Shown piece by piece: positions 1 to 64,000 of a stretch of DNA of 64,000 nt (positions are counted from its first letter, which is position 1; every line of letters begins with the position of its first letter). The stretch comes from Treponema brennaborense. GTDB lineage: Bacteria; Spirochaetota; Spirochaetia; Treponematales; Treponemataceae. The notes beneath the pieces are model-generated. The model made no database searches, had not been told where the DNA came from, and saw only the letters and a program-made list of their open reading frames with translations. Position numbers and translations under genes: made by a program. The DNA lies in assembly GCA_023666275.1 (NCBI GenBank), contig JAMPCJ010000003.1, positions 1 to 64,000 of the forward strand. The letters run 5' to 3'.

Positions 1-27
1 TTTTTTTCGTTATTGAAAAAAAAAGGA

Positions 28-196
28 ACGTTTAAATCACGAAACGGCACGCGCGCGGTTTGATTTTTGCACCTGCCGATTTTTCTTCCGAAACGCACAA
101 AAAAGCGCGATTTTCCTTGCTTTTCAGTGCAGTTTCAAGTCTTTTATCATGATTTTCTGCTTTTTTCAGTATACCACAGGTTCCCGAAAAAAACGT
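28..196 (+). repeat. leader-region repeat, copy 1 (inverted relative to copy 2)
   Basis: This stretch, read on the + strand, aligns by eye with the reverse complement of 1026-1190 over its whole length. Anchor blocks shared by both are acgtttaaa, ggcacgcgcg, a cgatttttc block followed by cgaaacg, and a closing ccgaaaaaaacg. Identity looks like roughly two thirds. The two copies bracket the first lipoprotein gene in opposite orientation. No convincing coding potential is seen in it. Confidence 0.6.
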
Positions 197-219
197 TCGT
201 TTTTTTTAAGGAGGAAAAT

Positions 220-867
220 GTGAAAAAAACAACACGCATTGCCGCGCTTTTGGCTGCCGCGGCGCTTATTTTCGGTTCTCTGTTCTGCTCGTGCTCGGAC
301 AGCGATGATAATTCGGAAGAAACCTCTACTACACCGCCGCCAGCTGACGAAGTTGTCACGCCTACCAGCGTAACTTTCGATTTATCCAAGACCGGTTCTT
401 ATAAAGATACTCTTTTGGCGATTTTTAATGGAGGTGATGTAGCAATAGCAGTTAACCCCTCTGCAGATACGACTTTAATTGCAAGCGATGAAGTTACGCA
501 GCTTGTTATTGGTAATGACGAAAAAAATATTTCGCTCAAATACAACCAAGATTCGGGCTTTACAATCAAGGGAGGAAAAAATGCTTCTGCCATGACAATA
601 AAAAACGTTAAAGGCAACGTAAAAGTCACTGTTACGTGGGCGATTGCCGGCAAAAAAGATGCAAATGACAGAAAGCTTACTTTAAAAGCGGGCGACCAAA
701 TTGACGAAAAGGGAAATGCTGATACATCATCTGCTGACTCTGCTGTTGCGATCGACAACACAAACGAAATCACTTACGATTTCAGAAGCGGAGGAACTGA
801 TATTATGATCGATGCAAGCAATGAAATCATTGTTAAAACGATTGTGATAGCGGCAGTTCAGAACTAA
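220..867 (+). CDS. secreted lipoprotein, unknown function
   Basis: A 215-residue predicted lipoprotein. The GTG start at 220 is chosen because AAGGAGG lies five to six bases upstream and the signal peptide begins there; an earlier in-frame ATG at 67 would place a non-signal extension in front. The signal peptide is VKKTTRIAALLAAAALIFGS, and the likely lipidated Cys is residue 25 (LFCSC), by analogy with LFFSC in the next gene. A Ser/Glu/Thr/Pro-rich tether follows, then a beta-rich domain (about residues 50-215) with no catalytic motif I recognise. The first 20 codons and the ribosome site are near-identical to those of the next gene, while the mature proteins are unrelated. It is probably surface or periplasmically anchored. 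Function is unknown. Confidence 0.8.
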   Translation: MKKTTRIAALLAAAALIFGSLFCSCSDSDDNSEETSTTPPPADEVVTPTSVTFDLSKTGSYKDTLLAIFNGGDVAIAVNPSADTTLIASDEVTQLVIGNDEKNISLKYNQDSGFTIKGGKNASAMTIKNVKGNVKVTVTWAIAGKKDANDRKLTLKAGDQIDEKGNADTSSADSAVAIDNTNEITYDFRSGGTDIMIDASNEIIVKTIVIAAVQN

Positions 868-891
868 AAAACCGTTTCGGCTTTAGAATGC

Positions 892-927
892 AAGGCGGAG
901 CACATCGCAGTGTTCCGCCTTTTTTTT
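892..927 (+). terminator. rho-independent terminator
   Basis: A 12-bp stem with one G-T wobble (AAGGCGGAGCAC / GTGTTCCGCCTT), a six-base loop and an eight-T run, starting 25 bases after the first lipoprotein stop codon. Confidence 0.85.
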
Positions 928-1025
928 GTGCAGGCGGGGGCAAGCCGTTCCCGATAAAACTTGACGGAATGCGAAAGAAATTCGTTTTCTGCGGAAGAAT
1001 GCATTTTTTTCTTCGGTTATTGCAG

Positions 1026-1190
1026 CGTTTTTTTCGGCAAGCTGCGCTATAGTTGGAAAAAGAACGAATCGCGAAAAAAACCGAAATACGCCGAAAAACC
1101 AAGAAAAACATGCCTTTTTGTACGTTTCGCAGGAAAAATCGACAAAACCCAAAATCAAAATTCGCGCGTGCCTTTTCGCGGTTTAAACGT
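1026..1190 (-). repeat. leader-region repeat, copy 2
   Basis: This is the reverse complement partner of 28-196. It fills most of the 346-base gap between the two lipoprotein genes; the rest of that gap holds the terminator at 892-927 and an A/T-rich stretch with no recognisable gene. Open frames exist on the minus strand here, but they are Phe/Lys-rich and coincide with the repeat, so they are not called as genes. Confidence 0.6.
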
Positions 1191-1213
1191 CTGTTTTTTT
1201 TAAGGAGAGAGAT

Positions 1214-2833
1214 GTGAAAAAAACAACACGCATTGCCGCGCTTTTGGCTGCTGCGGCGCTTATTTTCGGGAACTTGTTCTTCTCTTGCAGTATCGGCACC
1301 GAATCCGATGGCAGTCCGAATCCCGATCCTGTCGTTGAAAATGTGAATATTAACGGCGTTTGGACATATACGCAAGGCGGGGAGACATCGTATGTCTATG
1401 CCGATGAAACTACCGTTTATGAGGCAGTAAAAGTCAGGGACAGCTACAACTATTCAAAGGCAAATGATGCAGCTGTTTGGGGTACTTACACGGTACGCGG
1501 CAATACTGTTGCCATAGCACTTACAGCGCTGCGCGGGGAAGAATATACATGCACGGTTAGCGGCGATTCGTTTACACTCAACATGGGCGAAAGTATCGGT
1601 GAAATTACGCTGAAAAAAGTTCCCGGTGCTAAAGCAACATGCGCTGCCATAGATGCGGATATTACCGGCGTTTGGACATATACGCAGGACGAAAAGACAT
1701 TGTACTTCTATGCCGAGAATGACACCCTTTATACGGCAGCAGAAAGCAGCGGCAGATACATCTATTCAAAAGGAGATAGATATGTTTGGGCTACCTACTC
1801 GGTACGCGGCAATACTGTTATCATGGACAGGTACGGGGAAGAATATACATTCACGCTTAAAGACAATACGCTTACACACAACGCAGGCAATATTACGCTG
1901 ACAAAAGTTCCCGGTGCTAAAGCAGCATGCGTTGTCATAGATGCGGATATTACTGGCGTTTGGACATGTGTGCAAGGCGGGGCGATATCGTATGCTTATG
2001 CTGATGAAACTACCGTTTATGAGGCAGTAAAAGTCAGGGACAACTACTGCTATTCAAAGGCAAATGCAGCTGTTTTGGGTACTTACACGATAATCGGCGA
2101 TACTGTTACCATGAACATGGACGGGGAAGAATATACAAGCACGGTTAGCGGCGATTCGTTTGTACTCAACATGGGAGGAACTATCGGCAAAATTATGCTG
2201 ACAAAAGTTCCCGGCGCTAAAGCAACATGTGCTGCCATGGATATGGATATTACCGGCGTTTGGACATATACGCAGAGAGGGAAAACCTCGTATCTCTATG
2301 CCGAGGATAACGTCTTTTATACGGCAATAGAAGCCAATGGCAGCTACTACTATTCAAAGGCAGATACAGGTGTTTGGGGTGACTACACGGTAATCGGCGA
2401 TACTGTCGTCATGGAAATAGGCATTCGAAAATATACATGTACGATTAGCGGCGATTCGTTTACACTCAATATAGGAGGAACTATCGGCAATATTACGCTG
2501 ACAAAAGTTCCCGGCGCTAAAGCAACGTGCGCTGCCATAGATGCGGATATTAGCGGCGTTTGGACATGTATGCAGGACGAAAAGACATTGTACTTCTATG
2601 CCGAGAATGACACCCTTTATATGGCAGCAGAAAGCAGCGGCAGATACATCTATTCAAAAGGAGATAGATATGTTTGGGCTACCTACTCGGTACGCGGCAA
2701 TACTGTTATCATGGACAGGTACGGGGAAGAATATACATTCACGCTTAAAGACAATACGCTTACACACAACGCAGGCAATATTACGCTGACAAAAGTTCCC
2801 GGCGCTAAAGCAACATGTGTCAGTGGGGACTAA
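1214..2833 (+). CDS. lipoprotein with five ~95-residue tandem repeats
   Basis: A 539-residue lipoprotein. It starts at GTG 1214 with an AAGGAGAG ribosome site and has lipobox LFFSC with Cys25. After a short linker come five tandem repeats of about 95 residues, each beginning GVWTYTQ-like, passing through SYxYAE, YSKA, GxYTVxGNTV and GEEYT motifs, and ending LTKVPGAKATC. The pattern resembles small lipocalin-like beta domains of secreted bacterial proteins; that assignment is inference. Repeats 2 and 5 are nearly identical in DNA, while 1, 3 and 4 are more divergent, which suggests recent internal recombination. Each repeat ends with a Cys, unusual for an exported repeat protein. The TAA stop lies in a 15-base insertion relative to other repeat junctions, and an in-frame sixth repeat start follows. 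Likely surface-exposed; ligand unknown. Confidence 0.85.
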   Translation: MKKTTRIAALLAAAALIFGNLFFSCSIGTESDGSPNPDPVVENVNINGVWTYTQGGETSYVYADETTVYEAVKVRDSYNYSKANDAAVWGTYTVRGNTVAIALTALRGEEYTCTVSGDSFTLNMGESIGEITLKKVPGAKATCAAIDADITGVWTYTQDEKTLYFYAENDTLYTAAESSGRYIYSKGDRYVWATYSVRGNTVIMDRYGEEYTFTLKDNTLTHNAGNITLTKVPGAKAACVVIDADITGVWTCVQGGAISYAYADETTVYEAVKVRDNYCYSKANAAVLGTYTIIGDTVTMNMDGEEYTSTVSGDSFVLNMGGTIGKIMLTKVPGAKATCAAMDMDITGVWTYTQRGKTSYLYAEDNVFYTAIEANGSYYYSKADTGVWGDYTVIGDTVVMEIGIRKYTCTISGDSFTLNIGGTIGNITLTKVPGAKATCAAIDADISGVWTCMQDEKTLYFYAENDTLYMAAESSGRYIYSKGDRYVWATYSVRGNTVIMDRYGEEYTFTLKDNTLTHNAGNITLTKVPGAKATCVSGD

Positions 2834-2888
2834 GCTGCTGAAAATGCGGATATTGGCGGCGTTTGGTCATATACGCGGGGGGGGGGGA
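2834..2888 (+). pseudogene. remnant of a sixth repeat ending in an 11-G tract
   Basis: Directly after the stop codon the same frame continues AAENADIGGVWSYTRGGG, matching the beginning of the preceding repeats. It then enters a run of eleven G (2877-2887), after which repeat similarity is lost. This looks like the cut-off start of a further repeat. Homopolymeric G tracts are known phase-variation sites in treponemes and other host-associated bacteria, but here the tract lies downstream of the current stop. Confidence 0.65.
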
Positions 2889-2908
2889 TAAACCGTCCCT
2901 CGCGCCGC

Positions 2909-2942
2909 GGATTGCTTCAATGCTTCGCAACTCGCAATGACG
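2909..2942. repeat. dispersed CATTGCGAG/GCAATCC-type repeat
   Basis: The block begins ggattgcttc and ends ctcgcaatgacg. It is the common intergenic motif known from many bacterial genomes as CGTCATTGCGAG...GAAGCAATCC, here in reverse orientation. Confidence 0.6.
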
Positions 2943-2949
2943 ATGGGTG

Positions 2950-2992
2950 ACCGTGTCATCACGATGAGAAACTCTCACCGTGATGACACGGT
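2950..2992. repeat. long near-perfect palindrome
   Basis: The arms ACCGTGTCATCACG and CGTGATGACACGGT are perfect 14-base complements. Inside them TGAGA and TCTCA pair after one A/C mismatch, leaving an AAC loop. There is no T run on either side, so an ordinary intrinsic terminator is unlikely. It follows directly on the dispersed repeat at 2909-2942. Confidence 0.85.
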
Positions 2993-3048
2993 GTGCTCTC
3001 TTCACGGGACGCGGCGCTTGGATGCGCGTCTGCCGCTTGGATGCGGCG

Positions 3049-4392
3049 TTATTGTGTTTCCGTGCGGAAATTTTTATTCATCGCAAGGAACATTCCGAGC
3101 GCAATAAATATCGATACAATGTCGGCAATCGACTGCGAAAATACAATGCCGTTCAGTCCGAAGCGCGCGTTTGCGATAAAAAGCACCGGCACAAAAACAA
3201 AACCCTGGCGGCTGATTGAAAGAATTAAAGACGGCAGGGCTTTTCCCAGCGCCTGAAACGTAAAGGTGAATATAAAAAGAATTCCCAAAACCGGCACCGA
3301 CACCATAAGCGCGCGCAGCATTCGTATGCTGTTTTCGATAACGGCTTCGTTGTCTATAAAAATGCTTACGATAGGACGCGTGAAACACAAGTACAAAACG
3401 GAAAGCACCGTTCCGGTGATAACGTTGCAGAGCATGGCGAATTTCATTACCGCTTTCATGCGCGGAAAATTTTTCGCGCCGAAATTATAGCCGATAAGCG
3501 GCTGTATGCCGACCGCAAGTCCCATCTGCAAAAATACGGCGAGCATATTTGCTTTCATGGCAACGCCCATCGAGGCAACGGGAATATCGCCGTATGAGGA
3601 CAGAAAATTATTCATGATGATATTCGAAAGGCTCATCAGAATGTTGTTCAAAGATGCCGGCGTCCCGATTGCGAAAACTCCGCTGAAAATATGTTCTCCG
3701 ACTTTGAATTCTTTAATCGAAAGTGACAGCACGGAACTTTTTTTCCAGATATATAAAACGAAATATACTGATGACGCGATATTGCCGATGACTGTGGCGA
3801 TTGCGGCTCCGGCAACGCCCAGCTTCATCGAGATAATCATGATAGGATCCAGAATAATGTTTACGACAGTGCCGAACATCATGCCTGCCATTGCGGTTTT
3901 GGCGGCGCCTTCGCTGCGCACAAGATTGGAGAGCGCCACCGACACAACGACAAACGGCGCACCCCAGGCGATATATGTTAAGTAATCACGGGAAAATCTT
4001 TCCGTATACGGGCTGGTGCCGATCATCGAAAGAATGCGCGGCATGCATGTTATGAACAAAATGCCGCCCGCAATGCCGGTAACAATTGCGCCGTAAAAAC
4101 AAAACGATGAAATACTGCGCGCTTTTTCCGGTTTTTTTTCGCCGAGTGCGCGCGATATAAAAGAACTTCCGCCGATGCCGAAAATATTTCCCGCTGCCAT
4201 TAAAAACAAAAACACCGGCGTTGCGAGCGACACCGCCGCGACTTGATTGGGATCGCCGGTTTGTCCGACGAAAAAAGTATCCGCCATATTGTAAATAACG
4301 TTTACAATCATGCTTGCGATTGTGGGGACGGCGAGTGTCATTACCGCTTTCGGTACAGGCGCGGTTTCGAAAATTTCCATATTTTTATTCAT
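3049..4392 (-). CDS. MATE family multidrug/Na+ or H+ antiporter
   Basis: A 447-residue polytopic membrane protein of the multi-antimicrobial extrusion family, expected to export cationic drugs or metabolites in exchange for Na+ or H+. The N-terminal MTLAVPTIASMIVNVIYNMA and the following DTFFVGQTG are typical of the first two helices of this family, and length and hydrophobicity suit 12 membrane segments. The start at 4392 has AAAGGA seven bases upstream; a second ATG four codons in is possible. It stands alone, opposite in direction to its neighbours. Substrate cannot be read from the sequence. Confidence 0.9.
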   Translation of the reverse strand: MNKNMEIFETAPVPKAVMTLAVPTIASMIVNVIYNMADTFFVGQTGDPNQVAAVSLATPVFLFLMAAGNIFGIGGSSFISRALGEKKPEKARSISSFCFYGAIVTGIAGGILFITCMPRILSMIGTSPYTERFSRDYLTYIAWGAPFVVVSVALSNLVRSEGAAKTAMAGMMFGTVVNIILDPIMIISMKLGVAGAAIATVIGNIASSVYFVLYIWKKSSVLSLSIKEFKVGEHIFSGVFAIGTPASLNNILMSLSNIIMNNFLSSYGDIPVASMGVAMKANMLAVFLQMGLAVGIQPLIGYNFGAKNFPRMKAVMKFAMLCNVITGTVLSVLYLCFTRPIVSIFIDNEAVIENSIRMLRALMVSVPVLGILFIFTFTFQALGKALPSLILSISRQGFVFVPVLFIANARFGLNGIVFSQSIADIVSIFIALGMFLAMNKNFRTETQ

Positions 4393-4661
4393 ACGTTTAT
4401 CCTTTTTGATAATATCGAAAATTGTCTAAAATATTAAAAATTATGTCAATACACAGTATTCTTTGCAGCAAACAGGATATTATGCGGATAATTCTTGACA
4501 CGGAATGTGCCGAAAAAATGCAGCCGGCTTGTTTTTAATGCGCAATACGGATATGCTTATGTCAGCTGTGATCGGTCGTTTATGTGCGGAAATCAGAGCG
4601 TTTATTCTGTTTCTTTGCCGAACGCTGCCCGCAGCATATTTACAGATTACGGGAGTTTCGT

Positions 4662-5663
4662 ATGGATTTTATCAAAGAGCTTGAGCAGAAAGCCGCGAAA
4701 GCCGGAAAAAAAATTGTGTTGTGCGAGGGCGAAGATGCCCGCGTTATTGAAGCCGCGTCCCGAATAGTTAAAGCGGGTATCGCAAAAATCGTGCTTGTCG
4801 GCAACGAAGCCGAATGCCGGAAAGTTGCGCCGGGGATTGATCTATCGGGCATCGAACTGGTAGATCCGGAAACTTCTCCGAAAACGGCGGAATACGCGGC
4901 GCTTTTGTATGAAGCACGCAAAGCAAAAGGCATGACGCAGGAAGAAGCCGAAAAACAGGCGCGCGACAGAACAATGTTCGGGGCACTGATGCTGAAAGCC
5001 GGCGACGTAGACGGATATGTGTCCGGCGCCTGCCATTCCACTGCCAATACGCTGCGTCCCGGATTGCAGGTTATAAAAACCGCTCCCGGAATAAAAACGG
5101 TTTCCAGCTGTTTTATTCTCGTTGCGCCGGAAGGCGGCAATCCGTACATTCCCGACGGTGTTGCGCTGTTTGCGGACTGCGCCATAAATATCGAACCTGA
5201 TGCGGAGCAGCTTGCCGATATAGCCGCCGCAACTGCCGAAACAGCGAAAAAAATTACCGGCATTGAACCGCGCGTAGCTATGCTGTCCTTTTCCACGAAA
5301 GGCAGCGGCAACGATGACAAATTCACAAAGTCTGTTCCGAAAATGCAGGAAGCAACACGGCTTGCAAAAGAAGCGCATCCGGAACTTATCCTTGACGGCG
5401 AATTTCAGTTTGACGCCGCCGTTGCGCCGGAAGTGGGACAGCTTAAAGCGCCCGATTCGAAAGTTGCCGGACATGCGAACGTTTTTGTGTTCCCGAATAT
5501 CAACGCGGGAAACATCGGCTATAAAATCTGCCAGCGCATGGGCGGCTGGATGGCTGTCGGTCCTGTGTGCCAGGGGTTCGCAAAACCGCTGAACGATTTG
5601 TCCCGCGGCTGCAATGTGGACGATATCGTAGCAACGGTTGCGGTAACTGCCTTGCAGGCATGA
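4662..5663 (+). CDS. pta: phosphate acetyltransferase
   Basis: A 333-residue single-domain phosphotransacetylase that interconverts acetyl-CoA and acetyl phosphate in the cytoplasm, part of acetate fermentation or assimilation. The start at ATG 4662 (MDFIKELEQKA) is preferred over an upstream ATG at 4584 because GGGAG lies seven bases before it and homology begins there. Family landmarks include KIVLCEGEDARVIEAA, the DVDGYVSGACHSTANTLRP block, SSCFIL, MLSFSTKGSG and FPNINAGNIGYK. The length matches the short Pta class. No acetate kinase gene is adjacent. A TTGTTT-17-TATGCT promoter about 100 bases upstream (4529-4557) is only weakly supported. Confidence 0.95.
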   Translation: MDFIKELEQKAAKAGKKIVLCEGEDARVIEAASRIVKAGIAKIVLVGNEAECRKVAPGIDLSGIELVDPETSPKTAEYAALLYEARKAKGMTQEEAEKQARDRTMFGALMLKAGDVDGYVSGACHSTANTLRPGLQVIKTAPGIKTVSSCFILVAPEGGNPYIPDGVALFADCAINIEPDAEQLADIAAATAETAKKITGIEPRVAMLSFSTKGSGNDDKFTKSVPKMQEATRLAKEAHPELILDGEFQFDAAVAPEVGQLKAPDSKVAGHANVFVFPNINAGNIGYKICQRMGGWMAVGPVCQGFAKPLNDLSRGCNVDDIVATVAVTALQA

Positions 5664-5743
5664 CAAAAGCCGCCGCAGGGAATGCCTTTGTGTTCTGCGC
5701 GGTACGCTCAGCATGAATATCGGCTGATATTTTTCAGCGCTGT

Positions 5744-5792
5744 AAAATGCGGTATTTCAGGAAACTTCTGTTTTCGAGGTGCCGCATTTTTT
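5744..5792 (+). terminator. probable intrinsic terminator after pta
   Basis: AAAATGCGG pairs with CCGCATTTT across a 29-base loop that may itself fold, followed by a TTTTTT run. It lies 80 bases after the pta stop and before the pyrF promoter. Confidence 0.55.
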
Positions 5793-5848
5793 ATGCATGC
5801 AATCGCATCCGCAGGCGAGATAATTTGCATGTCCCCGCAGCGATATGA

Positions 5849-5854
5849 TATACT
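5849..5854 (+). promoter_or_regulatory. -10 box of a leaderless pyrF promoter
   Basis: TATACT ends six bases before the pyrF ATG and there is no purine-rich ribosome site between them. A weak TTGCAT (5825-5830) stands 18 bases upstream as -35. Transcription would begin at or next to the start codon. Confidence 0.55.
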
Positions 5855-5860
5855 TGCGTC

Positions 5861-6877
5861 ATGAAAAATTGCCATGAAATGATGCGCCTGAAATCGGCGT
5901 GCGAAAAAAACGGACCGCTTTGCGTCGGTCTTGATACGGATCCTTCGTATATTCCGCCTGAAATACGGCGCTTGTACGATTCCGATGCTGCGGCTGTTCT
6001 TGCGTATAACCGCGAACTGATTGAAGCGGCGGCGGAATATGCCGGCTGTTTTAAGGTTCAAATTGCTTATTACGAGGCAATGGGAATTGACGGTTTGCGG
6101 ACATATTCCGAAACGCTGCGGATTCTGCGCGCAAAAAATATTCCTGTTATTGCGGATATAAAACGCGGCGATATTGCGGATACGGCACGTGCGTATGCCC
6201 GTGCGCATTTTTGCGGCGATTTTGAATCGGATCTTATCACCATAAATCCGTATATGGGTTTTGATACGCTTGAAGCATTTACGGCATATTGCTGTCCGCC
6301 TGAATTAAAGCCTGCCGATATACAAAAATCAGGCAAAGGCTTTTTTGTGCTGCTTAGGACATCGAATAAAGGAATGGCGGATATCGAAAAACAGCCGCTG
6401 CTTTCCGGCGGAATTGTTCTTGACAAGGTGGGTTCGTTCCTGCGGGAGCAGAATTTATCATTCGCGGCAAAGTACGGTGCCGATGCAGGCACAGGCAGTG
6501 AAGCATCTTGCGGCTGCGCCGATGCGGATGGCTGGTGTTCTCCAATAGGCGCGGTTGTCGGCTGTACGGAAGAATCCGACGCGCGCGCACTGAGGGATGC
6601 CTATCCGCAGATTTTTTTTCTGATTCCCGGTTACGGGGCGCAGGGCGGCGCGGCACGGATTGCGGCGGTGCTGCTTGACAAAGCCGGCGGCGCAGTTAAT
6701 TCTTCGCGGGGTATTTTGTGCGCCTGGAAAAAGGCGCCTGAATTGGCGGATAAAGCGCAGTCCGGCGCGCTGACATTGGCGGATATTGCCGCTGCGGCGC
6801 GAAATGCGGCGCTGACGGCAAAAAACGATTTGCTTGCGGCAAAACGCGCGCTGCACGAAAACGGAAAAAACAAATGA
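5861..6877 (+). CDS. pyrF: orotidine 5'-phosphate decarboxylase, type 2
   Basis: A 338-residue OMP decarboxylase that makes UMP, the last step of de novo pyrimidine synthesis, in the cytoplasm. LCVGLDTDPSYIP marks the N-terminus and VIADIKRGDI carries the catalytic Lys and Asp pair. The length and the NPYMGFDTLEAF and LLRTSNKG blocks place it in the longer type 2 subfamily rather than the ~230-residue E. coli type. A roughly 15-residue Gly/Cys/Asp-rich insert (around residues 208-225) is unusual. The TGA overlaps the ATG of the next gene (ATGA), so the two are translationally coupled. The start has a TATACT box six bases upstream and no ribosome site. Confidence 0.95.
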   Translation: MKNCHEMMRLKSACEKNGPLCVGLDTDPSYIPPEIRRLYDSDAAAVLAYNRELIEAAAEYAGCFKVQIAYYEAMGIDGLRTYSETLRILRAKNIPVIADIKRGDIADTARAYARAHFCGDFESDLITINPYMGFDTLEAFTAYCCPPELKPADIQKSGKGFFVLLRTSNKGMADIEKQPLLSGGIVLDKVGSFLREQNLSFAAKYGADAGTGSEASCGCADADGWCSPIGAVVGCTEESDARALRDAYPQIFFLIPGYGAQGGAARIAAVLLDKAGGAVNSSRGILCAWKKAPELADKAQSGALTLADIAAAARNAALTAKNDLLAAKRALHENGKNK

Positions 6878-8643
6878 ACAAAACAGACGCTCATGCATAT
6901 CCTGTTTTTGCTGTCGGAAAAACAATCAGCTGTACCCGCGCTGCGGAAGAAGTTTTTTTGCTGAAAATAACCGTTGATTCTCTGCCTGCCGTGGAATGCG
7001 GGCAGTTTTTTATGCTGCGCTCGGTTCCTTCCAAAGTTTTATTGTCGCGGCCGATCAGCGTGTACATGGCAGACGGCAATGTCTTGGAATTTTTGATTCT
7101 GCGAAAAGGTTCGGGGACTGCGGAATTGTGCGCGCTTGCGCCCGGCAGTTCCGTTGACATTCTCGGTCCGCAGGGAAATACCTTTCCGCGTCCGTCTGTC
7201 CGCGGCAGCAGCGGCACGGTGTTCCCTGCAATTATCGGCGGCGGCATCGGCGTGGCGCCTGTTGCGGGATTCGCGGCATCGCTTCCGCCTGCAAGTTATG
7301 ACTTTTATGCATGCTTCCGCCATGAATCTTACGGATTGGAGCATATTGCGCCTCATTCGCTTTGCATAACAACGGATGACGGGCACGAAGGCATCCGAGG
7401 AATGCTTCCGGATGTATTTACGCCCGCAGTATTGGCGGAAAAAGGATACACGGAAGTATATGCCTGCGGACCTGTGCCGATGCTTGCGTATGTGCAGAAA
7501 GTATGTGCGGCGGCAAAAGTGCCTTGTTATCTCAGCATGGAAGCGCACATGGCGTGCGGAATGGGCGCGTGTCTCGGCTGCACGGTGAAGACAGTTCACG
7601 GAAACCGCCGCTGCTGCAAAGACGGTCCCGTATTCGCAGGGAATGAATTGCTCTTTGACAGTTTTCCGTCTTCCGCGCCGGCGGCAAAACAAAACATTCC
7701 GATTTCCGCTGCGGCTGCGGATCTTTCCGTTTCCGTTGCGGGCGTGCGTTTTGCCAATCCCGTTATTGCTGCGTCCGGCACATTCGGATACGGTTCGGAA
7801 TATTCGCCGCTGTTTGATGTAAATATGCTCGGCGGAATTTGCTCGAAAGGTCTTACGCTGGAACCGAAAGCCGGCAACAGCGGCACTCGTTTGCAGGAAA
7901 CGCCGTCCGGACTTATCAATTCAATCGGGCTTGAAAATCCGGGCATTCCCGAATTTATCGAAAAGAAACTGCCGCTCATGCTGTCTTTGAAGCCTGTAAC
8001 AATTGTTAATTTGTCGGGTTCTTCTGTAGAAACATACGTGCAGGGGGCACGCCTTTTGGATAAAACCGACGCGCCGATGATAGAATTGAATATTTCCTGT
8101 CCCAATGTGAAAAGCGGCGGCATGGCTTTCGGACTTGAGCCTGCTGCCGCGGCAGAAGTTACGGCGGCAGTCCGCGCCGCTACGTCAAAGCCGCTTATGG
8201 TAAAACTTTCTCCGAATGCGCCGGATATTGTGTCCGTAGCAGATGCGGTGCGGCGCGCCGGAGCGGATGCAATAAGCCTTGTAAACACTTTTCAGGCAAT
8301 GGCGGTCGATATAGAAAAAAAACGTCCGGTTTTTGACAATATAAAAGCAGGACTTGCGGGACCCGCGATAAAACCGCTTGCGCTGCGGCTTGTGTATGAT
8401 GTCTGTCTTGCCATGAAACATCTGCCGGAAGAAGAACGCATTCCCGTTATCGGTTTGGGCGGCATACAAACTTGGCAGGATGCCGCGGAATTTATTATGG
8501 CAGGTGCGTGCGCGGTACAAGTGGGAACGGCAACTTTCGCGCATCCGAACTGCATGATTTCGATAATCGAAGGGTTTCGTTCGTTTATGATGCGGAATAA
8601 ATATGAAAAAATCAGTGATTTCTGCGGTATCATTTTACCGTAA
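6874..8643 (+). CDS. pyrKD: fused dihydroorotate dehydrogenase: electron transfer (PyrK) + catalytic (PyrD) parts
   Basis: A 589-residue fusion of the two subunits of class 1B dihydroorotate dehydrogenase, which oxidises dihydroorotate to orotate with NAD+. Residues 1 to about 265 are PyrK: SRPISVY for FAD, GGGIGVAP and ACGPVPML for NAD(H), and Cys228, Cys233, Cys236 and Cys248 for the 2Fe-2S cluster. Residues about 280-589 are PyrD: NPVIAASGTFGYG, then ELNISCPNVKSGG with catalytic Cys409, then GLGGIQTWQDAAEF. The linker is short and Ala/Pro/Ser-rich (about 266-280). These subunits are normally separate genes, so the fusion fixes 1:1 stoichiometry. It overlaps pyrF by four bases. Confidence 0.94.
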   Translation: MNKTDAHAYPVFAVGKTISCTRAAEEVFLLKITVDSLPAVECGQFFMLRSVPSKVLLSRPISVYMADGNVLEFLILRKGSGTAELCALAPGSSVDILGPQGNTFPRPSVRGSSGTVFPAIIGGGIGVAPVAGFAASLPPASYDFYACFRHESYGLEHIAPHSLCITTDDGHEGIRGMLPDVFTPAVLAEKGYTEVYACGPVPMLAYVQKVCAAAKVPCYLSMEAHMACGMGACLGCTVKTVHGNRRCCKDGPVFAGNELLFDSFPSSAPAAKQNIPISAAAADLSVSVAGVRFANPVIAASGTFGYGSEYSPLFDVNMLGGICSKGLTLEPKAGNSGTRLQETPSGLINSIGLENPGIPEFIEKKLPLMLSLKPVTIVNLSGSSVETYVQGARLLDKTDAPMIELNISCPNVKSGGMAFGLEPAAAAEVTAAVRAATSKPLMVKLSPNAPDIVSVADAVRRAGADAISLVNTFQAMAVDIEKKRPVFDNIKAGLAGPAIKPLALRLVYDVCLAMKHLPEEERIPVIGLGGIQTWQDAAEFIMAGACAVQVGTATFAHPNCMISIIEGFRSFMMRNKYEKISDFCGIILP

Positions 8644-8712
8644 AAACGGTTCTGTTGCGGCGCAGTGTATTTTTCTGCGGCGTCGATTTTTTGAGTTATC
8701 GGGAGGCTGAAA

Positions 8713-9330
8713 ATGATGAAATCCTATGTACTTGCGGGGATTATGGGAATTATTCTCGGTTTGATGATGCTGTTTGCACCGGCAGCGTTCATTCAGGTCG
8801 TTGTTATTGTGATTGGCGCCGCAAGTGTCGTAAGCGGCGTGCTTGGTTTTTTGACCGTGCGCAGCTTGATTGACGATGTGCTTTTCAAACGGACAATAGT
8901 TGTCCGCTCCGTGCTTTGCATTCTTGTCGGCATGCTTGCCGTGTTTTTGCCGCTTGTTCTCGCAGGAACGGTATGGACCGTAATGTCTTACATATTGGCG
9001 GCGGAATTGTTTGTTTCTGCCGTGCTGGAAATTTACGGCGTAATAAAACTGAAGTCCGCGGGGCAGACGGTAAAGCCGTACTATGCGGAAATACTTGTGT
9101 CTTTGATATTTTCGTGCATTTTATTTGCGTCGCCTGCCGCCGTCGGAATAACGATTATTCGCTTTGCGGGCGGTCTTGTTCTTTTGGCGGCAAGTGTTCT
9201 TACCTTTTGGGCAGTGCGCTTTCAGCCGCCGGAAAATATCCGCAACGTAACGCCCGGATTTGCTGTGTATGATAATTCCGATGAAGAGCGCGCCGAATAT
9301 TCGTCCGGCAGTGCCGAAACTGACAATTGA
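8713..9330 (+). CDS. HdeD/DUF308-like membrane protein
   Basis: A 205-residue integral membrane protein with about six hydrophobic segments arranged as three similar hairpins, as in the HdeD/DUF308 family; a Gly-rich first segment (LAGIMGIILGLMMLFAP) is typical. E. coli HdeD is linked to acid resistance, but the molecular role of the family is unclear. The C-terminal 35 residues are soluble, acidic and Ser-rich. GGGAGG lies seven bases upstream of the double ATG. It follows pyrKD by 69 bases in the same direction with no terminator seen, so co-transcription is possible. Confidence 0.82.
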   Translation: MMKSYVLAGIMGIILGLMMLFAPAAFIQVVVIVIGAASVVSGVLGFLTVRSLIDDVLFKRTIVVRSVLCILVGMLAVFLPLVLAGTVWTVMSYILAAELFVSAVLEIYGVIKLKSAGQTVKPYYAEILVSLIFSCILFASPAAVGITIIRFAGGLVLLAASVLTFWAVRFQPPENIRNVTPGFAVYDNSDEERAEYSSGSAETDN

Positions 9331-9348
9331 ACAAAAAATGAAAAAATG

Positions 9349-9354
9349 TTAACT
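9349..9354 (+). promoter_or_regulatory. -10 box of a possible leaderless promoter
   Basis: TTAACT lies seven bases before ATG 9362, with TTGAAC (9327-9332) 16 bases further upstream. No ribosome site precedes the gene. Confidence 0.4.
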
Positions 9355-9361
9355 TTGACGC

Positions 9362-10522
9362 ATGGCAATTTTGGCTGCGCTTTGTGCGATAGGCGCTGAA
9401 AAAATTCTCGGAAACGAAATAAAAAAGCTGGGATACACAATATGCGGAAATGCTCCCGGACGTGTTACATATCAATGTCCGGAAGAAGGTCTTTTTCGAT
9501 CAAACTTGTGTCTGCGGACGGCGGACCGTGTGTATTTGCAGGCGGCGTCTTTTTCCGCGCCTGATTTTGATGCGCTTTTTGACGGCGTTTACGCTGTCTG
9601 CTGGCAGGATTATGTAAAAAAAGACGTCCGAATTGTTGTCGATAAAGTACGAATATTCCGCAGCGCATTGACTTCAGAACACAGCGTTCAAAGTATTGTT
9701 CATAAAGCGATATATAAAAAACTCGGCGACGCTTGGCATATATCCGTACTGCCGGAAAGCGGGGAAGAAGCTGCTGTCCGCGTATATCTGGAACGGGATA
9801 CCGTGCAGATTCTGCTCGATCTTTCCGGCGAACCGCTTCATAAGCGCGGTTACCGCGTTGACGGCGGACCTGCACCGATGCGCGAAACGCTTGCCGCAGC
9901 AATGCTTCAGCTGTGCTGCTGGCGCAGAAAAACTCCGCTGCATGATCCGTTCTGCGGTTCCGGCACCATTCTTTGTGAAGCCGCGCTGTTTGCCTACAAT
10001 GTCGCTCCGGGACTTGGCCGCCGTTTTTCAATGGAACATCTCGCGTTTTTCAACCAAAAAGAAGCGGAAGAAATCCGCCGAAAAGAAGCAGAAAAAATCC
10101 GCCCCGATGCTGTTGCCCGTATAACCGGTACGGATGCGGATCCTGCGGCGGCAGAACGCGCACGGAAAAACGCGGAACATGCGTGTGTGATTGCGGGGCG
10201 TGCTTTGCAGCTTGTGGGCAGCGATGCGCGCATTCAGCGTCCCGATTTTGCCGCTGCCCGTTTCTCCGATATTGCCGCACCGTATGAAACAGGTTTGATT
10301 TTATCTAATCCGCCGTACGGGGAACGTCTCGGCGACGCAGCTCAGGCAGAAGAATTGTACAAAAATATGGGTGTACTGTTTGATGCGTTTCCCGGATGGG
10401 AACTGGGTTTTATTTGCGCGCATAAAAATTTTGAAGATGCTTTGGGAAAAACAGCGGTGCTTTGCAAAGATCTGAAAAGCGGTAATCTCGATACACGCTT
10501 TTATTTATATAAAAATATCTAA
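9362..10522 (+). CDS. THUMP-domain 23S rRNA methyltransferase (RlmL/YpsC type)
   Basis: A 386-residue SAM-dependent RNA methyltransferase. The N-terminal ~150 residues match a ferredoxin-like plus THUMP RNA-binding region. Residues ~190-386 are the Rossmann catalytic domain with SAM motif HDPFCGSGTILCEAA and catalytic motif LSNPPYGERL, the NPPY type of N2-guanine or N6-adenine methylation. It corresponds to the N-terminal half of E. coli RlmL or to Bacillus YpsC; the exact target (G2445 in E. coli RlmL) is inferred only. An insert of charged residues (about 238-252) interrupts the domain. The start has no obvious ribosome site. Confidence 0.88.
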   Translation: MAILAALCAIGAEKILGNEIKKLGYTICGNAPGRVTYQCPEEGLFRSNLCLRTADRVYLQAASFSAPDFDALFDGVYAVCWQDYVKKDVRIVVDKVRIFRSALTSEHSVQSIVHKAIYKKLGDAWHISVLPESGEEAAVRVYLERDTVQILLDLSGEPLHKRGYRVDGGPAPMRETLAAAMLQLCCWRRKTPLHDPFCGSGTILCEAALFAYNVAPGLGRRFSMEHLAFFNQKEAEEIRRKEAEKIRPDAVARITGTDADPAAAERARKNAEHACVIAGRALQLVGSDARIQRPDFAAARFSDIAAPYETGLILSNPPYGERLGDAAQAEELYKNMGVLFDAFPGWELGFICAHKNFEDALGKTAVLCKDLKSGNLDTRFYLYKNI

Positions 10523-10575
10523 AAACAAAAAAATCAGCTGCAGTTGAAAATACAACGGACAGGAGACAGCGCGCA

Positions 10576-11178
10576 ATGGCGATTGTTATCGAGCATGACA
10601 AACGGAAACATGAAATACTTGATAAAGCCCTCGATATTTTTATGGAAGAAGGCTACGAAGATGTTACGTTTCAAAAAATTGCCGATCGCTGCGGCATTAC
10701 CCGCACTACATTGTATTTTTATTTCAATAATAAACGCGAAATATTTCTCTGGAGCATAAAACAGTTAACGCAGTATCTCGAAGAATCTCTGCTGAAAATT
10801 ATTTCCTGCAAAGAAAAAACGGCATCGGAAAAACTTCTTGAAATACTGCTGTATGTTCTGGATGCCTGCGTCGAAAATCGGCGGCTGTTCAGCGTTTTGC
10901 TTTCGTATTTGCTGCAATTGCGAAAAAGCGGCAAAAATCCGGGAGAGCGTGTCCGCCGCCGAATAGTTCGGCTTCGGCATTTGCTTTCCACGGTCATTAT
11001 CGAAGGCATCAATAGCGGTGAATTCAAACGGCAGAATCTTAAGGATGTAAACGAAATGCTGTACGGGCTTCAGGAATCCGTTATATTCCGCCTGGCGATT
11101 CTCGATCAGCAGGATGTCGACGAAATGCGTTCCGTAATGAAACTTGCAGTGCAGGGTTTGAAAAAAAACGAAAATTGA
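10576..11178 (+). CDS. TetR/AcrR family transcriptional regulator
   Basis: A 200-residue repressor-type regulator. Residues ~10-57 form the TetR helix-turn-helix, with ALDIFMEEGYEDVTFQKIA, CGITRTTLYFYFNNKREIF and the usual spacing. The C-terminal ~140 residues are the variable ligand domain and give no ligand clue. AGGAG lies 11 bases before the ATG. It converges on the envelope acyltransferase operon, so it could control that operon, itself, or something elsewhere; no palindrome was identified as its operator. Confidence 0.9.
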   Translation: MAIVIEHDKRKHEILDKALDIFMEEGYEDVTFQKIADRCGITRTTLYFYFNNKREIFLWSIKQLTQYLEESLLKIISCKEKTASEKLLEILLYVLDACVENRRLFSVLLSYLLQLRKSGKNPGERVRRRIVRLRHLLSTVIIEGINSGEFKRQNLKDVNEMLYGLQESVIFRLAILDQQDVDEMRSVMKLAVQGLKKNEN

Positions 11179-11228
11179 GCCGAAATATTTTTGTGCGGAA
11201 AAACTGCCTGCGTTTCGTTTGCCGTTAT

Positions 11229-12035
11229 TCAATCGACCGCTTTTTGAGCATACCAGCTGTTATATGTTTCCATGCATGCCGCGAAATTTTTTTCTTTCAG
11301 CTGCCGGATGTTTTCCGATTTTGAAAGAGCATTATCCGGATACAGTGGTTTCAAAATGTGCACGGTAAAGCGGCGGAGTTCGATGCCGTTTTTATCGTAT
11401 TTTCCTGTTTTGGAAAATGTTACAAAGCAGGGAAGCACCGGCACGTTGTTCGCCGCGGTATAATGAAATGCGCCGTCCATAAACGGGCGCGGTTTTTCGT
11501 AGCACCACCATTCGGAACCTTCGGGGAAAAAAAGCACAAATGTATTGTGATGCAAATAGTATTCAACGGCTTTATTGAAGTGCGGAAGAATATCTTTTGC
11601 CGGAGAAAACGGCAGTATTCCGGATGCGCGCATATATTCGCCTAATAAATCATTGCGGTTGTTAAAATCGGCTGTCATGATTTTCAATTTTTTTCCGTGA
11701 AGCGCATATTTCATCAAAAGCCCGTCATATTTGTTGATATGATTGCATGTAACAACGGCGCTTTTCAGATTTTTTAAATTGCTGCGTCCGATAATTTTTG
11801 TGTGAAAAATTCGTTTGTTTAGGAGCAGCGTAAATGCGTATAAAAATGAAATATGCAGATAGAAATATTTCAGCTTAAGCCGCCGCGGCGGAATGTACGG
11901 AAAATCCGCAGTCAGCGGCAGGCATGCGGAATAATCTATCGGGTCGAGATGAGAATTAAAATTTCCCAGTGCTTCCGCGGTTTTTATTTTTTCGAGAACG
12001 TCCGGCGTTGTATACGCTAAATCAAAAAAGTTCAT
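11229..12035 (-). CDS. PlsC-type lysophospholipid/glycolipid acyltransferase
   Basis: A 268-residue membrane-associated acyltransferase. Motif I is NHINKYDGLL (the NHxxxxD catalytic pair) and motif III is FFPEGSEWW, both hallmarks of PlsC acyltransferases that acylate glycerol lipids. The start ATG 12035-12033 overlaps the stop of the upstream glycosyltransferase (TAATG), implying translational coupling; an earlier ATG at 12143 would run far into that gene. It is the last gene of a four-gene minus-strand operon. A basic, aromatic segment near residues 45-75 probably anchors it to the membrane. The acceptor lipid is unknown. Confidence 0.87.
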   Translation of the reverse strand: MNFFDLAYTTPDVLEKIKTAEALGNFNSHLDPIDYSACLPLTADFPYIPPRRLKLKYFYLHISFLYAFTLLLNKRIFHTKIIGRSNLKNLKSAVVTCNHINKYDGLLMKYALHGKKLKIMTADFNNRNDLLGEYMRASGILPFSPAKDILPHFNKAVEYYLHHNTFVLFFPEGSEWWCYEKPRPFMDGAFHYTAANNVPVLPCFVTFSKTGKYDKNGIELRRFTVHILKPLYPDNALSKSENIRQLKEKNFAACMETYNSWYAQKAVD

Positions 12036-13309
12036 TATTCGCCCCGAATAATTTTTTCCGTCTGCGGTTTTATGCGCTCGATTGTTTCCCATTTTTGCGG
12101 CGTGCGAATGAAAATTGCTTTTGCAACTATTTTTATGTACCACATATAGAACAGCGGATGAACAAATGCAAGGATTATTTTATCCAGAATCGATAATTTT
12201 ATGTTATCCCAGTCAACGATAATCGCCGTAATCGAAAGAATGAAAAATGCCGTATATATCGAAAGCAGCGCATATATTCCCGTGCACATATATGTTTGCG
12301 CGGCCGCAGCATCATGCGCAAGAAACATCCAGCCGGCGGAAACTGCGCCTATCGCAAAGCATGCAATCATTGCTGCGGCATATGCATAAACAAGCCATAA
12401 GCAAAACATGAAATAATTATTCATAAAATTGCGCATGCCTTTTTTTCGCAGCAAATCGCCCGCGTAAATAAAATCCGAACCGGTAAGACCTGTCATCCAG
12501 CGTGTTCTGCGCTTATTCGTTTCGGTAATTGACGGAGATTCTTCCATAAAAAGTTTTGCATGGGAATAATAAAAAGTTTTATATCCCTGCAAAGCGCAGT
12601 CTCTCTGCAATTCCATATCTTCTGTGAGTGTTTTTTTGTAAATCCAGCCGTTCCATTTTTCGACAAGTTCCCGCCGAAAAAGAATGCCGGTTGTAACTGT
12701 CATTGTGGTAAAATTGTGATCCGATTTCCAGCGGTTTCCCATATCATCCATGAATGTCCAGATGAGTCCGTTGCATGCGGCGACAAGGTTTACATTATCT
12801 TGTGTTCGCTGAAAATAATTTTTCACGAGTTTTTTGCCGTTTATGACATCCGCACCGCTTGCCATCGCATTATTCATTTCTTCCAGAAATTCCGCCGCCA
12901 CTACGCAGTCTGCATCAATGACAACAAACGCGTCGTACTGCTTCGGATATTCCGTCAGTATTTTTTTCAAGCAAAAATCAAGGCAGTCGCCTTTGCATGT
13001 TTGGTTTTGATCGACATATACCGTTGCGTCTGCGATTTTTGCGTATTCATGAACGGGATCGTCCGGTTCTTTTACAACGATAAATACGTCGAAATTGTTT
13101 TTTGCATAGGTTTGGTTTTTCAAAGATTCAAGAAGCGGAATAACGGCAGTTCCTTCGTTGCGTGCAGGTATGATAACCGCAAGTTTGTTTTGTTTTTCGT
13201 TATGCAGCTGCGGCTGCTTTTTAAAAGAAGCAAACCAGCATAACATGCGGGGCAAATACAAAACAAAAAATATCATTGTTATCAATTTAATTACGCTGAT
13301 ACTAATCAT
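12035..13309 (-). CDS. family 2 membrane glycosyltransferase
   Basis: A 424-residue processive-type GT2 enzyme. An N-terminal membrane helix is followed by the catalytic domain with AVIIPARNEG, the metal-binding VVIDADC (DxD), LTEDMEL (TED) and a KRRTRWMTG motif equivalent to the QxxRW of hyaluronan/cellulose synthase-type enzymes, with the Gln replaced. Three to four C-terminal hydrophobic helices follow. This places sugar transfer at the cytoplasmic membrane. It sits four bases after the GT8 gene and overlaps the terminal acyltransferase, so it probably works with them on one envelope glycolipid or polymer. Confidence 0.9.
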   Translation of the reverse strand: MISISVIKLITMIFFVLYLPRMLCWFASFKKQPQLHNEKQNKLAVIIPARNEGTAVIPLLESLKNQTYAKNNFDVFIVVKEPDDPVHEYAKIADATVYVDQNQTCKGDCLDFCLKKILTEYPKQYDAFVVIDADCVVAAEFLEEMNNAMASGADVINGKKLVKNYFQRTQDNVNLVAACNGLIWTFMDDMGNRWKSDHNFTTMTVTTGILFRRELVEKWNGWIYKKTLTEDMELQRDCALQGYKTFYYSHAKLFMEESPSITETNKRRTRWMTGLTGSDFIYAGDLLRKKGMRNFMNNYFMFCLWLVYAYAAAMIACFAIGAVSAGWMFLAHDAAAAQTYMCTGIYALLSIYTAFFILSITAIIVDWDNIKLSILDKIILAFVHPLFYMWYIKIVAKAIFIRTPQKWETIERIKPQTEKIIRGE

Positions 13310-13313
13310 AAAA

Positions 13314-14138
13314 TTATTTTTCTCCCAGTTCTTTTATGCGTGCGAGATATTCATCGAGAATATCGTCGTATGCATGAATTTTATATACATTCCTGACTTT
13401 TCCCACTTGCCACGGTTTTACGTTGACTGTGTGATAAAACGGAAACCATCGAATTGATTTTGAAAAATGCTGAATTACTGTGTCTTTTCTTAGTTTTCGC
13501 TGTTCGTTATATTTTGTCGGCATAAATTTTTTTCGGCGCACCAGTTTATTGAGCGCGCTTTGATCCGGAAACCACATTTTCTTTTCGCGGCAAAGTTTCC
13601 GTGCGTTTTCGAATAATCCGGTTTCTTTTATTTTTTTCATGTTAAGGTACAAAACGCCGGCATTTTGATAATCATATCTGATAAATACTTTTCCCAAATA
13701 ATCGCGTACCGCTGCGAATTCGAATTCCCGTATATCTGTATCAAATAAACTTTCGATATTCTGATTTGCGATTGTGTCTGTGTCAAGATATAAAATCGTA
13801 TCGGGAATTTTTTCTATGGTATCGGCAAACAAGCGCGCCAATGTATACGGCGTATAATTTGTCAGCATGTTGGGACTGTCCGCCATTTCGTTTTTGAATT
13901 TATCAGAAACATCAATCAATTCTATAAAACTTTCTGTATTGACTTCCCGCAGCATTTTTTCAAGATAGTCGGCTTGTTCCCGCTTAAACGGTTTGTATGC
14001 GGCGTTGATATCCGTCAAATCCATTGTTATCACATATACATGCAGAGGGGATTTTGTGCATTTGATAATCGAAAGAAGCGAAATGAGCAGTCCGTCGAAA
14101 ACTTTGTCATTGCCGCAGTACATAAGATTCAATGTCAA
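13314..14138 (-). CDS. family 8 glycosyltransferase
   Basis: A 274-residue GT8 enzyme, of the glycogenin/lipopolysaccharide galactosyl- or glucosyltransferase type. It starts NLMYCGNDKVFDGLLISLLS as this family does, carries the DxD metal/nucleotide-sugar motif in ILYLDTDT, the NAGVLYLNM block, and a C-terminal FSKSIRWFP/IHAY region. Its ATG overlaps the stop of the upstream acyltransferase by four bases (ATGA). With no lipid A genes in view, its acceptor is more likely a diacylglycerol-type glycolipid or surface polysaccharide; this is inference. Confidence 0.9.
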   Translation of the reverse strand: MTLNLMYCGNDKVFDGLLISLLSIIKCTKSPLHVYVITMDLTDINAAYKPFKREQADYLEKMLREVNTESFIELIDVSDKFKNEMADSPNMLTNYTPYTLARLFADTIEKIPDTILYLDTDTIANQNIESLFDTDIREFEFAAVRDYLGKVFIRYDYQNAGVLYLNMKKIKETGLFENARKLCREKKMWFPDQSALNKLVRRKKFMPTKYNEQRKLRKDTVIQHFSKSIRWFPFYHTVNVKPWQVGKVRNVYKIHAYDDILDEYLARIKELGEK

Positions 14139-14938
14139 TTTTCTTTCCTCACATAAGAAATATATTCATACGTCGAATTTTTGCTTCGCTCCGTCATTGT
14201 GCGGAATACTTCGTTCCTGAGTTTTTCCGCCGCCTCTTTTTTCGAAACCGCACCGTCCGGCAGAAAAGGACCGTCCACAAAAACCGTCATTGCCGGTTTG
14301 GCGGAAAAACGGCGGCGCTGGTAGGTAACGGTAAAGCAAAATGTTTTTTTATTGTGCATAACCGGAAAGCGGAACGAATCGCTTTTGAACGGACGGATTT
14401 TCGTGTAATACGGCCAGATATGGGCTTCGGGATATACGGCAATTGCTCTGTTGTGTTCCGCAAGAAATTTCATGTATTCCGTAAAACCGCGCATTCCGGA
14501 AATTTTATTCGGTATAGGGACGGCGCCGATCATTGTCATAAATGTTTTTGTTCCCGGCAGCGATATATTATCGGCGTTTACGATTACCGATGTGTTTTTG
14601 GGAAAAGCAATAACAGAAGGAATATATCCGTCGCCCGGCAGCTGTGTATGATTGCCGTACATAAAAAACGAAAGCTGTTCTTTTTTCAATATTTGATTGT
14701 TTACAATTTTTAAATGAAATTTATATTTCAGATATATAAATGCAATCGGCGTCATTATGCATCGATATAAAATAAAAGAAAAAAAGCGCCAAAAAAAATT
14801 CGCATGATGATATACAAACGAATGATCTATTGTTACGGTCTTGCGGTGTATTCCGGAAAATTCATCATTCAATTCATCTGTGTATTGCACAATTTTTTTA
14901 TCTGCCAAAACAATAATCTCTCCATTTGCGGATAACAT
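14135..14938 (-). CDS. PlsC-like acyltransferase (divergent motifs)
   Basis: A protein of about 267 residues resembling 1-acylglycerol-3-phosphate acyltransferases but with altered motifs: GNHTQLPGDG in place of NHxxxxD, with the His-Asp spacing one residue longer, and VYPEAHIWPYY in place of FPEGxR. Two hydrophobic stretches (WRFFSFILYRCIMTPIAFIYL) suggest membrane attachment. The start is uncertain: ATG 14938 is chosen because homologous-looking sequence begins soon after it; 14956 and 14965 are in-frame alternatives, and none has a strong ribosome site. It is the first gene of the operon and is coupled to the GT8 gene. It could acylate a sugar rather than glycerol phosphate. Confidence 0.75.
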   Translation of the reverse strand: MLSANGEIIVLADKKIVQYTDELNDEFSGIHRKTVTIDHSFVYHHANFFWRFFSFILYRCIMTPIAFIYLKYKFHLKIVNNQILKKEQLSFFMYGNHTQLPGDGYIPSVIAFPKNTSVIVNADNISLPGTKTFMTMIGAVPIPNKISGMRGFTEYMKFLAEHNRAIAVYPEAHIWPYYTKIRPFKSDSFRFPVMHNKKTFCFTVTYQRRRFSAKPAMTVFVDGPFLPDGAVSKKEAAEKLRNEVFRTMTERSKNSTYEYISYVRKEN

Positions 14939-15040
14939 TATGCCGCCGTAAAGCATCCGCATAATATTAGACACTGTTTGTATAAAATAGTTGCAGCGGA
15001 CTTGCAAATATCAGTGTATCTTTATATTGTTTAGCGTATT

Positions 15041-15898
15041 ATGATTAAAAAATATATATGCATGATTGTTTTTTTTGCGGCTGCCGGATGTGTGTTATTC
15101 GCGGATATTCTGAACGAACGCGAACAAGCCGCCGTGCGGAATATCATGGAATTCCGAAAAAATCTTGCGGTATGTTCAAGTCCGCAGGAAGCGCTTGAAC
15201 GTATAAAAACTTTTGAAGCATCGTTTTATTCCGATGAAAATGCACAGCTTTCGGAGCAGGCGCAGTTGATATGCGAAAATTTTTTTGTAATGGAACGCTA
15301 CAATTATTTGTATGAAGCGGATATCAAGCATCCCGAATTAAAAAGCCTGATAACTGCGCAGAATAAGCGGAATGAAGAATGGTTTGCAGTTCATGCCGCG
15401 GAAAAAACAAGCAGCTATTTGTATTGTACCGCCGGCGATGTAATTTCATGCTGCATGCAGTTTATGTCTGTGCCGAAAGCGATGAAACAGGGGCTTGTCA
15501 TAAAAAAGTATTATGATTCCGCACTGGAGCAGGATCCGGATTTAGTTTACTGCATGATGAGTATTGCCCAGTGGTATTTTCATGCACCGGCAGTCGGCGG
15601 CGGAAGCAAGAAAAAAGCTATGGAATATTTCAGAAAAGCGGCGGCGGCAGCAAAAACTCCTGCGGAAATATATTATGCGAAAATTCTGCTTTCGCAGGCA
15701 GTGTTTGATGCCGGAAATACGGAAGAATGCTCCGCGCTGCTTTCCGATGCAGACGCATTGATTCCGGGCGGACGTTATGTTGCGCATTTGCGCAATATCA
15801 ACGGTGCCGGTTTTTCTCTTTTCGGCTATATGCTGGACAGAGAAAAAATCGATAAAAAGCTGCGGGACACAAACCGCACGGCATCGGAAACCTTATAA
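15041..15898 (+). CDS. exported TPR-like protein
   Basis: A 285-residue protein with an N-terminal signal sequence (hydrophobic residues 5-21, then FADILNEREQ). The second half has tetratricopeptide-like helices (YYDSALEQDPDLVYCMMSI, KKAMEYFRKAAAAA), with a GGGSKKKAMEYF segment like TRAP-associated or Sel1-type repeats. It is presumably a periplasmic protein-interaction module. It diverges from the glycolipid operon across a ~100-base spacer containing TTGCAA (15002) and TATATT (15023). No ribosome site is visible before ATG 15041. No specific partner can be named. Confidence 0.78.
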   Translation: MIKKYICMIVFFAAAGCVLFADILNEREQAAVRNIMEFRKNLAVCSSPQEALERIKTFEASFYSDENAQLSEQAQLICENFFVMERYNYLYEADIKHPELKSLITAQNKRNEEWFAVHAAEKTSSYLYCTAGDVISCCMQFMSVPKAMKQGLVIKKYYDSALEQDPDLVYCMMSIAQWYFHAPAVGGGSKKKAMEYFRKAAAAAKTPAEIYYAKILLSQAVFDAGNTEECSALLSDADALIPGGRYVAHLRNINGAGFSLFGYMLDREKIDKKLRDTNRTASETL

Positions 15899-15926
15899 TT
15901 TTGCGGAAGCGCAGACTTATCCGGCG

Positions 15927-15950
15927 TTCGGCTGTAATAATGCAGCCGAA
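15927..15950 (+). terminator. hairpin, possible terminator
   Basis: TTCGGCTG pairs with CAGCCGAA across an eight-base loop, 28 bases after the TPR gene stop. The T run is 15 bases further on, so termination strength is doubtful. Confidence 0.4.
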
Positions 15951-16091
15951 AATCAAGTGCGTTGTTTTTTATTCGATGATGTTTTTCTGCCCAAGCAGAG
16001 AATTGTGATATTCAGCAATTTTTAAATATTCTTTTAATTTTATACGGCTGACATTTATATCACATTCTCTGACGGGCAAAGCACGATATGC

Positions 16092-16946
16092 TTATTTAAG
16101 ATTATTGTTTCTGTATTCGCTTGGCGTTGCGCCTCCCATGCTTTTAAAAACTCTGGAAAAATAATTTGAATCGGAATATCCCGATGCTACGGCAACTTCT
16201 TTTATGCTCAGTTTCGGATTGCATAAAAGTTCGCAGGCGTGTTTGTATCGTATTTCATTTAAATAATCCACAAAATTTTTGCCCCAATATTGTTTGAAAA
16301 CTTTGCTGAAATAAAAGCTGCTCAAATTAACGGAAGAAGCCGCATCGTCAAGCGTTATAACATTCATATACTGCTCGTTGATTGTTTTTCCTATTTCTTT
16401 CATTAAGCGCTGCAATCGCGGCGACATATTTTTGGCTTGGGTTTCAAACTGCGGTTCTCCGGAAACCGACGGTTCGTTGTCGCGTTTGCCCGTTCTGTCT
16501 GCCGCAAGATATTCATCGAGAAGTGCGAGCTTTCTTTTTTGTTCGGCTTCTTCTTGTTTTTGCTGATCCCGCCTTTTCAGAATGTTTGTCAATTTATTGA
16601 TAATCTGAAGAACTTTTGTGTTTTCGACAGGTTTCAGCAAATACTCGCTGACGCCGAGAGAAATTGCTTCCCGCGCGTAATCAAAATAATTATACGCCGA
16701 AAGGAAAATAACAAGCTGATCTTCATTTTTGCTTTTTATTTCCCGCACAATATCAAGCCCTGATTTTCCGGGCATTTTGATATTGCAGAAAATAATGTCG
16801 GGCTTGTACAAGCAGTACATTTCAAGCGTTTCTGCACCGTTTACCGCTTCAAGCACAACTCCGATATCCGGACACGAATACTCAAGCATTTTCCGGATAG
16901 CTTGTCTTTCTAGGGATTCTTCATCCGCTATCAAAACTGAATACAT
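16092..16946 (-). CDS. AraC-type response regulator with altered phospho-acceptor
   Basis: A 284-residue protein with an N-terminal receiver domain (about 1-120) and a C-terminal AraC double helix-turn-helix (about 185-282; ITLDDAASSVNLSSFYFSKV and SIKEVAVASGYSDSNYFSRV), the YesN architecture. The receiver keeps D8/E9 and K of YLLKPV, but the phosphorylation site reads FCNIKMPG: residue 55 is Asn (codon AAT) where family members have Asp. A basic/Glu-rich linker joins the domains. AGGAGGAG precedes the ATG. No sensor kinase is adjacent. It probably acts without phosphorylation at the usual site; its targets are unknown. Confidence 0.9.
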   Translation of the reverse strand: MYSVLIADEESLERQAIRKMLEYSCPDIGVVLEAVNGAETLEMYCLYKPDIIFCNIKMPGKSGLDIVREIKSKNEDQLVIFLSAYNYFDYAREAISLGVSEYLLKPVENTKVLQIINKLTNILKRRDQQKQEEAEQKRKLALLDEYLAADRTGKRDNEPSVSGEPQFETQAKNMSPRLQRLMKEIGKTINEQYMNVITLDDAASSVNLSSFYFSKVFKQYWGKNFVDYLNEIRYKHACELLCNPKLSIKEVAVASGYSDSNYFSRVFKSMGGATPSEYRNNNLK

Positions 16947-17339
16947 AAACTCCTCCTATTCTTTCACGAAACGGAAAATCATAAAGCGGTTTTCCGTTTC
17001 TGTTTTGAATATAATTTTATCTGCGCGTATTCGGAACAATACCGATAATGCTGTGTCATTTTTTGAGTGGCGGTAAAAAAATTCAGGAAAGGGCGGTTTT
17101 TATTTGTGATGAATAAGCGTATTCAACAAATATCTGTATGCAAACTGATAAACTCCGATTTTTTCTGCCGAAAATTCGCAGAGCAAAGATTTGAATTGAA
17201 ACTCCGATTTCCAAAACGATTCTGCTGCGGCGAAATATACTCACTCAATACGCGCGTTGCACTTTCATTCATTTGCGTTTTATCGAAAATTCTGCGGAAC
17301 AGTTAAAATCAAAACAGATTAACCGATCTCGGAATTTTC
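16947..17339. other. 393-base intergenic region with one hairpin
   Basis: The region holds the ribosome site of the AraC-type regulator (minus strand, next to 16947), the 11-bp hairpin at 16968-17000, and otherwise A/T-rich sequence with only short, compositionally random frames. I see no convincing gene or RNA. Confidence 0.6.
16968..17000 (-). promoter_or_regulatory. 11-bp hairpin in the regulator's leader
   Basis: GAAACGGAAAA pairs perfectly with TTTTCCGTTTC across an 11-base loop, 22 bases upstream of the regulator start codon. It could be an mRNA structure or a protein-binding palindrome, for example autoregulation by the AraC domain; no T run follows on the minus strand. Confidence 0.5.
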
Positions 17340-18527
17340 TTAAATCGATTTTTTCGTTGATAAAATCAATTTTACCAACGAAAGACATCCCATGCAACCG
17401 AAAGCCGCACCGATTGTCGAAATTCCTCCTGTAATTCCCATATATTCAGCCGCTATGCCTACGATGCCCGGCATTAACACCGCGCCGACAGTTGCGCATG
17501 CAATGCATGTTCCTGTGGCAACTGTCGAAGAACCGCAGGCGGAACTCATGGTAGAAAGTGTTGTCGGAAACATTCCCGACATTCCCAGTCCGACGGCGAG
17601 CAGTCCTATGATGACAAGTACCAAACTGTCGGCTGTTATCATCAGTACGAAAGAACAAATCTGAACCAGCGCAAGAATCAGTATCAAGCAGGATTTGTCG
17701 ACAGATACCGGCAGTGACGCGCAAATAAATCGTCCCGCAAGTATCATGATCCACAGCATTGATGCGGAACTTTGTGCCAGCGCAGGCGGCATAATGCCGC
17801 TGTCTTTGAAATACGTAACAAGCCAGCCGACAACGGCGGATTCGCAGCATAAGTAAAAAAATAAAATTGCCGTGTTCAGCCAAAATGCCGGTGATTTCGC
17901 AAAGGTATTTTTGCTCCTTTCCGGTCTTTTTTCCGGTGCCGAAGAAAGATTCGAACGCGCTAAAAATAAAATGGCGGCAATTTCTGCGGCGACAAGTATT
18001 GCCGCAGAAACCCGCCAGCCTGCCGGCTGCGGCAGCAAATGCGTCGCGGCAACCGTGACGAACGGCGACAAAAATGCTCCTGCCGCGAACGACGCATGAA
18101 GAATATTAAGTCCGGCTGTTTTATTTTCGGCAACTTCCGCAACAACAACATTCGCAATATTGCTCATGGTTCCTTTTCCTGCGCCCGCGGCGGCAAAAGA
18201 AACGAGCAGGACGGCGGGATTTCCCGTTATAATTATCAGCAGAAATCCAATCACGATGCCTGCGCTCAAAAAAGCGGCTGATTTTTTTCTGCCTGCTGTA
18301 TACGGCAAAAATCCCGAAATAAAAACCGCGAATAAATTCCCAAGCTGATGCGCGGAAAGAACGGCTCCGCTTAAAACATAATTCATGCTGTATTCGGTTT
18401 TCATAAAAGGCAGAATCGCACTTATCAGCGTGCACATAAAGCCGCTTACGAAAAAACTAAAATAAACAGTGCGCAAAAGACCGGCATTTTCCGGGGATAC
18501 CCGCAATTTACGCAGCATTTTATTCAT
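17340..18527 (-). CDS. major facilitator superfamily transporter
   Basis: A 395-residue, 12-helix carrier. It has the paired six-helix layout, a GRKKSAA segment after helix 2 in the place of the usual GxxxDRxGRR loop, and GAGKGTMSNIANVVVAE and LGMSGMFPTTLST in helices 4/5 and 10, giving a faint resemblance to sugar/FucP-like symporters. The substrate cannot be fixed. It has a good upstream promoter and a 22-base leader containing an AGGACAGG site. The nearby esterase and SDR genes point the same way but have separate spacers. Confidence 0.85.
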   Translation of the reverse strand: MNKMLRKLRVSPENAGLLRTVYFSFFVSGFMCTLISAILPFMKTEYSMNYVLSGAVLSAHQLGNLFAVFISGFLPYTAGRKKSAAFLSAGIVIGFLLIIITGNPAVLLVSFAAAGAGKGTMSNIANVVVAEVAENKTAGLNILHASFAAGAFLSPFVTVAATHLLPQPAGWRVSAAILVAAEIAAILFLARSNLSSAPEKRPERSKNTFAKSPAFWLNTAILFFYLCCESAVVGWLVTYFKDSGIMPPALAQSSASMLWIMILAGRFICASLPVSVDKSCLILILALVQICSFVLMITADSLVLVIIGLLAVGLGMSGMFPTTLSTMSSACGSSTVATGTCIACATVGAVLMPGIVGIAAEYMGITGGISTIGAAFGCMGCLSLVKLILSTKKSI

Positions 18528-18555
18528 AAAATTTACCTGTCCTTTACAAAATAAT

Positions 18556-18583
18556 ATTCTAGCACAGCTATTTTTACTGTAAA
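18556..18583 (-). promoter_or_regulatory. sigma70-type promoter of the MFS gene
   Basis: On the minus strand, TTTACA (18583-18578), 16 bases, TAGAAT (18561-18556). The start point would be near 18549, 22 bases before the ATG. Confidence 0.6.
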
Positions 18584-18683
18584 AGGAAACTTTTTCCTAT
18601 ATGTTTATGTTTTTTTTGTTTTTTATCGGTTTTTATTTGCAAAGCGCATAATATAAACGCCTTTTTTCAGAAATCATCATTTT

Positions 18684-19529
18684 TTACAGATTATTGAACC
18701 ATGCGGAAAATAATTCCGGCCAAAGCCGGCATTCGCTTTGAACGCCGCGTCCGTCATCCATCATTGTTTCTTCTGTTGCAAGCGCCATGCCGTGGCAGCC
18801 CTGCCGGAATATATGAAGTTCAAGCGGAATACGGTGCTTTTTCAGTGCTTCGGCGAACAGCAGTGAATTTTCGACAGGCACCGATTCGTCTTTGTCGGAA
18901 TGCCAGATAAAAACAGGCGGCATTTGCGCATTTACGTGATTTTCCAAAGAAACGCAGCCGCGCCGCTCTGCGGATATATCCGCAAAGCGTGCCGCACCGA
19001 GCACATTTTCGATTGATTTTTTGTGCGCGTGTTTTCCGGCAGTAATAACCGGATAACAAAGCAGCAATGCATTCGGGCGCAGCATTTCGGGAGAGTAGGG
19101 CAGATATTCGGAAACAAGCGGCGATGAGCGATATTCGCAAAAAGACGCGGCAAGATGTCCGCCGGCAGAAAAACCGCAGACGGCGATTTTTTCGGGATTT
19201 GTGTGCCACTCGGCTGCATGAGTTCGGACGCAGTATACTGCCTCGCACAAATCAAGCAGTGCGGCAGGAAAATCCATCGGTGCGAGACTGTAATGCAGTA
19301 CGAATGCGTTGTATCCGAACGTATTCATTTTCAGCGCGACCGCTTCTCCTTCCCGCTGCGATAGGTGCTCGTATCCGCCGCCGGGGCAGATAATCACCGC
19401 GGGACGCAGTTTGTTTTTTTGTCCGCCGGTTGCATCCGGAAGATATGCTGTCAGTTCCGGCGTTTGTCCGTTATTGTTTATGCCTTTTTCTCTGTATCGG
19501 ACGGGAAGAGGAATTGTCGTATGTATCAT
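18684..19529 (-). CDS. alpha/beta hydrolase, acetyl-esterase-like
   Basis: A 281-residue esterase/lipase-fold enzyme. The oxyanion segment is VIICPGGGYEHLS and the nucleophile elbow CGFSAGGHLAA (Ser in GxSxG); the acid is likely in HSDKDESVP and the base in QGCHGMAL, completing a triad in the usual order. The pattern matches BD-FAE-like carbohydrate acetyl esterases (xylan/pectin side-chain deacetylation), without a visible signal peptide, so it would act on imported oligosaccharides. GGAG lies nine bases upstream of ATG 19529. Substrate is inference. Confidence 0.85.
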   Translation of the reverse strand: MIHTTIPLPVRYREKGINNNGQTPELTAYLPDATGGQKNKLRPAVIICPGGGYEHLSQREGEAVALKMNTFGYNAFVLHYSLAPMDFPAALLDLCEAVYCVRTHAAEWHTNPEKIAVCGFSAGGHLAASFCEYRSSPLVSEYLPYSPEMLRPNALLLCYPVITAGKHAHKKSIENVLGAARFADISAERRGCVSLENHVNAQMPPVFIWHSDKDESVPVENSLLFAEALKKHRIPLELHIFRQGCHGMALATEETMMDDGRGVQSECRLWPELFSAWFNNL

Positions 19530-19648
19530 GAAATTTTACTCCGCTGCGTTAGAGTGATGTGCATAAAACGGCGCTGTTCGGAAACAATTCTTTGAAATAC
19601 GGTGCCGCGGAAAGTTTTGTTCTTTCGCGGAACAAAGCGGCGGAAAAT

Positions 19649-19690
19649 AAAAGGGATGTCAGGAATTTTCGTTCCTAAAACATCCCTTTG
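19649..19690 (-). terminator. intrinsic terminator of the SDR gene
   Basis: AAAGGGATGT pairs with ACATCCCTTT, with an inner AGGAA/TTCCT extension; on the minus strand a T-rich tract follows. It is 42 bases past the SDR stop. Confidence 0.75.
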
Positions 19691-19731
19691 CAATGCCGCA
19701 TTTGTTAATGCGTTGTTACTGCGCCGAATGA

Positions 19732-20535
19732 TTATTCGGGCTGTTTTCCGATATAAGCCAAAATGCCGCCGTCAACGTATACGACATGACCGTTTACGAA
19801 ATTGGAAGCATCGGAAGCAAGGAACACAGCCGGTCCCATTAAATCGTCGGGAGAGCCCCAGCGTGCCGCCGGCGTTTTCGCGACAATGAACGCGTCGAAC
19901 GGGTGGCGGGAGCCGTCAGCCTGGCGTTCGCGCAAAGGCGCTGTCTGCGGTGTTTCGATATATCCCGGTCCGATGCCGTTGCACTGAATATTTGCGTGTC
20001 CGTATTCGGAACAAATATTGCGGGTAAGCATTTTCAGTCCGCCTTTTGCGGCAGCGTACGCGGAAACCGTTTCGCGGCCGAGCTCGCTCATCATCGAACA
20101 AATATTGATGATTTTTCCGTGTCCTTTTTTAATCATAGACGGAATAACCGCTTTTGATACGATAAAAGGAGCGTTCAAATCAACGTCGATAACTTTGCGG
20201 AAATCCGCCGCGGACATTTCGCACATCGGAATTCTTTTGATAATACCGGCGTTGTTTACCAATATATCGATAACGCCGACATCTTTTTCGATTTGCGCGA
20301 CAAGATTCTGCACGGCGCTTTCATCGGTAACATCGCACACATAGCCGTGGGCGGCAATGCCTTTTTCTTTGTAGGCGGCGATGCCTTTGTCAACCAATTC
20401 CTGATTGATATCGTTAAAAACAATTGTTGCGCCGTATTTGGCAAATCCGGATGCGATCGCAAAACCGATGCCGTAAGAAGCTCCCGTTACCAGCGCGATT
20501 TTTCCTTTCAAGCTGAAACTATTTTCGTCAAACAT
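19732..20535 (-). CDS. short-chain dehydrogenase, gluconate 5-dehydrogenase type
   Basis: A 267-residue classical SDR. The cofactor motif is TGASYGIG, followed by NNAGI, the catalytic Ser in INICSMMSELG and YAAAKGG for Tyr-x3-Lys; the C-terminus NGHVVYVDGGILAYIG resembles gluconate 5-dehydrogenase (IdnO) and 2-deoxy-3-ketogluconate dehydrogenase KduD. Such enzymes act in gluconate or uronate (pectin monomer) catabolism using NAD(P)H. The strong GGAGGT ribosome site supports ATG 20535. Which of the two reactions applies cannot be decided here. Confidence 0.88.
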   Translation of the reverse strand: MFDENSFSLKGKIALVTGASYGIGFAIASGFAKYGATIVFNDINQELVDKGIAAYKEKGIAAHGYVCDVTDESAVQNLVAQIEKDVGVIDILVNNAGIIKRIPMCEMSAADFRKVIDVDLNAPFIVSKAVIPSMIKKGHGKIINICSMMSELGRETVSAYAAAKGGLKMLTRNICSEYGHANIQCNGIGPGYIETPQTAPLRERQADGSRHPFDAFIVAKTPAARWGSPDDLMGPAVFLASDASNFVNGHVVYVDGGILAYIGKQPE

Positions 20536-20737
20536 TCAATACCTCCGTGTTTCATCATGACTTTATGTCATTCGGTTTCTTGCAGGAAAGTATAACATAT
20601 TCAGGTGATTTATTCACTATCTTTTGCTTTTTTTTCAAAAAACTTGCTGTTTTTGTATGCAAAAAAACTTGCAATTTTTGCCGTGTTGTTTCAAAATTGT
20701 GCTTTGTCGGAACAAAATTTATCATAAGGATTTGCAA

Positions 20738-22900
20738 ATGACTGTTTTATGTTTTGTCATTCTTGTTGCGCTGGGAGCGCTTGCTTACGCGGCGTTCAAT
20801 TATTTCGGCGTGAAAAAAATGGACGAGGGAACCGCCGATATGAAAGAAATCGCATCGGCAATCAGGGTCGGTGCGGACGCGTTTATCCGCTATGAATACA
20901 AAATCATTATAGGAATACTTTGCCTGCTTGCGGTAATTCTTGCGGTGGTTATGTCCTGGGAAACAGCCGTCTGCTTTGTCATCGGCGCGGTTATGAGCGG
21001 TTCCGCCGGCTGGATCGGCATGAAAATCGCGACTTACGCAAACGTGCGCGTGTCGAATAAAGCCAGAACTACCGGAAAACTGGGGGAAACATTGAAAGTT
21101 GCATTCCGCGGCGGTTCCGTTATGGGAATTTGCGTCGGCGGATTTGCGCTGCTCGGATTGTTCCTTGTGTATTTTATTTTCGGAAAACTGCTCGGAAATA
21201 TGGACGTTTCTGCTTTGCGGCAGCATCATGTGAACTGGATAGGCGTTTCGTATATTCCGTTTACCATGTGCCTTTCGGGATATGCGCTCGGCTGCTCGAT
21301 TATTGCCATGTTCAACCGTGTGGGCGGCGGCATTTATACAAAAGCTGCCGATATGGGCGCCGATCTTGTCGGAAAAACGGAAATCCATATACCGGAAGAC
21401 GATCCGCGCAATCCTGCGACAATCGCGGATAATGTGGGCGACAATGTGGGAGATGTCGCAGGGCTCGGTTCGGATCTTTTGGAATCTTATGTGGGCGCAA
21501 TTGCCGCGGCGATTATTCTTGTGGTGCATTTGTTTCTTAACAATGCGGATGTTCCCGCCGCGATGATTGAAAAACTGTTTTATTATCCGCTGCTTATTGC
21601 GGCGGGCGGGCTCATATCCTGCGTGCTGGGTGTTGCTTTTCTGCTGATAAAAAAAGCATCGGAAAATCCGCATAAAGAGCTTAATTTTGCTACCTGGTTT
21701 TCAGCGGGAATGACGGTTGCGGCGGCTTTCTGCATTACGCTGCTGCTGTTCAAAAACGAAAATGTCGCAGCGCTGGGATTTAACATCGGCTGGCTTTCTC
21801 CTTGGATTGCTTCTGCTGTCGGCGTTGCCGCGGGAATTATTATCGGAATGATTGCCGAATATTACACCAGCTATGATTACGCGCCTACGAAAGCCATAGC
21901 GGAAGCCTCCAAAGAAGGTGCTGCGCTTACTATCACTCAGGGACTCTCTGTCGGCATGAAATCGTGCATGGCGCCGGTCATTGTGCTGGGTGTTGCAATC
22001 GGCGTATCGTATTTTGTGTGCGGAATGTTCGGCGTTGCCATGGCGGCTGCGGGAATGCTTTCATTTGTTTCGATTACGGTTTCCGTTGACACATACGGAC
22101 CTATTTCCGACAATGCCGGCGGTATTTCGGAAATGGCTCGGCTTGATAAAAATGTGCGCGTTATAACGGACAAACTTGATTCCGTCGGCAATACAACCGC
22201 CGCCATAGGAAAAGGCTTTGCGATTGGTTCTGCCGCGCTTGCCGCGCTGTCATTGATGGTATCATATCTGTATTCTTTTAAAGACGCATCGGAATCATTA
22301 TTGCTGAATATTATTGAGCCGGTAACGCTTGCGGGCGCCCTTGTCGGCGCGGCGCTGCCGTATTTATTCAGCGGCATCTTGATAGAAGCTGTCGCGAAAG
22401 CAGCCCGCAAAATGGTGGACGAAGTTCGGCGGCAGTTCCGCGAAATTCCCGGCATTCTCGACGGCAATGCAAAGCCTGATTACAAGACGTGTATCGAAAT
22501 ATCTTCTCAGGGCGCGCTGAAAGAAATGCGTTTCCCCGCGATTCTTTCAATCCTGTTTCCGCTCGTTTGCGGCTTTTTGTTCGGTTCGTATTTTGTGGGC
22601 GGCGTACTGATCGGTGCGACGATTTCGGCTATTATGCTGGCGATTTTTACCGGAAATTCCGGCGGTGCATGGGACAACGGAAAAAAATACATTGAAACCG
22701 GCGCCGTTGAAGGACAGCAAAAAGGTTCGCCTGCGCATGACGCTGCTGTTGTCGGTGATACGGTCGGCGATCCGCTGAAAGACACCGTGGGACCTTCTCT
22801 TGATATTTTTATCAAAATCATGTCCACCGTTTCTCTTGTTGCGGTGCCGGTATTCAGCAAATTCAATTTGCTGGAAATATTGCAGAATTTATTCAAATAA
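20738..22900 (+). CDS. hppA: membrane-bound ion-translocating pyrophosphatase
   Basis: A 720-residue membrane pyrophosphatase that couples PPi hydrolysis to H+ and/or Na+ export. The start at ATG 20738 has AAGGA seven bases upstream and is preferred over an upstream ATG at 20624. Substrate-binding loops are present: GADLVGKTEIHIPEDDPRNP, NVGDNVGDVAGLGSDLLES and GDTVGDPLKDTVGP. The GNTTAAIGKGFAIGSA segment has Ala where K+-independent enzymes have Lys (GNTTKA), so it is predicted K+-dependent. Whether it moves Na+, H+ or both cannot be settled by eye. About 16 membrane segments are expected. It diverges from the SDR gene. Confidence 0.95.
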   Translation: MTVLCFVILVALGALAYAAFNYFGVKKMDEGTADMKEIASAIRVGADAFIRYEYKIIIGILCLLAVILAVVMSWETAVCFVIGAVMSGSAGWIGMKIATYANVRVSNKARTTGKLGETLKVAFRGGSVMGICVGGFALLGLFLVYFIFGKLLGNMDVSALRQHHVNWIGVSYIPFTMCLSGYALGCSIIAMFNRVGGGIYTKAADMGADLVGKTEIHIPEDDPRNPATIADNVGDNVGDVAGLGSDLLESYVGAIAAAIILVVHLFLNNADVPAAMIEKLFYYPLLIAAGGLISCVLGVAFLLIKKASENPHKELNFATWFSAGMTVAAAFCITLLLFKNENVAALGFNIGWLSPWIASAVGVAAGIIIGMIAEYYTSYDYAPTKAIAEASKEGAALTITQGLSVGMKSCMAPVIVLGVAIGVSYFVCGMFGVAMAAAGMLSFVSITVSVDTYGPISDNAGGISEMARLDKNVRVITDKLDSVGNTTAAIGKGFAIGSAALAALSLMVSYLYSFKDASESLLLNIIEPVTLAGALVGAALPYLFSGILIEAVAKAARKMVDEVRRQFREIPGILDGNAKPDYKTCIEISSQGALKEMRFPAILSILFPLVCGFLFGSYFVGGVLIGATISAIMLAIFTGNSGGAWDNGKKYIETGAVEGQQKGSPAHDAAVVGDTVGDPLKDTVGPSLDIFIKIMSTVSLVAVPVFSKFNLLEILQNLFK

Positions 22901-23051
22901 TATTTTGTCAAAGCTTTGCGGGCGGCGCTGCGTGCGCTGACCGCAGTCCGGCAGATGTGCATATCAAATCTGTTCGGCACGGGATTAAAAACGGAAAATT
23001 TTTGCGGATTTGCGTTCGGCAAAAGAATGCATCTGCCGCAGGAGAATTACA

Positions 23052-24224
23052 GTGTCTGGAATTTACGATGAAGCGCTCGCCAAACATGCGGAATGGAAAG
23101 GAAAACTCGAAACGGTGCTGAAGATGCCGCTTGAAAACAAGCATGATTTGTCGCTTGCGTATACGCCCGGCGTTGCGGAACCATGCCGTAAAATTGCGGA
23201 AAACAAGGACGCTGTGTATGCATATACGGGCAAAGGCAATACTGTCGCTGTCATAAGCGACGGGACGGCTGTCCTCGGACTCGGAGATATCGGGCCGTCC
23301 GCCGGATTGCCCGTTATGGAAGGCAAAGCCGCGCTTTTTAAAAAATTTGCGGGAATAAATGCTGTTCCGCTGTGTATCGATACAAAAGATCCGAAAGAAA
23401 TAATTGCGTTTTGCAAAGCGGCTGCGCCGTCTTTCGGCGGAATAAATCTGGAAGACATTTCTGCGCCGCGCTGTGTTGATATAGAACGCACATTGATACG
23501 GGAACTTGATATTCCGGTTTTTCACGATGATCAGCATGGAACAGCGATTGTAGTAACCGCGGCGCTTATCAATACGCTGAAATTATTGAAGAAAAAAAAA
23601 GAATCTGTCACGGTAACTGTCAGCGGAACCGGTGCCGCGGGAAGTTCCGTTATCAGAATGCTGCATCGCTTCGGCATAAAGACAATTTACGGTTTCAATA
23701 TAAACGGCATTGTCGTAAAAGATGATTATGAAAGTTATGATTTTCTTACAAGAGAATTGACGGAAATAACAAATCCGCAGAACAAACGTCTGTCGCTGGC
23801 GGAAGCGCTGCGGGAATCGGATGTGTTTATCGGCGTTTCCGCCCCGCGGATTTTAACGCGGGAAATGGTTTCTTCCATGAAAAAAGATGCGGCGGTTTTT
23901 GCCATGGCAAACCCCGAACCGGAAATTACATACGACGAAGCTGCTGCGGCGGGCGCGGCGGTTGTCGGCACCGGACGTTCCGATTATCCGAACCAAATAA
24001 ATAATGTACTTGCGTTTCCCGGCTTGTTTCGGGGCGCGCTTGACTGCCGCGCAAAAAAAATAACGGAAGAAATGAAAATGGCGGCGGCAATCGGTCTTGC
24101 TTCTCTTGTGTCGGATGCGGAGCTTTCGGCGGAATATGTGATTCCGTCCGTGTTCGATCCGCGGGTGGCGCGAACCGTTGCGGACGCTGTAGTGCGGGAA
24201 GCGGCAAAAACTGCGTGTTATTGA
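23052..24224 (+). CDS. malic enzyme
   Basis: A 390-residue short-type malic enzyme that decarboxylates malate to pyruvate with NAD(P)+. GTG 23052 is chosen because AGGAG lies seven bases before it and the family N-terminus (SGIYDEALAKHAEWKGK) begins there. Typical blocks are SLAYTPGVAEPC, AVISDGTAVLGLGDIGP, the metal site GGINLEDISAPRC and PVFHDDQHGTAIV, and a Rossmann VTVSGTGAAGSS. Like many bacterial short forms, it lacks the phosphotransacetylase-like tail of MaeB. It follows hppA with a 151-base spacer that shows no clear signals. Confidence 0.94.
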   Translation: MSGIYDEALAKHAEWKGKLETVLKMPLENKHDLSLAYTPGVAEPCRKIAENKDAVYAYTGKGNTVAVISDGTAVLGLGDIGPSAGLPVMEGKAALFKKFAGINAVPLCIDTKDPKEIIAFCKAAAPSFGGINLEDISAPRCVDIERTLIRELDIPVFHDDQHGTAIVVTAALINTLKLLKKKKESVTVTVSGTGAAGSSVIRMLHRFGIKTIYGFNINGIVVKDDYESYDFLTRELTEITNPQNKRLSLAEALRESDVFIGVSAPRILTREMVSSMKKDAAVFAMANPEPEITYDEAAAAGAAVVGTGRSDYPNQINNVLAFPGLFRGALDCRAKKITEEMKMAAAIGLASLVSDAELSAEYVIPSVFDPRVARTVADAVVREAAKTACY

Positions 24225-24237
24225 CAAATGGCTTTTG

Positions 24238-24266
24238 TTGACGCATGAAGAAAAAATTGTTAACAT
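24238..24266 (+). promoter_or_regulatory. promoter of the small barrel gene
   Basis: TTGACG, 17 bases, TAACAT, giving a leader of about 40 bases that includes GGGAG. Confidence 0.45.
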
Positions 24267-24313
24267 AAATCTATATTAAATGAAGAAATTATTCTTCAAA
24301 GGGAGTTGCTATT

Positions 24314-24787
24314 ATGAAAAGGCTTGTTACTCTTTTTGCGTTGATTGCGGTTATCGGAACCGCAAATTTGTTCGCGTTTGGAATCGGCGTGCAGGCGGGA
24401 TGGAATAAAAATATTCCCGGACAAGTTGCCGTTACGTTCAAACCGAATTCCATTCCGTTTGTTTTTGCTGTAAATGGATATTTCGGAGACAACTGGGCTG
24501 TCGGCGGTACCGCTGACTATTGGTTTTTGAACCGATCGATTACCGGCGGACGTACATGCTGGTTCCTCGGCGCAGGTGTCGGTGCGATTATCGGAGACAA
24601 TGGTGATGATCCATTCTTTAATGTAGCCGCGCGTTTGCCGATTGGTTTGAACTGGTTTTTCCAGAAAGGCATAATCGAGCTGTATGTGCAGGGCGTTCCC
24701 CAGTTAGGTCTTGAATGCCTGCCGTCTTTCGGACTGCACGGATTTGACATCGATATTGCCGGCGGTATTCGTTTTTGGATAAAATAA
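24314..24787 (+). CDS. small predicted outer-membrane beta-barrel (DUF3996-like)
   Basis: A 157-residue exported protein with a signal peptide (about residues 1-21, ending NLFA). The mature part alternates hydrophobic and polar residues in short strands (FGIGVQAGWN, FVFAVNGYFG, WAVGGTADYWF, LGAGVGAIIG, FNVAARLPIGL, GIIELYVQGVPQ, IDIAGGIRFWIK), consistent with an eight-stranded barrel ending in an aromatic strand. The pattern resembles DUF3996-type spirochaetal proteins (for example BAPKO_0422 of Borrelia). A GGGAG site precedes ATG 24314. Likely a small outer-membrane protein of unknown ligand. Confidence 0.75.
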   Translation: MKRLVTLFALIAVIGTANLFAFGIGVQAGWNKNIPGQVAVTFKPNSIPFVFAVNGYFGDNWAVGGTADYWFLNRSITGGRTCWFLGAGVGAIIGDNGDDPFFNVAARLPIGLNWFFQKGIIELYVQGVPQLGLECLPSFGLHGFDIDIAGGIRFWIK

Positions 24788-24814
24788 CATTTTTGAATAT
24801 ACTTTACCGCAAAT

Positions 24815-24852
24815 AAAAAAACGGCGTCTTATCATCCGGACGCCGTTTTTTT
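24815..24852. terminator. bidirectional terminator
   Basis: A-run, ACGGCGTC, ten-base loop, GACGCCGT, T-run. It lies between convergent genes and has runs on both sides, so it can serve both strands. Confidence 0.88.
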
Positions 24853-24862
24853 ATGAAATCGG

Positions 24863-26668
24863 TTATTTGCTTGTATGCGCGCAGAGCTTTAAATCAGTCA
24901 ATTCCTGTTCGAAATTTTTTATTCCGTTTATCCAAAAATCTTTTTGTTCTATATCAAAACCCGCGCGACGGCATATTTCTTCGCACGGGAAACTTCCCGT
25001 GGCACACAAAATGCCGCGGTACGTTTCCACAAAAGTATCTTTTTCGTTCTCATAGCGCGCATATAATCCTGCGGCAAACAGCAATCCGAAAGCATACGGA
25101 AAGTTATAAAAATCAAGATCGGGGCTGTAATAATGTGTTTTTACCGCCCACATATACGGATGCCGTTCTTCGGATAATCCCGAACCGTATGTTTTTTCCT
25201 GTGCATTTGCCATCAGTCTGCAAAAATCTTCCGCGCAAAGTTCCGATTTTTCCCGTTCGGAAAAAACGCTTTGCTCAAAATAAAAGCGGCACAAAATATC
25301 GACAAGAACCTGACAGCTGTCGGAAAGATGCGTTTCCAGCAAATTCGCGCGTTCATATCCGTCTGTTTTTGCCAGCATGTCTTTCATTACGATTGTTTCT
25401 GCGAAAATGCTGGCGGTTTCCGCAAGCGTCATGGGATAGTGCGTCAGCGAATAATCCTCGCTTTTAATGCAATGGTAATGATACGCGTGGCCGAGTTCAT
25501 GCGCCAATGTGGTAACATCGGAAAAAGTGCCGGAAAAATTCGATAAAATGCGGGAAACCTTTTGCTGCGGAAAGTCTATGCAAAACGCGCCGCCGACTTT
25601 GCCTTTTCGAACTTCGGCGTCTATCCAGTTTTGCTCGAACGCTGTTTTCGCAAAATTTCCCATATCTTGTGCAAAACCTGTGAATTTCTCGATGATATAT
25701 TCGCGTGCCTGTGGAAAAGTCCAAGTTCTTTCGCTTGATTTTTCCGATTTCGGTGCCGGCAGCGGCGCAAACAAATCATAAAACGAGCACGCCGGCAGAT
25801 TTATAATTTCTGCTTTTGTATGGAGATACGCTCTCCAAAACGGAAGGGAATCTTCGATTGCGCCGATAAGGGCATTCAATGTTTTTGCGGATATTCTGTG
25901 CAAAAAACACGCTTTTTCCAGTGCAGATGTCCAGCTGCGGCGTTTATTCAAACTGAGTGTTGCGCCTTTTATATTATTCAGGCACGCGGCGAGCGGGATT
26001 TCTGCTTTTTTCAGCAAAGAAATTTCTTTTTTATATGATTCGCGGCGCACATTCCTGTCTGCGTTATAGGCGTCGTTGCGGAGTTCGTTAAAAGTTTTGC
26101 CGCTTTCGGAGTCTTTCAAATTGGAGATGATTTGCTCATGAAGGCGGCTCCAGGCATTCGCGCCGAAACGCTGCATGTCCGCGGCAAGATTTTCCTGCTC
26201 TGCCGGCATAAAGTGTTTGTATGCGGCAGATTCTTCGCTGAATAAAAACCGATAGTTCCCGAATTGTGGAAAACTTGTGAAAAACTCCGGTAAAAATTGT
26301 GCATGCGCGGCAAGCATTCCCGAAAACAAAATATCGTTTTCATGAATGCGCAGAGCTTTTTCGTCGATAAGTGCCATATTATTGAGCGCGGCGGCATCTG
26401 TTGTATTGACGGAATACATTGAATATGCAAACGCGTTCAAGGATTCAAACAATGCGCCGCATTCATTGCGTGCTTTGATGCAGCGTACCAGTTGATTTGC
26501 GAAAGTATCTGCATTTGTTTCCTTAAGCGATGCGGCAGTTTCCAAAAGTTCCTGCTGCTTATCAAGCAGTTCGTCAAGTGTCTGCAGAGCTTCTTTGTAA
26601 TCGGTGCCGTCAAAACCGCTGTATATCGCAGAGAGATTCCAGCGCGGTACGGTGCATGTTTGTTTCAT
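24863..26668 (-). CDS. M3 family oligoendopeptidase
   Basis: A 601-residue cytosolic zinc oligopeptidase. The active site is TLAHELGHAYHYH (HExxH) with the downstream Glu in LAETASIFAETI, as in M3 enzymes. The N-terminal helical region (WNLSAIYSGFDG onward) is typical. It cleaves short peptides, probably for nutrition or turnover. It follows pheT by 37 bases on the same strand, suggesting co-transcription. It is clearly distinct in sequence from the second M3 peptidase at 53229-55028 (HEGGHSMHS site), so the two are different subfamilies rather than recent duplicates. Confidence 0.93.
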   Translation of the reverse strand: MKQTCTVPRWNLSAIYSGFDGTDYKEALQTLDELLDKQQELLETAASLKETNADTFANQLVRCIKARNECGALFESLNAFAYSMYSVNTTDAAALNNMALIDEKALRIHENDILFSGMLAAHAQFLPEFFTSFPQFGNYRFLFSEESAAYKHFMPAEQENLAADMQRFGANAWSRLHEQIISNLKDSESGKTFNELRNDAYNADRNVRRESYKKEISLLKKAEIPLAACLNNIKGATLSLNKRRSWTSALEKACFLHRISAKTLNALIGAIEDSLPFWRAYLHTKAEIINLPACSFYDLFAPLPAPKSEKSSERTWTFPQAREYIIEKFTGFAQDMGNFAKTAFEQNWIDAEVRKGKVGGAFCIDFPQQKVSRILSNFSGTFSDVTTLAHELGHAYHYHCIKSEDYSLTHYPMTLAETASIFAETIVMKDMLAKTDGYERANLLETHLSDSCQVLVDILCRFYFEQSVFSEREKSELCAEDFCRLMANAQEKTYGSGLSEERHPYMWAVKTHYYSPDLDFYNFPYAFGLLFAAGLYARYENEKDTFVETYRGILCATGSFPCEEICRRAGFDIEQKDFWINGIKNFEQELTDLKLCAHTSK

Positions 26669-26705
26669 GTGAATAAATTCCCAATAACCTTGTCTTTGCC
26701 CGCAG

Positions 26706-29000
26706 TCAGCCTACTTCTCCGTTTTTTACGGATTCTGTTGTTATTTCTTTTCCGTCCGCAACAAGCGCTGTTTTGCCGATGACAACACGATTGTCGGCAA
26801 CCGTAATCGGCACCGAAAAGAAAATGTCCGCATCTATTTTTTCGGCTTTCAAAGATGCCGGATTTGTTCCCTGCAGAACAACCGGCGTCCCCGGTGCTGC
26901 CCAGGGACAATTCAGTACTTCCACTGTTTCATTGCCGTCAGCGTCTTTGCATTCTGCAGCGAGCAGCATGCCGCGGCTTTCAATGCCGCGCATTTTTCGG
27001 GCTTTTAAGTTGTCGGCAATAATAACGGTTTTTCCGAGAAGACTTTCCGCGCTCATGTAGGGAACAAGCCCCGAAACAATAATCCGCTCGCTGCCGCTGC
27101 CGTCATCCAATGTTTCCACATACAATTTATCTGCCTGCGGATGCCGTTCCACTTTGATGATTTTTGCGGCTTTCAGCGCAATTTTTGCATTGAATATTTC
27201 TTCCGGGGATGCATCATTCCCGTTTTTGCCGTTTTTTTGCACGGTTTTCGGTTTTTCGGGCTGATTGTTTTTTTCTGTCAATAATTCTTCCAAATCGATT
27301 TCGCCGGCAACGCAGGGAACGGTGATTTGCCAGTTTTCCAGCACCGTCGGATGTATTTCGCCGAAAATGCCGATATTTTTTCCGTTATGAACAATGGAAG
27401 CCTGCCGCCCCGGTATGAAACGGGGATCGAAACTTTCCGCAACGATATATTCGTGATTCAAAAAATGCAGCAGCGTCGCCATTTCGCTTGCGGCGGTGTT
27501 GAAATTCGCATCGCCGGCTGCGGTCATAAATCCAAGATATTGGCGCGTCCGTGTTCCCGTATTTTCTTCTTTGCACAGCTGCGCAACTTTTCCGATTTCG
27601 AAAATTTTATGCGGATACACGGCGTTCGCGGAAACAGCTTCTGCACCAAGCAAAGACGCAATGACAGACGGCCGGACAAATTGATAATTTTCGCTCATCG
27701 GATTGGCAATTTCTATAACATTGTCTGCGCTGACGTTCATTCGTTCTATAAAATCGCGCCGCGAACCGAGATAATTGAAAATCATTTCCTGATATCCCAT
27801 GCCGACCATCAGCGTTTTTGCCTGCCGGCTGAAAAGCGTGAGCGGGCTCAGGCGGCCGATAGTAAAATCGTGCGGTTTTTCTGGGCTGAAAGCCGAAAGC
27901 GTCATGCCCATCATTACATCTTCGATAACGTCAACTTCGTGCAGAAAATCGTTGCGGTAGGGCGGCGGCGTCAGCGTGATAATTTCTTCCCCGTCGTTTC
28001 CGGAAATTTCCGCGGAATTTCCCATCCGCTCCAGCGCTTCCGCGATTTGCTGTGCGGAAAAATCCGAGCCGAGCAGTTTATTGACTGCCGCTGCGGAAGT
28101 TTTTGTTGTTTCCTGAAAATAATACGGCGCGATAATATCCTGTCCGAAGCCGGTATCATACGGATGCCGCACCAGACACGGAAGGATTTCGTATCCCGCG
28201 TCGGCGAAATCGCAGGCGACGATATTTGCCGTGAGCAGTAAACTTGCCATATCGCTGCCGGTCACTTCCACAAGCAAATCGGAATCGCCGACTTGCACGG
28301 CGCCGAGCGTCGCGCTGTTGATAATCGGCGCCATGGACAGCGTTTCGCCTTTTGCGTCGCTTAATAACGGGAATTTTTTGCAGCCCTCGAGAATCCAGCC
28401 GTATTCTTTTCCTTTCGGGTGTTCGGATAAAATTTGCCGGCACGTCATGCGTTCCGAGCATTGCAGCGGCACAAAAGAAGTTTCATCCGGATTGACGGCA
28501 TGATAATTCACCGGCCACTGAATATTCGCATCACGGTACACGCCCATCGAAATGGAACGCCGTTTGCGCCCGAAATTCCAGCATAATTTTTCCTGCGTTT
28601 GAATGATGTCAAGCAGCATCGGTTCGTCAATCGGTTTGCCGGAAATAACAAACGCTGCCATAAACGGGCGGATGTTTTTCAGTTCCGGATCAACGGAAAC
28701 AATTCTGTTCCCGCAGTCTTTTAAAGCGCCGCGGCGTGAAAGAAATTTTTCGTAATCGGCATGTTTGCCGCCGTCATGAAGCCGAATCTGCCGTGCCACG
28801 CCCGCAGTTGACCACAAATCAGGTCTGTTTGTATCGTTCAGTTCTATCTTAATAACGCGCTGATTTTCCGGAAGTTCCGTGTCGGGTTTTTCGTCAAGTT
28901 CGGCTTTTGCACAGGTTAATTTCTGTTCCAGCGCATCGTAATTATATTTTTTCCCCGTAAGATTAAAAAAAAGTTTTTCGTTGACTTCAATTTTCGGCAT
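26706..29000 (-). CDS. pheT: phenylalanyl-tRNA synthetase beta chain, archaeal type, with C-terminal EMAPII domain
   Basis: A 764-residue protein. It opens MPKIEVNEKLFFNLTGKKYN as archaeal/eukaryal PheT does, has ELNDTNRPDLWSTAG and B5/catalytic-like regions (about 280-580), and lacks the N-terminal tRNA-binding domain of ordinary bacterial PheT. After a low-complexity Lys/Asn/Glu linker (about 575-605) comes a tRNA-binding EMAPII/MetRS-C-like domain (KIIKVERHPQADKLYVE, IIVSGLVPYMS, LKARKMRGIESRGMLLAA; about 607-710) and a ~50-residue tail. ATG 29000 has AGGGGA ahead of it; longer frames upstream lack homology. The alpha chain pheS is not in the window. Confidence 0.93.
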   Translation of the reverse strand: MPKIEVNEKLFFNLTGKKYNYDALEQKLTCAKAELDEKPDTELPENQRVIKIELNDTNRPDLWSTAGVARQIRLHDGGKHADYEKFLSRRGALKDCGNRIVSVDPELKNIRPFMAAFVISGKPIDEPMLLDIIQTQEKLCWNFGRKRRSISMGVYRDANIQWPVNYHAVNPDETSFVPLQCSERMTCRQILSEHPKGKEYGWILEGCKKFPLLSDAKGETLSMAPIINSATLGAVQVGDSDLLVEVTGSDMASLLLTANIVACDFADAGYEILPCLVRHPYDTGFGQDIIAPYYFQETTKTSAAAVNKLLGSDFSAQQIAEALERMGNSAEISGNDGEEIITLTPPPYRNDFLHEVDVIEDVMMGMTLSAFSPEKPHDFTIGRLSPLTLFSRQAKTLMVGMGYQEMIFNYLGSRRDFIERMNVSADNVIEIANPMSENYQFVRPSVIASLLGAEAVSANAVYPHKIFEIGKVAQLCKEENTGTRTRQYLGFMTAAGDANFNTAASEMATLLHFLNHEYIVAESFDPRFIPGRQASIVHNGKNIGIFGEIHPTVLENWQITVPCVAGEIDLEELLTEKNNQPEKPKTVQKNGKNGNDASPEEIFNAKIALKAAKIIKVERHPQADKLYVETLDDGSGSERIIVSGLVPYMSAESLLGKTVIIADNLKARKMRGIESRGMLLAAECKDADGNETVEVLNCPWAAPGTPVVLQGTNPASLKAEKIDADIFFSVPITVADNRVVIGKTALVADGKEITTESVKNGEVG

Positions 29001-29055
29001 TATTTTCCCCTGTAGTTCAATAAACAAAATGCTTATTCGGCTGCTGTTCGCCGCT

Positions 29056-29084
29056 ATTATACCGAAGCGGAACGCAAAAGTCCA
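29056..29084 (-). promoter_or_regulatory. promoter of pheT
   Basis: On the minus strand, TGGACT, 17 bases, then a perfect TATAAT (29061-29056). A leader of about 50 bases carries the AGGGGA site. Confidence 0.45.
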
Positions 29085-29173
29085 CAAGGGGCATGAGTGC
29101 GGCTGCCCGTGCTTTTTGCGCCGAACATGCATCGGCTGTGCGCGAATTTTATGGCGAACAAAGATTTTTCGAT

Positions 29174-30046
29174 TTACCAATCACTGTCGACAAAAAAATG
29201 CGCGCTTTTTTCTCCGAGAGCGGCGGCTGCCCAGGGAAGAATTTCCGAAAGTTCCTGTTTCAGTGTCTGAACCGGACGCAGAACAATAACGCCGGAACCG
29301 TACAGATTCTTTACGCGCCCGTTTTCTTTTATCGATGCCGGCTGCCTTATGCAAAGTTCTGCGTATAATCTGTTTTCGCAGCAAGCGGATAAGCGGCGTT
29401 TCAGGAGCTCTGTTTCTTTTCGGCGGCGGGCAACAAGCGGAAACCAAATAATAAATGTTCCTGCGTTCCAGCGCCGCACTGCGGATGATACGGAAGCAAT
29501 AACGGCGTCATATTCTTCGGCATCTTCGTATCCGGGATCGATAAGTGCAAAACCGCGGCGCGGCAGTGGAGAACGCGGCGGCAAAAGCGAATCGAGAACT
29601 TCAAATCCGCTTCTGTAATGAACATGCAGCCGCTTGTCTGTTTTGGCATAGCTTTTGAGTGCGCGTATTTCTGCGGGATGCAATTCCGAAAGAAGTGCTT
29701 CATCCTGCTCCCGCATACATGAGCGCACAATTTCCGGAGAACCGGGGTATTGTTTTTGATTTTCTATGTGCTGCCGGCATACGGCAAGGTACGGCGCGGC
29801 AGCTTTCGGTACGGCAGCGGGATTCTGCGCGGCATAATTTAAAAGCCGCAAAATCCCGTCGTTCATTTCTCCGGTTTGCTGCGTGCGTTCATCGTTTATG
29901 GAATATTTTCCGGCGCCGGCATGAGTATCGACATATAAAACGGGGGAATCTTTGCGGACAAAATAGCGTGCCGTATTCAAAACAACGATATGTTTGAGAA
30001 TGTCTGCGTGATTTCCTGCGTGAAATTCATGCTGATATGAAAGCAT
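29174..30046 (-). CDS. rlmJ: RlmJ-like 23S rRNA adenine-N6 methyltransferase
   Basis: A 290-residue protein matching RlmJ, which methylates A2030 of 23S rRNA. It begins MLSYQHEFHAGNHADILKHIV, nearly diagnostic, followed by LYVDTHAGAGKY and the QYPGSPEIV block. The catalytic motif reads LIDPGYEDAEEY: the conserved second Pro of DPPY is Gly here (codon GGA), so activity should be checked. Internal ATG 30046 is chosen as start because RlmJ homology begins there and a TATAGT box ends six bases upstream, with no ribosome site. It diverges from the GerMN gene across only 62 bases. Confidence 0.9.
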   Translation of the reverse strand: MLSYQHEFHAGNHADILKHIVVLNTARYFVRKDSPVLYVDTHAGAGKYSINDERTQQTGEMNDGILRLLNYAAQNPAAVPKAAAPYLAVCRQHIENQKQYPGSPEIVRSCMREQDEALLSELHPAEIRALKSYAKTDKRLHVHYRSGFEVLDSLLPPRSPLPRRGFALIDPGYEDAEEYDAVIASVSSAVRRWNAGTFIIWFPLVARRRKETELLKRRLSACCENRLYAELCIRQPASIKENGRVKNLYGSGVIVLRPVQTLKQELSEILPWAAAALGEKSAHFFVDSDW

Positions 30047-30052
30047 CTGAAA

Positions 30053-30102
30053 ACTATACCGAAAAATCGCGCGTTGTTCCATTGCGGGCAGTGTGGTATA
30101 CT
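30053..30102. promoter_or_regulatory. back-to-back leaderless promoters, rlmJ / GerMN gene
   Basis: Plus strand: TTGTTC (30074-30079), 17 bases, TATACT (30097-30102), six bases, ATG 30109. Minus strand: TGGAAC (30081-30076), 17 bases, TATAGT (30058-30053), six bases, ATG 30046. The two -35 boxes overlap. Neither gene has a ribosome site. The -35 matches are weak; the -10 boxes and spacing are good. Confidence 0.55.
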
Positions 30103-30108
30103 GCCGGA

Positions 30109-31065
30109 ATGAAGAAACAAAAGAAACACGCAGTAAAGTTTTCGTTTATTTTTTTGATGACTTTTCTGATTGCAATTGTTATAGCTTGTTTCGCTATGCA
30201 TAATACGGTCATAGAAGCGCTTGTGGAAACGGATTTTTTTAATCAGATATTGGGTTCCGAACCGAAATATATAACTCGGCAGGCGGAAAAACTGGGACTG
30301 CGCAGCCGAACGCAGGAATCCGATAATGCTGCCGTTTCGCCTGCGGAAACTGAAACTGCGTCCGCTTCTGCCGCAGCCGCGCCGCTGACTGAAACAGGCG
30401 GCACTGCCCCTGCTCCTTCAAATTCAGCCGTGTCTGCCGCTCCTGCGCCGGCAAGCGGGCAAACGGATTTTTCGAATTCCGTGATGCAAAACGAAACGCC
30501 GACGCAGCAAGTGCCCGATGCCGATGCAAAGCCTGTTTTTTCACAGGAAACGGAGCAGGAACGGCTCGAAAAGCAGGCGGAATTGCAAAAATCGCTGAGT
30601 GTTGCAAAAAAACTGCCGGAGCAGGAAGTGCAAAACGTAAGGCAGACGACGGTTTTTTTGTATTTTGTTGCAATCGACGCCGACGGTACCGTTATCAGAA
30701 AGGAAATAGAAAAACAGCTGCCGTATACAAAAACACCGCTTACCGCGGCGATAAATACCTTATTGCATGGTCCTGAATTTTCGGAAACGGAACGAGGCTA
30801 TATGTCGCTGATTCCGCAAAATGTCAAGCTTCTTTCTGCGGTTATAGAAAATCGGGTTGCGGTGCTTAATTTCAGCGAAGATTTTCTTTACAACAAATTC
30901 GGGGTTGAAGGATATCTTGGGCAGCTGATGCAAATTGTCTACACGGCAACCGCTTTCACGACAATTGACAGCGTATTATTTTTGATAAACGGAGAAAAAC
31001 AGGAATATTTAGGCGGTGAGGGCGTATGGATTGGAACGCCGCTTGCCCGCTCGTCTTTCAAATAA
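30109..31065 (+). CDS. membrane-anchored GerMN-domain protein
   Basis: A 318-residue protein. One N-terminal membrane helix (about 12-32) precedes an Ala/Ser/Pro/Thr-rich, low-complexity periplasmic linker (about 70-150) and a C-terminal GerMN domain (about 170-300; TVFLYFVAIDADG, LTAAINTLLHGP, VAVLNFSEDFL, QIVYTATAFTTIDSVLFLINGE). GerMN occurs in the spore protein GerM but also widely in non-spore-formers, where its role is unclear; envelope binding is a reasonable guess. ATG 30109 is chosen because the basic-then-hydrophobic signal anchor begins there and the promoter geometry fits a leaderless start. Confidence 0.85.
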   Translation: MKKQKKHAVKFSFIFLMTFLIAIVIACFAMHNTVIEALVETDFFNQILGSEPKYITRQAEKLGLRSRTQESDNAAVSPAETETASASAAAAPLTETGGTAPAPSNSAVSAAPAPASGQTDFSNSVMQNETPTQQVPDADAKPVFSQETEQERLEKQAELQKSLSVAKKLPEQEVQNVRQTTVFLYFVAIDADGTVIRKEIEKQLPYTKTPLTAAINTLLHGPEFSETERGYMSLIPQNVKLLSAVIENRVAVLNFSEDFLYNKFGVEGYLGQLMQIVYTATAFTTIDSVLFLINGEKQEYLGGEGVWIGTPLARSSFK

Positions 31066-31147
31066 ACGGATTCGCGTAAAAAAATGCATCCGCGTGTTTA
31101 GTACCGCTGCTGTATTTATGATTTCGCCGCGCGGTTTGAGTGATGCC

Positions 31148-32209
31148 TTATTCTGTAAGCCGAGAAACAATATCGTCAAAATATGATTTATTTGCCGCAT
31201 AAAACGGATTGTACACGGTAATTCCTGCGATGCGGTATGTTCCATCCGGCATCAGAGAAAGAATTTTTATATCCTGTGTCCAGGTTTGTGACGCGGCGAT
31301 GTACTGCATATTGTTTACTATTACGGAATTGTTTTTTCGCACTATTTTTGCGCGCGGCAGATAGCTGTAATTCCCGTTATCGGTTGTAAAAAAATTGCGC
31401 ACGCCGAAATCAAACGGCGTGTACGGCGCGCCGGAAAAGGATGCCGCGTCTATTTTCTGAACACCGATATAGCACAGCGCGTCTCCTCCCATAAGCCAAA
31501 CCGTATCGCCGACGCTTTTCCATTTTTTGTCGAGTTTTTTTTCGGCGGAACGCGAGAGCTGTTTGCCGCTTTTTGCGTTTTCCTGCGGCACTTTCGAAAA
31601 TCCCGCGAATGACGAAAAACTTTTATCATTAGAATCCTGCAGTGCGTTTATGCAGACGGCTTCGCACAGTACTTTTCCGGTGTTGTCCTGAATTTTTGCG
31701 ATATTGAATATCGGTACATGAAATTCATAGGTAATAACGATTTCCCCGCCGAACTGCACATAAATTTCGGTATGACGGATGCTTTTTGAAAAATCCGAAC
31801 CGTTCATTTTTTTTCGGCGGGCGGCGAATTCATACAGCATGTCATGCAGATAATTCACGGCTGTTACATCATCGGCGGAAATATTATTGATGATTTTTTC
31901 TCCCGAAAAAAACGGGTAGTCCTTTGACGTATCAAGCGTAAAAAGAATTTGGATATCCGTAAGCCCTTCTTTGGCAGCCGGCGCATAATATCTTGCGGCG
32001 TAGGTTCCTTCATCATATTGCAGAAAACCGATATATGTTTCCGCGACAAACGTATAGTCGCGGTAATACACGTACTGTCCGGATTCCGTCGGCAGGAAAT
32101 CCTGCACGCCGGGCATTGCCCAGGCGGCTGCGCAATGCAGAACGCATATAAGAACAAAAAAAGTCATTTTTAAGCCCTGATTATTTTCTGCGTAGCTGCG
32201 GTGTGTCAT
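31148..32209 (-). CDS. exported protein of unknown function
   Basis: A 353-residue protein with an N-terminal signal sequence (hydrophobic residues about 14-31 ending AAAWA). The rest is mixed alpha/beta with many aromatic residues (YVYYRDYTFVAETYIGF) and no motif I recognise. It follows proS by 82 bases on the same strand and has its own AGGAG site, so it is probably in the same transcript. Presumably periplasmic or surface-associated. It converges with the GerMN gene. Confidence 0.75.
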   Translation of the reverse strand: MTHRSYAENNQGLKMTFFVLICVLHCAAAWAMPGVQDFLPTESGQYVYYRDYTFVAETYIGFLQYDEGTYAARYYAPAAKEGLTDIQILFTLDTSKDYPFFSGEKIINNISADDVTAVNYLHDMLYEFAARRKKMNGSDFSKSIRHTEIYVQFGGEIVITYEFHVPIFNIAKIQDNTGKVLCEAVCINALQDSNDKSFSSFAGFSKVPQENAKSGKQLSRSAEKKLDKKWKSVGDTVWLMGGDALCYIGVQKIDAASFSGAPYTPFDFGVRNFFTTDNGNYSYLPRAKIVRKNNSVIVNNMQYIAASQTWTQDIKILSLMPDGTYRIAGITVYNPFYAANKSYFDDIVSRLTE

Positions 32210-32291
32210 GCCGTCTCCTTTTGCGTCTGAAAGAATTTCAATTCCGCCCGTGTATATTCAATGCGCGGAATGCTTGATTTTTGCCGTTTCG

Positions 32292-34127
32292 CTATGCCCG
32301 CAGCGCAGACAATTTTTCGCCGATTATGTTTGCTGCGCGCTGCGCCGCATCCGCTGCCGGAACAAGTTCCAATTCGTCCGAAGAACGCAGTTTCAGCTCT
32401 ACGTTCGGCAGATGCTTGTCGCTGACGACAATGCGCATCGGATAGCCGATGAGATCCGCGTCTTTGAATTTTACGCCGGGACGTTCCGCTCTGTCATCGA
32501 GGATTGTTTCAATGCCGGCTTTCAGCAATGCCTGATAAATTTCGTCCGCGGCGGTTTTCATTGCTCCCTCATATTTTACCGGAATAACTGCCGCCTGATA
32601 CGGAGTTACTGTCGCCGGCCAAATAATCCCGTTGCCGTCATGATGTTCTTCTATAATAGAAGCAAGCACACGGTCAACGCCGATGCCGTAACATCCCATC
32701 AGCGGCGTCTGCTGTTTGCCGTTTTCGTCGAGGAAAGATACGTTCATCGATTTTGTGTATTTATATCCGAGCTTAAAGATGTGGCCGAGTTCGTTGCCTT
32801 TTTTGCTGTAATATTCCGCTCCGCAGTTGCAGCATTTATCTCCCGCAACAACGGTTCTGATGTCGCCTGTTATAAACGGAACAAAATCCCGAACCGGTTC
32901 AACGTGTATAAAATCAATATCCGCTTGTCCGCCGCCGGTAACTGCGTCATGCATCTGTGCCGAATACGAACCGCTGCTGTCTGCGGTCATTACACTGTCA
33001 TCCGCAATCAGCGGCAGTTTCGTAAGATTTACGGGACCGACAAATCCGTGCGGGGCGCCGGAAAAACGGATTACATCGTCTTCCCCTGCAAGTTCTGTTT
33101 CGCTTGCTTTCAGCACAGCCGCAAGCTTGGCTTCGTTTACGTCAAGGTCGCCGCGAATGGCAACCGCAAAAAATGCTTCCGGATAATAGGGAGTTCCGTC
33201 GTGTTCGAAAACGCGCGCAAAAGAACTGCTTCCGGGTGCGCCGGTTAAATCGAGGGCGCAGTTTCGTACTTTGTATATAAGCACTTTTATGAAGCGTTTC
33301 GCCGGCATTTTGAAAAATGTTTCCATTTGCGAAATAGATTCAACGCCGGGGCAGGGAACTTTTTCAATGGGCAGTTCCGTCTGTTTTGCCGCAAATTGTT
33401 CCGCATCGGGCGCGCATACGGCTTTTTCCGTATTTGCCGCATATCCGCATTTCGGGCATAAAATCAGCGTATCGTCGCCGATTTCGCTTTCGACCATAAA
33501 TTCTTCGCTGCCGCTGCCGCCCATTGCGCCGGAATTTGCCCGAACCGGAATAACGGACAGCCCCAGCCGCTTGAAAATACGCCGATACGCCTGTGCGAAT
33601 TTTTGGTATGTTTCATCAAGGCTTTCCTGCGTCGCATGGAACGAATAGGCGTCTTTCATGGTAAATTCACGTCCGCGCATGACTCCGTAGCGCGGTCGGA
33701 TTTCGTCGCGGAATTTGGTATTTATTTGATACAAAATAAGCGGCAGCTGTTTATATGAAGAAAGTTCTCCGCGCACAATATCGGTGAAAACTTCTTCCGC
33801 TGTCGGAGAAACAACGAGATCCTGATTCAGTCTGTTTTTTGCACGCAGCATGCCGCTGCCCATTGTTTCCCAGCGGCCGGATTCCTGCCATAATTCTCCC
33901 GGAACTACGACCGAAGGCTTGCATTCCATGGCGCCGATTGCGTCCATTTCTTCGCGGATAATCTGTTCTACTTTGCGGAAAACCCGAAGTCCGAGCGGCA
34001 AATAAGAAAAAAGTCCGTTGCCGAGTTTGCGCATCAGTCCCGCGCGGAGCATGAGCTGATGACTGGCAATTACCGCTTCCGCAGGTACTTCGCGAAGCGT
34101 CGCGATCATAGTTTCCGATGTTTTCAT
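32292..34127 (-). CDS. proS: prolyl-tRNA synthetase
   Basis: A 611-residue bacterial-type ProRS that charges tRNA-Pro. Class II motif 1 (LGNGLFSYLPLGLRVFRKVE), motif 2 (KFRDEIRPRYGVMRGREF) and motif 3 (MGCYGIGVDRVLASIIEEH) are clear. A YbaK-type editing domain is inserted between motifs 2 and 3 (about 230-390), which removes mischarged alanine, and a C-terminal anticodon-binding domain follows. Cys pairs (CPKCGYA, CCNCGAE) lie near the insertion edges. The start at 34127 has no ribosome site but a TTGAAA-18-TACAAT promoter ends seven bases upstream. An ATG at codon 7 is an alternative. Confidence 0.96.
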   Translation of the reverse strand: MKTSETMIATLREVPAEAVIASHQLMLRAGLMRKLGNGLFSYLPLGLRVFRKVEQIIREEMDAIGAMECKPSVVVPGELWQESGRWETMGSGMLRAKNRLNQDLVVSPTAEEVFTDIVRGELSSYKQLPLILYQINTKFRDEIRPRYGVMRGREFTMKDAYSFHATQESLDETYQKFAQAYRRIFKRLGLSVIPVRANSGAMGGSGSEEFMVESEIGDDTLILCPKCGYAANTEKAVCAPDAEQFAAKQTELPIEKVPCPGVESISQMETFFKMPAKRFIKVLIYKVRNCALDLTGAPGSSSFARVFEHDGTPYYPEAFFAVAIRGDLDVNEAKLAAVLKASETELAGEDDVIRFSGAPHGFVGPVNLTKLPLIADDSVMTADSSGSYSAQMHDAVTGGGQADIDFIHVEPVRDFVPFITGDIRTVVAGDKCCNCGAEYYSKKGNELGHIFKLGYKYTKSMNVSFLDENGKQQTPLMGCYGIGVDRVLASIIEEHHDGNGIIWPATVTPYQAAVIPVKYEGAMKTAADEIYQALLKAGIETILDDRAERPGVKFKDADLIGYPMRIVVSDKHLPNVELKLRSSDELELVPAADAAQRAANIIGEKLSALRA

Positions 34128-34134
34128 GATTTTT

Positions 34135-34164
34135 ATTGTATCGGAAAGCGATATTCTTTTTCAA
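34135..34164 (-). promoter_or_regulatory. leaderless proS promoter
   Basis: On the minus strand, TTGAAA (34164-34159), 18 bases, TACAAT (34140-34135), seven bases, ATG. No Shine-Dalgarno sequence is present. Confidence 0.6.
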
Positions 34165-34274
34165 GAAGTGCCGCAATTGCAGTTATCGGTAACGGCGCCA
34201 GCATTGCCTGCGGTTCGGGCGCTGATTGAGGCGCCGTCGGCTCGAACTCGCATGTACTCGTGCCCCATTGCGGG

Positions 34275-34317
34275 CGAGTTTTCGCAAGAAAACTCGTTAA
34301 GCAAACCGCAGGTTTGC
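34275..34317. repeat. two adjacent perfect hairpins
   Basis: CGAGTTTTC/GAAAACTCG with a GCAA loop (34275-34296), then GCAAACC/GGTTTGC with a GCA loop (34301-34317). Tetraloop-like geometry suggests folded RNA or a mobile repeat; no T run follows. Confidence 0.7.
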
Positions 34318-34383
34318 GGCTCATTGCGGCCGAAGTGAACGAAGCGGACGGAACGGAGAAATCTGTTCAAAGAAAGACCTCTC

Positions 34384-34537
34384 CATGCCGGGAGAAACGC
34401 ATTCACGTGACAGAGGAAACGTCTTCCCGTGGCAGGAGAAGAGCATTCGCGTGGCAGGGGAAACGTCTTCCCGTGGCAGGAGAAGAGCATTCGCGTGGCA
34501 CGGGAAATGCTTCACGCGGCAGAAGAAGCGCCGATCG
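34384..34537. repeat. seven 22-bp tandem repeats
   Basis: Units begin cgtggcag-like and alternate between two endings (aaacgtcttcc and agagcattcg), giving a 44-base higher period in the middle. Outer units at both ends are more degenerate. The unit length is not a multiple of three, so any reading frame changes from unit to unit. Confidence 0.85.
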
Positions 34538-34701
34538 CCGAAAAAACTGCGCTGCGCTTCGGTGTTTTATGCGCCGGCGGCAAATCCGCATCTGCGGACA
34601 ATTGCGGATATTTGCAAATGTTCTTTTAAAAACAGAAAAAGCATACAGAAAATATAATTGTCGTCGTCTGTTTTCATATAATTTTAATATGGAGGTGCTT
34701 T

Positions 34702-37047
34702 ATGCGCATTCATATTAAAGCAGGCTGTGCTGCCGTTGTTTTGATGCTTGCTGCATCCTGTGATTTTTCGGCACCCGAAACAGTCCAAGTATCAGCCGCG
34801 CCGACTTTTTCCGCATCTGCGGGAAATACCGATGTAAAAATTTCCTCATACATGACCTTGGCAGATATAAAGAAAAAACTGCGTTCTTCCGCGGAAACCG
34901 CTGAAATTTACAATTATATACCGGATAAAAAAAACAATGTTATGCAGTATGTTCTGCGGTATCCGCTGATAAATAAGCGTCCTGTTCCGCTTAATATTGC
35001 CGGCGTTATGGAAAACCTGAACGTTGTTGCCGATGTCGACAGGAATCTGCCCGATCAGACATTTTCCGTGCCTGATTTATCGATAAACAATCGGGAAATC
35101 GGTTCTGTGCCGCTGGATTTGCTGTCTTCTTTTCCGGGGCTTGGTTTGGGCGGCACTGTTGTATCCGGTGTTACACAAGTAATCGATAAAGAGGTGCATG
35201 CGGATATTCCGCTTCCGTCCGGCGCCGGATTTATTTCCGCGGATATAGCGGATAACGGCAGCAGAAAATCGGTGCTGAAAATTACCGTCAATGCGCCGTG
35301 CTTTTCGCAATGGCAGTCCGTGGAAAAACAAGTTCGTATTTCCGTCAGGCAGCCCGGCGGAATGAATATCGATAAGACATTTGCGGCATCTGCGCTTGGT
35401 CCGATTGTCATCGAAGAAAATCTCCGCGGGCAGAAAATGACCTCTGCGCCGTTGTCTGTGGAAACCCACATTACGCTGCGATTTAACAATTCGACAATCA
35501 TCATTTCTCCGTCGCCGGAAAATATTTCCGTGCAGGCAGATTTACGCATCGAAAAATTGGAAAATGTTATGCTGCAAACCGATTCTTCGCTTGCGGCTTC
35601 TCTTTCGCCGCCGCCGCTGCGGATTGCTGTTCCGCCGGAAATGAAAGAATGGATAGAAAGCATCACGTTTGAAGAACTCGGCTTTGAAATCGAAATTGAC
35701 AACGGACTGCCGAGCGGCAGCGATCTGTATGTTACGCTGACTGCGCCCGAATTCGGCATAACTTCCGATAACAGAAAAATATTCGGAAGCGGAACAAAAA
35801 CCGTGCAGCGGTATATGGCTCCGAAAAACTATCGGATGGTGCCGGACGCTATCGATGATTTTTCTGTTGAAACAAACATTGAAATACAAGGCTTGACAGA
35901 CAACGGTTTGCTGACGCTTTCCGGCATTATTCCCGGGAAGCCGGTTGCATTCAAATGCGATGTAAAAGGCATTTTTAATTTTTCGGAGGTCAAAGTAAAA
36001 ACAAACCAGAGATTTTCCGGGTCATTTCCGTCGGCATCGCAGTCATCTATTGATTTCAGCATCATCAAAGATTTATTCGGCGAAAAAGTCGAACTGGAAA
36101 CAATCCCGCTGTATCTGTTTGTTTCTTCGCCGGTACTGCAGGAGCTTTCCGCATTCAAAACTTCAGGCGGAAGCAGCATTTCCGGATTGGTGCGTGTTTC
36201 ATACAGTGAATCCGGTGTTCAAAAAACAGATTATCTTGTTTCCGATACGGGATATTCTCCCGCATCTCCTGATGATGCCGCTGCGCCGGCACAGGTTTAT
36301 TTGGTTCCGCCGCCGGACTTTGAGCATTTGACAGAAGATTTGTCCGTATATGCGGAAGAATATTTTGCCGGAAATCTTGACGACATGCGGAACAGTCTTT
36401 CATCGGATTCCGAAAATGCAAAAACTGCCGTAGATTTAGCGCGCGTTCTGAATAAATCGCCGGATAATATTAGGTTTGATTATGATTTCAGCGTCAATTC
36501 GGTGCAGCTGAGCGCCGCGGATATTGACGCGCTTAAAAAAATCGGCGGCGATGACTTAACTATTTCCGCGATTCTGGCAATTGCACTGCCTTTGAAACTG
36601 TCCGTGAAACAAACGGACGGATTAGCCGAAACCGAAATATACCAAATGGCGGACATTTTCTCTTCGGATTTGCTGGAGCGCCGTTCCGCAACGGACATTA
36701 CGGAAAATATGCAAACCGTTCTTGACGGTCTGAAATGTTTGCAGCTTGAAATCGCTTACGATAATGCGCTGCTGTCTTCCGATAAATTTTTCGCAGCAAA
36801 ATTATACGCGCTGGACAAGGGCAGCGGTTTTCAAAAAACTGCCGAATTGCGTGAAAAAAACGGCACAATTTTTATGGAACTTTCTGCTTCCGAAGTGAAA
36901 CAAATTTTAAATACGTATCCGTTTAAACCGGAATTGTCTTTGCGGGTTCCGCCCGGCAGTTATTTCATAGACCGCGCCGCATGTTTTAACGTAAACGTGA
37001 AAGTAAATATATCCGCCGATATAAATCGGCAGTTCACACTGAAATAA
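34702..37047 (+). CDS. large lipoprotein, module copy 1
   Basis: A 781-residue lipoprotein with lipobox LAASC and Cys20, then DFSAPE. The mature part is long, beta-rich and Ser-rich, with no enzyme motif. It is a paralogue of the protein at 38599-40857: shared landmarks in the same order are CDFSAPE, a SxASYM/L segment, MQYVLRYP/MQYAVRYP, NGLPSGSDLYVTLT/NKLPDGMDIDITLT, SSPVLQEL/SSPVLEQF, and a near-terminal PF-PELSL/PDVSLF stretch. GGAGG lies six bases before the ATG. The barrel-like partner gene follows 22 bases later, so lipoprotein and barrel are probably made together. A surface complex is a hypothesis. Confidence 0.8.
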   Translation: MRIHIKAGCAAVVLMLAASCDFSAPETVQVSAAPTFSASAGNTDVKISSYMTLADIKKKLRSSAETAEIYNYIPDKKNNVMQYVLRYPLINKRPVPLNIAGVMENLNVVADVDRNLPDQTFSVPDLSINNREIGSVPLDLLSSFPGLGLGGTVVSGVTQVIDKEVHADIPLPSGAGFISADIADNGSRKSVLKITVNAPCFSQWQSVEKQVRISVRQPGGMNIDKTFAASALGPIVIEENLRGQKMTSAPLSVETHITLRFNNSTIIISPSPENISVQADLRIEKLENVMLQTDSSLAASLSPPPLRIAVPPEMKEWIESITFEELGFEIEIDNGLPSGSDLYVTLTAPEFGITSDNRKIFGSGTKTVQRYMAPKNYRMVPDAIDDFSVETNIEIQGLTDNGLLTLSGIIPGKPVAFKCDVKGIFNFSEVKVKTNQRFSGSFPSASQSSIDFSIIKDLFGEKVELETIPLYLFVSSPVLQELSAFKTSGGSSISGLVRVSYSESGVQKTDYLVSDTGYSPASPDDAAAPAQVYLVPPPDFEHLTEDLSVYAEEYFAGNLDDMRNSLSSDSENAKTAVDLARVLNKSPDNIRFDYDFSVNSVQLSAADIDALKKIGGDDLTISAILAIALPLKLSVKQTDGLAETEIYQMADIFSSDLLERRSATDITENMQTVLDGLKCLQLEIAYDNALLSSDKFFAAKLYALDKGSGFQKTAELREKNGTIFMELSASEVKQILNTYPFKPELSLRVPPGSYFIDRAACFNVNVKVNISADINRQFTLK

Positions 37048-37069
37048 TCAAAAAAAGAGAGCATGAATT

Positions 37070-38323
37070 ATGAAGAAAAACAAATTGTGCATTTTGCTGC
37101 TTTTAAAAATCTTTTGTTCGCTTGCTGCGGAAATACAGCCTGCGGAACGCATTTTTGAAATAGGCGCGGATGTCTGTGCGTCTGCGCTGAATAATTATTT
37201 TTCATTCAATGATATTTTCAAAAAAACAATTACTGTGGATTTCGGCAATATGGCAGATTCGCTTGCCGAAAGCGGAAAATTTGCGCTTGGAGCAAATGCG
37301 TCGTCGCGGATTTTTATGCGGCTGAATTTGCCGCGTTTCCGCTTTTACGTAGGCGCAGGATTTGCGGCGTCGTCTTCGCTGGCGGTTCCGCAGAGTCTTG
37401 TGAAAGCTGTCGGACAGGGAATCTCTTCGAACCAGAATATTCACGGCGCATTGGGAAGCGGGGCGGATTTGTTTTTTTATGCGGAAACCGCGGTGAGCGT
37501 AAAAAAAGGTCTGTTCCTTTTTACGGTTTCTCCGGCGGTGTTCGCTCCCGTTGTTCATATCGAACACCCCGCTGCTTCGTTCAAATATATAAACCGCGCG
37601 GACGGACGCCTTTCTGCGGAAGCGGAAGTTTCCGCAGCGGTGTATTCTCGGACCGACGTACTGCATCTCGGTTTCGATTCGCTGCGTATTCAGGAAATTC
37701 TTTCCGGATTCGGCGCCGATTTTTCGCTGTCTGCGGAAATGGCGGTGCTGCCGTGTTTTGATGCCGGTATTTCGCTTGAAAATATTCCTGCCTTTCCGGC
37801 AAAAATGAAATACAAAACGTCATATACGAAAAAATTCACCGCCGACGTAAACGGAAATTTTCTTTCCGGCATTATTGACGGGGAAAAAATTTCCGATATG
37901 TTTGTGTTCAAAGAAAAAGGCAATTCCGATTCTGCCGTAACAATCGAAGAAAAAAATGTTATTTTTCGTCAGCTGAAATTCAGACTTTCCGGTGCATTCC
38001 GTCCGTTTGAAAACAGGCGCTTGTTTACGGTTATTCCTTCCGTTGTTTTTAAATTGAACAGATGCGGCGCGCTGACGATAGGCGCTTTTCAATCCGGCGT
38101 TTTTGATTTTTCCGTAAAAGCGCTTTTCCGTCCCGTATATTTTTTTACGGCAATGTCTTCTGTCGGATATACGGACAAAATATGGCAAATTCAAGCCGGT
38201 ACTGCATTTGATTTTCGGGTGTTTGAATTGGACCTCGCTGCCGCATTGTGCAGCCAGGACTTGAAGCGCTGTTTTGAATTATGCGGCGCGCAGGCGGCAG
38301 TCGGTATTCGCTTCGGATACTGA
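37070..38323 (+). CDS. predicted outer-membrane barrel protein, module copy 1
   Basis: A 417-residue exported protein with a signal peptide ending about residue 20 (CSLAAEIQPAE). Alternating strand pattern throughout (FEIGADVCASALNNYFSFND, FYVGAGFAASSSL, FTVSPAVFAPVVHIE) and a C-terminal aromatic end (AAVGIRFGY) fit an outer-membrane beta-barrel. It is a paralogue of 40983-42200, sharing ALNNYFSF/FSNNYFSF, VPQSL, FRPF-NR, YTDKIWQIQAG/YRDKIWMMQGG and the IRFGY/IRLGF end. It lies 22 bases after its lipoprotein partner. Possible channel or scaffold; not recognised further. Confidence 0.75.
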   Translation: MKKNKLCILLLLKIFCSLAAEIQPAERIFEIGADVCASALNNYFSFNDIFKKTITVDFGNMADSLAESGKFALGANASSRIFMRLNLPRFRFYVGAGFAASSSLAVPQSLVKAVGQGISSNQNIHGALGSGADLFFYAETAVSVKKGLFLFTVSPAVFAPVVHIEHPAASFKYINRADGRLSAEAEVSAAVYSRTDVLHLGFDSLRIQEILSGFGADFSLSAEMAVLPCFDAGISLENIPAFPAKMKYKTSYTKKFTADVNGNFLSGIIDGEKISDMFVFKEKGNSDSAVTIEEKNVIFRQLKFRLSGAFRPFENRRLFTVIPSVVFKLNRCGALTIGAFQSGVFDFSVKALFRPVYFFTAMSSVGYTDKIWQIQAGTAFDFRVFELDLAAALCSQDLKRCFELCGAQAAVGIRFGY

Positions 38324-38403
38324 TTCGTGCGTAAACCGCATTTTTATTCCTCCTTTTTCCTCTCCTGATTTTTCTCTTCCGCGCATTGCACTGATGCGTT
38401 TAC

Positions 38404-38427
38404 GCCGCAAAACATGCGGCAATTTTT
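38404..38427 (+). terminator. intrinsic terminator after module copy 1
   Basis: GCCGCA, five-base loop, TGCGGC, then AATTTTTT. It separates the two lipoprotein/barrel modules. Confidence 0.7.
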
Positions 38428-38455
38428 TATCGTTTTTACCGGAAAAAGATATTTA

Positions 38456-38483
38456 TTGACAAAATCGGAAAACGATTTATACT
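38456..38483 (+). promoter_or_regulatory. strong promoter of module copy 2
   Basis: TTGACA, 16 bases, TATACT: the best-matching sigma70-type promoter in the window. Transcription would start near 38490, about 109 bases before the start codon. Confidence 0.75.
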
Positions 38484-38489
38484 TATCTC

Positions 38490-38530
38490 GATAAAGCAGC
38501 ATTGTTTTTTGCTTTATCATATATTTTTTT
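38490..38530 (+). promoter_or_regulatory. hairpin plus T run at the predicted transcript 5' end
   Basis: GATAAAGCA (38490-38498) pairs with TGCTTTATC (38510-38518), followed five bases later by seven T (38524-38530). It could stabilise the mRNA 5' end or act as a leaky attenuator. Confidence 0.5.
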
Positions 38531-38598
38531 TGCGTGCGGAAATTGTACGCACAGTCAATGTTGATGAAGCCGCTGTAAAGCGGGTTTTTGGAAATTCC

Positions 38599-40857
38599 AT
38601 GAAAATTACAAAGATTATTGCCGCGGCAGCAATTTGTCTGCTGTTTGTGTTTGCGGCGTGCGATTTTTCCGCGCCGGAAAAACTGCGGATAAAAGCTTCC
38701 CCGCAGATTGATGTGGGAAGCACGGATTTTTCGCTTGCATCATATCTTTCGATAGAAAAAATGCGGGAACTTATGGGCGGCGCGAATATCGGCGGCGAAA
38801 ATGAAAATGACTCGGAAATACAAATTTTCGATTATCGTCCGTCGGCAGACGACAGCCTCATGCAGTATGCCGTCCGCTATCCGGTTTTCAAAGAAGTAAT
38901 TCCGCTCGATTTTATGTCGGCTTTTGATTTTGACGAAAAACTCGGAGAATCCGTCAATATGGAATTCGAAGTTCCTTCCGCGGACGAATATATAAACAAG
39001 CTGGAAAAATCCGCGGAATTTTATGTTCCCGAATCGAAATCCGAAAAAACATACAATCTTGAGAAAATTTCCGAATTGCTGCCGTCCGGTTATGAATGCA
39101 CATCGACAATTTCAATCGGAGATGTCGGCATGACGTTTTCGGAAGGTTCCGTGCTTTGCATCCAAATCGACAAAGTCGTGCCGGAATCGCTTTCCGCAAG
39201 CTATACGCTGACGCTGAATTCCATCCGCCTGTCTTGTGCGGGGCAAAATGTTGCGGAATTAAACGGTTCGTATGATTTAACCCGTTCCGCAGGAAATCGG
39301 CTGAATCTTGATGTCGGCGGCAGGAAACTGCAAGGCGATGTTGCTATCGATATTTCCGTTACGACGTCCGGCGGAAAAGAATTGAATGCGGAAAATTCTC
39401 GGATAAATCTTGCGAAAATGACCATGAACGTTTCCGCGGAAAACGCGAAAATTGCTTATCTGCATGACGTAAAAGTAGCGATGGACGAGGATTTCAAAGA
39501 AAAGCTTTCAAACGATTTAAGCATGGATATGCCGGAAAGCATGACGCAATGGATTGAGCGCGCGGAAGGAACTGCCTGCGTTGCAATCGATTTGGAAAAC
39601 AAGTTGCCGGACGGCATGGACATTGATATTACGCTTACGTCCGGTTTGCTTGCTATACAAGATACGAAATCATTTCCCGCCGGCGAAAAAACCGAGGAAA
39701 AATATGAAAGCACTCACACTGTAACAATCAATCCGCAAAACGGCGGGCAGTTTGATTTAAAGCTTGACATGAAGCTTACGGGATATGATGAAAGCGCCAA
39801 CGAAATGACCTTTGAAAAAATCGAGCCGGGCACAAAGATTACGCTTGACGGAACCGTAAGCTGCACATTCGATTTTGACGAACTGAAATTGATCGCAAAT
39901 CAATCATATTCGGGAAGTTATCCGTCCGAAGGCGAACAGGGACTCGATTTGAGTGCGCTCGGCGATTTCCTGCCGGAAGGACTTACGCTTGCCTCTGTGC
40001 CCGTATATGTGTATATGTCCTCTCCCGTCCTCGAACAATTTGACTCGATAAAAGACTCTGTTACCGGATTTGTGAAAGCTTCATATACAAGCGAAAGCGA
40101 GGGTGCAAAAACTTGTTTCTTAATCGGCACAGAAGATGGAAGCGGCGAAATTCAATTCGAAACGCCGCCGCAATTTTCCGCCGAAACGGAAACACTGGAG
40201 GTTGATTTGGCGCGGATACCTTGCAGCGGTCGTACCGAGTTTGCCGAAATCGTTAATTCCTCGCCCGCCGATCTTGCGTTTTCTTATGAATTTAATTTGG
40301 GAACAATCGATTTGCAGGAAGAAGATCTTGAACTGCTTGCAGATTCCGATCTTGACATGGAAATGTGTGTCGATCTTGTGATTGTTCTGCCGCTGGAGCT
40401 GAAAGCGGAAAGCGCCGATTCTTCCGGCGGTGTTCTGCTGAACATAAACGAATTTGCAGGCATCGAAGAAAATATTTCCGACCGCAGCGACTTATTCGGG
40501 CGCGGTTCGGCAGACGAAGAAACGGATGACATCCGCGATATTATTCACGGCTTAAAATCTCTCGGAATAAAACTCACTTGTCATGACATGATGTTTTCTT
40601 CGGGCGCTTCTTCCAAAGATGTGAAAATAATTCTTAAGCAGGATACTTTTGAAAAAGAATTATCCATGCCGAAAAGCGGAGAAAAATCCTCTGTATCGTT
40701 CAAAGTCGGAGAGGTGGACGAAATGCTTGATTTGTATCCGTTCTTTCCGGATGTGTCGCTGTTCATTCCCGACGGAACCTGGAAAGTTCCGCGTGATGCG
40801 AAAATCAATTTGGATATCGGCATTTCCGCTGATATCGATATGGAATATTCGTTGTGA
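38599..40857 (+). CDS. large lipoprotein, module copy 2
   Basis: A 752-residue lipoprotein, paralogue of 34702-37047. The start at ATG 38599 (MKITKIIAAAAICLLFVFAAC) gives a perfect signal peptide with lipidated Cys21; an upstream in-frame ATG at 38509 would disrupt it. Compared with copy 1 it is more acidic (many Glu/Asp) and has a different segment after MQYAVRYP. Repeated beta-type motifs alternate with short helices; no catalytic residues were found. The ribosome site is weak (GGAAA). A barrel-like partner follows after 125 bases. The long leader with a hairpin sets its expression apart from copy 1. Confidence 0.8.
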   Translation: MKITKIIAAAAICLLFVFAACDFSAPEKLRIKASPQIDVGSTDFSLASYLSIEKMRELMGGANIGGENENDSEIQIFDYRPSADDSLMQYAVRYPVFKEVIPLDFMSAFDFDEKLGESVNMEFEVPSADEYINKLEKSAEFYVPESKSEKTYNLEKISELLPSGYECTSTISIGDVGMTFSEGSVLCIQIDKVVPESLSASYTLTLNSIRLSCAGQNVAELNGSYDLTRSAGNRLNLDVGGRKLQGDVAIDISVTTSGGKELNAENSRINLAKMTMNVSAENAKIAYLHDVKVAMDEDFKEKLSNDLSMDMPESMTQWIERAEGTACVAIDLENKLPDGMDIDITLTSGLLAIQDTKSFPAGEKTEEKYESTHTVTINPQNGGQFDLKLDMKLTGYDESANEMTFEKIEPGTKITLDGTVSCTFDFDELKLIANQSYSGSYPSEGEQGLDLSALGDFLPEGLTLASVPVYVYMSSPVLEQFDSIKDSVTGFVKASYTSESEGAKTCFLIGTEDGSGEIQFETPPQFSAETETLEVDLARIPCSGRTEFAEIVNSSPADLAFSYEFNLGTIDLQEEDLELLADSDLDMEMCVDLVIVLPLELKAESADSSGGVLLNINEFAGIEENISDRSDLFGRGSADEETDDIRDIIHGLKSLGIKLTCHDMMFSSGASSKDVKIILKQDTFEKELSMPKSGEKSSVSFKVGEVDEMLDLYPFFPDVSLFIPDGTWKVPRDAKINLDIGISADIDMEYSL

Positions 40858-40982
40858 GGTTTATTGCGGCTCGCGGTATTCGGTGCGGGTGCGAATTGCA
40901 GATTGCGGCGCACGCGTGATTTAATTTAATGCAGGTTTGAACGCAGATGTTTCCTGCGGCAGCGCGTTTTTAAGGAATGTTT

Positions 40983-42200
40983 ATGAAGAAGTTTTTTTTG
41001 CTGACGGTGATGATTCATGCGGCTGTTTTGCTGTCGGCGGAAATTTCGCCGGCGCCGCGCCGTTATTTTGAAATAGGCACCGATATTTTCGGCGGTTTTT
41101 CAAACAATTATTTTTCTTTTTCGGATATTTTAACAGAAACAATCGAACTTGATTTTAACAAAATGTCCGAAACACTGAAATCAAACGGATTGATGATTGA
41201 TTCGGTTTTTGATGCGGGCGTTTTTATGAATTTGAATTTGCCGGTTTTCCGCTTGAATGCCTTTGCGGGTGTTGCCGGAAATTTCCTGTTTACGGTGCCG
41301 CAGTCTTTGTTTGACATAATTGCAAACGGCATTGAGTTTGATGACGAAATTTCCGGTTCGGCAGATATTTCCGCAGATGTTTTTTTTCAGGCAGGACTTG
41401 GGTTTTCCGCAAAAGTCGGAAAAGTCCGCTTCAAAGTAACGCCGGCTTTGTTCGTTCCGCTTATTCACATATCGGATTCCGCCTGGACGTATTCGCTTAA
41501 ATACGGACGCGATTCTGTTTTCGCGGAAACGGCGTTTTCGGCAGCGCTGTATTCGTCTGTCGATGAAAATATGGATATGGCGGAATTCTTTTCGAGTTAC
41601 GGTATTGATGTCGCAGTTGGTGCGGAAATGCCGGTTTTCCCGTGGCTGGATGCGGGTGTTGCCGTTGAAAATATTCCTATTTCTTCCGCAAAACTGAATT
41701 ATCGGCACACAGCCGAATCTTCGTATTCATGGAAAACAGATAAAAGCATTTTTGATACGATAACCGGCGATGATGATACAGATGCGGCAGAGGAAAGCGA
41801 TAGTTCTTCGAGCGAAGTTAAATCTGTGGAAGAAGCGCTGTGCCGGCAGCTCAGGCTTGTGCTGACAGCGGCGTTCCGTCCGTTTAATAATCGGGATTTA
41901 TTTGCGGTTACGGCTTCTGCGGCATTTAAATTCAACAGCGGTTCTGCGCTGACTATGAATTCAAGCAATGCCGCTATGCCGGATTTTCTTGTCAAAGTGG
42001 ATTTCCGTCCGATAAAATTGTTCGCGCTTCAAGCTGCGACTTCATACAGGGATAAAATCTGGATGATGCAGGGCGGGCTTATGCTTAATTTCCGCGTGTT
42101 TGAAATGGATCTCGCACTGGCAACCAGAAGCGGTTCGCTGCGCGGCTGCTTTACCGGAACCGGCATACAGGCAGGCATCGGTATCAGGCTTGGATTTTAG
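40983..42200 (+). CDS. predicted outer-membrane barrel protein, module copy 2
   Basis: A 405-residue exported protein. ATG 40983 is preferred over ATG 40977 because AAGGA sits seven bases before it but only one base before the other. The signal peptide ends near residue 18 (LLSAEISPAP). Barrel-like alternating strands and a C-terminal GIGIRLGF aromatic end match copy 1. An acidic Asp/Glu/Ser insert (DDDTDAAEESDSSSSE, about residues 263-280) is absent from copy 1 and probably forms an exposed loop or periplasmic turn. Confidence 0.75.
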   Translation: MKKFFLLTVMIHAAVLLSAEISPAPRRYFEIGTDIFGGFSNNYFSFSDILTETIELDFNKMSETLKSNGLMIDSVFDAGVFMNLNLPVFRLNAFAGVAGNFLFTVPQSLFDIIANGIEFDDEISGSADISADVFFQAGLGFSAKVGKVRFKVTPALFVPLIHISDSAWTYSLKYGRDSVFAETAFSAALYSSVDENMDMAEFFSSYGIDVAVGAEMPVFPWLDAGVAVENIPISSAKLNYRHTAESSYSWKTDKSIFDTITGDDDTDAAEESDSSSSEVKSVEEALCRQLRLVLTAAFRPFNNRDLFAVTASAAFKFNSGSALTMNSSNAAMPDFLVKVDFRPIKLFALQAATSYRDKIWMMQGGLMLNFRVFEMDLALATRSGSLRGCFTGTGIQAGIGIRLGF

Positions 42201-42307
42201 CCGCGCGCTGCATTTTGTGCTTGCGGGTGCGCTTTCCGCCCTCTGCTGAATTGGGAAACGGCGTGCGGCGTATTTTTTATACCGCAGGTGCCGTAACTGC
42301 GCTTTCG

Positions 42308-43120
42308 CTATATGCCGAAATGTGTTTCCAGATGCAAAGCGATGCCGTCTTCGTCGTTCGATTTTTCCGTGATAAAACGGGCTAGCCGTTTGATTTCTTC
42401 GCGCCCGTTGCACATGGCTACGCTGCATCCGGCGTATTTTATCATTGATTCATCATTCATGCTGTCGCCGAATGCAATAATATCCGCGGAGTCTATATGC
42501 AGTATTTGTTCCGCAAGAAAGCGCAGCGCTTCGCCTTTTCCGGAATGCGGCGGCAATACTTCCATAAAGTACGGTTTGCTCACAAAAACGGTCGCGGCAT
42601 CATTCAGTTCCGTCTTGAATTCCGCTTCGACTGCCGTGATAAATTCGGGATTTCCGGGAATAACCAATTTGTATACGCCGGAGGCAACAAGTTTTTCGTA
42701 GTCTTCCGGCACTATTATTTTCAGCTTGGACAAGTGAGAATCGCGCGCGGAAAATTCCGTTTCGCGGGAAACATAGATGCATGAATCTCCGTATATGTGG
42801 CACGAAAGTCCTGCCGCTTCGCACATGCGCCAGGCTTTTATTGCGGTATCCGGCGGCACCGTGCGTTCGTAGATTCTTTTCCCGCTGTCGGAAGTGATAA
42901 TTTCCGCTCCGTTGCTGCAGACGAGGTAGCTTTGCATCGTATTGCTGCCGATTCTCTGCGCAAACGGTTCCACTGCCCGCGGCGCACGCCCCGATGCGAT
43001 AACAGGCAGAAAACCTTTTGCCGCAGCCCGCCGAAGTGTGCACACTGTCCTGTCTGAAATAGATAAGTCTTTCCGCAAAAGCGTGTCGTCAAGATCCATT
43101 GCAAGTATTTTTAGTGCCAT
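42308..43120 (-). CDS. Cof-type HAD phosphatase
   Basis: A 270-residue HAD-superfamily hydrolase of the Cof/IIB class. Motif I is MDLDDTLL, the Ser/Thr motif lies in VIASGRAP, and motif IV is AFGDSMNDESMIKYAG, with the Lys in SGKGEALRFL. Such enzymes dephosphorylate sugar phosphates or cofactor intermediates; substrate is not predictable. The gene has no ribosome site. A TTGTAA-17-TATAAT promoter ends eight bases before the ATG, so the message is probably leaderless or nearly so. It diverges from the SGNH hydrolase across 64 bases. Confidence 0.92.
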   Translation of the reverse strand: MALKILAMDLDDTLLRKDLSISDRTVCTLRRAAAKGFLPVIASGRAPRAVEPFAQRIGSNTMQSYLVCSNGAEIITSDSGKRIYERTVPPDTAIKAWRMCEAAGLSCHIYGDSCIYVSRETEFSARDSHLSKLKIIVPEDYEKLVASGVYKLVIPGNPEFITAVEAEFKTELNDAATVFVSKPYFMEVLPPHSGKGEALRFLAEQILHIDSADIIAFGDSMNDESMIKYAGCSVAMCNGREEIKRLARFITEKSNDEDGIALHLETHFGI

Positions 43121-43128
43121 GACTGATG

Positions 43129-43178
43129 ATTATATCGATTAAAAAGACATTTTACAATTCAAGGTTTTTTGCTATGAT
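43129..43178. promoter_or_regulatory. back-to-back promoters with overlapping -35 boxes
   Basis: Plus: TTTACA (43151-43156), 16 bases, TATGAT (43173-43178), six bases, ATG 43185. Minus: TTGTAA (43157-43152), 17 bases, TATAAT (43134-43129), eight bases, ATG 43120. The -35 boxes share five bases. Both transcripts would be leaderless or nearly so. Confidence 0.7.
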
Positions 43179-43184
43179 ATTTGC

Positions 43185-43970
43185 ATGGATGAAGCAGAAA
43201 TCGAAGGCGAATTTTCACGTGCGTGCGAAAAGTCAAAGTTCCGTATTTTTATGGCGGGTGATTCGACGATGCAGTACAATGACTGCACAACGTATCCGCA
43301 AACCGGCTGGGGGCAGGTTCTGCCGTTGTTTTTGCCGCCGAACGTCTGCGTTCATAACTTCGCGAAAAACGGACGAAGCACAAAAAGTTTTATTGCGGAA
43401 GGAAGACTTGATGCCGTAAAAAAAATGCTGTCGTGCGGCGATTATCTTTTTATTCAATTCGGTCATAATGATGAAAAACTGCATGACAAAACGCGGGGCA
43501 CGCAGCCGTCGGAGGAATATACCGATAATTTGGCGGAATTTGCGCAGGCCGCGATTCGGAATCACGCGCTGCCGGTTTTTTTTACGCCGATAGCCCGCCG
43601 CCAGTACGCAGCAGACGGTTCCGGCCGTTTGGAGGATACGCACGGCGATTATCCTGCCGCGATGATTCGATATGCCCGCGCTGCTCATTTTCCGGTTATC
43701 GACATGAATTCGCTGACACGCGCATTTCTTGAAAAAACAGGCGAACAGGCAAGCCGCGAATTTTTTATGAATTTCGATGCCGGCATATACGGCAGGTATA
43801 TGGACGGAAAGCAGGACAACACGCATTTGCGCTACGCCGGAGCGTTTGAAACAGCGCGCATTGCGGCGGAAGAATTGCGCGGAATCGGGGACGCGTTTCC
43901 TGACTATAAACCGCTTTCGGAAGCGATTATTCTTCCGGGAAATGAAACAATAGACAGCACGGAACGCTAA
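43185..43970 (+). CDS. SGNH hydrolase, rhamnogalacturonan acetylesterase type
   Basis: A 261-residue GDSL/SGNH esterase. Block I is FMAGDSTMQYND (catalytic Ser), block III FIQFGHNDEK (Gly/Asn oxyanion), and block V KQDNTHLRYAGA (Asp and His). The spacing and GDSTM sequence match rhamnogalacturonan acetylesterases, which deacetylate pectin. No signal peptide is visible, so it likely acts inside the cell on imported oligosaccharides. The gene starts at ATG 43185 with no ribosome site and a TATGAT box six bases upstream. It precedes a second HAD gene by 33 bases. Confidence 0.88.
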   Translation: MDEAEIEGEFSRACEKSKFRIFMAGDSTMQYNDCTTYPQTGWGQVLPLFLPPNVCVHNFAKNGRSTKSFIAEGRLDAVKKMLSCGDYLFIQFGHNDEKLHDKTRGTQPSEEYTDNLAEFAQAAIRNHALPVFFTPIARRQYAADGSGRLEDTHGDYPAAMIRYARAAHFPVIDMNSLTRAFLEKTGEQASREFFMNFDAGIYGRYMDGKQDNTHLRYAGAFETARIAAEELRGIGDAFPDYKPLSEAIILPGNETIDSTER

Positions 43971-44003
43971 ATAGCCGCGCGGCTTTTTACAGGAGATAGA
44001 TTT

Positions 44004-44684
44004 ATGTGCAAAACTGTTTTCAAAATATCCGGCGCGATATTCGATCTTGACGGAACGCTGCTTGATTCGATGCCTGTATGGCGGACGGTGGCATGTTCTT
44101 ATCTGCGCACGCTTGATGTAACGGCGCCTGAAGATATATGGCGCCCGCTGAAGCCGTTAAGCCTGTGGCAAAGTGCGGAATATCTTAAACGTGAATTCAA
44201 TCTTGCACTGTCCATTGAAGATATTATGCGCGGCATAAATCGGCAGATAGAAAACGCATATTTTTATGAAATGCCGCTGAAACTGGGTGTAAAAGAACTG
44301 CTTGAAACATTGCGGAAAAATAAAGTTCCCGCAGCGATTGCCACTGCCACCGACAGATACTGCGTAGAAGCCGCGCTTGAACGTACCGGCATTGCGCAGT
44401 ATTTTTCGGCGATAAAAACCTGTACCGAAGCCGGCGCGGGAAAACGGGAAAGTCCGCGCGTGTTTGATGATGCATTGTGCGCGCTCGGCACGAAAAAAGA
44501 AACCACGCTGATTTTTGAAGATGCGCTGCACGCTGTCGTAACCGCAAAACGCGCAGGATATTCTGTCATTGCCGTTGCCGACAGCGAATCCGAAGATGAC
44601 GAAATACCGATCCGCATGGCGGCGGATTATTTCGCGTCCGACATGTTTGAAGCGGCTGCACGGCTTGTATTTCCCGAACGCTGA
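44004..44684 (+). CDS. HAD phosphatase, beta-phosphoglucomutase-like
   Basis: A 226-residue HAD-superfamily subclass I enzyme. Motif I is IFDLDGTLLDSMPVWR, followed by a helical cap (about 15-85), motif II in AIATATDRY, the Lys region around EAGAGKRESPRVF and motif III LIFEDALHAVVTAKRAGY. The DxDGTLLDS start is shared with phosphoglycolate phosphatase and beta-phosphoglucomutase relatives. Substrate unknown. It has AGGAGAT before the ATG and follows the SGNH gene closely, so the two are probably one transcript. Confidence 0.9.
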   Translation: MCKTVFKISGAIFDLDGTLLDSMPVWRTVACSYLRTLDVTAPEDIWRPLKPLSLWQSAEYLKREFNLALSIEDIMRGINRQIENAYFYEMPLKLGVKELLETLRKNKVPAAIATATDRYCVEAALERTGIAQYFSAIKTCTEAGAGKRESPRVFDDALCALGTKKETTLIFEDALHAVVTAKRAGYSVIAVADSESEDDEIPIRMAADYFASDMFEAAARLVFPER

Positions 44685-44831
44685 AGCAATGCGCGTTCTG
44701 TGCACATCCGAACTTGCGCTGTGCCGCGTTTCCGAGAACTGCGAGCGGCGGTTGTGCAGTATCCGCACCGTGCACAGCGGCGGCGCAAACATCGGTTTTC
44801 AATTCCTGAAATGTCTGCTGTTTGAAATAAA

Positions 44832-44860
44832 TTGTCTAATCAAAGAAAAATCAGTATATT
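44832..44860 (+). promoter_or_regulatory. leaderless promoter of the copper ATPase gene
   Basis: TTGTCT (44832-44837), 17 bases, TATATT (44855-44860), six bases, ATG 44867. No ribosome site is present. No obvious CueR/CsoR-type palindrome was found around the -10. Confidence 0.6.
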
Positions 44861-44866
44861 TACGGC

Positions 44867-47392
44867 ATGACTGTATCTGAAACATACGATATAAAAGGAA
44901 TGCACTGCGCTTCATGCAGTGCTGCGGTAGAACATGCGGTAAAAAAAGTTGCCGGTGTTTCCTCTGCGCAGGCAAATCTTTTAACAAATACGCTGTCCGT
45001 TTCGTACGACGCGGAAATGTGTTCTCCGGAAAAAATAGTGCACGCTGTCGGCCATGCAGGATATGGCGCATCGAAAAAAGAAGAAAGCGAAACGGCATCT
45101 GAATGCGTTCGGGATAACCGCTCGGCATCCGAGCCTTTTGCGGAAGAACGTTTTTCCAAAAAAGTTGTTGTTTTTGTCTGCGTGCTTGCTGCGGTTTTAT
45201 TGTATATTTCCATGGGACAAATGCTCCCTCATCCGCTGCCTGTTCCGGTGTTTTTTGATATGCATCACAGTCCGTGCGGATTTGCGGCGGTACAGTTTTT
45301 TATCGCGCTGATTATTATGATTTGCGCCCGCAGTTTGTATGCTTCCGGCATAAAATCGCTTGTGCATTTGCATCCGAATATGGATGCATTGGTAACGGTC
45401 GGCACGGCAAGTGCTTTTTTGTACAGCACGGTCATGACTGTACGCTTGTTTCTGCATGCCGCAGGGCAAAACGGAAACAGCGGCGCGGAAGTGCATTCCC
45501 TGTATTTTGAAGGCGCGGCTGTTGTCGCGGCGCTTATAATGGCAGGAAAATACACTGAAGAAAAAACCAAACGCCGAACTTCTGCCGCGGTTCGTGCGCT
45601 CATGGAACTGCGGCCCAATACGGCACACCGCATCTGCGGCGGACAGAATGGCGCTGCCGCTTCGGAAGACGTACCGTATTCGGCACAGTCGGATGCGGAA
45701 GACGGAAATTCCGCTTGTGCCGCTGCCGCTTGTGCCGGCAAGAAAACGTCTGCACCGCCGCTGCATTCCGGAAGCGAAGATATTTCTTTTCATAATGTGC
45801 AGACAGAAACCATCCCTGTGGAAAAAGTTTCCTGCGGCGATTTGCTTCTTGTCCGCAGCGGCGAGAAAATCCCGCTGGATGGAATTGTTATATCCGGCTG
45901 CGGTGAAGTTGATGAATCGATGCTGACAGGCGAAAGTATGCCTGTCGAAAAAACAGCGGGCAGTTCTGTAACCGGCGGCAGCATTCATCTTTCCGGCTCT
46001 TTAATTATAAAAGTAACGCGTACCGGAAAAGATACGACGCTTGCGCAGATTATCCGACTGATGGAAGAAGCGCAGGGGAAAAAAGCTCCCGTTGCAAAAA
46101 TGGCTGATACGGTGTCTTTGTATTTTGTGCCGGCGGTTCTTGTTGTCGCGCTGGCAGCCGGCGTTTTGTGGCTGTGCGCAGGCTATGGCGCGGCATTTGC
46201 GCTGCGGATATTTGTGTCGGTGCTGGTTATTGCCTGCCCGTGCTCGCTCGGACTTGCAACGCCCGCCGCAGTTATGACGGGAACAGGCCGCGGCGCTTCA
46301 ATGGGAATTTTGTTTAAAGGCGGAGATGCGCTCGAAAAAGCAGGACATGTCAATGCCGTTGTTTTTGATAAAACCGGCACGCTCACGGAAGGCAAGATGA
46401 AAGTAACAAAAATTATTCCGTTTGTGTGTTCCGAATCCGAACTTTCGGAATTTCCTGCGGATATGATTGACACGGCGTCCTCCGAAAAAGCTTCCCTGTC
46501 AATGACTGAAGCGCGGATACTTCAGCTCGCTTATTCCGCGGAACAATTTTCCGGACATCCGGCGGCACTTGCTGTCAGAACTGCCGCGCAGGAACGGAAT
46601 ATCTCTGCACTTGAAATGGAGCATTTTCAGGAATTTCCCGGAAAAGGTGCGCGCGCTTTTTATCGGAGAAGTCCCGTGTTTGTCGGCAGCCGCAAAATGA
46701 TGAAAGAAGTGTGCGGCGATAATTTTATGGAAAAAATAAAAACAGATGCGGGCGATTTTAATCCGTGCGCTTTTGCGGCAGGAACGGAACTTTTTGTCTG
46801 CATCGGAGAAACTCCTGTCGGAATAATAATTGCTTCCGATACGGCACGGACCGAAAGTACGGAAGCAGTGCGCGAATTAAAGAAAGACGGGATTCGGGTA
46901 TATTTGCTGACAGGGGATAATAAAAGTGCCGCCGAAAAAATTGCGGAAGAAACCGGCGTAGACGAAGTGATTGCGGATGTTCTGCCGCAGGATAAAGCGG
47001 AAGTTATTTCCCGTTTGCGGGCTGCCGGTTATACGGTGATGATGGTAGGCGACGGCATTAACGATGCTCCTGCGCTTGTTTGCGCAGATACCGGTGTGGC
47101 GGTCGGCGGCGGCAGCGATATAGCTTTGGAAAGCGGTGATGTGGTTTTAATGAAAGCCGATATGCGGGATGTATTCAAAACAATACGTCTGAGCCGCGCG
47201 GTTATCAAAAATATCCGCCAGAATTTATTTTGGGCGTTTTGCTATAATACGCTCGGCATACCTATTGCTGCCGGCGCGCTGTATCCGTTAACGGGAATTC
47301 TTTTGAATCCCATGATAGCAGGACTTGCGATGTCTTTCAGTTCTGTGTGCGTTGTATCGAATGCGCTGCGTTTGCGCCGTATGAAAATATAG
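44867..47392 (+). CDS. copA: Cu+-type P1B ATPase
   Basis: An 841-residue heavy-metal ATPase exporting Cu+ (or Ag+) across the inner membrane. One N-terminal metal-binding domain carries GMHCASC. The transport site is IACPCSLGLATP (CPC); the phosphorylated Asp is in FDKTGTLTEG; SGHPAALAV and VGDGINDAPAL are the nucleotide-binding and hinge motifs. FCYNTLGIPIAAG and the closing AMSFSSVCVVSNALRLRR match the Cu+-specific subgroup. An insertion of about 55 residues (around 250-310, nt 45634-45800), rich in Ala/Ser/His with several Cys, interrupts the start of the actuator domain. The start is leaderless. It converges on a sensor kinase gene. Confidence 0.94.
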   Translation: MTVSETYDIKGMHCASCSAAVEHAVKKVAGVSSAQANLLTNTLSVSYDAEMCSPEKIVHAVGHAGYGASKKEESETASECVRDNRSASEPFAEERFSKKVVVFVCVLAAVLLYISMGQMLPHPLPVPVFFDMHHSPCGFAAVQFFIALIIMICARSLYASGIKSLVHLHPNMDALVTVGTASAFLYSTVMTVRLFLHAAGQNGNSGAEVHSLYFEGAAVVAALIMAGKYTEEKTKRRTSAAVRALMELRPNTAHRICGGQNGAAASEDVPYSAQSDAEDGNSACAAAACAGKKTSAPPLHSGSEDISFHNVQTETIPVEKVSCGDLLLVRSGEKIPLDGIVISGCGEVDESMLTGESMPVEKTAGSSVTGGSIHLSGSLIIKVTRTGKDTTLAQIIRLMEEAQGKKAPVAKMADTVSLYFVPAVLVVALAAGVLWLCAGYGAAFALRIFVSVLVIACPCSLGLATPAAVMTGTGRGASMGILFKGGDALEKAGHVNAVVFDKTGTLTEGKMKVTKIIPFVCSESELSEFPADMIDTASSEKASLSMTEARILQLAYSAEQFSGHPAALAVRTAAQERNISALEMEHFQEFPGKGARAFYRRSPVFVGSRKMMKEVCGDNFMEKIKTDAGDFNPCAFAAGTELFVCIGETPVGIIIASDTARTESTEAVRELKKDGIRVYLLTGDNKSAAEKIAEETGVDEVIADVLPQDKAEVISRLRAAGYTVMMVGDGINDAPALVCADTGVAVGGGSDIALESGDVVLMKADMRDVFKTIRLSRAVIKNIRQNLFWAFCYNTLGIPIAAGALYPLTGILLNPMIAGLAMSFSSVCVVSNALRLRRMKI

Positions 47393-47473
47393 CGGCTTCG
47401 TAAAAAAGCATGTAAAAACACATTTGCGTGCTTCCGCAATTATTGTGTCGCTGTTCTCCGCCGGCATTGCTTT

Positions 47474-49033
47474 TTACGAAAAAATACAGTCGAATGCTGT
47501 GCCGGGATTTTCACTTCCCGGATGCAGCGGACTTTCGCACGTCAGCGTTATGTGATGCCGTTCGGCAATTTGCTTCGCGATTGCCAATCCCAATCCGCTG
47601 CCTGCGCTGTTGTGCCGGCTGTTTGTTTTATGGAATCTGTCAAAAATATACGGCATGTCGTTTTCCGGAATTCCGCAGCCGTTGTCGGAAATACGAATTT
47701 TCTGTTCTGTTATTTCCACACGGATTTCGGAATTTTCGGGCGAAAACTTCACCGCGTTATCGAGAATAATCAAAAACAGCTGCCGGATTCTGCCGTAGTC
47801 TCCTATTTGCGCGGCGGGAATGCCGTTTTTTATCAACGATACGGAAATATTTTTAATTGCGGCATTGCGTTTAATTGCCCGCACGGCATCTTCCGCCGCC
47901 GCTGCAGGATCGAATAACTGCATGTCTATTTTAAAATCATTATTCTGAAGGCGCGATAATTCCAGCATATCGTTGACAAGCCGCTGCAAATGTTTTGTTT
48001 CTGCGAGCATTTGCGAATGGCATTCCCGAATTTCTTTGGGCGCGGTAATTATACCGTCGCATAAAGTTTCCAGCGAGCCGCGCAATATGGTAACCGGAGT
48101 CCGCAGTTCATGTGAAATATTTGTGAAAAAATCCTGTCGAATTTTTTCCAGACGTCCGCTTTCGGCTTCTGCTTCCGCAAGTCTGACGGCGAGCGTATCA
48201 ATGGAATGTGCGAGCTGTCCCATTTCGTTTTTCTGAAAAACGCCGGTGCGTGTCCGGTAATTTTTTTCCGCCAGACGCAGCGCGGCGGTGTTCATTTTTT
48301 TCAGCGGTCTGGTAAAAGAAAGTGAAAGTGCAATGCCTGCTATGCCGGCGATAATCAGCGCCGCTGCCGTACTTATGGCGAACATATTTCGTGCGCTTGC
48401 AATTGCTTCATGCAGTCCTTTTACCGGAGAGTGCAGCAAAAGGACTGCGGAAATTGTCCCGTTCGAGTGGATGACGGGCGTTCCTATTGTCAGTGATTTT
48501 GTTTCGAGTATCGGATTGAAAATTTCCGTAACAACTGTTTTCCCTGTGAATGCGTCTTTTATTACTTTGTCCGCACCCGGCGGGAGATCTTTGAAATCCG
48601 GCGGATTTCTTTTTTTTATGCCTTCGTTATGTCTGGGCGGAACAATCTGCATTTGTCCGGGTTCATAATCCGTTATAACCTGCAGATTTTCATTTACTAT
48701 CCAAACATCAGTCATAGCGATTTCGCGCAAGTTTTTCAGGTAAAAAAGATAATTACTGCTGTTCCCGAAAAATAAACGGTAGCGTTTTGCTTCGTGCCCT
48801 GGAGCCGGAGGAGGAGGAGGCTGCGGAGGTGTTTTTTTTTCTTCCATAGCTTGTTCCGCAAATACCGCAAGATTATGCGCTATGGTAACTGCGCGTTCTT
48901 GCAAATCAAAGGTGTAAAGCCGCACGGTATGTTTTGTAAAAAGCGTGAAAAAAACGCTGCTCGTAATAAACGCAAAAATAAGCAGAACTGCCGCGAAAAA
49001 AAATACCAATTTACCTGCTATGCTGTGTTTCAA
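47474..49033 (-). CDS. sensor histidine kinase
   Basis: A ~519-residue membrane histidine kinase. TTG 49033 is proposed as start because AGGA lies eight bases upstream and the first helix begins soon after; it lies inside the end of the response-regulator gene (23-base overlap). An N-terminal helix (about 8-30), a periplasmic sensor (about 30-230) with a run of Pro then GHEAKRYR, a second helix, HAMP (SLSFTRPLKKMNTAALRLAE), the phospho-His in FFTNISHELRTPVTILRG, and the ATP site (NAVKFSPEN, ISDNGCGIPE, GSGLGLAIAK) follow in order. Partner of the adjacent regulator. The sensed signal is unknown; an envelope metal is one possibility. Confidence 0.9.
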   Translation of the reverse strand: MKHSIAGKLVFFFAAVLLIFAFITSSVFFTLFTKHTVRLYTFDLQERAVTIAHNLAVFAEQAMEEKKTPPQPPPPPAPGHEAKRYRLFFGNSSNYLFYLKNLREIAMTDVWIVNENLQVITDYEPGQMQIVPPRHNEGIKKRNPPDFKDLPPGADKVIKDAFTGKTVVTEIFNPILETKSLTIGTPVIHSNGTISAVLLLHSPVKGLHEAIASARNMFAISTAAALIIAGIAGIALSLSFTRPLKKMNTAALRLAEKNYRTRTGVFQKNEMGQLAHSIDTLAVRLAEAEAESGRLEKIRQDFFTNISHELRTPVTILRGSLETLCDGIITAPKEIRECHSQMLAETKHLQRLVNDMLELSRLQNNDFKIDMQLFDPAAAAEDAVRAIKRNAAIKNISVSLIKNGIPAAQIGDYGRIRQLFLIILDNAVKFSPENSEIRVEITEQKIRISDNGCGIPENDMPYIFDRFHKTNSRHNSAGSGLGLAIAKQIAERHHITLTCESPLHPGSENPGTAFDCIFS

Positions 49034-49697
49034 ATTTATATCCTGTTCCCCAAATTGTGGAAATGTTCCAGTTTTCGTGCGGATAAAAATCAAGTTTCGC
49101 GCGCAGCCGTTTTATATGGGAATCAACGGTTCGGCTGTCTCCGTAATAGTCGTTTCCCCAAATAATGTCAAGCAGCTGTTCGCGCGAATAAACCCTGTCG
49201 GGATTTCCGGCAAAAAGGGCGAGCAGTTCAAATTCTTTTTTTGTAACGGCAATCTGCGCACCGTTTATTGCGACGGAAAGTTTTTCCGTATCCACAGTCA
49301 AGTTATCTTGCGTGATAATATGATTTGCTGCCGGGCGGGAAACTCTGCGCAATATGGAACGAACGCGTGCCATGACTTCTGCCGGAGAAAACGGCTTTAC
49401 AATGTAATCATCCGCACCGATATCAAGCCCCATGATGCGTTCAAAATCTTCGCCGCGTGCCGTTATCATAATAACCGGAACAAGAGATGTTTTTCTGATT
49501 TCTTTGCATACGGAAAAACCGTCAAGTTTCGGCATCATGACGTCGAGAAGAATTATGTCAAACACAACGGAACGAAACAGTTCAAGCGCTTTTGCGCCGT
49601 CTGCGCACGTGTATATGGTAAAACCTTCCCGTTCCGCGTATTTGCCCAGTATGGAAGAAATTTGTTCCATGTCATCTGCTATCAGCATGTTTGCCAT
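49011..49697 (-). CDS. OmpR-family response regulator
   Basis: A 228-residue regulator. The receiver (1-118) has DD at 9-10, phospho-acceptor Asp in IILLDVMMPKLDG, Thr in IMITARG and Lys in YIVKPFSP; the winged-helix domain (about 130-225) has KKEFELLALFAGNPDRVYSR and RTVDSHIKRLRAKL. GAGGA precedes the ATG. It overlaps its kinase gene and diverges, across 116 bases containing a perfect palindrome, from the small secreted protein gene, which is its likeliest target. Confidence 0.94.
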   Translation of the reverse strand: MANMLIADDMEQISSILGKYAEREGFTIYTCADGAKALELFRSVVFDIILLDVMMPKLDGFSVCKEIRKTSLVPVIMITARGEDFERIMGLDIGADDYIVKPFSPAEVMARVRSILRRVSRPAANHIITQDNLTVDTEKLSVAINGAQIAVTKKEFELLALFAGNPDRVYSREQLLDIIWGNDYYGDSRTVDSHIKRLRAKLDFYPHENWNISTIWGTGYKFETQHSR

Positions 49698-49746
49698 ATA
49701 AAAATCCTCGGAAATTCCTGCGAAATTTTATAAAAGACATATTTTT

Positions 49747-49774
49747 GACACAAATAGTTTATATAGTTGTGTCA
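49747..49774. promoter_or_regulatory. palindromic operator TGACACAA-N12-TTGTGTCA
   Basis: Perfect eight-base inverted arms separated by 12 A/T-rich bases, in the shared upstream region of the response regulator and small-protein genes. Its left arm overlaps a TTGACA (49745-49750) that could be a -35 box. Candidate regulator site. Confidence 0.6.
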
Positions 49775-49813
49775 TCATTACAAAGGGAGCAATCCTTTAT
49801 CGGAGGTTTTATT

Positions 49814-50176
49814 ATGACATGTTTGAAGAAAACATCAAGCGGAAAAAAAGCCGCCGCGCTTTTTTTGGTTTTTGTCGTCGCGGCATCGGGAATTATGTTC
49901 GCGAATCCTTGGGAAGAACGCGCGCATCGAATGCCGGAACGCAGTCAGCCCGCTCCTAGCGCTATGCCGCCGGCGCCGCTTCCGTCCGAGGAAGTAGTAA
50001 AAGCGTATCACGCGGCGGTGCTTGAACATTGCAGCGGACTCCTTCAGGCAAAAGTTGCTGCGGGTATGATTACGCAGGAGCGCGCGGACGTCGGAATTGC
50101 AATGATAAAAGCGCATCAATCCGAATGCAAAGGAGAATGCATAACGAATCATTCCGCAGGCAAAAGACATTTCTAG
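49814..50176 (+). CDS. small secreted protein with His/Cys-rich tail
   Basis: A 120-residue exported protein. ATG 49814 is chosen for its GGAGGT site and the signal peptide starting there (KKTSSGKKAAALFLVFVVAASGIMFA). After a Pro-rich stretch, the C-terminal half is helical (EEVVKAYHAAVLEHCSGLLQAKVAAGMITQERADVGI) in the style of DUF2680 or CpxP/Spy-like small periplasmic proteins, and it ends HQSECKGECITNHSAGKRHF, with Cys/His spaced as potential metal ligands. It diverges from a two-component system and lies near copA, so a role in metal or envelope stress is plausible but unproven. Confidence 0.72.
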   Translation: MTCLKKTSSGKKAAALFLVFVVAASGIMFANPWEERAHRMPERSQPAPSAMPPAPLPSEEVVKAYHAAVLEHCSGLLQAKVAAGMITQERADVGIAMIKAHQSECKGECITNHSAGKRHF

Positions 50177-50189
50177 CGGAAAGCAACAG

Positions 50190-50243
50190 TCATGGTACCT
50201 GCCTTTGCGGAATCGGACAAAACAGCTGATGCAGGTACTATGA
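50190..50243 (+). repeat. 13-bp stem-loop upstream of mnmG
   Basis: TCATGGTACCTGC pairs with GCAGGTACTATGA (one G-T wobble) around a 28-base loop, just after the small-protein stop. No T run follows directly. It could be a weak terminator or a structured RNA. Confidence 0.5.
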
Positions 50244-50325
50244 TGCTTCCGCGCTTTGTTTTTTATCCGAATAATTTTATTTTGATGCATGCGTTTCCGA
50301 GATTCCATAAAACAAGCGGATTCGC

Positions 50326-50331
50326 TATACT
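50326..50331 (+). promoter_or_regulatory. -10 box of a leaderless mnmG promoter
   Basis: TATACT ends six bases before ATG 50338; no ribosome site. The -35 region (TTCCAT near 50303) is poor. Confidence 0.5.
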
Positions 50332-50337
50332 TCGTGT

Positions 50338-52233
50338 ATGCATGGTTTTTATGATTCGTATGATATTGCTGTCGTCGGCGGAGGCCATGCCGGCATAGAA
50401 GCGTCGCTTGCTGCCGCGCGTCTCGGACTGAAAACAATTCTTATTACGCAGACAGTCGATTCTATCGGCAGAATGTCCTGCAATCCGTCTATCGGCGGAA
50501 TTGCGAAAGGGAACATTGTTCGGGAAATAGATGCGCTCGGCGGTGAAATGGCAAAAATCATCGATAAAACGATGATTCAATTCAGAATGCTCAATAAAAG
50601 CCGCGGTCCTGCCGTACAGGCGCCGCGCGCTCAGGCTGATAAATTGCTGTATGCGCAAATAGCGCGGCATACGGTGGAATCCCAAGCGAATCTTTCTGTT
50701 TTGCAGGACACGGTCGCGGATATTTATGCGGGCTTGCCCCGCGGCGGGAACGAATTTGAAAGCGGCGGCAGACAGATTCTTCATGCACTGGTAACCGAAC
50801 GCGGCAGAAAAATTCCGGTGAAAGCGGCGGTGCTTACAACAGGAACGTTTCTTTCCGGCCGGATATATATCGGCGCTTTTGACGCTCCGTCGGGGCGTCT
50901 CGGAGAAAACGGCGCTTACGGATTAAGCACTGCGCTTGCCCGTCTTGGTTTTTCGCTTGGTCGGCTGAAAACCGGCACGCCGCCGCGTGTGCTGAAATCT
51001 TCGATTGATTTTTCGCAATTGGAAATTCAGAACGGCGATGAAAAAATTACTCCGTTTTCGTTTGATAATGAAGAAATTTCCCGTCCAGCAGTTCCGTGTT
51101 ATCTTGTATATACAAATAATGAAACGCACCGTATTATCCGCGAAAATATCGATCGTTCGCCGTTGTACAGCGGCAAAATAACCGGTGTCGGGCCTCGTTA
51201 TTGTCCGTCCATAGAAGACAAGGTGATGCGTTTTGCCGAAAGGGAACGGCACCAGCTGTTTGTCGAACCGGAAGGGCTTTCAACGGATGAAATGTACATT
51301 AACGGGTTTTCTTCGTCACTGCCGGAAGAGGTGCAGGATCGGTTTTTGCGCACGCTGCCGGGATTTAAGCGTGCGGCGGTTTCGCGTCCGGGATACGCCG
51401 TCGAATATGATTATATGGATCCGACGCAGCTTTTCCCTTCTTTGGAAACAAAACGCGTTGCGGGGCTTTTTGCTGCCGGACAAATAAACGGAACGTCCGG
51501 CTACGAAGAAGCCGCAGGGCAGGGACTGGTTGCGGGGATAAATGCTGCATTGTATGTAAAAGCCGCGTATGCCTGCGGATGCTGTGGCAGCACCGATATT
51601 TTTTCCGGTTCCGATTGTTTGCCGCCGGAAGATGCGAGCCACTCTGACGATTCGGCGCCGATTTCTGACGGGATAATTGCACCGGTGAAGTATGAACCGC
51701 TTATTCTTCGCCGTGATGAAGCATATATCGGTGTTCTGATTGATGATTTGGTAACGCTCGGTACAAAAGAACCGTATCGCATGTTTACCGCGCGCGCCGA
51801 GCATCGATTAAAGCTGCGTCAGGACACTGCCGATGAACGGTTATGCAAAAAGGGTTTTGATGTGGGATTAAAAACCGTGTCGCAGCTTCAAAAAACATTG
51901 GATAAAATCGAACAAAAAAAACAAATCGTTAAAATCTTGTGCGAAAATCCCCGTGCGGAAAATTCCGGTTATGCGGGCGTCGTTTGGGAAGCCGCTCAAA
52001 CGGATTTTAAATACATGCATTATATAGAAAAACAGGATAAGCGGGTTGAAAAATTAAAGCGCATGGAAAACACAAAAATTCCGTCCGGCTTTGATTACGC
52101 AAAAATTCCGGGATTATCTGCAGAATCCCGCCAGAAACTCGAAAAAATTCGTCCGCTTACATTGGGACAAGCAAACCGCATTTCCGGCATCCGCAATTCG
52201 GATATCATGCTGCTCATGGTGTACCTGCATTAG
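50338..52233 (+). CDS. mnmG: tRNA uridine-5-carboxymethylaminomethyl modification enzyme
   Basis: A 631-residue FAD protein that, with MnmE, modifies the wobble uridine of several tRNAs. The FAD motif is YDIAVVGGGHAGIEA; MSCNPSIGGIAKG, RGPAVQAPRAQ, LKTGTPPR and the DEAYIGVLIDDLVTLGTKEPYRMFTARAEHRL block are diagnostic. A Cys/Ser/Asp-rich insert of about 40 residues (nt 51571-51690) sits between INAALYVK and EPLILRR, where most family members have only a few residues. The C-terminus (PLTLGQANRISGI) is complete. mnmE is not in the window. The start appears leaderless. Confidence 0.96.
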   Translation: MHGFYDSYDIAVVGGGHAGIEASLAAARLGLKTILITQTVDSIGRMSCNPSIGGIAKGNIVREIDALGGEMAKIIDKTMIQFRMLNKSRGPAVQAPRAQADKLLYAQIARHTVESQANLSVLQDTVADIYAGLPRGGNEFESGGRQILHALVTERGRKIPVKAAVLTTGTFLSGRIYIGAFDAPSGRLGENGAYGLSTALARLGFSLGRLKTGTPPRVLKSSIDFSQLEIQNGDEKITPFSFDNEEISRPAVPCYLVYTNNETHRIIRENIDRSPLYSGKITGVGPRYCPSIEDKVMRFAERERHQLFVEPEGLSTDEMYINGFSSSLPEEVQDRFLRTLPGFKRAAVSRPGYAVEYDYMDPTQLFPSLETKRVAGLFAAGQINGTSGYEEAAGQGLVAGINAALYVKAAYACGCCGSTDIFSGSDCLPPEDASHSDDSAPISDGIIAPVKYEPLILRRDEAYIGVLIDDLVTLGTKEPYRMFTARAEHRLKLRQDTADERLCKKGFDVGLKTVSQLQKTLDKIEQKKQIVKILCENPRAENSGYAGVVWEAAQTDFKYMHYIEKQDKRVEKLKRMENTKIPSGFDYAKIPGLSAESRQKLEKIRPLTLGQANRISGIRNSDIMLLMVYLH

Positions 52234-52305
52234 TTCGCGGCGCAGACGTCTTATTGCGCGCGCGTTAATGCGGCAAATGTTATTCCGCGCCTGATGCTTT
52301 TGCGG

Positions 52306-52338
52306 CGATAACCGCGGTTCGGTTATACGCGGTTATCG
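52306..52338. repeat. 11-bp perfect hairpin between convergent genes
   Basis: CGATAACCGCG and CGCGGTTATCG with an 11-base loop. It overlaps the last codons of the deaminase gene and lies 72 bases past the mnmG stop. No T run; possibly a factor-assisted stop or an mRNA 3' end structure. Confidence 0.6.
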
Positions 52339-53225
52339 AGTATATCGAGAATTTCCTGTTCCGATAATGTTCCGGCTTGTATTAAATCGACGCATTGCTG
52401 GCTTACGGAACGATTAAAAAACAACAGATCGTCTGTGCAGATTGTCATGCGCAGTCCGGCATCGTAAAATTTCTTGATAGGATGCTCTTTTAAAGAAGGA
52501 ACTGCGCCGAGCATGACATTGCTTGCCGGTGTTATGTTCAGCCGGATATCTCTGTCTTTTAAAAATCGAATAACGGAATCGTCTTTTGCCGCGCCGATGC
52601 CGTGTTGAACTTCTTCCAGATCAAAATATTCGACGAATGTCCGCACGGATTTTGCATCGGAAAATTCTCCGACATGCGCTTTCTTTTTTATGCCGAGTTT
52701 TCCTGCGAGCTCGTAGATATCTTTGAAATTTTCAAGACCGTCTTCTACTTCGGGACCGTATAAATCAATGCTTTTGAATATTCCGCTTTCAAGCAGCGGC
52801 GGCGCCCATTCATGGATTTTGTTTTTGTCGAACAGTTTGCCCATGCCGAGTTCGGGGCGGAATTCGATTTTGCCGGAAAACTGCTTGACAAGATCTTCGA
52901 CTGTTTTCAGCAGGGCGTCGGGGCTGTCATCGTGCAGATGAACAAAATTTATATCAACACTGCCTTCGATTGCCGTTATGCCGTCTTGAACTGCCGCTTC
53001 AAGCGACATTGTAAGCAAATCGCGCACATCGTTTGCCGTGGCGCAGCGGACGCGGGTGAATTTCCCGATGATTTCATGCATTTCGTCAAGTCCGTTCAAT
53101 TTGCGCGGGAAATCGGGAATTTGAAAACCCGCCCATGCCGTGTATGTATCATAATACATTCCGAGATTGAGATGGTTGTGCGCTTCTGTTTTCGGGTGAT
53201 TTATAAAATCTTGAATCGTTAGCAT
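52323..53225 (-). CDS. adenosine deaminase family amidohydrolase
   Basis: A 300-residue metal-dependent deaminase fold protein. Family motifs are visible but altered: AHNHLNLG for the usual LHxHLDG, AHVGEF for HAGE, VQHGIGAA for RIGHG, and CTDDLLFF for STDDP. The metal ligands (two N-terminal His, central His, C-terminal Asp) and the catalytic Glu are kept. It is shorter than typical adenosine deaminases (~330-350). It likely deaminates adenosine or a related nucleoside/base; the changed first motif makes the substrate uncertain. It starts three bases after the pepF stop, so the two are one transcript. Confidence 0.85.
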   Translation of the reverse strand: MLTIQDFINHPKTEAHNHLNLGMYYDTYTAWAGFQIPDFPRKLNGLDEMHEIIGKFTRVRCATANDVRDLLTMSLEAAVQDGITAIEGSVDINFVHLHDDSPDALLKTVEDLVKQFSGKIEFRPELGMGKLFDKNKIHEWAPPLLESGIFKSIDLYGPEVEDGLENFKDIYELAGKLGIKKKAHVGEFSDAKSVRTFVEYFDLEEVQHGIGAAKDDSVIRFLKDRDIRLNITPASNVMLGAVPSLKEHPIKKFYDAGLRMTICTDDLLFFNRSVSQQCVDLIQAGTLSEQEILDILDNRV

Positions 53226-53228
53226 GAG

Positions 53229-55028
53229 TTACTCCAATATAGTATCAAGTTCATCGACGATAATCGAAAAACGGTCGATTGCGGATTGTATAGGTGCGGT
53301 TTTCGACATGTCAATTCCCGCCACTTTCAGTGATTCAAGCGGATACCGAGAACCGCCTGATTTTAAAAAGGCAAAATAATCATTGCGTTCCTGCGCCCCG
53401 CCGTTCAGTACACGATCCGCAAGTGCAAGTGCTGCGGAAATGCCGGTCGCGTATTTGTATACGTAAAACGCGTTGTAAAAATGCGGAATGCGCAGACATT
53501 CCAAGCTGCTTTCCGGCTCAAAAACAAGATTCGGGCCGAAATATGCCGTTAAAAGCTCCTGATATACGCTGCGCAGTACGTCAAGGGAAAGCGGCGTGCC
53601 GTTTTCTACCAGTTCATGTGTTTTTTGTTCGTATTCGGCGAACATCGTTTGCCGATATAATGTAGCAAGAATATCTCCCGCGCGGCTGCTCAGCAAATAC
53701 GCGCGTTCCGCTTTGGAGCCTGCGTGCTCAAGCAGAAACCGGAACACAAGTTCTTCATTGAAAGTCGATGCGACTTCTGCTTCAAATATAGTGTAGTTAT
53801 AGTGCATGAACGGATTTGAGCGCGCGGAATACAAGGAATGCATGGAATGTCCGCCTTCATGGGCGAGCGTAAAAACATCACGCAGCGAGTCGTCTTTGTA
53901 ATTTATCAGAATATACGGAAAACCGGTGTATGCGCCGGAAGAAAATGCGCCGGAACGTTTGCCCTTGTTTTCATATTTGTCTACCCAGCCGCCGAGCAAT
54001 CCGCTGCACAGCGTGTCCGTATATTCTGTTCCGAGCGGCGAAAGTGCCTGATGTATTATTTCCACTGCCTGCGCAAAAGTCGTATGTTTTTTCAAATCGG
54101 AAACAAGCGGTGCGTATACATCGTAATGGCGAAGCGTGTCCACATTCAAAACACGTTTTTTCAGTGCGTAATATTTATGAAGCGGCGCAAAATTGCTTCT
54201 TACGGCTGCTGTGAGATTGTCATACACGCTTTCCGGTACATTATCCGGAAACAGCGCCATTTGCCGCGCGGACGAATATCCGCGTACCCGCGCCTGATAT
54301 ATGTCCAGATTTACGCTGCCGGCATACAGCGCCGACAATGTATTTTTGTGCGCATCGAACGCTTTATAAAACTTCGCATAGGCTTCTTTTCTTACCGCGC
54401 GGTCGGAATCTTCCAGAAACACGGAAAATGTCGACTGGCTTAACGGCGCCGTTCCGCCGGAAGTATTCACCGTACCGAAATCGATATCGACATTTGTCAG
54501 CATGGAAAAAGCTTTGTAAACGGCTGCATTTGATTCTGCCTGCATTGCCAGTATTTTCTCTTCGCTGCCGGACAGTATGTACGGTTTTAAACGCAGAAGT
54601 TTTTTCAAGTATACACGGAAATCTGCATAATCCGCGCGCGATAAACGCGTTTCTATTTCTTTTGCGGAAATAGATTGTATTTCCGGCGCCATGAAACTTG
54701 TTTTTGCTTCCGCATCCGCGGCGCACATCATGTAGCGTCCGTATTTGTCTTGATTGCCGGAATCCGCTCCGTCCGCGGCTGTGAGCAGGAATGCATAGGA
54801 ACCGGCTGTTTCGGAAATTTGTTCAAGCCGCGAAAGCAGCTGCAATGCCTTCAGCATTGTTTCGGCGTTTTCCGCAAGTTTCCCTTGATAAGATGCAAGC
54901 TCGGCGGCAATTTCGGGAATCCGACGCAGCTCTTTTTCCCAATCGTCTTCGGTTTTGTATAATGACGATAAATCCCATTTATCTGCTTTTGGTACGTCTT
55001 TTCGTGCCGGAATAATATGTTCTTTCAT
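53229..55028 (-). CDS. pepF: oligoendopeptidase F
   Basis: A 599-residue M3 zinc oligopeptidase of the PepF class. The active site is TLAHEGGHSMHSLYS (HExxH), followed by the third ligand Glu in YTIFEAEVASTFNEELVF, and a family N-terminus (KWDLSSLYKTEDDWEKEL). It hydrolyses short peptides in the cytoplasm. The promoter is among the best in the window (TTGTCA, 17, TATACT) and ends seven bases before ATG 55028, with no ribosome site: a leaderless message. The promoter overlaps that of pyrB on the other strand. Confidence 0.95.
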   Translation of the reverse strand: MKEHIIPARKDVPKADKWDLSSLYKTEDDWEKELRRIPEIAAELASYQGKLAENAETMLKALQLLSRLEQISETAGSYAFLLTAADGADSGNQDKYGRYMMCAADAEAKTSFMAPEIQSISAKEIETRLSRADYADFRVYLKKLLRLKPYILSGSEEKILAMQAESNAAVYKAFSMLTNVDIDFGTVNTSGGTAPLSQSTFSVFLEDSDRAVRKEAYAKFYKAFDAHKNTLSALYAGSVNLDIYQARVRGYSSARQMALFPDNVPESVYDNLTAAVRSNFAPLHKYYALKKRVLNVDTLRHYDVYAPLVSDLKKHTTFAQAVEIIHQALSPLGTEYTDTLCSGLLGGWVDKYENKGKRSGAFSSGAYTGFPYILINYKDDSLRDVFTLAHEGGHSMHSLYSARSNPFMHYNYTIFEAEVASTFNEELVFRFLLEHAGSKAERAYLLSSRAGDILATLYRQTMFAEYEQKTHELVENGTPLSLDVLRSVYQELLTAYFGPNLVFEPESSLECLRIPHFYNAFYVYKYATGISAALALADRVLNGGAQERNDYFAFLKSGGSRYPLESLKVAGIDMSKTAPIQSAIDRFSIIVDELDTILE

Positions 55029-55035
55029 TAAGAAT

Positions 55036-55087
55036 AGTATAACGCAATGAAATTGCTATGACAAGTTTATGCGTATTATGATATACT
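55036..55087. promoter_or_regulatory. back-to-back promoters of pepF and pyrB with shared -35
   Basis: Minus (pepF): TTGTCA (55064-55059), 17 bases, TATACT (55041-55036). Plus (pyrB): ATGACA (55058-55063), 18 bases, TATACT (55082-55087). The -35 boxes overlap by five bases on opposite strands, so simultaneous occupancy looks impossible. Confidence 0.75.
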
Positions 55088-55123
55088 TTTCCGAACAAAA
55101 AAGGCAAAAAAGGAGACGCGCCT

Positions 55124-56047
55124 ATGCTGAAAGGACGGCATTTAATAGAGCCTTCTGATTTATCACTTTTCGAAATTGATGGAATATGCGATCTCGCCGA
55201 ACAAATGATAGTGGATCCGTCTTCTTTTTCCGAAGTGTGCCGCGGAAAAATTCTTGCAACGCTTTTCTTTGAACCGAGCACAAGGACGCGGCTTTCTTTT
55301 GAGGCTGCGATGCTGCGTCTCGGCGGAAACGTTCTCGGTTTTGCGGATGCTTCTGCGACGTCCGCGACAAAAGGCGAAACGCTCGCCGATACGATACGCA
55401 CCGTTTCTTCCTATACGGACATTATTGCCATGCGCAATCCGAAAGAAGGCGCGGCAATGCTTGCTTCGCGCTATTCTGCGGTTCCCGTCATCAATGCCGG
55501 CGACGGCGGACATCATCATCCTACGCAGACGCTGACGGATTTGGTAACAATCCGTGCGCTGAAAGGCGGTTTTTCCGGTCATACAATAGGGCTGTGCGGC
55601 GATTTAAAGTTCGGCAGAACAGTGCACAGTTTGGCAAAAGCCATGAGCCGCTATTCCGGCAATAAGTTTGTGCTCATCAGTCCGCAGGAACTTTCTATTC
55701 CGGGATATATCACTGAGCAGGTGTTCGCGCCGGCGGGTGTTCCGTATGCCGTCAGCGAGCGGCTCGAAGATGTCATCGGCGATCTTGATATTCTGTATAT
55801 GACGCGCGTTCAGCGTGAGCGTTTTTTCAATGAACAGGATTATATCCGTTTGAAAGACAGCTACATTTTGGATAAAGAAAAAATGAAACGTGCAAAAAAC
55901 TCGATGATAGTTATGCATCCGCTGCCGCGTGTTACGGAAATATCTCCGGATGTTGATGCCGATCCGCGCGCGGTGTATTTCAAGCAGGTGAAATACGGCA
56001 TGTATGCGCGTATGGCACTTATATCGAAGCTGACAGGTTCGCTGTAA
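55124..56047 (+). CDS. pyrB: aspartate carbamoyltransferase catalytic chain
   Basis: A 307-residue catalytic subunit that condenses carbamoyl phosphate and aspartate, the committed pyrimidine step. [16 protein letters not shown] binds carbamoyl phosphate; [18 protein letters not shown] and the HPLPRV end are typical. The leader is about 29 bases with AGGAG seven bases before ATG 55124, too short for PyrR-type attenuation. It heads pyrB-pyrI-pyrC, and the presence of pyrI implies the E. coli-like allosteric holoenzyme. Confidence 0.97.
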
Positions 56048-56087
56048 TTTCTGCGCGTGTTAAAAATATTGTTCCCGGAGTAATAGT

Positions 56088-56522
56088 ATGTTGAACGTTG
56101 ACACTATAAAAAACGGCTTGGTTATCGATCATATCCGCGCGGGATACGGCGCGAAAATTTTTAACTGGCTCGGTTTGGACAAAGCCGATTTCTGCGTTGC
56201 GCTGATTATGAATGTGCCGTCGAAAGCGCACGGCAAAAAGGATATAATCAAAATCGATAATATTATCGATTTTGATTATTCCGTGCTTGGATTTATAGAT
56301 CCCGATATAACAGTGAATATTATCAAGAACGAAAAAATCGATCGAAAAATATCACTGAATCTTCCCGAACGCGTGGAAAATGTAATTCATTGCCGCAATC
56401 CGCGCTGCATTACGAGCACGGAACAATATATACCGCATGTGTTTCTGCTTGCGGACAAAAAACGTGCCGAGTACCGCTGCGAATACTGCGACGAACTGTA
56501 TCATGCCGGCGAAGTACTTTAA
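56088..56522 (+). CDS. pyrI: aspartate carbamoyltransferase regulatory chain
   Basis: A 144-residue regulatory subunit. The N-terminal allosteric domain binds nucleotides ([19 protein letters not shown]), and the C-terminal zinc domain has four Cys: CRNPRC and CEYC. It gives CTP/UTP feedback control of PyrB. CGGAG precedes the ATG 40 bases after pyrB. PyrI is usual in enterobacteria and archaea and patchy elsewhere. Confidence 0.96.
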
Positions 56523-56533
56523 GGATTTTGCGG

Positions 56534-57916
56534 ATGAAAAGCTCGGTTATTTACAACGCGCGCATTATTGATTACCGAACTGATGTATACGGTGCGCTTT
56601 TTTTCAAAGGCGGAAAAATCGAACGGATACAAGCGTATTCTTCGCCGGATAAAAACGAAGTGCAGAAAAAATGCGCGGATGATCCTTTGTTTGCGGGCTA
56701 TGCCGAAAAAATCGATGCCGGCATGCTTGCCGTAATGCCGGCTTTTGTCGATATGCATGCGCATTTCAGATTTCCCGGACAAACCGAAAAAGAAGATTTG
56801 GAAAGCGGTCTGCTCGCCGCTGCCGCCGGAGGTTTCGGCACGCTTGTTTTGATGCCGAATACATCGCCTGTTGTTTCATCGCTTGATTCCGCACTTGAAA
56901 TAAACTGTCTTGCGGAAAAAATTGCCGGACAGCAGGGCGCATTTCCCGCTGCACGGATTTTGCAGACGGTCAGCATTACAAAAGATTTTTCCGGAACGGA
57001 TATTTCGCATTTGGATGCTGTCTGCGCGGCGGCAGTCAGCGCAAAACGAAACGGAATGTATATTCCTGTTCCGGTTATCACCGAAGACGGCAGAGATGTT
57101 GCCTCCGCACAAACAATGTTTGCCGCCATGAAAAAATGCGCCGCCGCGGGAATAATTGTTTCATGCCACAGCGAAAAAAATTCCTGCGTGCCTTTTGCGA
57201 AAGCTGCTCGTGCGGATAAAAAATTTTCGGAAGCGGAAAAAATTCTTGCGGAAGCGGAGAACAGTGCGACATTCAGAAATCTTTTTTTGGCGCTGAATGC
57301 CGGATGCAATGTCCATATCGCGCATGTGAGCACAAAAACGGCAATCGATGCGGTTCGTGCGGCAAAAGAATGCGCGGCTTTGTCTTTTGCGGACAAACCG
57401 TTTTCGGTATCCTGCGAAATAACGCCGCATCATCTTGGTTTGAGCTGCGGAATGCCCGGCATGGAATGTCAGCTTGTCAATCCGCCGCTGCGGAATGAAG
57501 ATGACAGGCAGGCGCTGATTGAAGCTCTCGCCGACGGCACTGCGGACATGATTGCGACAGACCATGCTCCGCACACTGCCGCTGACAAACGCAGCGGTGC
57601 GCCTGGGTTCAGCGGATTGGAAACAGCTTTCGCGGTATGCAACACAACGCTTGTTGTTCCGGGGCGCATATCATTGCAGAAACTTTCGGCTTTGATGTCG
57701 CACAATCCCGCGCTGCGGCTCGGTTTGCCGTGCGGAAGTTTTGAAGCGGGAATGAATGCGGATATTATCATTGCAGATCCCGATGCAGATACAACTGTCA
57801 ATCCGGAAACATTTTTTTCAAAAGGAAAATATTCTCCGTTCGCCGGCATGACGCTGAAAGGCTGCATAACTGCTTCATATCATAACGGTGTTTGTGTATA
57901 TAAAAATAAAGCATAA
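56534..57916 (+). CDS. pyrC: dihydroorotase
   Basis: A 460-residue type I dihydroorotase closing carbamoyl-aspartate to dihydroorotate. Metal motif FVDMHAHFRFPGQTEKED, then LMPNTSPV, a HVSTKTAIDAV block, ITPHHLGLSC and the active-site ATDHAPH. ATG 56534 follows AAGGA by eight bases and is preferred over an upstream ATG at 56390 that would overlap pyrI. Eleven bases separate it from pyrI, so the three pyr genes form one operon. Confidence 0.95.
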   Translation: MKSSVIYNARIIDYRTDVYGALFFKGGKIERIQAYSSPDKNEVQKKCADDPLFAGYAEKIDAGMLAVMPAFVDMHAHFRFPGQTEKEDLESGLLAAAAGGFGTLVLMPNTSPVVSSLDSALEINCLAEKIAGQQGAFPAARILQTVSITKDFSGTDISHLDAVCAAAVSAKRNGMYIPVPVITEDGRDVASAQTMFAAMKKCAAAGIIVSCHSEKNSCVPFAKAARADKKFSEAEKILAEAENSATFRNLFLALNAGCNVHIAHVSTKTAIDAVRAAKECAALSFADKPFSVSCEITPHHLGLSCGMPGMECQLVNPPLRNEDDRQALIEALADGTADMIATDHAPHTAADKRSGAPGFSGLETAFAVCNTTLVVPGRISLQKLSALMSHNPALRLGLPCGSFEAGMNADIIIADPDADTTVNPETFFSKGKYSPFAGMTLKGCITASYHNGVCVYKNKA

Positions 57917-58183
57917 CGTTCTCTTTTTACGGGCAATTTTGCAGCAATCGTTGTTTGTTGTTTGCTTGCATGAACGGAATAATTATTTTCCGGAATCGAT
58001 ATTTTGTGCGGCGCTTGTTTTTGCCGAGGTTTTGCCGAAGTGGTTTATTCCGCTGCTTGATTGAATGTTTTCCTAATTGCCCTCAGTCGTGCAAATCAGT
58101 ATATTTGTTACAATGCAGTATTTTTATGCGGCGGATATTTTCCGCGTATAAATGTGCCGGAAACTGTTATATCAGGAGTTAAT

Positions 58184-59875
58184 ATGGAAACAATGCATGA
58201 ATTACGCAAAAATCCCGCATGGCAGGGGCGCCGCGGACCGGTTGTCCTTGTTATTATGGATGGTGTCGGATACGGGAAATATGAAGAAGGCGATGCTGTC
58301 AAGGCAAGCCGAATGGATAATTTGAAGACACTTGCTGCCGTGTCGCCGCATACAAAACTAAAGGCGCACGGTACTGCGGTGGGGCTGCCCTCTGATGATG
58401 ACATGGGCAACAGTGAAGTCGGCCACAACGCGATTGGCTGCGGGCGTGTGTTTGCGCAAGGCGCAAAGCTGGTATCCAATTCAATTGAAAGCGGCACTAT
58501 GTTTGACGGCGATACCTGGAAAAAACTCGTTTCCCGTATCGTTTCGGGAAAAGCCGGCGCCGCGCTTCATTTTATCGGTTTGCTTTCGGACGGAAATGTC
58601 CATTCCCATATCGATCATTTGAAAGCAATGATTTCCCGTGCAAAAAAGGACGGCGTGAAAAAAATCCGCGTCCACGCGCTTATCGACGGCCGTGATGTGG
58701 GAGAAACCTCTGCGCTTGAGTACATAACGCCGTTCGAACAGTTTTTAAAGGAACTTTCGGCGGACGGCTGTGATTTCCGCATTGCTTCCGGCGGCGGCCG
58801 CATGTATATCACGATGGATCGATATAACGCGGATTGGTCGATGGTTGAGCGCGGATGGAATGCGCATGTTCTCGGAGAAGGCAGACAGTTTTCATCCGCG
58901 ACTGAAGCGGTGGAAACATACCGCAAAGAAACGCCGGGCATTATCGATCAGGACTTGCATGAATTTGTAATTGCGGAAAACGGCGTGCCTGTGGGAACAA
59001 TCAATGACGGCGACAGCGTTGTGTATTTTAATTTCCGCGGAGACCGTGCGCTCGAAATGACAGCTGCATTTGAAGCCCCCGCCGGCAAAGACGGAACAAA
59101 TGGGGATTTTCCGCGTTTCGATCGCCGGCGTGTCCCCGATGTTTTATATGCCGGCATGATGGAATATGACGGCGATTTGCACATTCCCGCTCATTATCTG
59201 GTAACGCCGCCTGCTATTGACCGCACTATGGGCGAATATCTGTGTAAATCCGGCGTTCGCACACTTGCTGTCAGCGAAACGCAGAAATACGGGCATGTTA
59301 CGTATTTTTTCAACGGCAATCGGCTCGGTAAATTTGACGAATCGCTTGAAGATTACGAAGAAATAAAAAGCGATGTTGTTCCGTTTGAACAGCGCCCCTG
59401 GATGAAATGTGCGGAAATTACCGATCGCGTTATCGAAGCGATTGAATCCGGCCGTTATGATCATATCCGGCTGAATTTTCCGAACGGTGATATGGTCGGG
59501 CATACCGGCGTATTCAATGCGGTTGTTTGTTCCATGGAAGCGCTTGATTTGCAGCTTGGACGCTTGAAAAAAGCGGTGGATGTTGCCGGCGGCATTCTCG
59601 TTTTAACTGCCGATCACGGCAATTCGGATGATATGTTTGAGCATAATAAAAAGACCGGAGAAGTTTCCCGAAAATCGGACGGTACGCCGAAAGCAAAGAC
59701 AAGCCACAGTCTGAATCCTGTTCCCGCTATTGTGTACGATCCCGAATACAAGGGTGAATACGCCTGGCAGCTTAATGAAGGTCTCGGAATTTCCAGCATT
59801 GCCGCAACGGTTATCAATCTTCTCGGATATGAGGCGCCTGCCGATTATGATAAAAGTCTGCTGACATTTAAATAA
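58184..59875 (+). CDS. gpmI: 2,3-bisphosphoglycerate-independent phosphoglycerate mutase
   Basis: A 563-residue metal-dependent mutase of glycolysis, interconverting 3- and 2-phosphoglycerate. VVLVIMDGVGYG opens the phosphatase domain; the nucleophile is Ser in DDDMGNSEVGHNAI; HSHIDHLKAM and LTADHGNSDDMF supply metal ligands. ATG 58184 has AGGAG six bases upstream; an in-frame ATG at 58061 is not favoured. The 267-base spacer before it has a TACAAT box (58109-58114) but no convincing -35, and nothing else recognised. Confidence 0.96.
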   Translation: METMHELRKNPAWQGRRGPVVLVIMDGVGYGKYEEGDAVKASRMDNLKTLAAVSPHTKLKAHGTAVGLPSDDDMGNSEVGHNAIGCGRVFAQGAKLVSNSIESGTMFDGDTWKKLVSRIVSGKAGAALHFIGLLSDGNVHSHIDHLKAMISRAKKDGVKKIRVHALIDGRDVGETSALEYITPFEQFLKELSADGCDFRIASGGGRMYITMDRYNADWSMVERGWNAHVLGEGRQFSSATEAVETYRKETPGIIDQDLHEFVIAENGVPVGTINDGDSVVYFNFRGDRALEMTAAFEAPAGKDGTNGDFPRFDRRRVPDVLYAGMMEYDGDLHIPAHYLVTPPAIDRTMGEYLCKSGVRTLAVSETQKYGHVTYFFNGNRLGKFDESLEDYEEIKSDVVPFEQRPWMKCAEITDRVIEAIESGRYDHIRLNFPNGDMVGHTGVFNAVVCSMEALDLQLGRLKKAVDVAGGILVLTADHGNSDDMFEHNKKTGEVSRKSDGTPKAKTSHSLNPVPAIVYDPEYKGEYAWQLNEGLGISSIAATVINLLGYEAPADYDKSLLTFK

Positions 59876-59900
59876 AATAATGCCGCTGTTTAACGCGCGC

Positions 59901-59938
59901 AAAAAAAAGACGGAGCATAACCGCTCCGTCTTTTTTTT
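59901..59938. terminator. bidirectional terminator
   Basis: A-run, GACGGAGC, six-base loop, GCTCCGTC, T-run between convergent genes; runs on both sides allow use from either strand. Confidence 0.9.
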
Positions 59939-59963
59939 GCTGAATTGCATGTAAATAACGCGC

Positions 59964-60899
59964 TTATTTTACCTCATCAATGACGGGAGTAAGCGTTGTT
60001 TCAGGTGCTTCTGTGTCGATTTTAAAGGCAAGCTCCTGCTGAGATTCATTGCCGAGATTGTCCTGTGCGCGGACGGCAATGGTGTGTTCGCCGGAAACCG
60101 TGAAAGCAAGTTTTTCGCTGTAGCGAGTGTATTCGCCGCCGTCAATCGAAACGTAAATATCTTTTACGCCGGAAAGATCGTCTGCTGCGGTAATTTCGAA
60201 AACATTCTGCTTATTTGTGAATTGAACGCCGTCTTTTTCAAGCAATTCTTCTGCCGGTGTGATTGTGATTACCGGAGCGGTATTGTCCAGCGTATAGGCA
60301 AGTGTTATATTGGATACATTGCCTACATTGTCAACACTGTATGCAAGAAGGTTGTATTCGCCGTCTTGAAGTTCTGCCATTGAAAATGCACTGCCGTCTT
60401 CGGGAACGATTTCGTAATCATTTACACCTTCGATTGATGCGTAAATTGCTTCAACGCCGGAAAGATCGTCTTCTGCGCGGAGATAAAACGCTGTCTGCGC
60501 ATTGCAGTATGAAGTGCCGTTTTCGTTGACGTACACAGGACCTGTGGTTGAAGCAGCCAGCCGTGCGGGCGTATTGTCAATCACGATAGAATAGATTTTT
60601 TCCGTTTCGCGGTTGCCCATTTTGTCGATAGCTGCATAGTAAATAACATGGCGTCCTTCTTCCTCGAGAACAACCGGTTCGCTTTCGTTGTATGCAGTTT
60701 CCTCATTGCCGTCCAGAGAAAACATAATTGATTCGACATCTGTTTCCGAATCCGTCGCGGTGAGCTGGATTTGCGTTCCCGCCGGTGCGTAATCGATTTT
60801 GCCGTCATTGTAGAGTTTTTTTTCGGCCTGCTGCGTTTCCTGTGCTGCTGCGCTGAAAATGACTGATGCTACAGCGAGAACAGCTACCAATTTTTTCAT
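59964..60899 (-). CDS. secreted protein with OmpL47/Ig-like repeats
   Basis: A 311-residue exported protein with a cleavable signal peptide (ending SAAAQE). It contains three ~85-residue beta-sandwich-type repeats with the pattern DDLSGVxxIYxSI, DNVGN/DNLGN and DNTAP, as in OmpL47-type and bacterial Ig-like repeats of Leptospira and treponemal proteins. Probably periplasmic or surface-exposed; binding partner unknown. AGGAGG lies six bases before the ATG. Confidence 0.85.
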   Translation of the reverse strand: MKKLVAVLAVASVIFSAAAQETQQAEKKLYNDGKIDYAPAGTQIQLTATDSETDVESIMFSLDGNEETAYNESEPVVLEEEGRHVIYYAAIDKMGNRETEKIYSIVIDNTPARLAASTTGPVYVNENGTSYCNAQTAFYLRAEDDLSGVEAIYASIEGVNDYEIVPEDGSAFSMAELQDGEYNLLAYSVDNVGNVSNITLAYTLDNTAPVITITPAEELLEKDGVQFTNKQNVFEITAADDLSGVKDIYVSIDGGEYTRYSEKLAFTVSGEHTIAVRAQDNLGNESQQELAFKIDTEAPETTLTPVIDEVK

Positions 60900-61131
60900 T
60901 TTAATCCTCCTGTGAATAGATGATAATTATTGTGTAACGCAATCTGTCTTATAATAGCGGGAAAAAGATACTTTGTCTATTTTATATCTGCTTTGCAGCT
61001 GCGGTTTTACTGTGATTTTCCGAAAAAATATATAACTTTTATCAGACAGTGCCGGATAAAAGGCATTTTTTTAATTTCTGCCGGCGCGGAAAATTTGCTG
61101 TTTTGCATTATCGGTTCTTAATTGCAGCTGA

Positions 61132-61137
61132 TATTCT
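61132..61137 (+). promoter_or_regulatory. -10 box of a leaderless rlpA promoter
   Basis: TATTCT ends six bases before ATG 61144; no ribosome site; no good -35 at the expected place. Confidence 0.35.
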
Positions 61138-61143
61138 GCCGAT

Positions 61144-61794
61144 ATGCATAATATGCGAAAATTTTTTGTTCTGATTGTGTTGGTTGTTTCGGTTCCGGCG
61201 TTTTTTTTCGGCGAATTGTACAATTCCCGATGTCATGCGTCATATTACGCGGATAAATTTCATGGCCGCATGACGGCAAACGGCGAAATTTTCGATATGA
61301 ATGCGTACACTGCGGCGCATAAAACGCTGCCGTTCAATACGGTTCTCCGCGTAACAAATTTGGCAAACGGAAAATCCGTAACTGTCCGCGTAAATGACCG
61401 CGGTCCGTTTGTAAAGGGCAGAGAAATCGATTTGTCGCGGGCGGCTGCCGAAAAAATCGGCATGATAAATTCCGGCGTGGCGGAAGTTTCGATAGAAATC
61501 CTCGGCAAAGGAAACGGCGAACGCAAATCGTCCGCAGGAAAATCCGCGGCTGCTCCGCTGAATAAGGCTTCTGCTGCGTACTGGAATATTCAAGTAGGTG
61601 CTTTTTCGGAACGAAAAAATGCCGAGCGCTGCGCCGGAAAAATACATTCTCTGGGATTTTCGACGATATATGAACGCGCCGGCGCCGTTATAAGAGTTAT
61701 AATTCCCGATATGCCTTCTTCTCAGCTTGACAGTGCCGAAAAAAAACTTCAAGCCAATGGTTTTGCCGATTATATTGCACGCCGTGCGGAATAG
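61144..61794 (+). CDS. rlpA: RlpA-like septal-ring protein with SPOR domain
   Basis: A 216-residue exported protein. A signal peptide (about 1-22) precedes a double-psi beta-barrel RlpA domain (about 28-120: [50 protein letters not shown]), which in other bacteria cleaves or binds naked glycan strands at the septum. A linker leads to a SPOR domain (about 140-216: [27 protein letters not shown]) that targets denuded peptidoglycan. No lipobox is apparent. Likely periplasmic, in cell division. ATG 61144 fits a leaderless start; an in-frame ATG at codon 4 is also possible. Confidence 0.9.
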
Positions 61795-62053
61795 TGCGCG
61801 TAATTTCGGGCAGTTTTTAACGCTTTTGCGATGCGTGCCGGATTTTATTTTATATTGACAATCTATTTTAAACAATGGACAATATAAAGTGTAAAATTGC
61901 AAAAACAGACAGTCTGTCGGTTTTGTCAGAGATACGAATATGTTGGTGTCTTTTTCGCTGTTGAAATATCATGATTAAAAATCGTGCCGGACTGCCGGAA
62001 AATTGCTGCGAATGTCGCTTTCCGAAATCGGGGAGAAGGGGTTCAATGCAGTT

Positions 62054-64000
62054 ATGAGCCGAATTGATAAAACGTACGTGAAATATACGTCAGGTATAAA
62101 GAATAAAATTCTCTTTTTTTTGTCTGCCGGTGTGTGTACGGCAGTCATTGTATGCTTGAGTTTTGTTTTTTCAAGTCATTTGAGAAAAACGCTTTTTGCG
62201 GCGGCAGAACGGTATCTTTCCGAAACTGCCGGCTGCTTGATAAATTCTCTTAATATGCAGCTGAAATCCCGTCTCCGCGATTTGGAGAGCATTGCTTCTT
62301 CCGTTGCGGAAACGAATAAATTCGGCATATCGGATATGCATGTGCTTCAGCAGAAAGCAGACGTTTTGGATTTTATCCGCATTTCCATTGTCAGTCCGGA
62401 TGGTTCTTCAACAGCATCAGACGGAACTGCATGGAATTTTTCAAACAACGCGGAAGTTATTCGTGCATTTTCCGGCGAATGTACTGTTTCAAATGCCGAC
62501 CCGCAGTACAGCAAATCCGAAAACGCTTTTTATTATGCAGTTCCGATATATGAAAACGGTGCCGTGAATCGTATTCTTGTTTCTTGCAGCACCGGCGATC
62601 AAATCAGTGCAATTGCCAATCAGGAATTTTTTGACGGCGGTGTTTTTTTTCACACTATTGAGCGGGACGGAACAATTGCGATTCGTTCTTCCAATGAAAA
62701 TTCCCGAATAACCGGCGGAAATCTTTTTGATTTTCTTGCCGAGCAGACAAATGCGGGAACGGATTCTCTTTCCGTTTTGAAGAAGCGCATTGCGTTCGGC
62801 GGAAGCGGTTTTTTTTATTTCACATTGAAAAATTCCGGCGGACGATTTTTGTATTATGCGCCGCTGGAATACGGCAATATGTACGTAACGGTAATTGCAA
62901 CAAGAGAATCTTGCGGAGAACGATTCGACAGTCTTCTGCGCGAACACATTGCTGTGAATATCGTGCTGGCGTTCATGTTTGTTTTCTTGACCGGTGTTTT
63001 GTTTTATTCGTATCACCGCAGCAGCCGGCAATTGTCGGATGCGCTTTTTGTCGATCCGATAACAGGCGGTTATGCGCGGGCACGGTTTGAAATCGAAGCG
63101 GAAAATTTAATACGCACATCGGCGCCGGAAACTTGGAGTTTCCTTACGCTGGATATTGTCCGATTCAAACTTGTCAATGATGCGTTCGGCGTGAAAGTAG
63201 GCGACAAAGTTCTTCGGTATATACATAAAATTATTTCTTCCCGTCTGTGCGGCAGAGAAATTGTCTGCCGATTCGGTTCCGATCATTTTGATATGCTTGT
63301 GGAATCAACGGATGAACAAACTATTATCAGCCGCATCGAGCAAATATCAAATGAAATAAACAGTTTTAATGAAGACAGGCAAATTAAATATTTTCTGACT
63401 GTTTCTGTCGGCGTGTACAGAATAGATGATTTAAATCTTTCCATTACGCATTATCGGGATCGTGCGAATGTCGCCCGCCGTGAAGAACGGCATCAGAATT
63501 CTTCCCGCAATTTTTTATACACGTGCATGTTCTATTCCGATATCGAACGTCAAAAGCAGCAGCGCGAAAAAGCAATGGCTAACAGAATGCATACGGCATT
63601 GAAAGAGGAAGAATTTCTTGTGTATTTTCAGCCGAAAGTTTGCGTGAAGAAAAATACATTGTGCGGCGCAGAAGCGCTTGTCCGCTGGGAAGATTCCCGC
63701 CGCGGAATAATTTCTCCCAGTGAATTTATTCCGCTGTTTGAAAAAAACGGATTTGTTGTGCCGCTTGATTTATATGTGTTTGAACATACATGCCGGTTTT
63801 TGCGCGAATGTCTTGACCGCAAGATACAAGCTGTACCGGTTTCTGTTAATTTGTCGCGGGTGCATTTCAATAACGTGAATTTTCTTGAACCGTTTATCGC
63901 TGTCCGCGAGAAATATCAAATTCCGGCGGAACTAATCGAAATAGAATTGACAGAAACAGTATTCCTTGAAAACAGCGTGCGCATTGCTTCTGTTGTAAAT
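62054..64000 (+). CDS. membrane GGDEF-EAL protein, 3' end beyond the window
   Basis: The first 649 codons of a protein continuing past the window. Helix about 17-38, a periplasmic Cache-like sensor (about 40-285), a second helix (about 296-318), a GGDEF domain (about 330-490) and the start of an EAL domain (from about 512). The GGDEF signature is degenerate (CRFGSDHFDML), so cyclase activity is unlikely, while EAL motifs are intact (GAEALVRW, VSVNLSRVHF, IEIELTET), suggesting c-di-GMP hydrolysis. ATG 62054 is 12 bases after AAGGGG; ATG 62012 in the same frame is an alternative. The 259-base gap before it shows a TTGACA at 61855 without a matching -10. Confidence 0.9.
   Translation, partial: MSRIDKTYVKYTSGIKNKILFFLSAGVCTAVIVCLSFVFSSHLRKTLFAAAERYLSETAGCLINSLNMQLKSRLRDLESIASSVAETNKFGISDMHVLQQKADVLDFIRISIVSPDGSSTASDGTAWNFSNNAEVIRAFSGECTVSNADPQYSKSENAFYYAVPIYENGAVNRILVSCSTGDQISAIANQEFFDGGVFFHTIERDGTIAIRSSNENSRITGGNLFDFLAEQTNAGTDSLSVLKKRIAFGGSGFFYFTLKNSGGRFLYYAPLEYGNMYVTVIATRESCGERFDSLLREHIAVNIVLAFMFVFLTGVLFYSYHRSSRQLSDALFVDPITGGYARARFEIEAENLIRTSAPETWSFLTLDIVRFKLVNDAFGVKVGDKVLRYIHKIISSRLCGREIVCRFGSDHFDMLVESTDEQTIISRIEQISNEINSFNEDRQIKYFLTVSVGVYRIDDLNLSITHYRDRANVARREERHQNSSRNFLYTCMFYSDIERQKQQREKAMANRMHTALKEEEFLVYFQPKVCVKKNTLCGAEALVRWEDSRRGIISPSEFIPLFEKNGFVVPLDLYVFEHTCRFLRECLDRKIQAVPVSVNLSRVHFNNVNFLEPFIAVREKYQIPAELIEIELTETVFLENSVRIASVVN

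Follow-up and report, generated by a model that had tools for sequence, protein, structure and literature searches.

A large lipoprotein gene (LP) followed directly by a gene for a predicted outer-membrane beta-barrel (BB) constitutes a conserved and widespread module of spirochaetes, which is patchy in its distribution and dispensable, and is not peculiar to the genome analysed here. In the window, meaning the whole 64,000-nucleotide stretch of DNA under analysis, the module is present as two paralogous units, LP1-BB1 (unit 1) and LP2-BB2 (unit 2), spanning positions 34702–42200 with all four open reading frames (ORFs) on the + strand. The genome harbouring the window is 2.35 Mb in size and its closest relatives are treponemes. 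Where other genomes and loci have to be told apart they are given G and L numbers, respectively. The features of the region are:

34702–37047, + strand: LP1, unit 1 lipoprotein, 781 aa, lipobox ..LAASC with Cys20 (ORF; family alignment with invariant Cys).
37070–38323, + strand: BB1, unit 1 predicted DUF5723-related outer-membrane barrel, 417 aa, C-terminus ..RFGY (ORF; identity to BB2; family alignment).
38404–38428, + strand: terminator-like hairpin and T-run closing unit 1 (scan and sequence, consensus only).
38456–38483, + strand: promoter-like site TTGACA-16-TATACT ahead of unit 2 (11/12 consensus match only).
38599–40857, + strand: LP2, unit 2 lipoprotein, 752 aa from ATG 38599, lipobox ..FAAC with Cys21 (ORF; paralogy with LP1; alignment).
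40977–42200, + strand: BB2, unit 2 predicted DUF5723-related outer-membrane barrel, C-terminus ..RLGF (ORF; identity to BB1; model).

LP1 is preceded by a Shine-Dalgarno-like GGAGG, its mature N-terminus reads DFSAPETVQVSAAP, and BB1 follows after a spacing of 22 bp. LP2 most likely starts at ATG 38599 rather than at the frame-opening TTG 38509, and for BB2 the ATG at 40983 (405 aa) is more likely than the start of the ORF at 40977 (407 aa), with an AAGGA six bases ahead of it. The two genes of unit 2 are separated by a gap of 119 bp, a distance at which their co-transcription appears likely. Between the units lies a strong hairpin (38404–38420, GCCGCAAAACATGCGGC) followed by AATTTTTTAT, and then the promoter-like site. 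The initial annotation took this hairpin for a leader of the second copy, but it precedes the promoter-like site and so looks like the terminator of unit 1. A terminator-like hairpin followed by a promoter-like site gives the two units the look of separate transcription, as far as consensus matches can indicate; the region contains 14 promoter-like sites where 11.6 would be expected, and the one at 38456–38483 scores best. Searching positions 34000–43300 against Rfam returned no known RNA element.

The description of the locus as two tandem lipoprotein-barrel units, paralogous in matching order yet diverged, agrees with the ORFs and with the alignments, in which LP1 and LP2 share 26% identity over 807 columns (E = 4e-64) and BB1 and BB2 share 39% (E = 8e-84), both far above chance. 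No third copy of either gene was found in the rest of the genome. Maximum-likelihood trees built from 30 pairs placed the window copies as sisters both for BB (SH-aLRT 100) and for LP (SH-aLRT 96), therefore the two genes were duplicated jointly, as a tandem two-gene unit. Going by these trees, the duplication postdates the split of the window's lineage from all sampled relatives. Two other genomes carry two modules each (L030/L044 and L129/L130), and these are old paralogues in which LP and BB do not mix. LP and BB distances were correlated (r = 0.47, Mantel p = 0.0005), as expected under joint inheritance, a correlation which does not by itself prove contact between the proteins. As proS and the genes for a 353-residue protein and a GerMN protein adjoin the module in the window and also in L033, L039 and L049, the window site beside proS is probably the ancestral location of the module. 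A few other genes recur beside it in three to six loci each, and the neighbours point to no function.

Pairing of the two genes was consistent across Spirochaetota. A search with BB2 detected barrels in 23 of 59 relatives, and in the 20 barrel neighbourhoods that were read LP lay immediately upstream wherever the contig allowed, with L043 as the sole exception; the junctions in these relatives often overlapped or were a few bases apart. A scan of genome contigs with a single protein returned no match. An alignment search of the close set added 11 named loci from Treponema spp. and Spirochaetaceae metagenome assemblies, a few of them contigs already counted among the relatives, and LP was upstream in all 11. 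When genomes were sampled across the phylum, 67 of 393 gave a match to the barrel profile and 61 of 384 to the lipoprotein profile. Combining these two independent profile searches, an LP match was found directly upstream of 61 of 72 barrel genes, and of 66 once the exceptions had been read (adding L131–L135), hence the families are far from rarely adjacent, the outcome which had been set against the original proposal. The other six barrels comprise three at contig ends, one remnant and two true orphans (G031 C1:1510945 and G329 C67). Every LP-bearing genome in the phylum samples also had BB, none carrying LP alone, and in all pairs seen there was one LP per BB, always upstream. Neither gene was matched in a 1.1 Mb treponeme genome, similar in size to that of T. 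pallidum, and the module was also absent from G019.

With Pfam models, DUF5723 was not detected in BB1 or BB2, both falling below the gathering cut-off. The DUF5723 (PF18990) cut-off was passed by seven Treponematales loci and by the BB family members L034, L041 and L044. Furthermore, when the BB family was compared by hhalign with bona fide DUF5723 proteins from distant families of spirochaetes, the score was 98.6% (E = 8.8e-16, 341 columns); a reversed decoy scored 0.5%. Judged by these profiles, BB is a divergent relative of DUF5723, a family of unknown function. The likeness extends to gene order, as in 10 of 13 loci (L111–L120; not L121, L122 or L123) the distant DUF5723 gene likewise comes after that of a large lipoprotein. 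The distant group differs in possessing a YNPAG motif, which is absent from the BB family, where SNNYF..DIF..ET is found near the N-terminus instead.

Sequence and model together give the BB family the hallmarks of an outer-membrane beta-barrel, namely a signal peptide, transmembrane strands and a C-terminal aromatic residue (F/Y/W in 20 of 22 aligned barrels). The barrel predicted in the initial annotation is supported by the BB2 model (pLDDT 81, pTM 0.73), which comprises approximately 16–17 strands and lacks a periplasmic domain; its first long connection contains two helices and its second contains one. Its strand parity is not clean, and the count compares with 14 for the FadL superfamily. 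The best solved structures in a Foldseek search of the model were TodX first, FadL and BamG (9n2d_B, 9hiv_F), with E-values of 7e-9 to 1e-7 and a low TM of ~0.4, hence the predicted fold is nearest to the FadL/TodX group. BB shares with the FadL/TodX/OmpP1 hydrophobic-ligand channels the presence of helices in the first and second long connections, but differs from them in identity (≤11%) and in having a constant lipoprotein partner gene. FadL-type sequence models (Toluene_X, UPF0164) matched none of the 22 BB members. UPF0164, which we take to represent T. pallidum-type FadL proteins such as TP0856/TP0858, also comprises treponemal FadL-type outer-membrane barrels, but BB is not detectably related to it; this kinship was rejected (hhalign 1.9%), and a UPF0164 search of the window's genome gave no match. 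The literature found on treponemal FadL proteins and lipoproteins was mainly outer-membrane work on T. pallidum. An acidic insertion ascribed to BB2 actually falls within a hydrophilic stretch of variable length found throughout the family, just ahead of the conserved RPxK/RPL strand; the same stretch in BB1 is equally long or longer.

The lipid anchor proposed for the partner protein is well founded, as LP carries a signal peptide and a lipobox whose Cys is present without exception in the 19 aligned members. Right behind this Cys is a conserved segment (P-K-x-V-x-V-K-x-x-P ... L-G), the C-terminal strand is conserved too, and the proteins have a D-L-F-x-R motif in common. The body between the two ends is weakly conserved, and mature length ranges from 388 to 952 residues across the family. 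No family match to LP was found in Pfam, NCBIfam or PDB sequences. The earlier statement that neither family is recognisable therefore stands for LP but not for BB, with its DUF5723 kinship and FadL-like predicted fold. LP2 was modelled with moderate confidence (pLDDT 74, pTM 0.55) as a chain of many small beta domains, and a fold search returned scattered beta-sandwich proteins with TM <0.3, none of them a convincing match. Compared with the distant DUF5723-linked lipoproteins, LP scored 92.9% in hhalign with signal peptides included and 2–31% without; as the similarity is mostly lost without the signal peptide, homology is not provable. An N.LP.G motif is nevertheless common to the treponemal and the distant lipoproteins, above its frequency in shuffled sequences (7 vs 0.4 and 4 vs 0.2).

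The most telling contrast between the two genes came from a single syntenic locus shared by four close relatives (G014, G221, G031 and G214), where the flanks are 82–99% identical. Between G014 and G221 the neighbouring genes are 86–92% identical and BB 78%, whereas LP is only 37% identical. This divergence is concentrated in the LP body (26–42%), with the first 45 residues at 80% and the last 40 at 62%. Synonymous divergence (dS) was also higher in LP than in BB (1.31 vs 0.45), which suggests that the LP body was swapped for a divergent allele by recombination, beyond what fast change alone would produce. In G031 the same immediate neighbours (91–94%) surround an intact barrel (64.5%) from which LP has gone, and in G214 only the last 34 barrel residues are left, 100% identical to those of G014, between flanks of 92–99% identity. 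From this divergence and these losses, the module can be read as accessory and dispensable, with LP as its changeable part. LP is not always the faster-evolving partner, since in the close pair L053/L054 LP (78%) and BB (75%) are similarly conserved, with no excess of LP divergence.

Our best reading, to which we give about an even chance, is of a surface LP docked on a FadL-like barrel, probably for ligand capture. It draws on the conserved ends and variable body of LP, the provision of one barrel per LP, and the losses, all of which would fit a docked surface protein engaged in ligand capture or host contact. LP would be lipid-anchored in the outer leaflet and held on the barrel at both ends, by the conserved N-terminal segment and the conserved C-terminal strand, with the long body projecting outward to capture a ligand such as a nutrient, glycan or host molecule. 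BB would act as a docking base and would probably conduct a small hydrophobic ligand or a fragment inwards, in the manner of FadL. We infer this surface location, complex, capture and transport alike. LP would be the changeable specificity part, its gene replaced or lost more readily than that of BB. In the window, an ancestral module beside proS would have been duplicated in tandem and the copies would have diverged into two complexes of different specificity.

The main rival, which we consider unlikely, is that BB is a dedicated outer-membrane translocon for its cognate LP, similar to Slam, and that LP alone binds the ligand. In Slam and its surface lipoproteins (PMC5449769, PMC9090332), a barrel gene likewise sits beside that of its variable lipoprotein substrate, and LP was more variable than BB in two close pairs, as expected of a substrate. 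However, Slam is a DUF560 barrel with a periplasmic repeat domain, and BB has neither: no member had a Slam/DUF560 Pfam match, and the BB model lacks a periplasmic domain. Orphan barrels without an adjacent LP occur in G031 and G329, and one dedicated exporter might be shared by several LP genes, whereas one LP per BB was seen.

LP might instead sit on the inner leaflet as a periplasmic partner, relaying the substrate of the barrel or plugging it from below, which we regard as less likely again. Periplasm-facing lipoproteins are common in spirochaetes, and an acidic export signal of the Bacteroidota type after the Cys was not consistent across the aligned LPs. Such a role is hard to reconcile, however, with an LP body that varies more than any other part of the syntenic locus (26–42% against 86–92% for the neighbours) and with the length of the mature protein.

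The closest physical precedent for a docked LP is the BamG–BamH pair of the Bacteroidota BAM complex, in which the FadL-like barrel BamG grips the N-terminus of the large surface lipoprotein BamH, both being essential, not deletable and universal in Bacteroidota (PMC12611786, PMC12578637). That LP-BB is itself such a BAM accessory, its barrel binding BamA and its LP forming an extracellular canopy that aids the assembly of some surface proteins, is very improbable despite the closely similar architecture and the presence of BamG among the best fold matches of BB2, as the match covers the whole FadL group with TodX first, the module is patchy (67 of 393 genomes), missing from G019, lost from G214 by deletion and reduced to its barrel in G031, and LP showed no sequence match to BamH, which was also missing from the 50 LP fold matches listed. 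Searches against the PDB chains of 9n2d and 9hiv gave no sequence match for BB even at E = 10, and none for LP at E = 1. LP-BB is therefore not classed with BamG–BamH, which are essential and universal where the module is neither, and to which it has no detectable sequence relation.

A barrel with a lipoprotein partner is a well-known general kind of system, but the pairing of these two families is, as far as we found, not described in the literature, and DUF5723 was not mentioned in the papers covered. The proposal of an undescribed outer-membrane system thus holds for its function. Returning to the docked surface LP, its loss or replacement between close relatives suggests a changeable surface complex facing the host or environment. 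It is possible, if somewhat doubtful, that in Spirochaetota at large LP and DUF5723 barrels make up a general two-component outer-membrane system, which might extend to every DUF5723 carrier, Bacteroidota among them. The barrel would then be a constant base and LP a specificity cassette exchanged through recombination at a fixed locus, so that related treponemes would come to have different surfaces.

Outer-membrane research on treponemes has been centred on T. pallidum. The LP-BB pair is found in many treponemes of the gut, rumen and mouth. As LP varies and vanishes between very close relatives, it is a candidate for what differentiates treponeme surfaces. The DUF5723 family, to which no function has been assigned, gains a consistent partner. 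If LP is indeed swapped on a constant barrel, the locus would be a natural experiment on the export and retention of surface lipoproteins in spirochaetes.

The window carries proS and genes for a conserved exported protein of 353 residues and a GerMN-domain protein at 30037-34127, a neighbourhood in which the module (a large lipoprotein gene directly upstream of a DUF5723-related outer-membrane barrel gene) recurs in several treponemes. Between proS and the lipoprotein gene of copy 1, a 22/44-bp unit (GAAACGTCTTCCCGTGGCAGGAGAAGAGCATTCGCGTGGCA...) is arrayed in tandem at 34391-34528, and a similar array is present at G000:C13:192012-192116. The array upstream of copy 1 might vary from strain to strain.

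In relatives, a module remnant and orphan barrels were also observed:

L138 (locus in G214), 4727-4828: module remnant, last 34 barrel residues only
L043, 7943-9367: orphan barrel, no lipoprotein gene upstream
L136, 2293-3669: orphan barrel, no lipoprotein gene upstream

The flanks of the G214 remnant are conserved on both sides. In some distant spirochaetes with bona fide DUF5723 genes (loci L111, L112 and L120), a gene for a ~725-residue protein, with VTPPFVQLSSPYPA close to the N-terminus, lies ahead of the lipoprotein-DUF5723 pair, and a gene for a small lipoprotein (..DRLKPIRALARSQNL) comes after the pair, making up a possible four-gene cluster.

Two genomes each possess two unlinked, anciently diverged modules (L030/L044 in G048, L129/L130 in G385), so the order contains a second old paralogue group.
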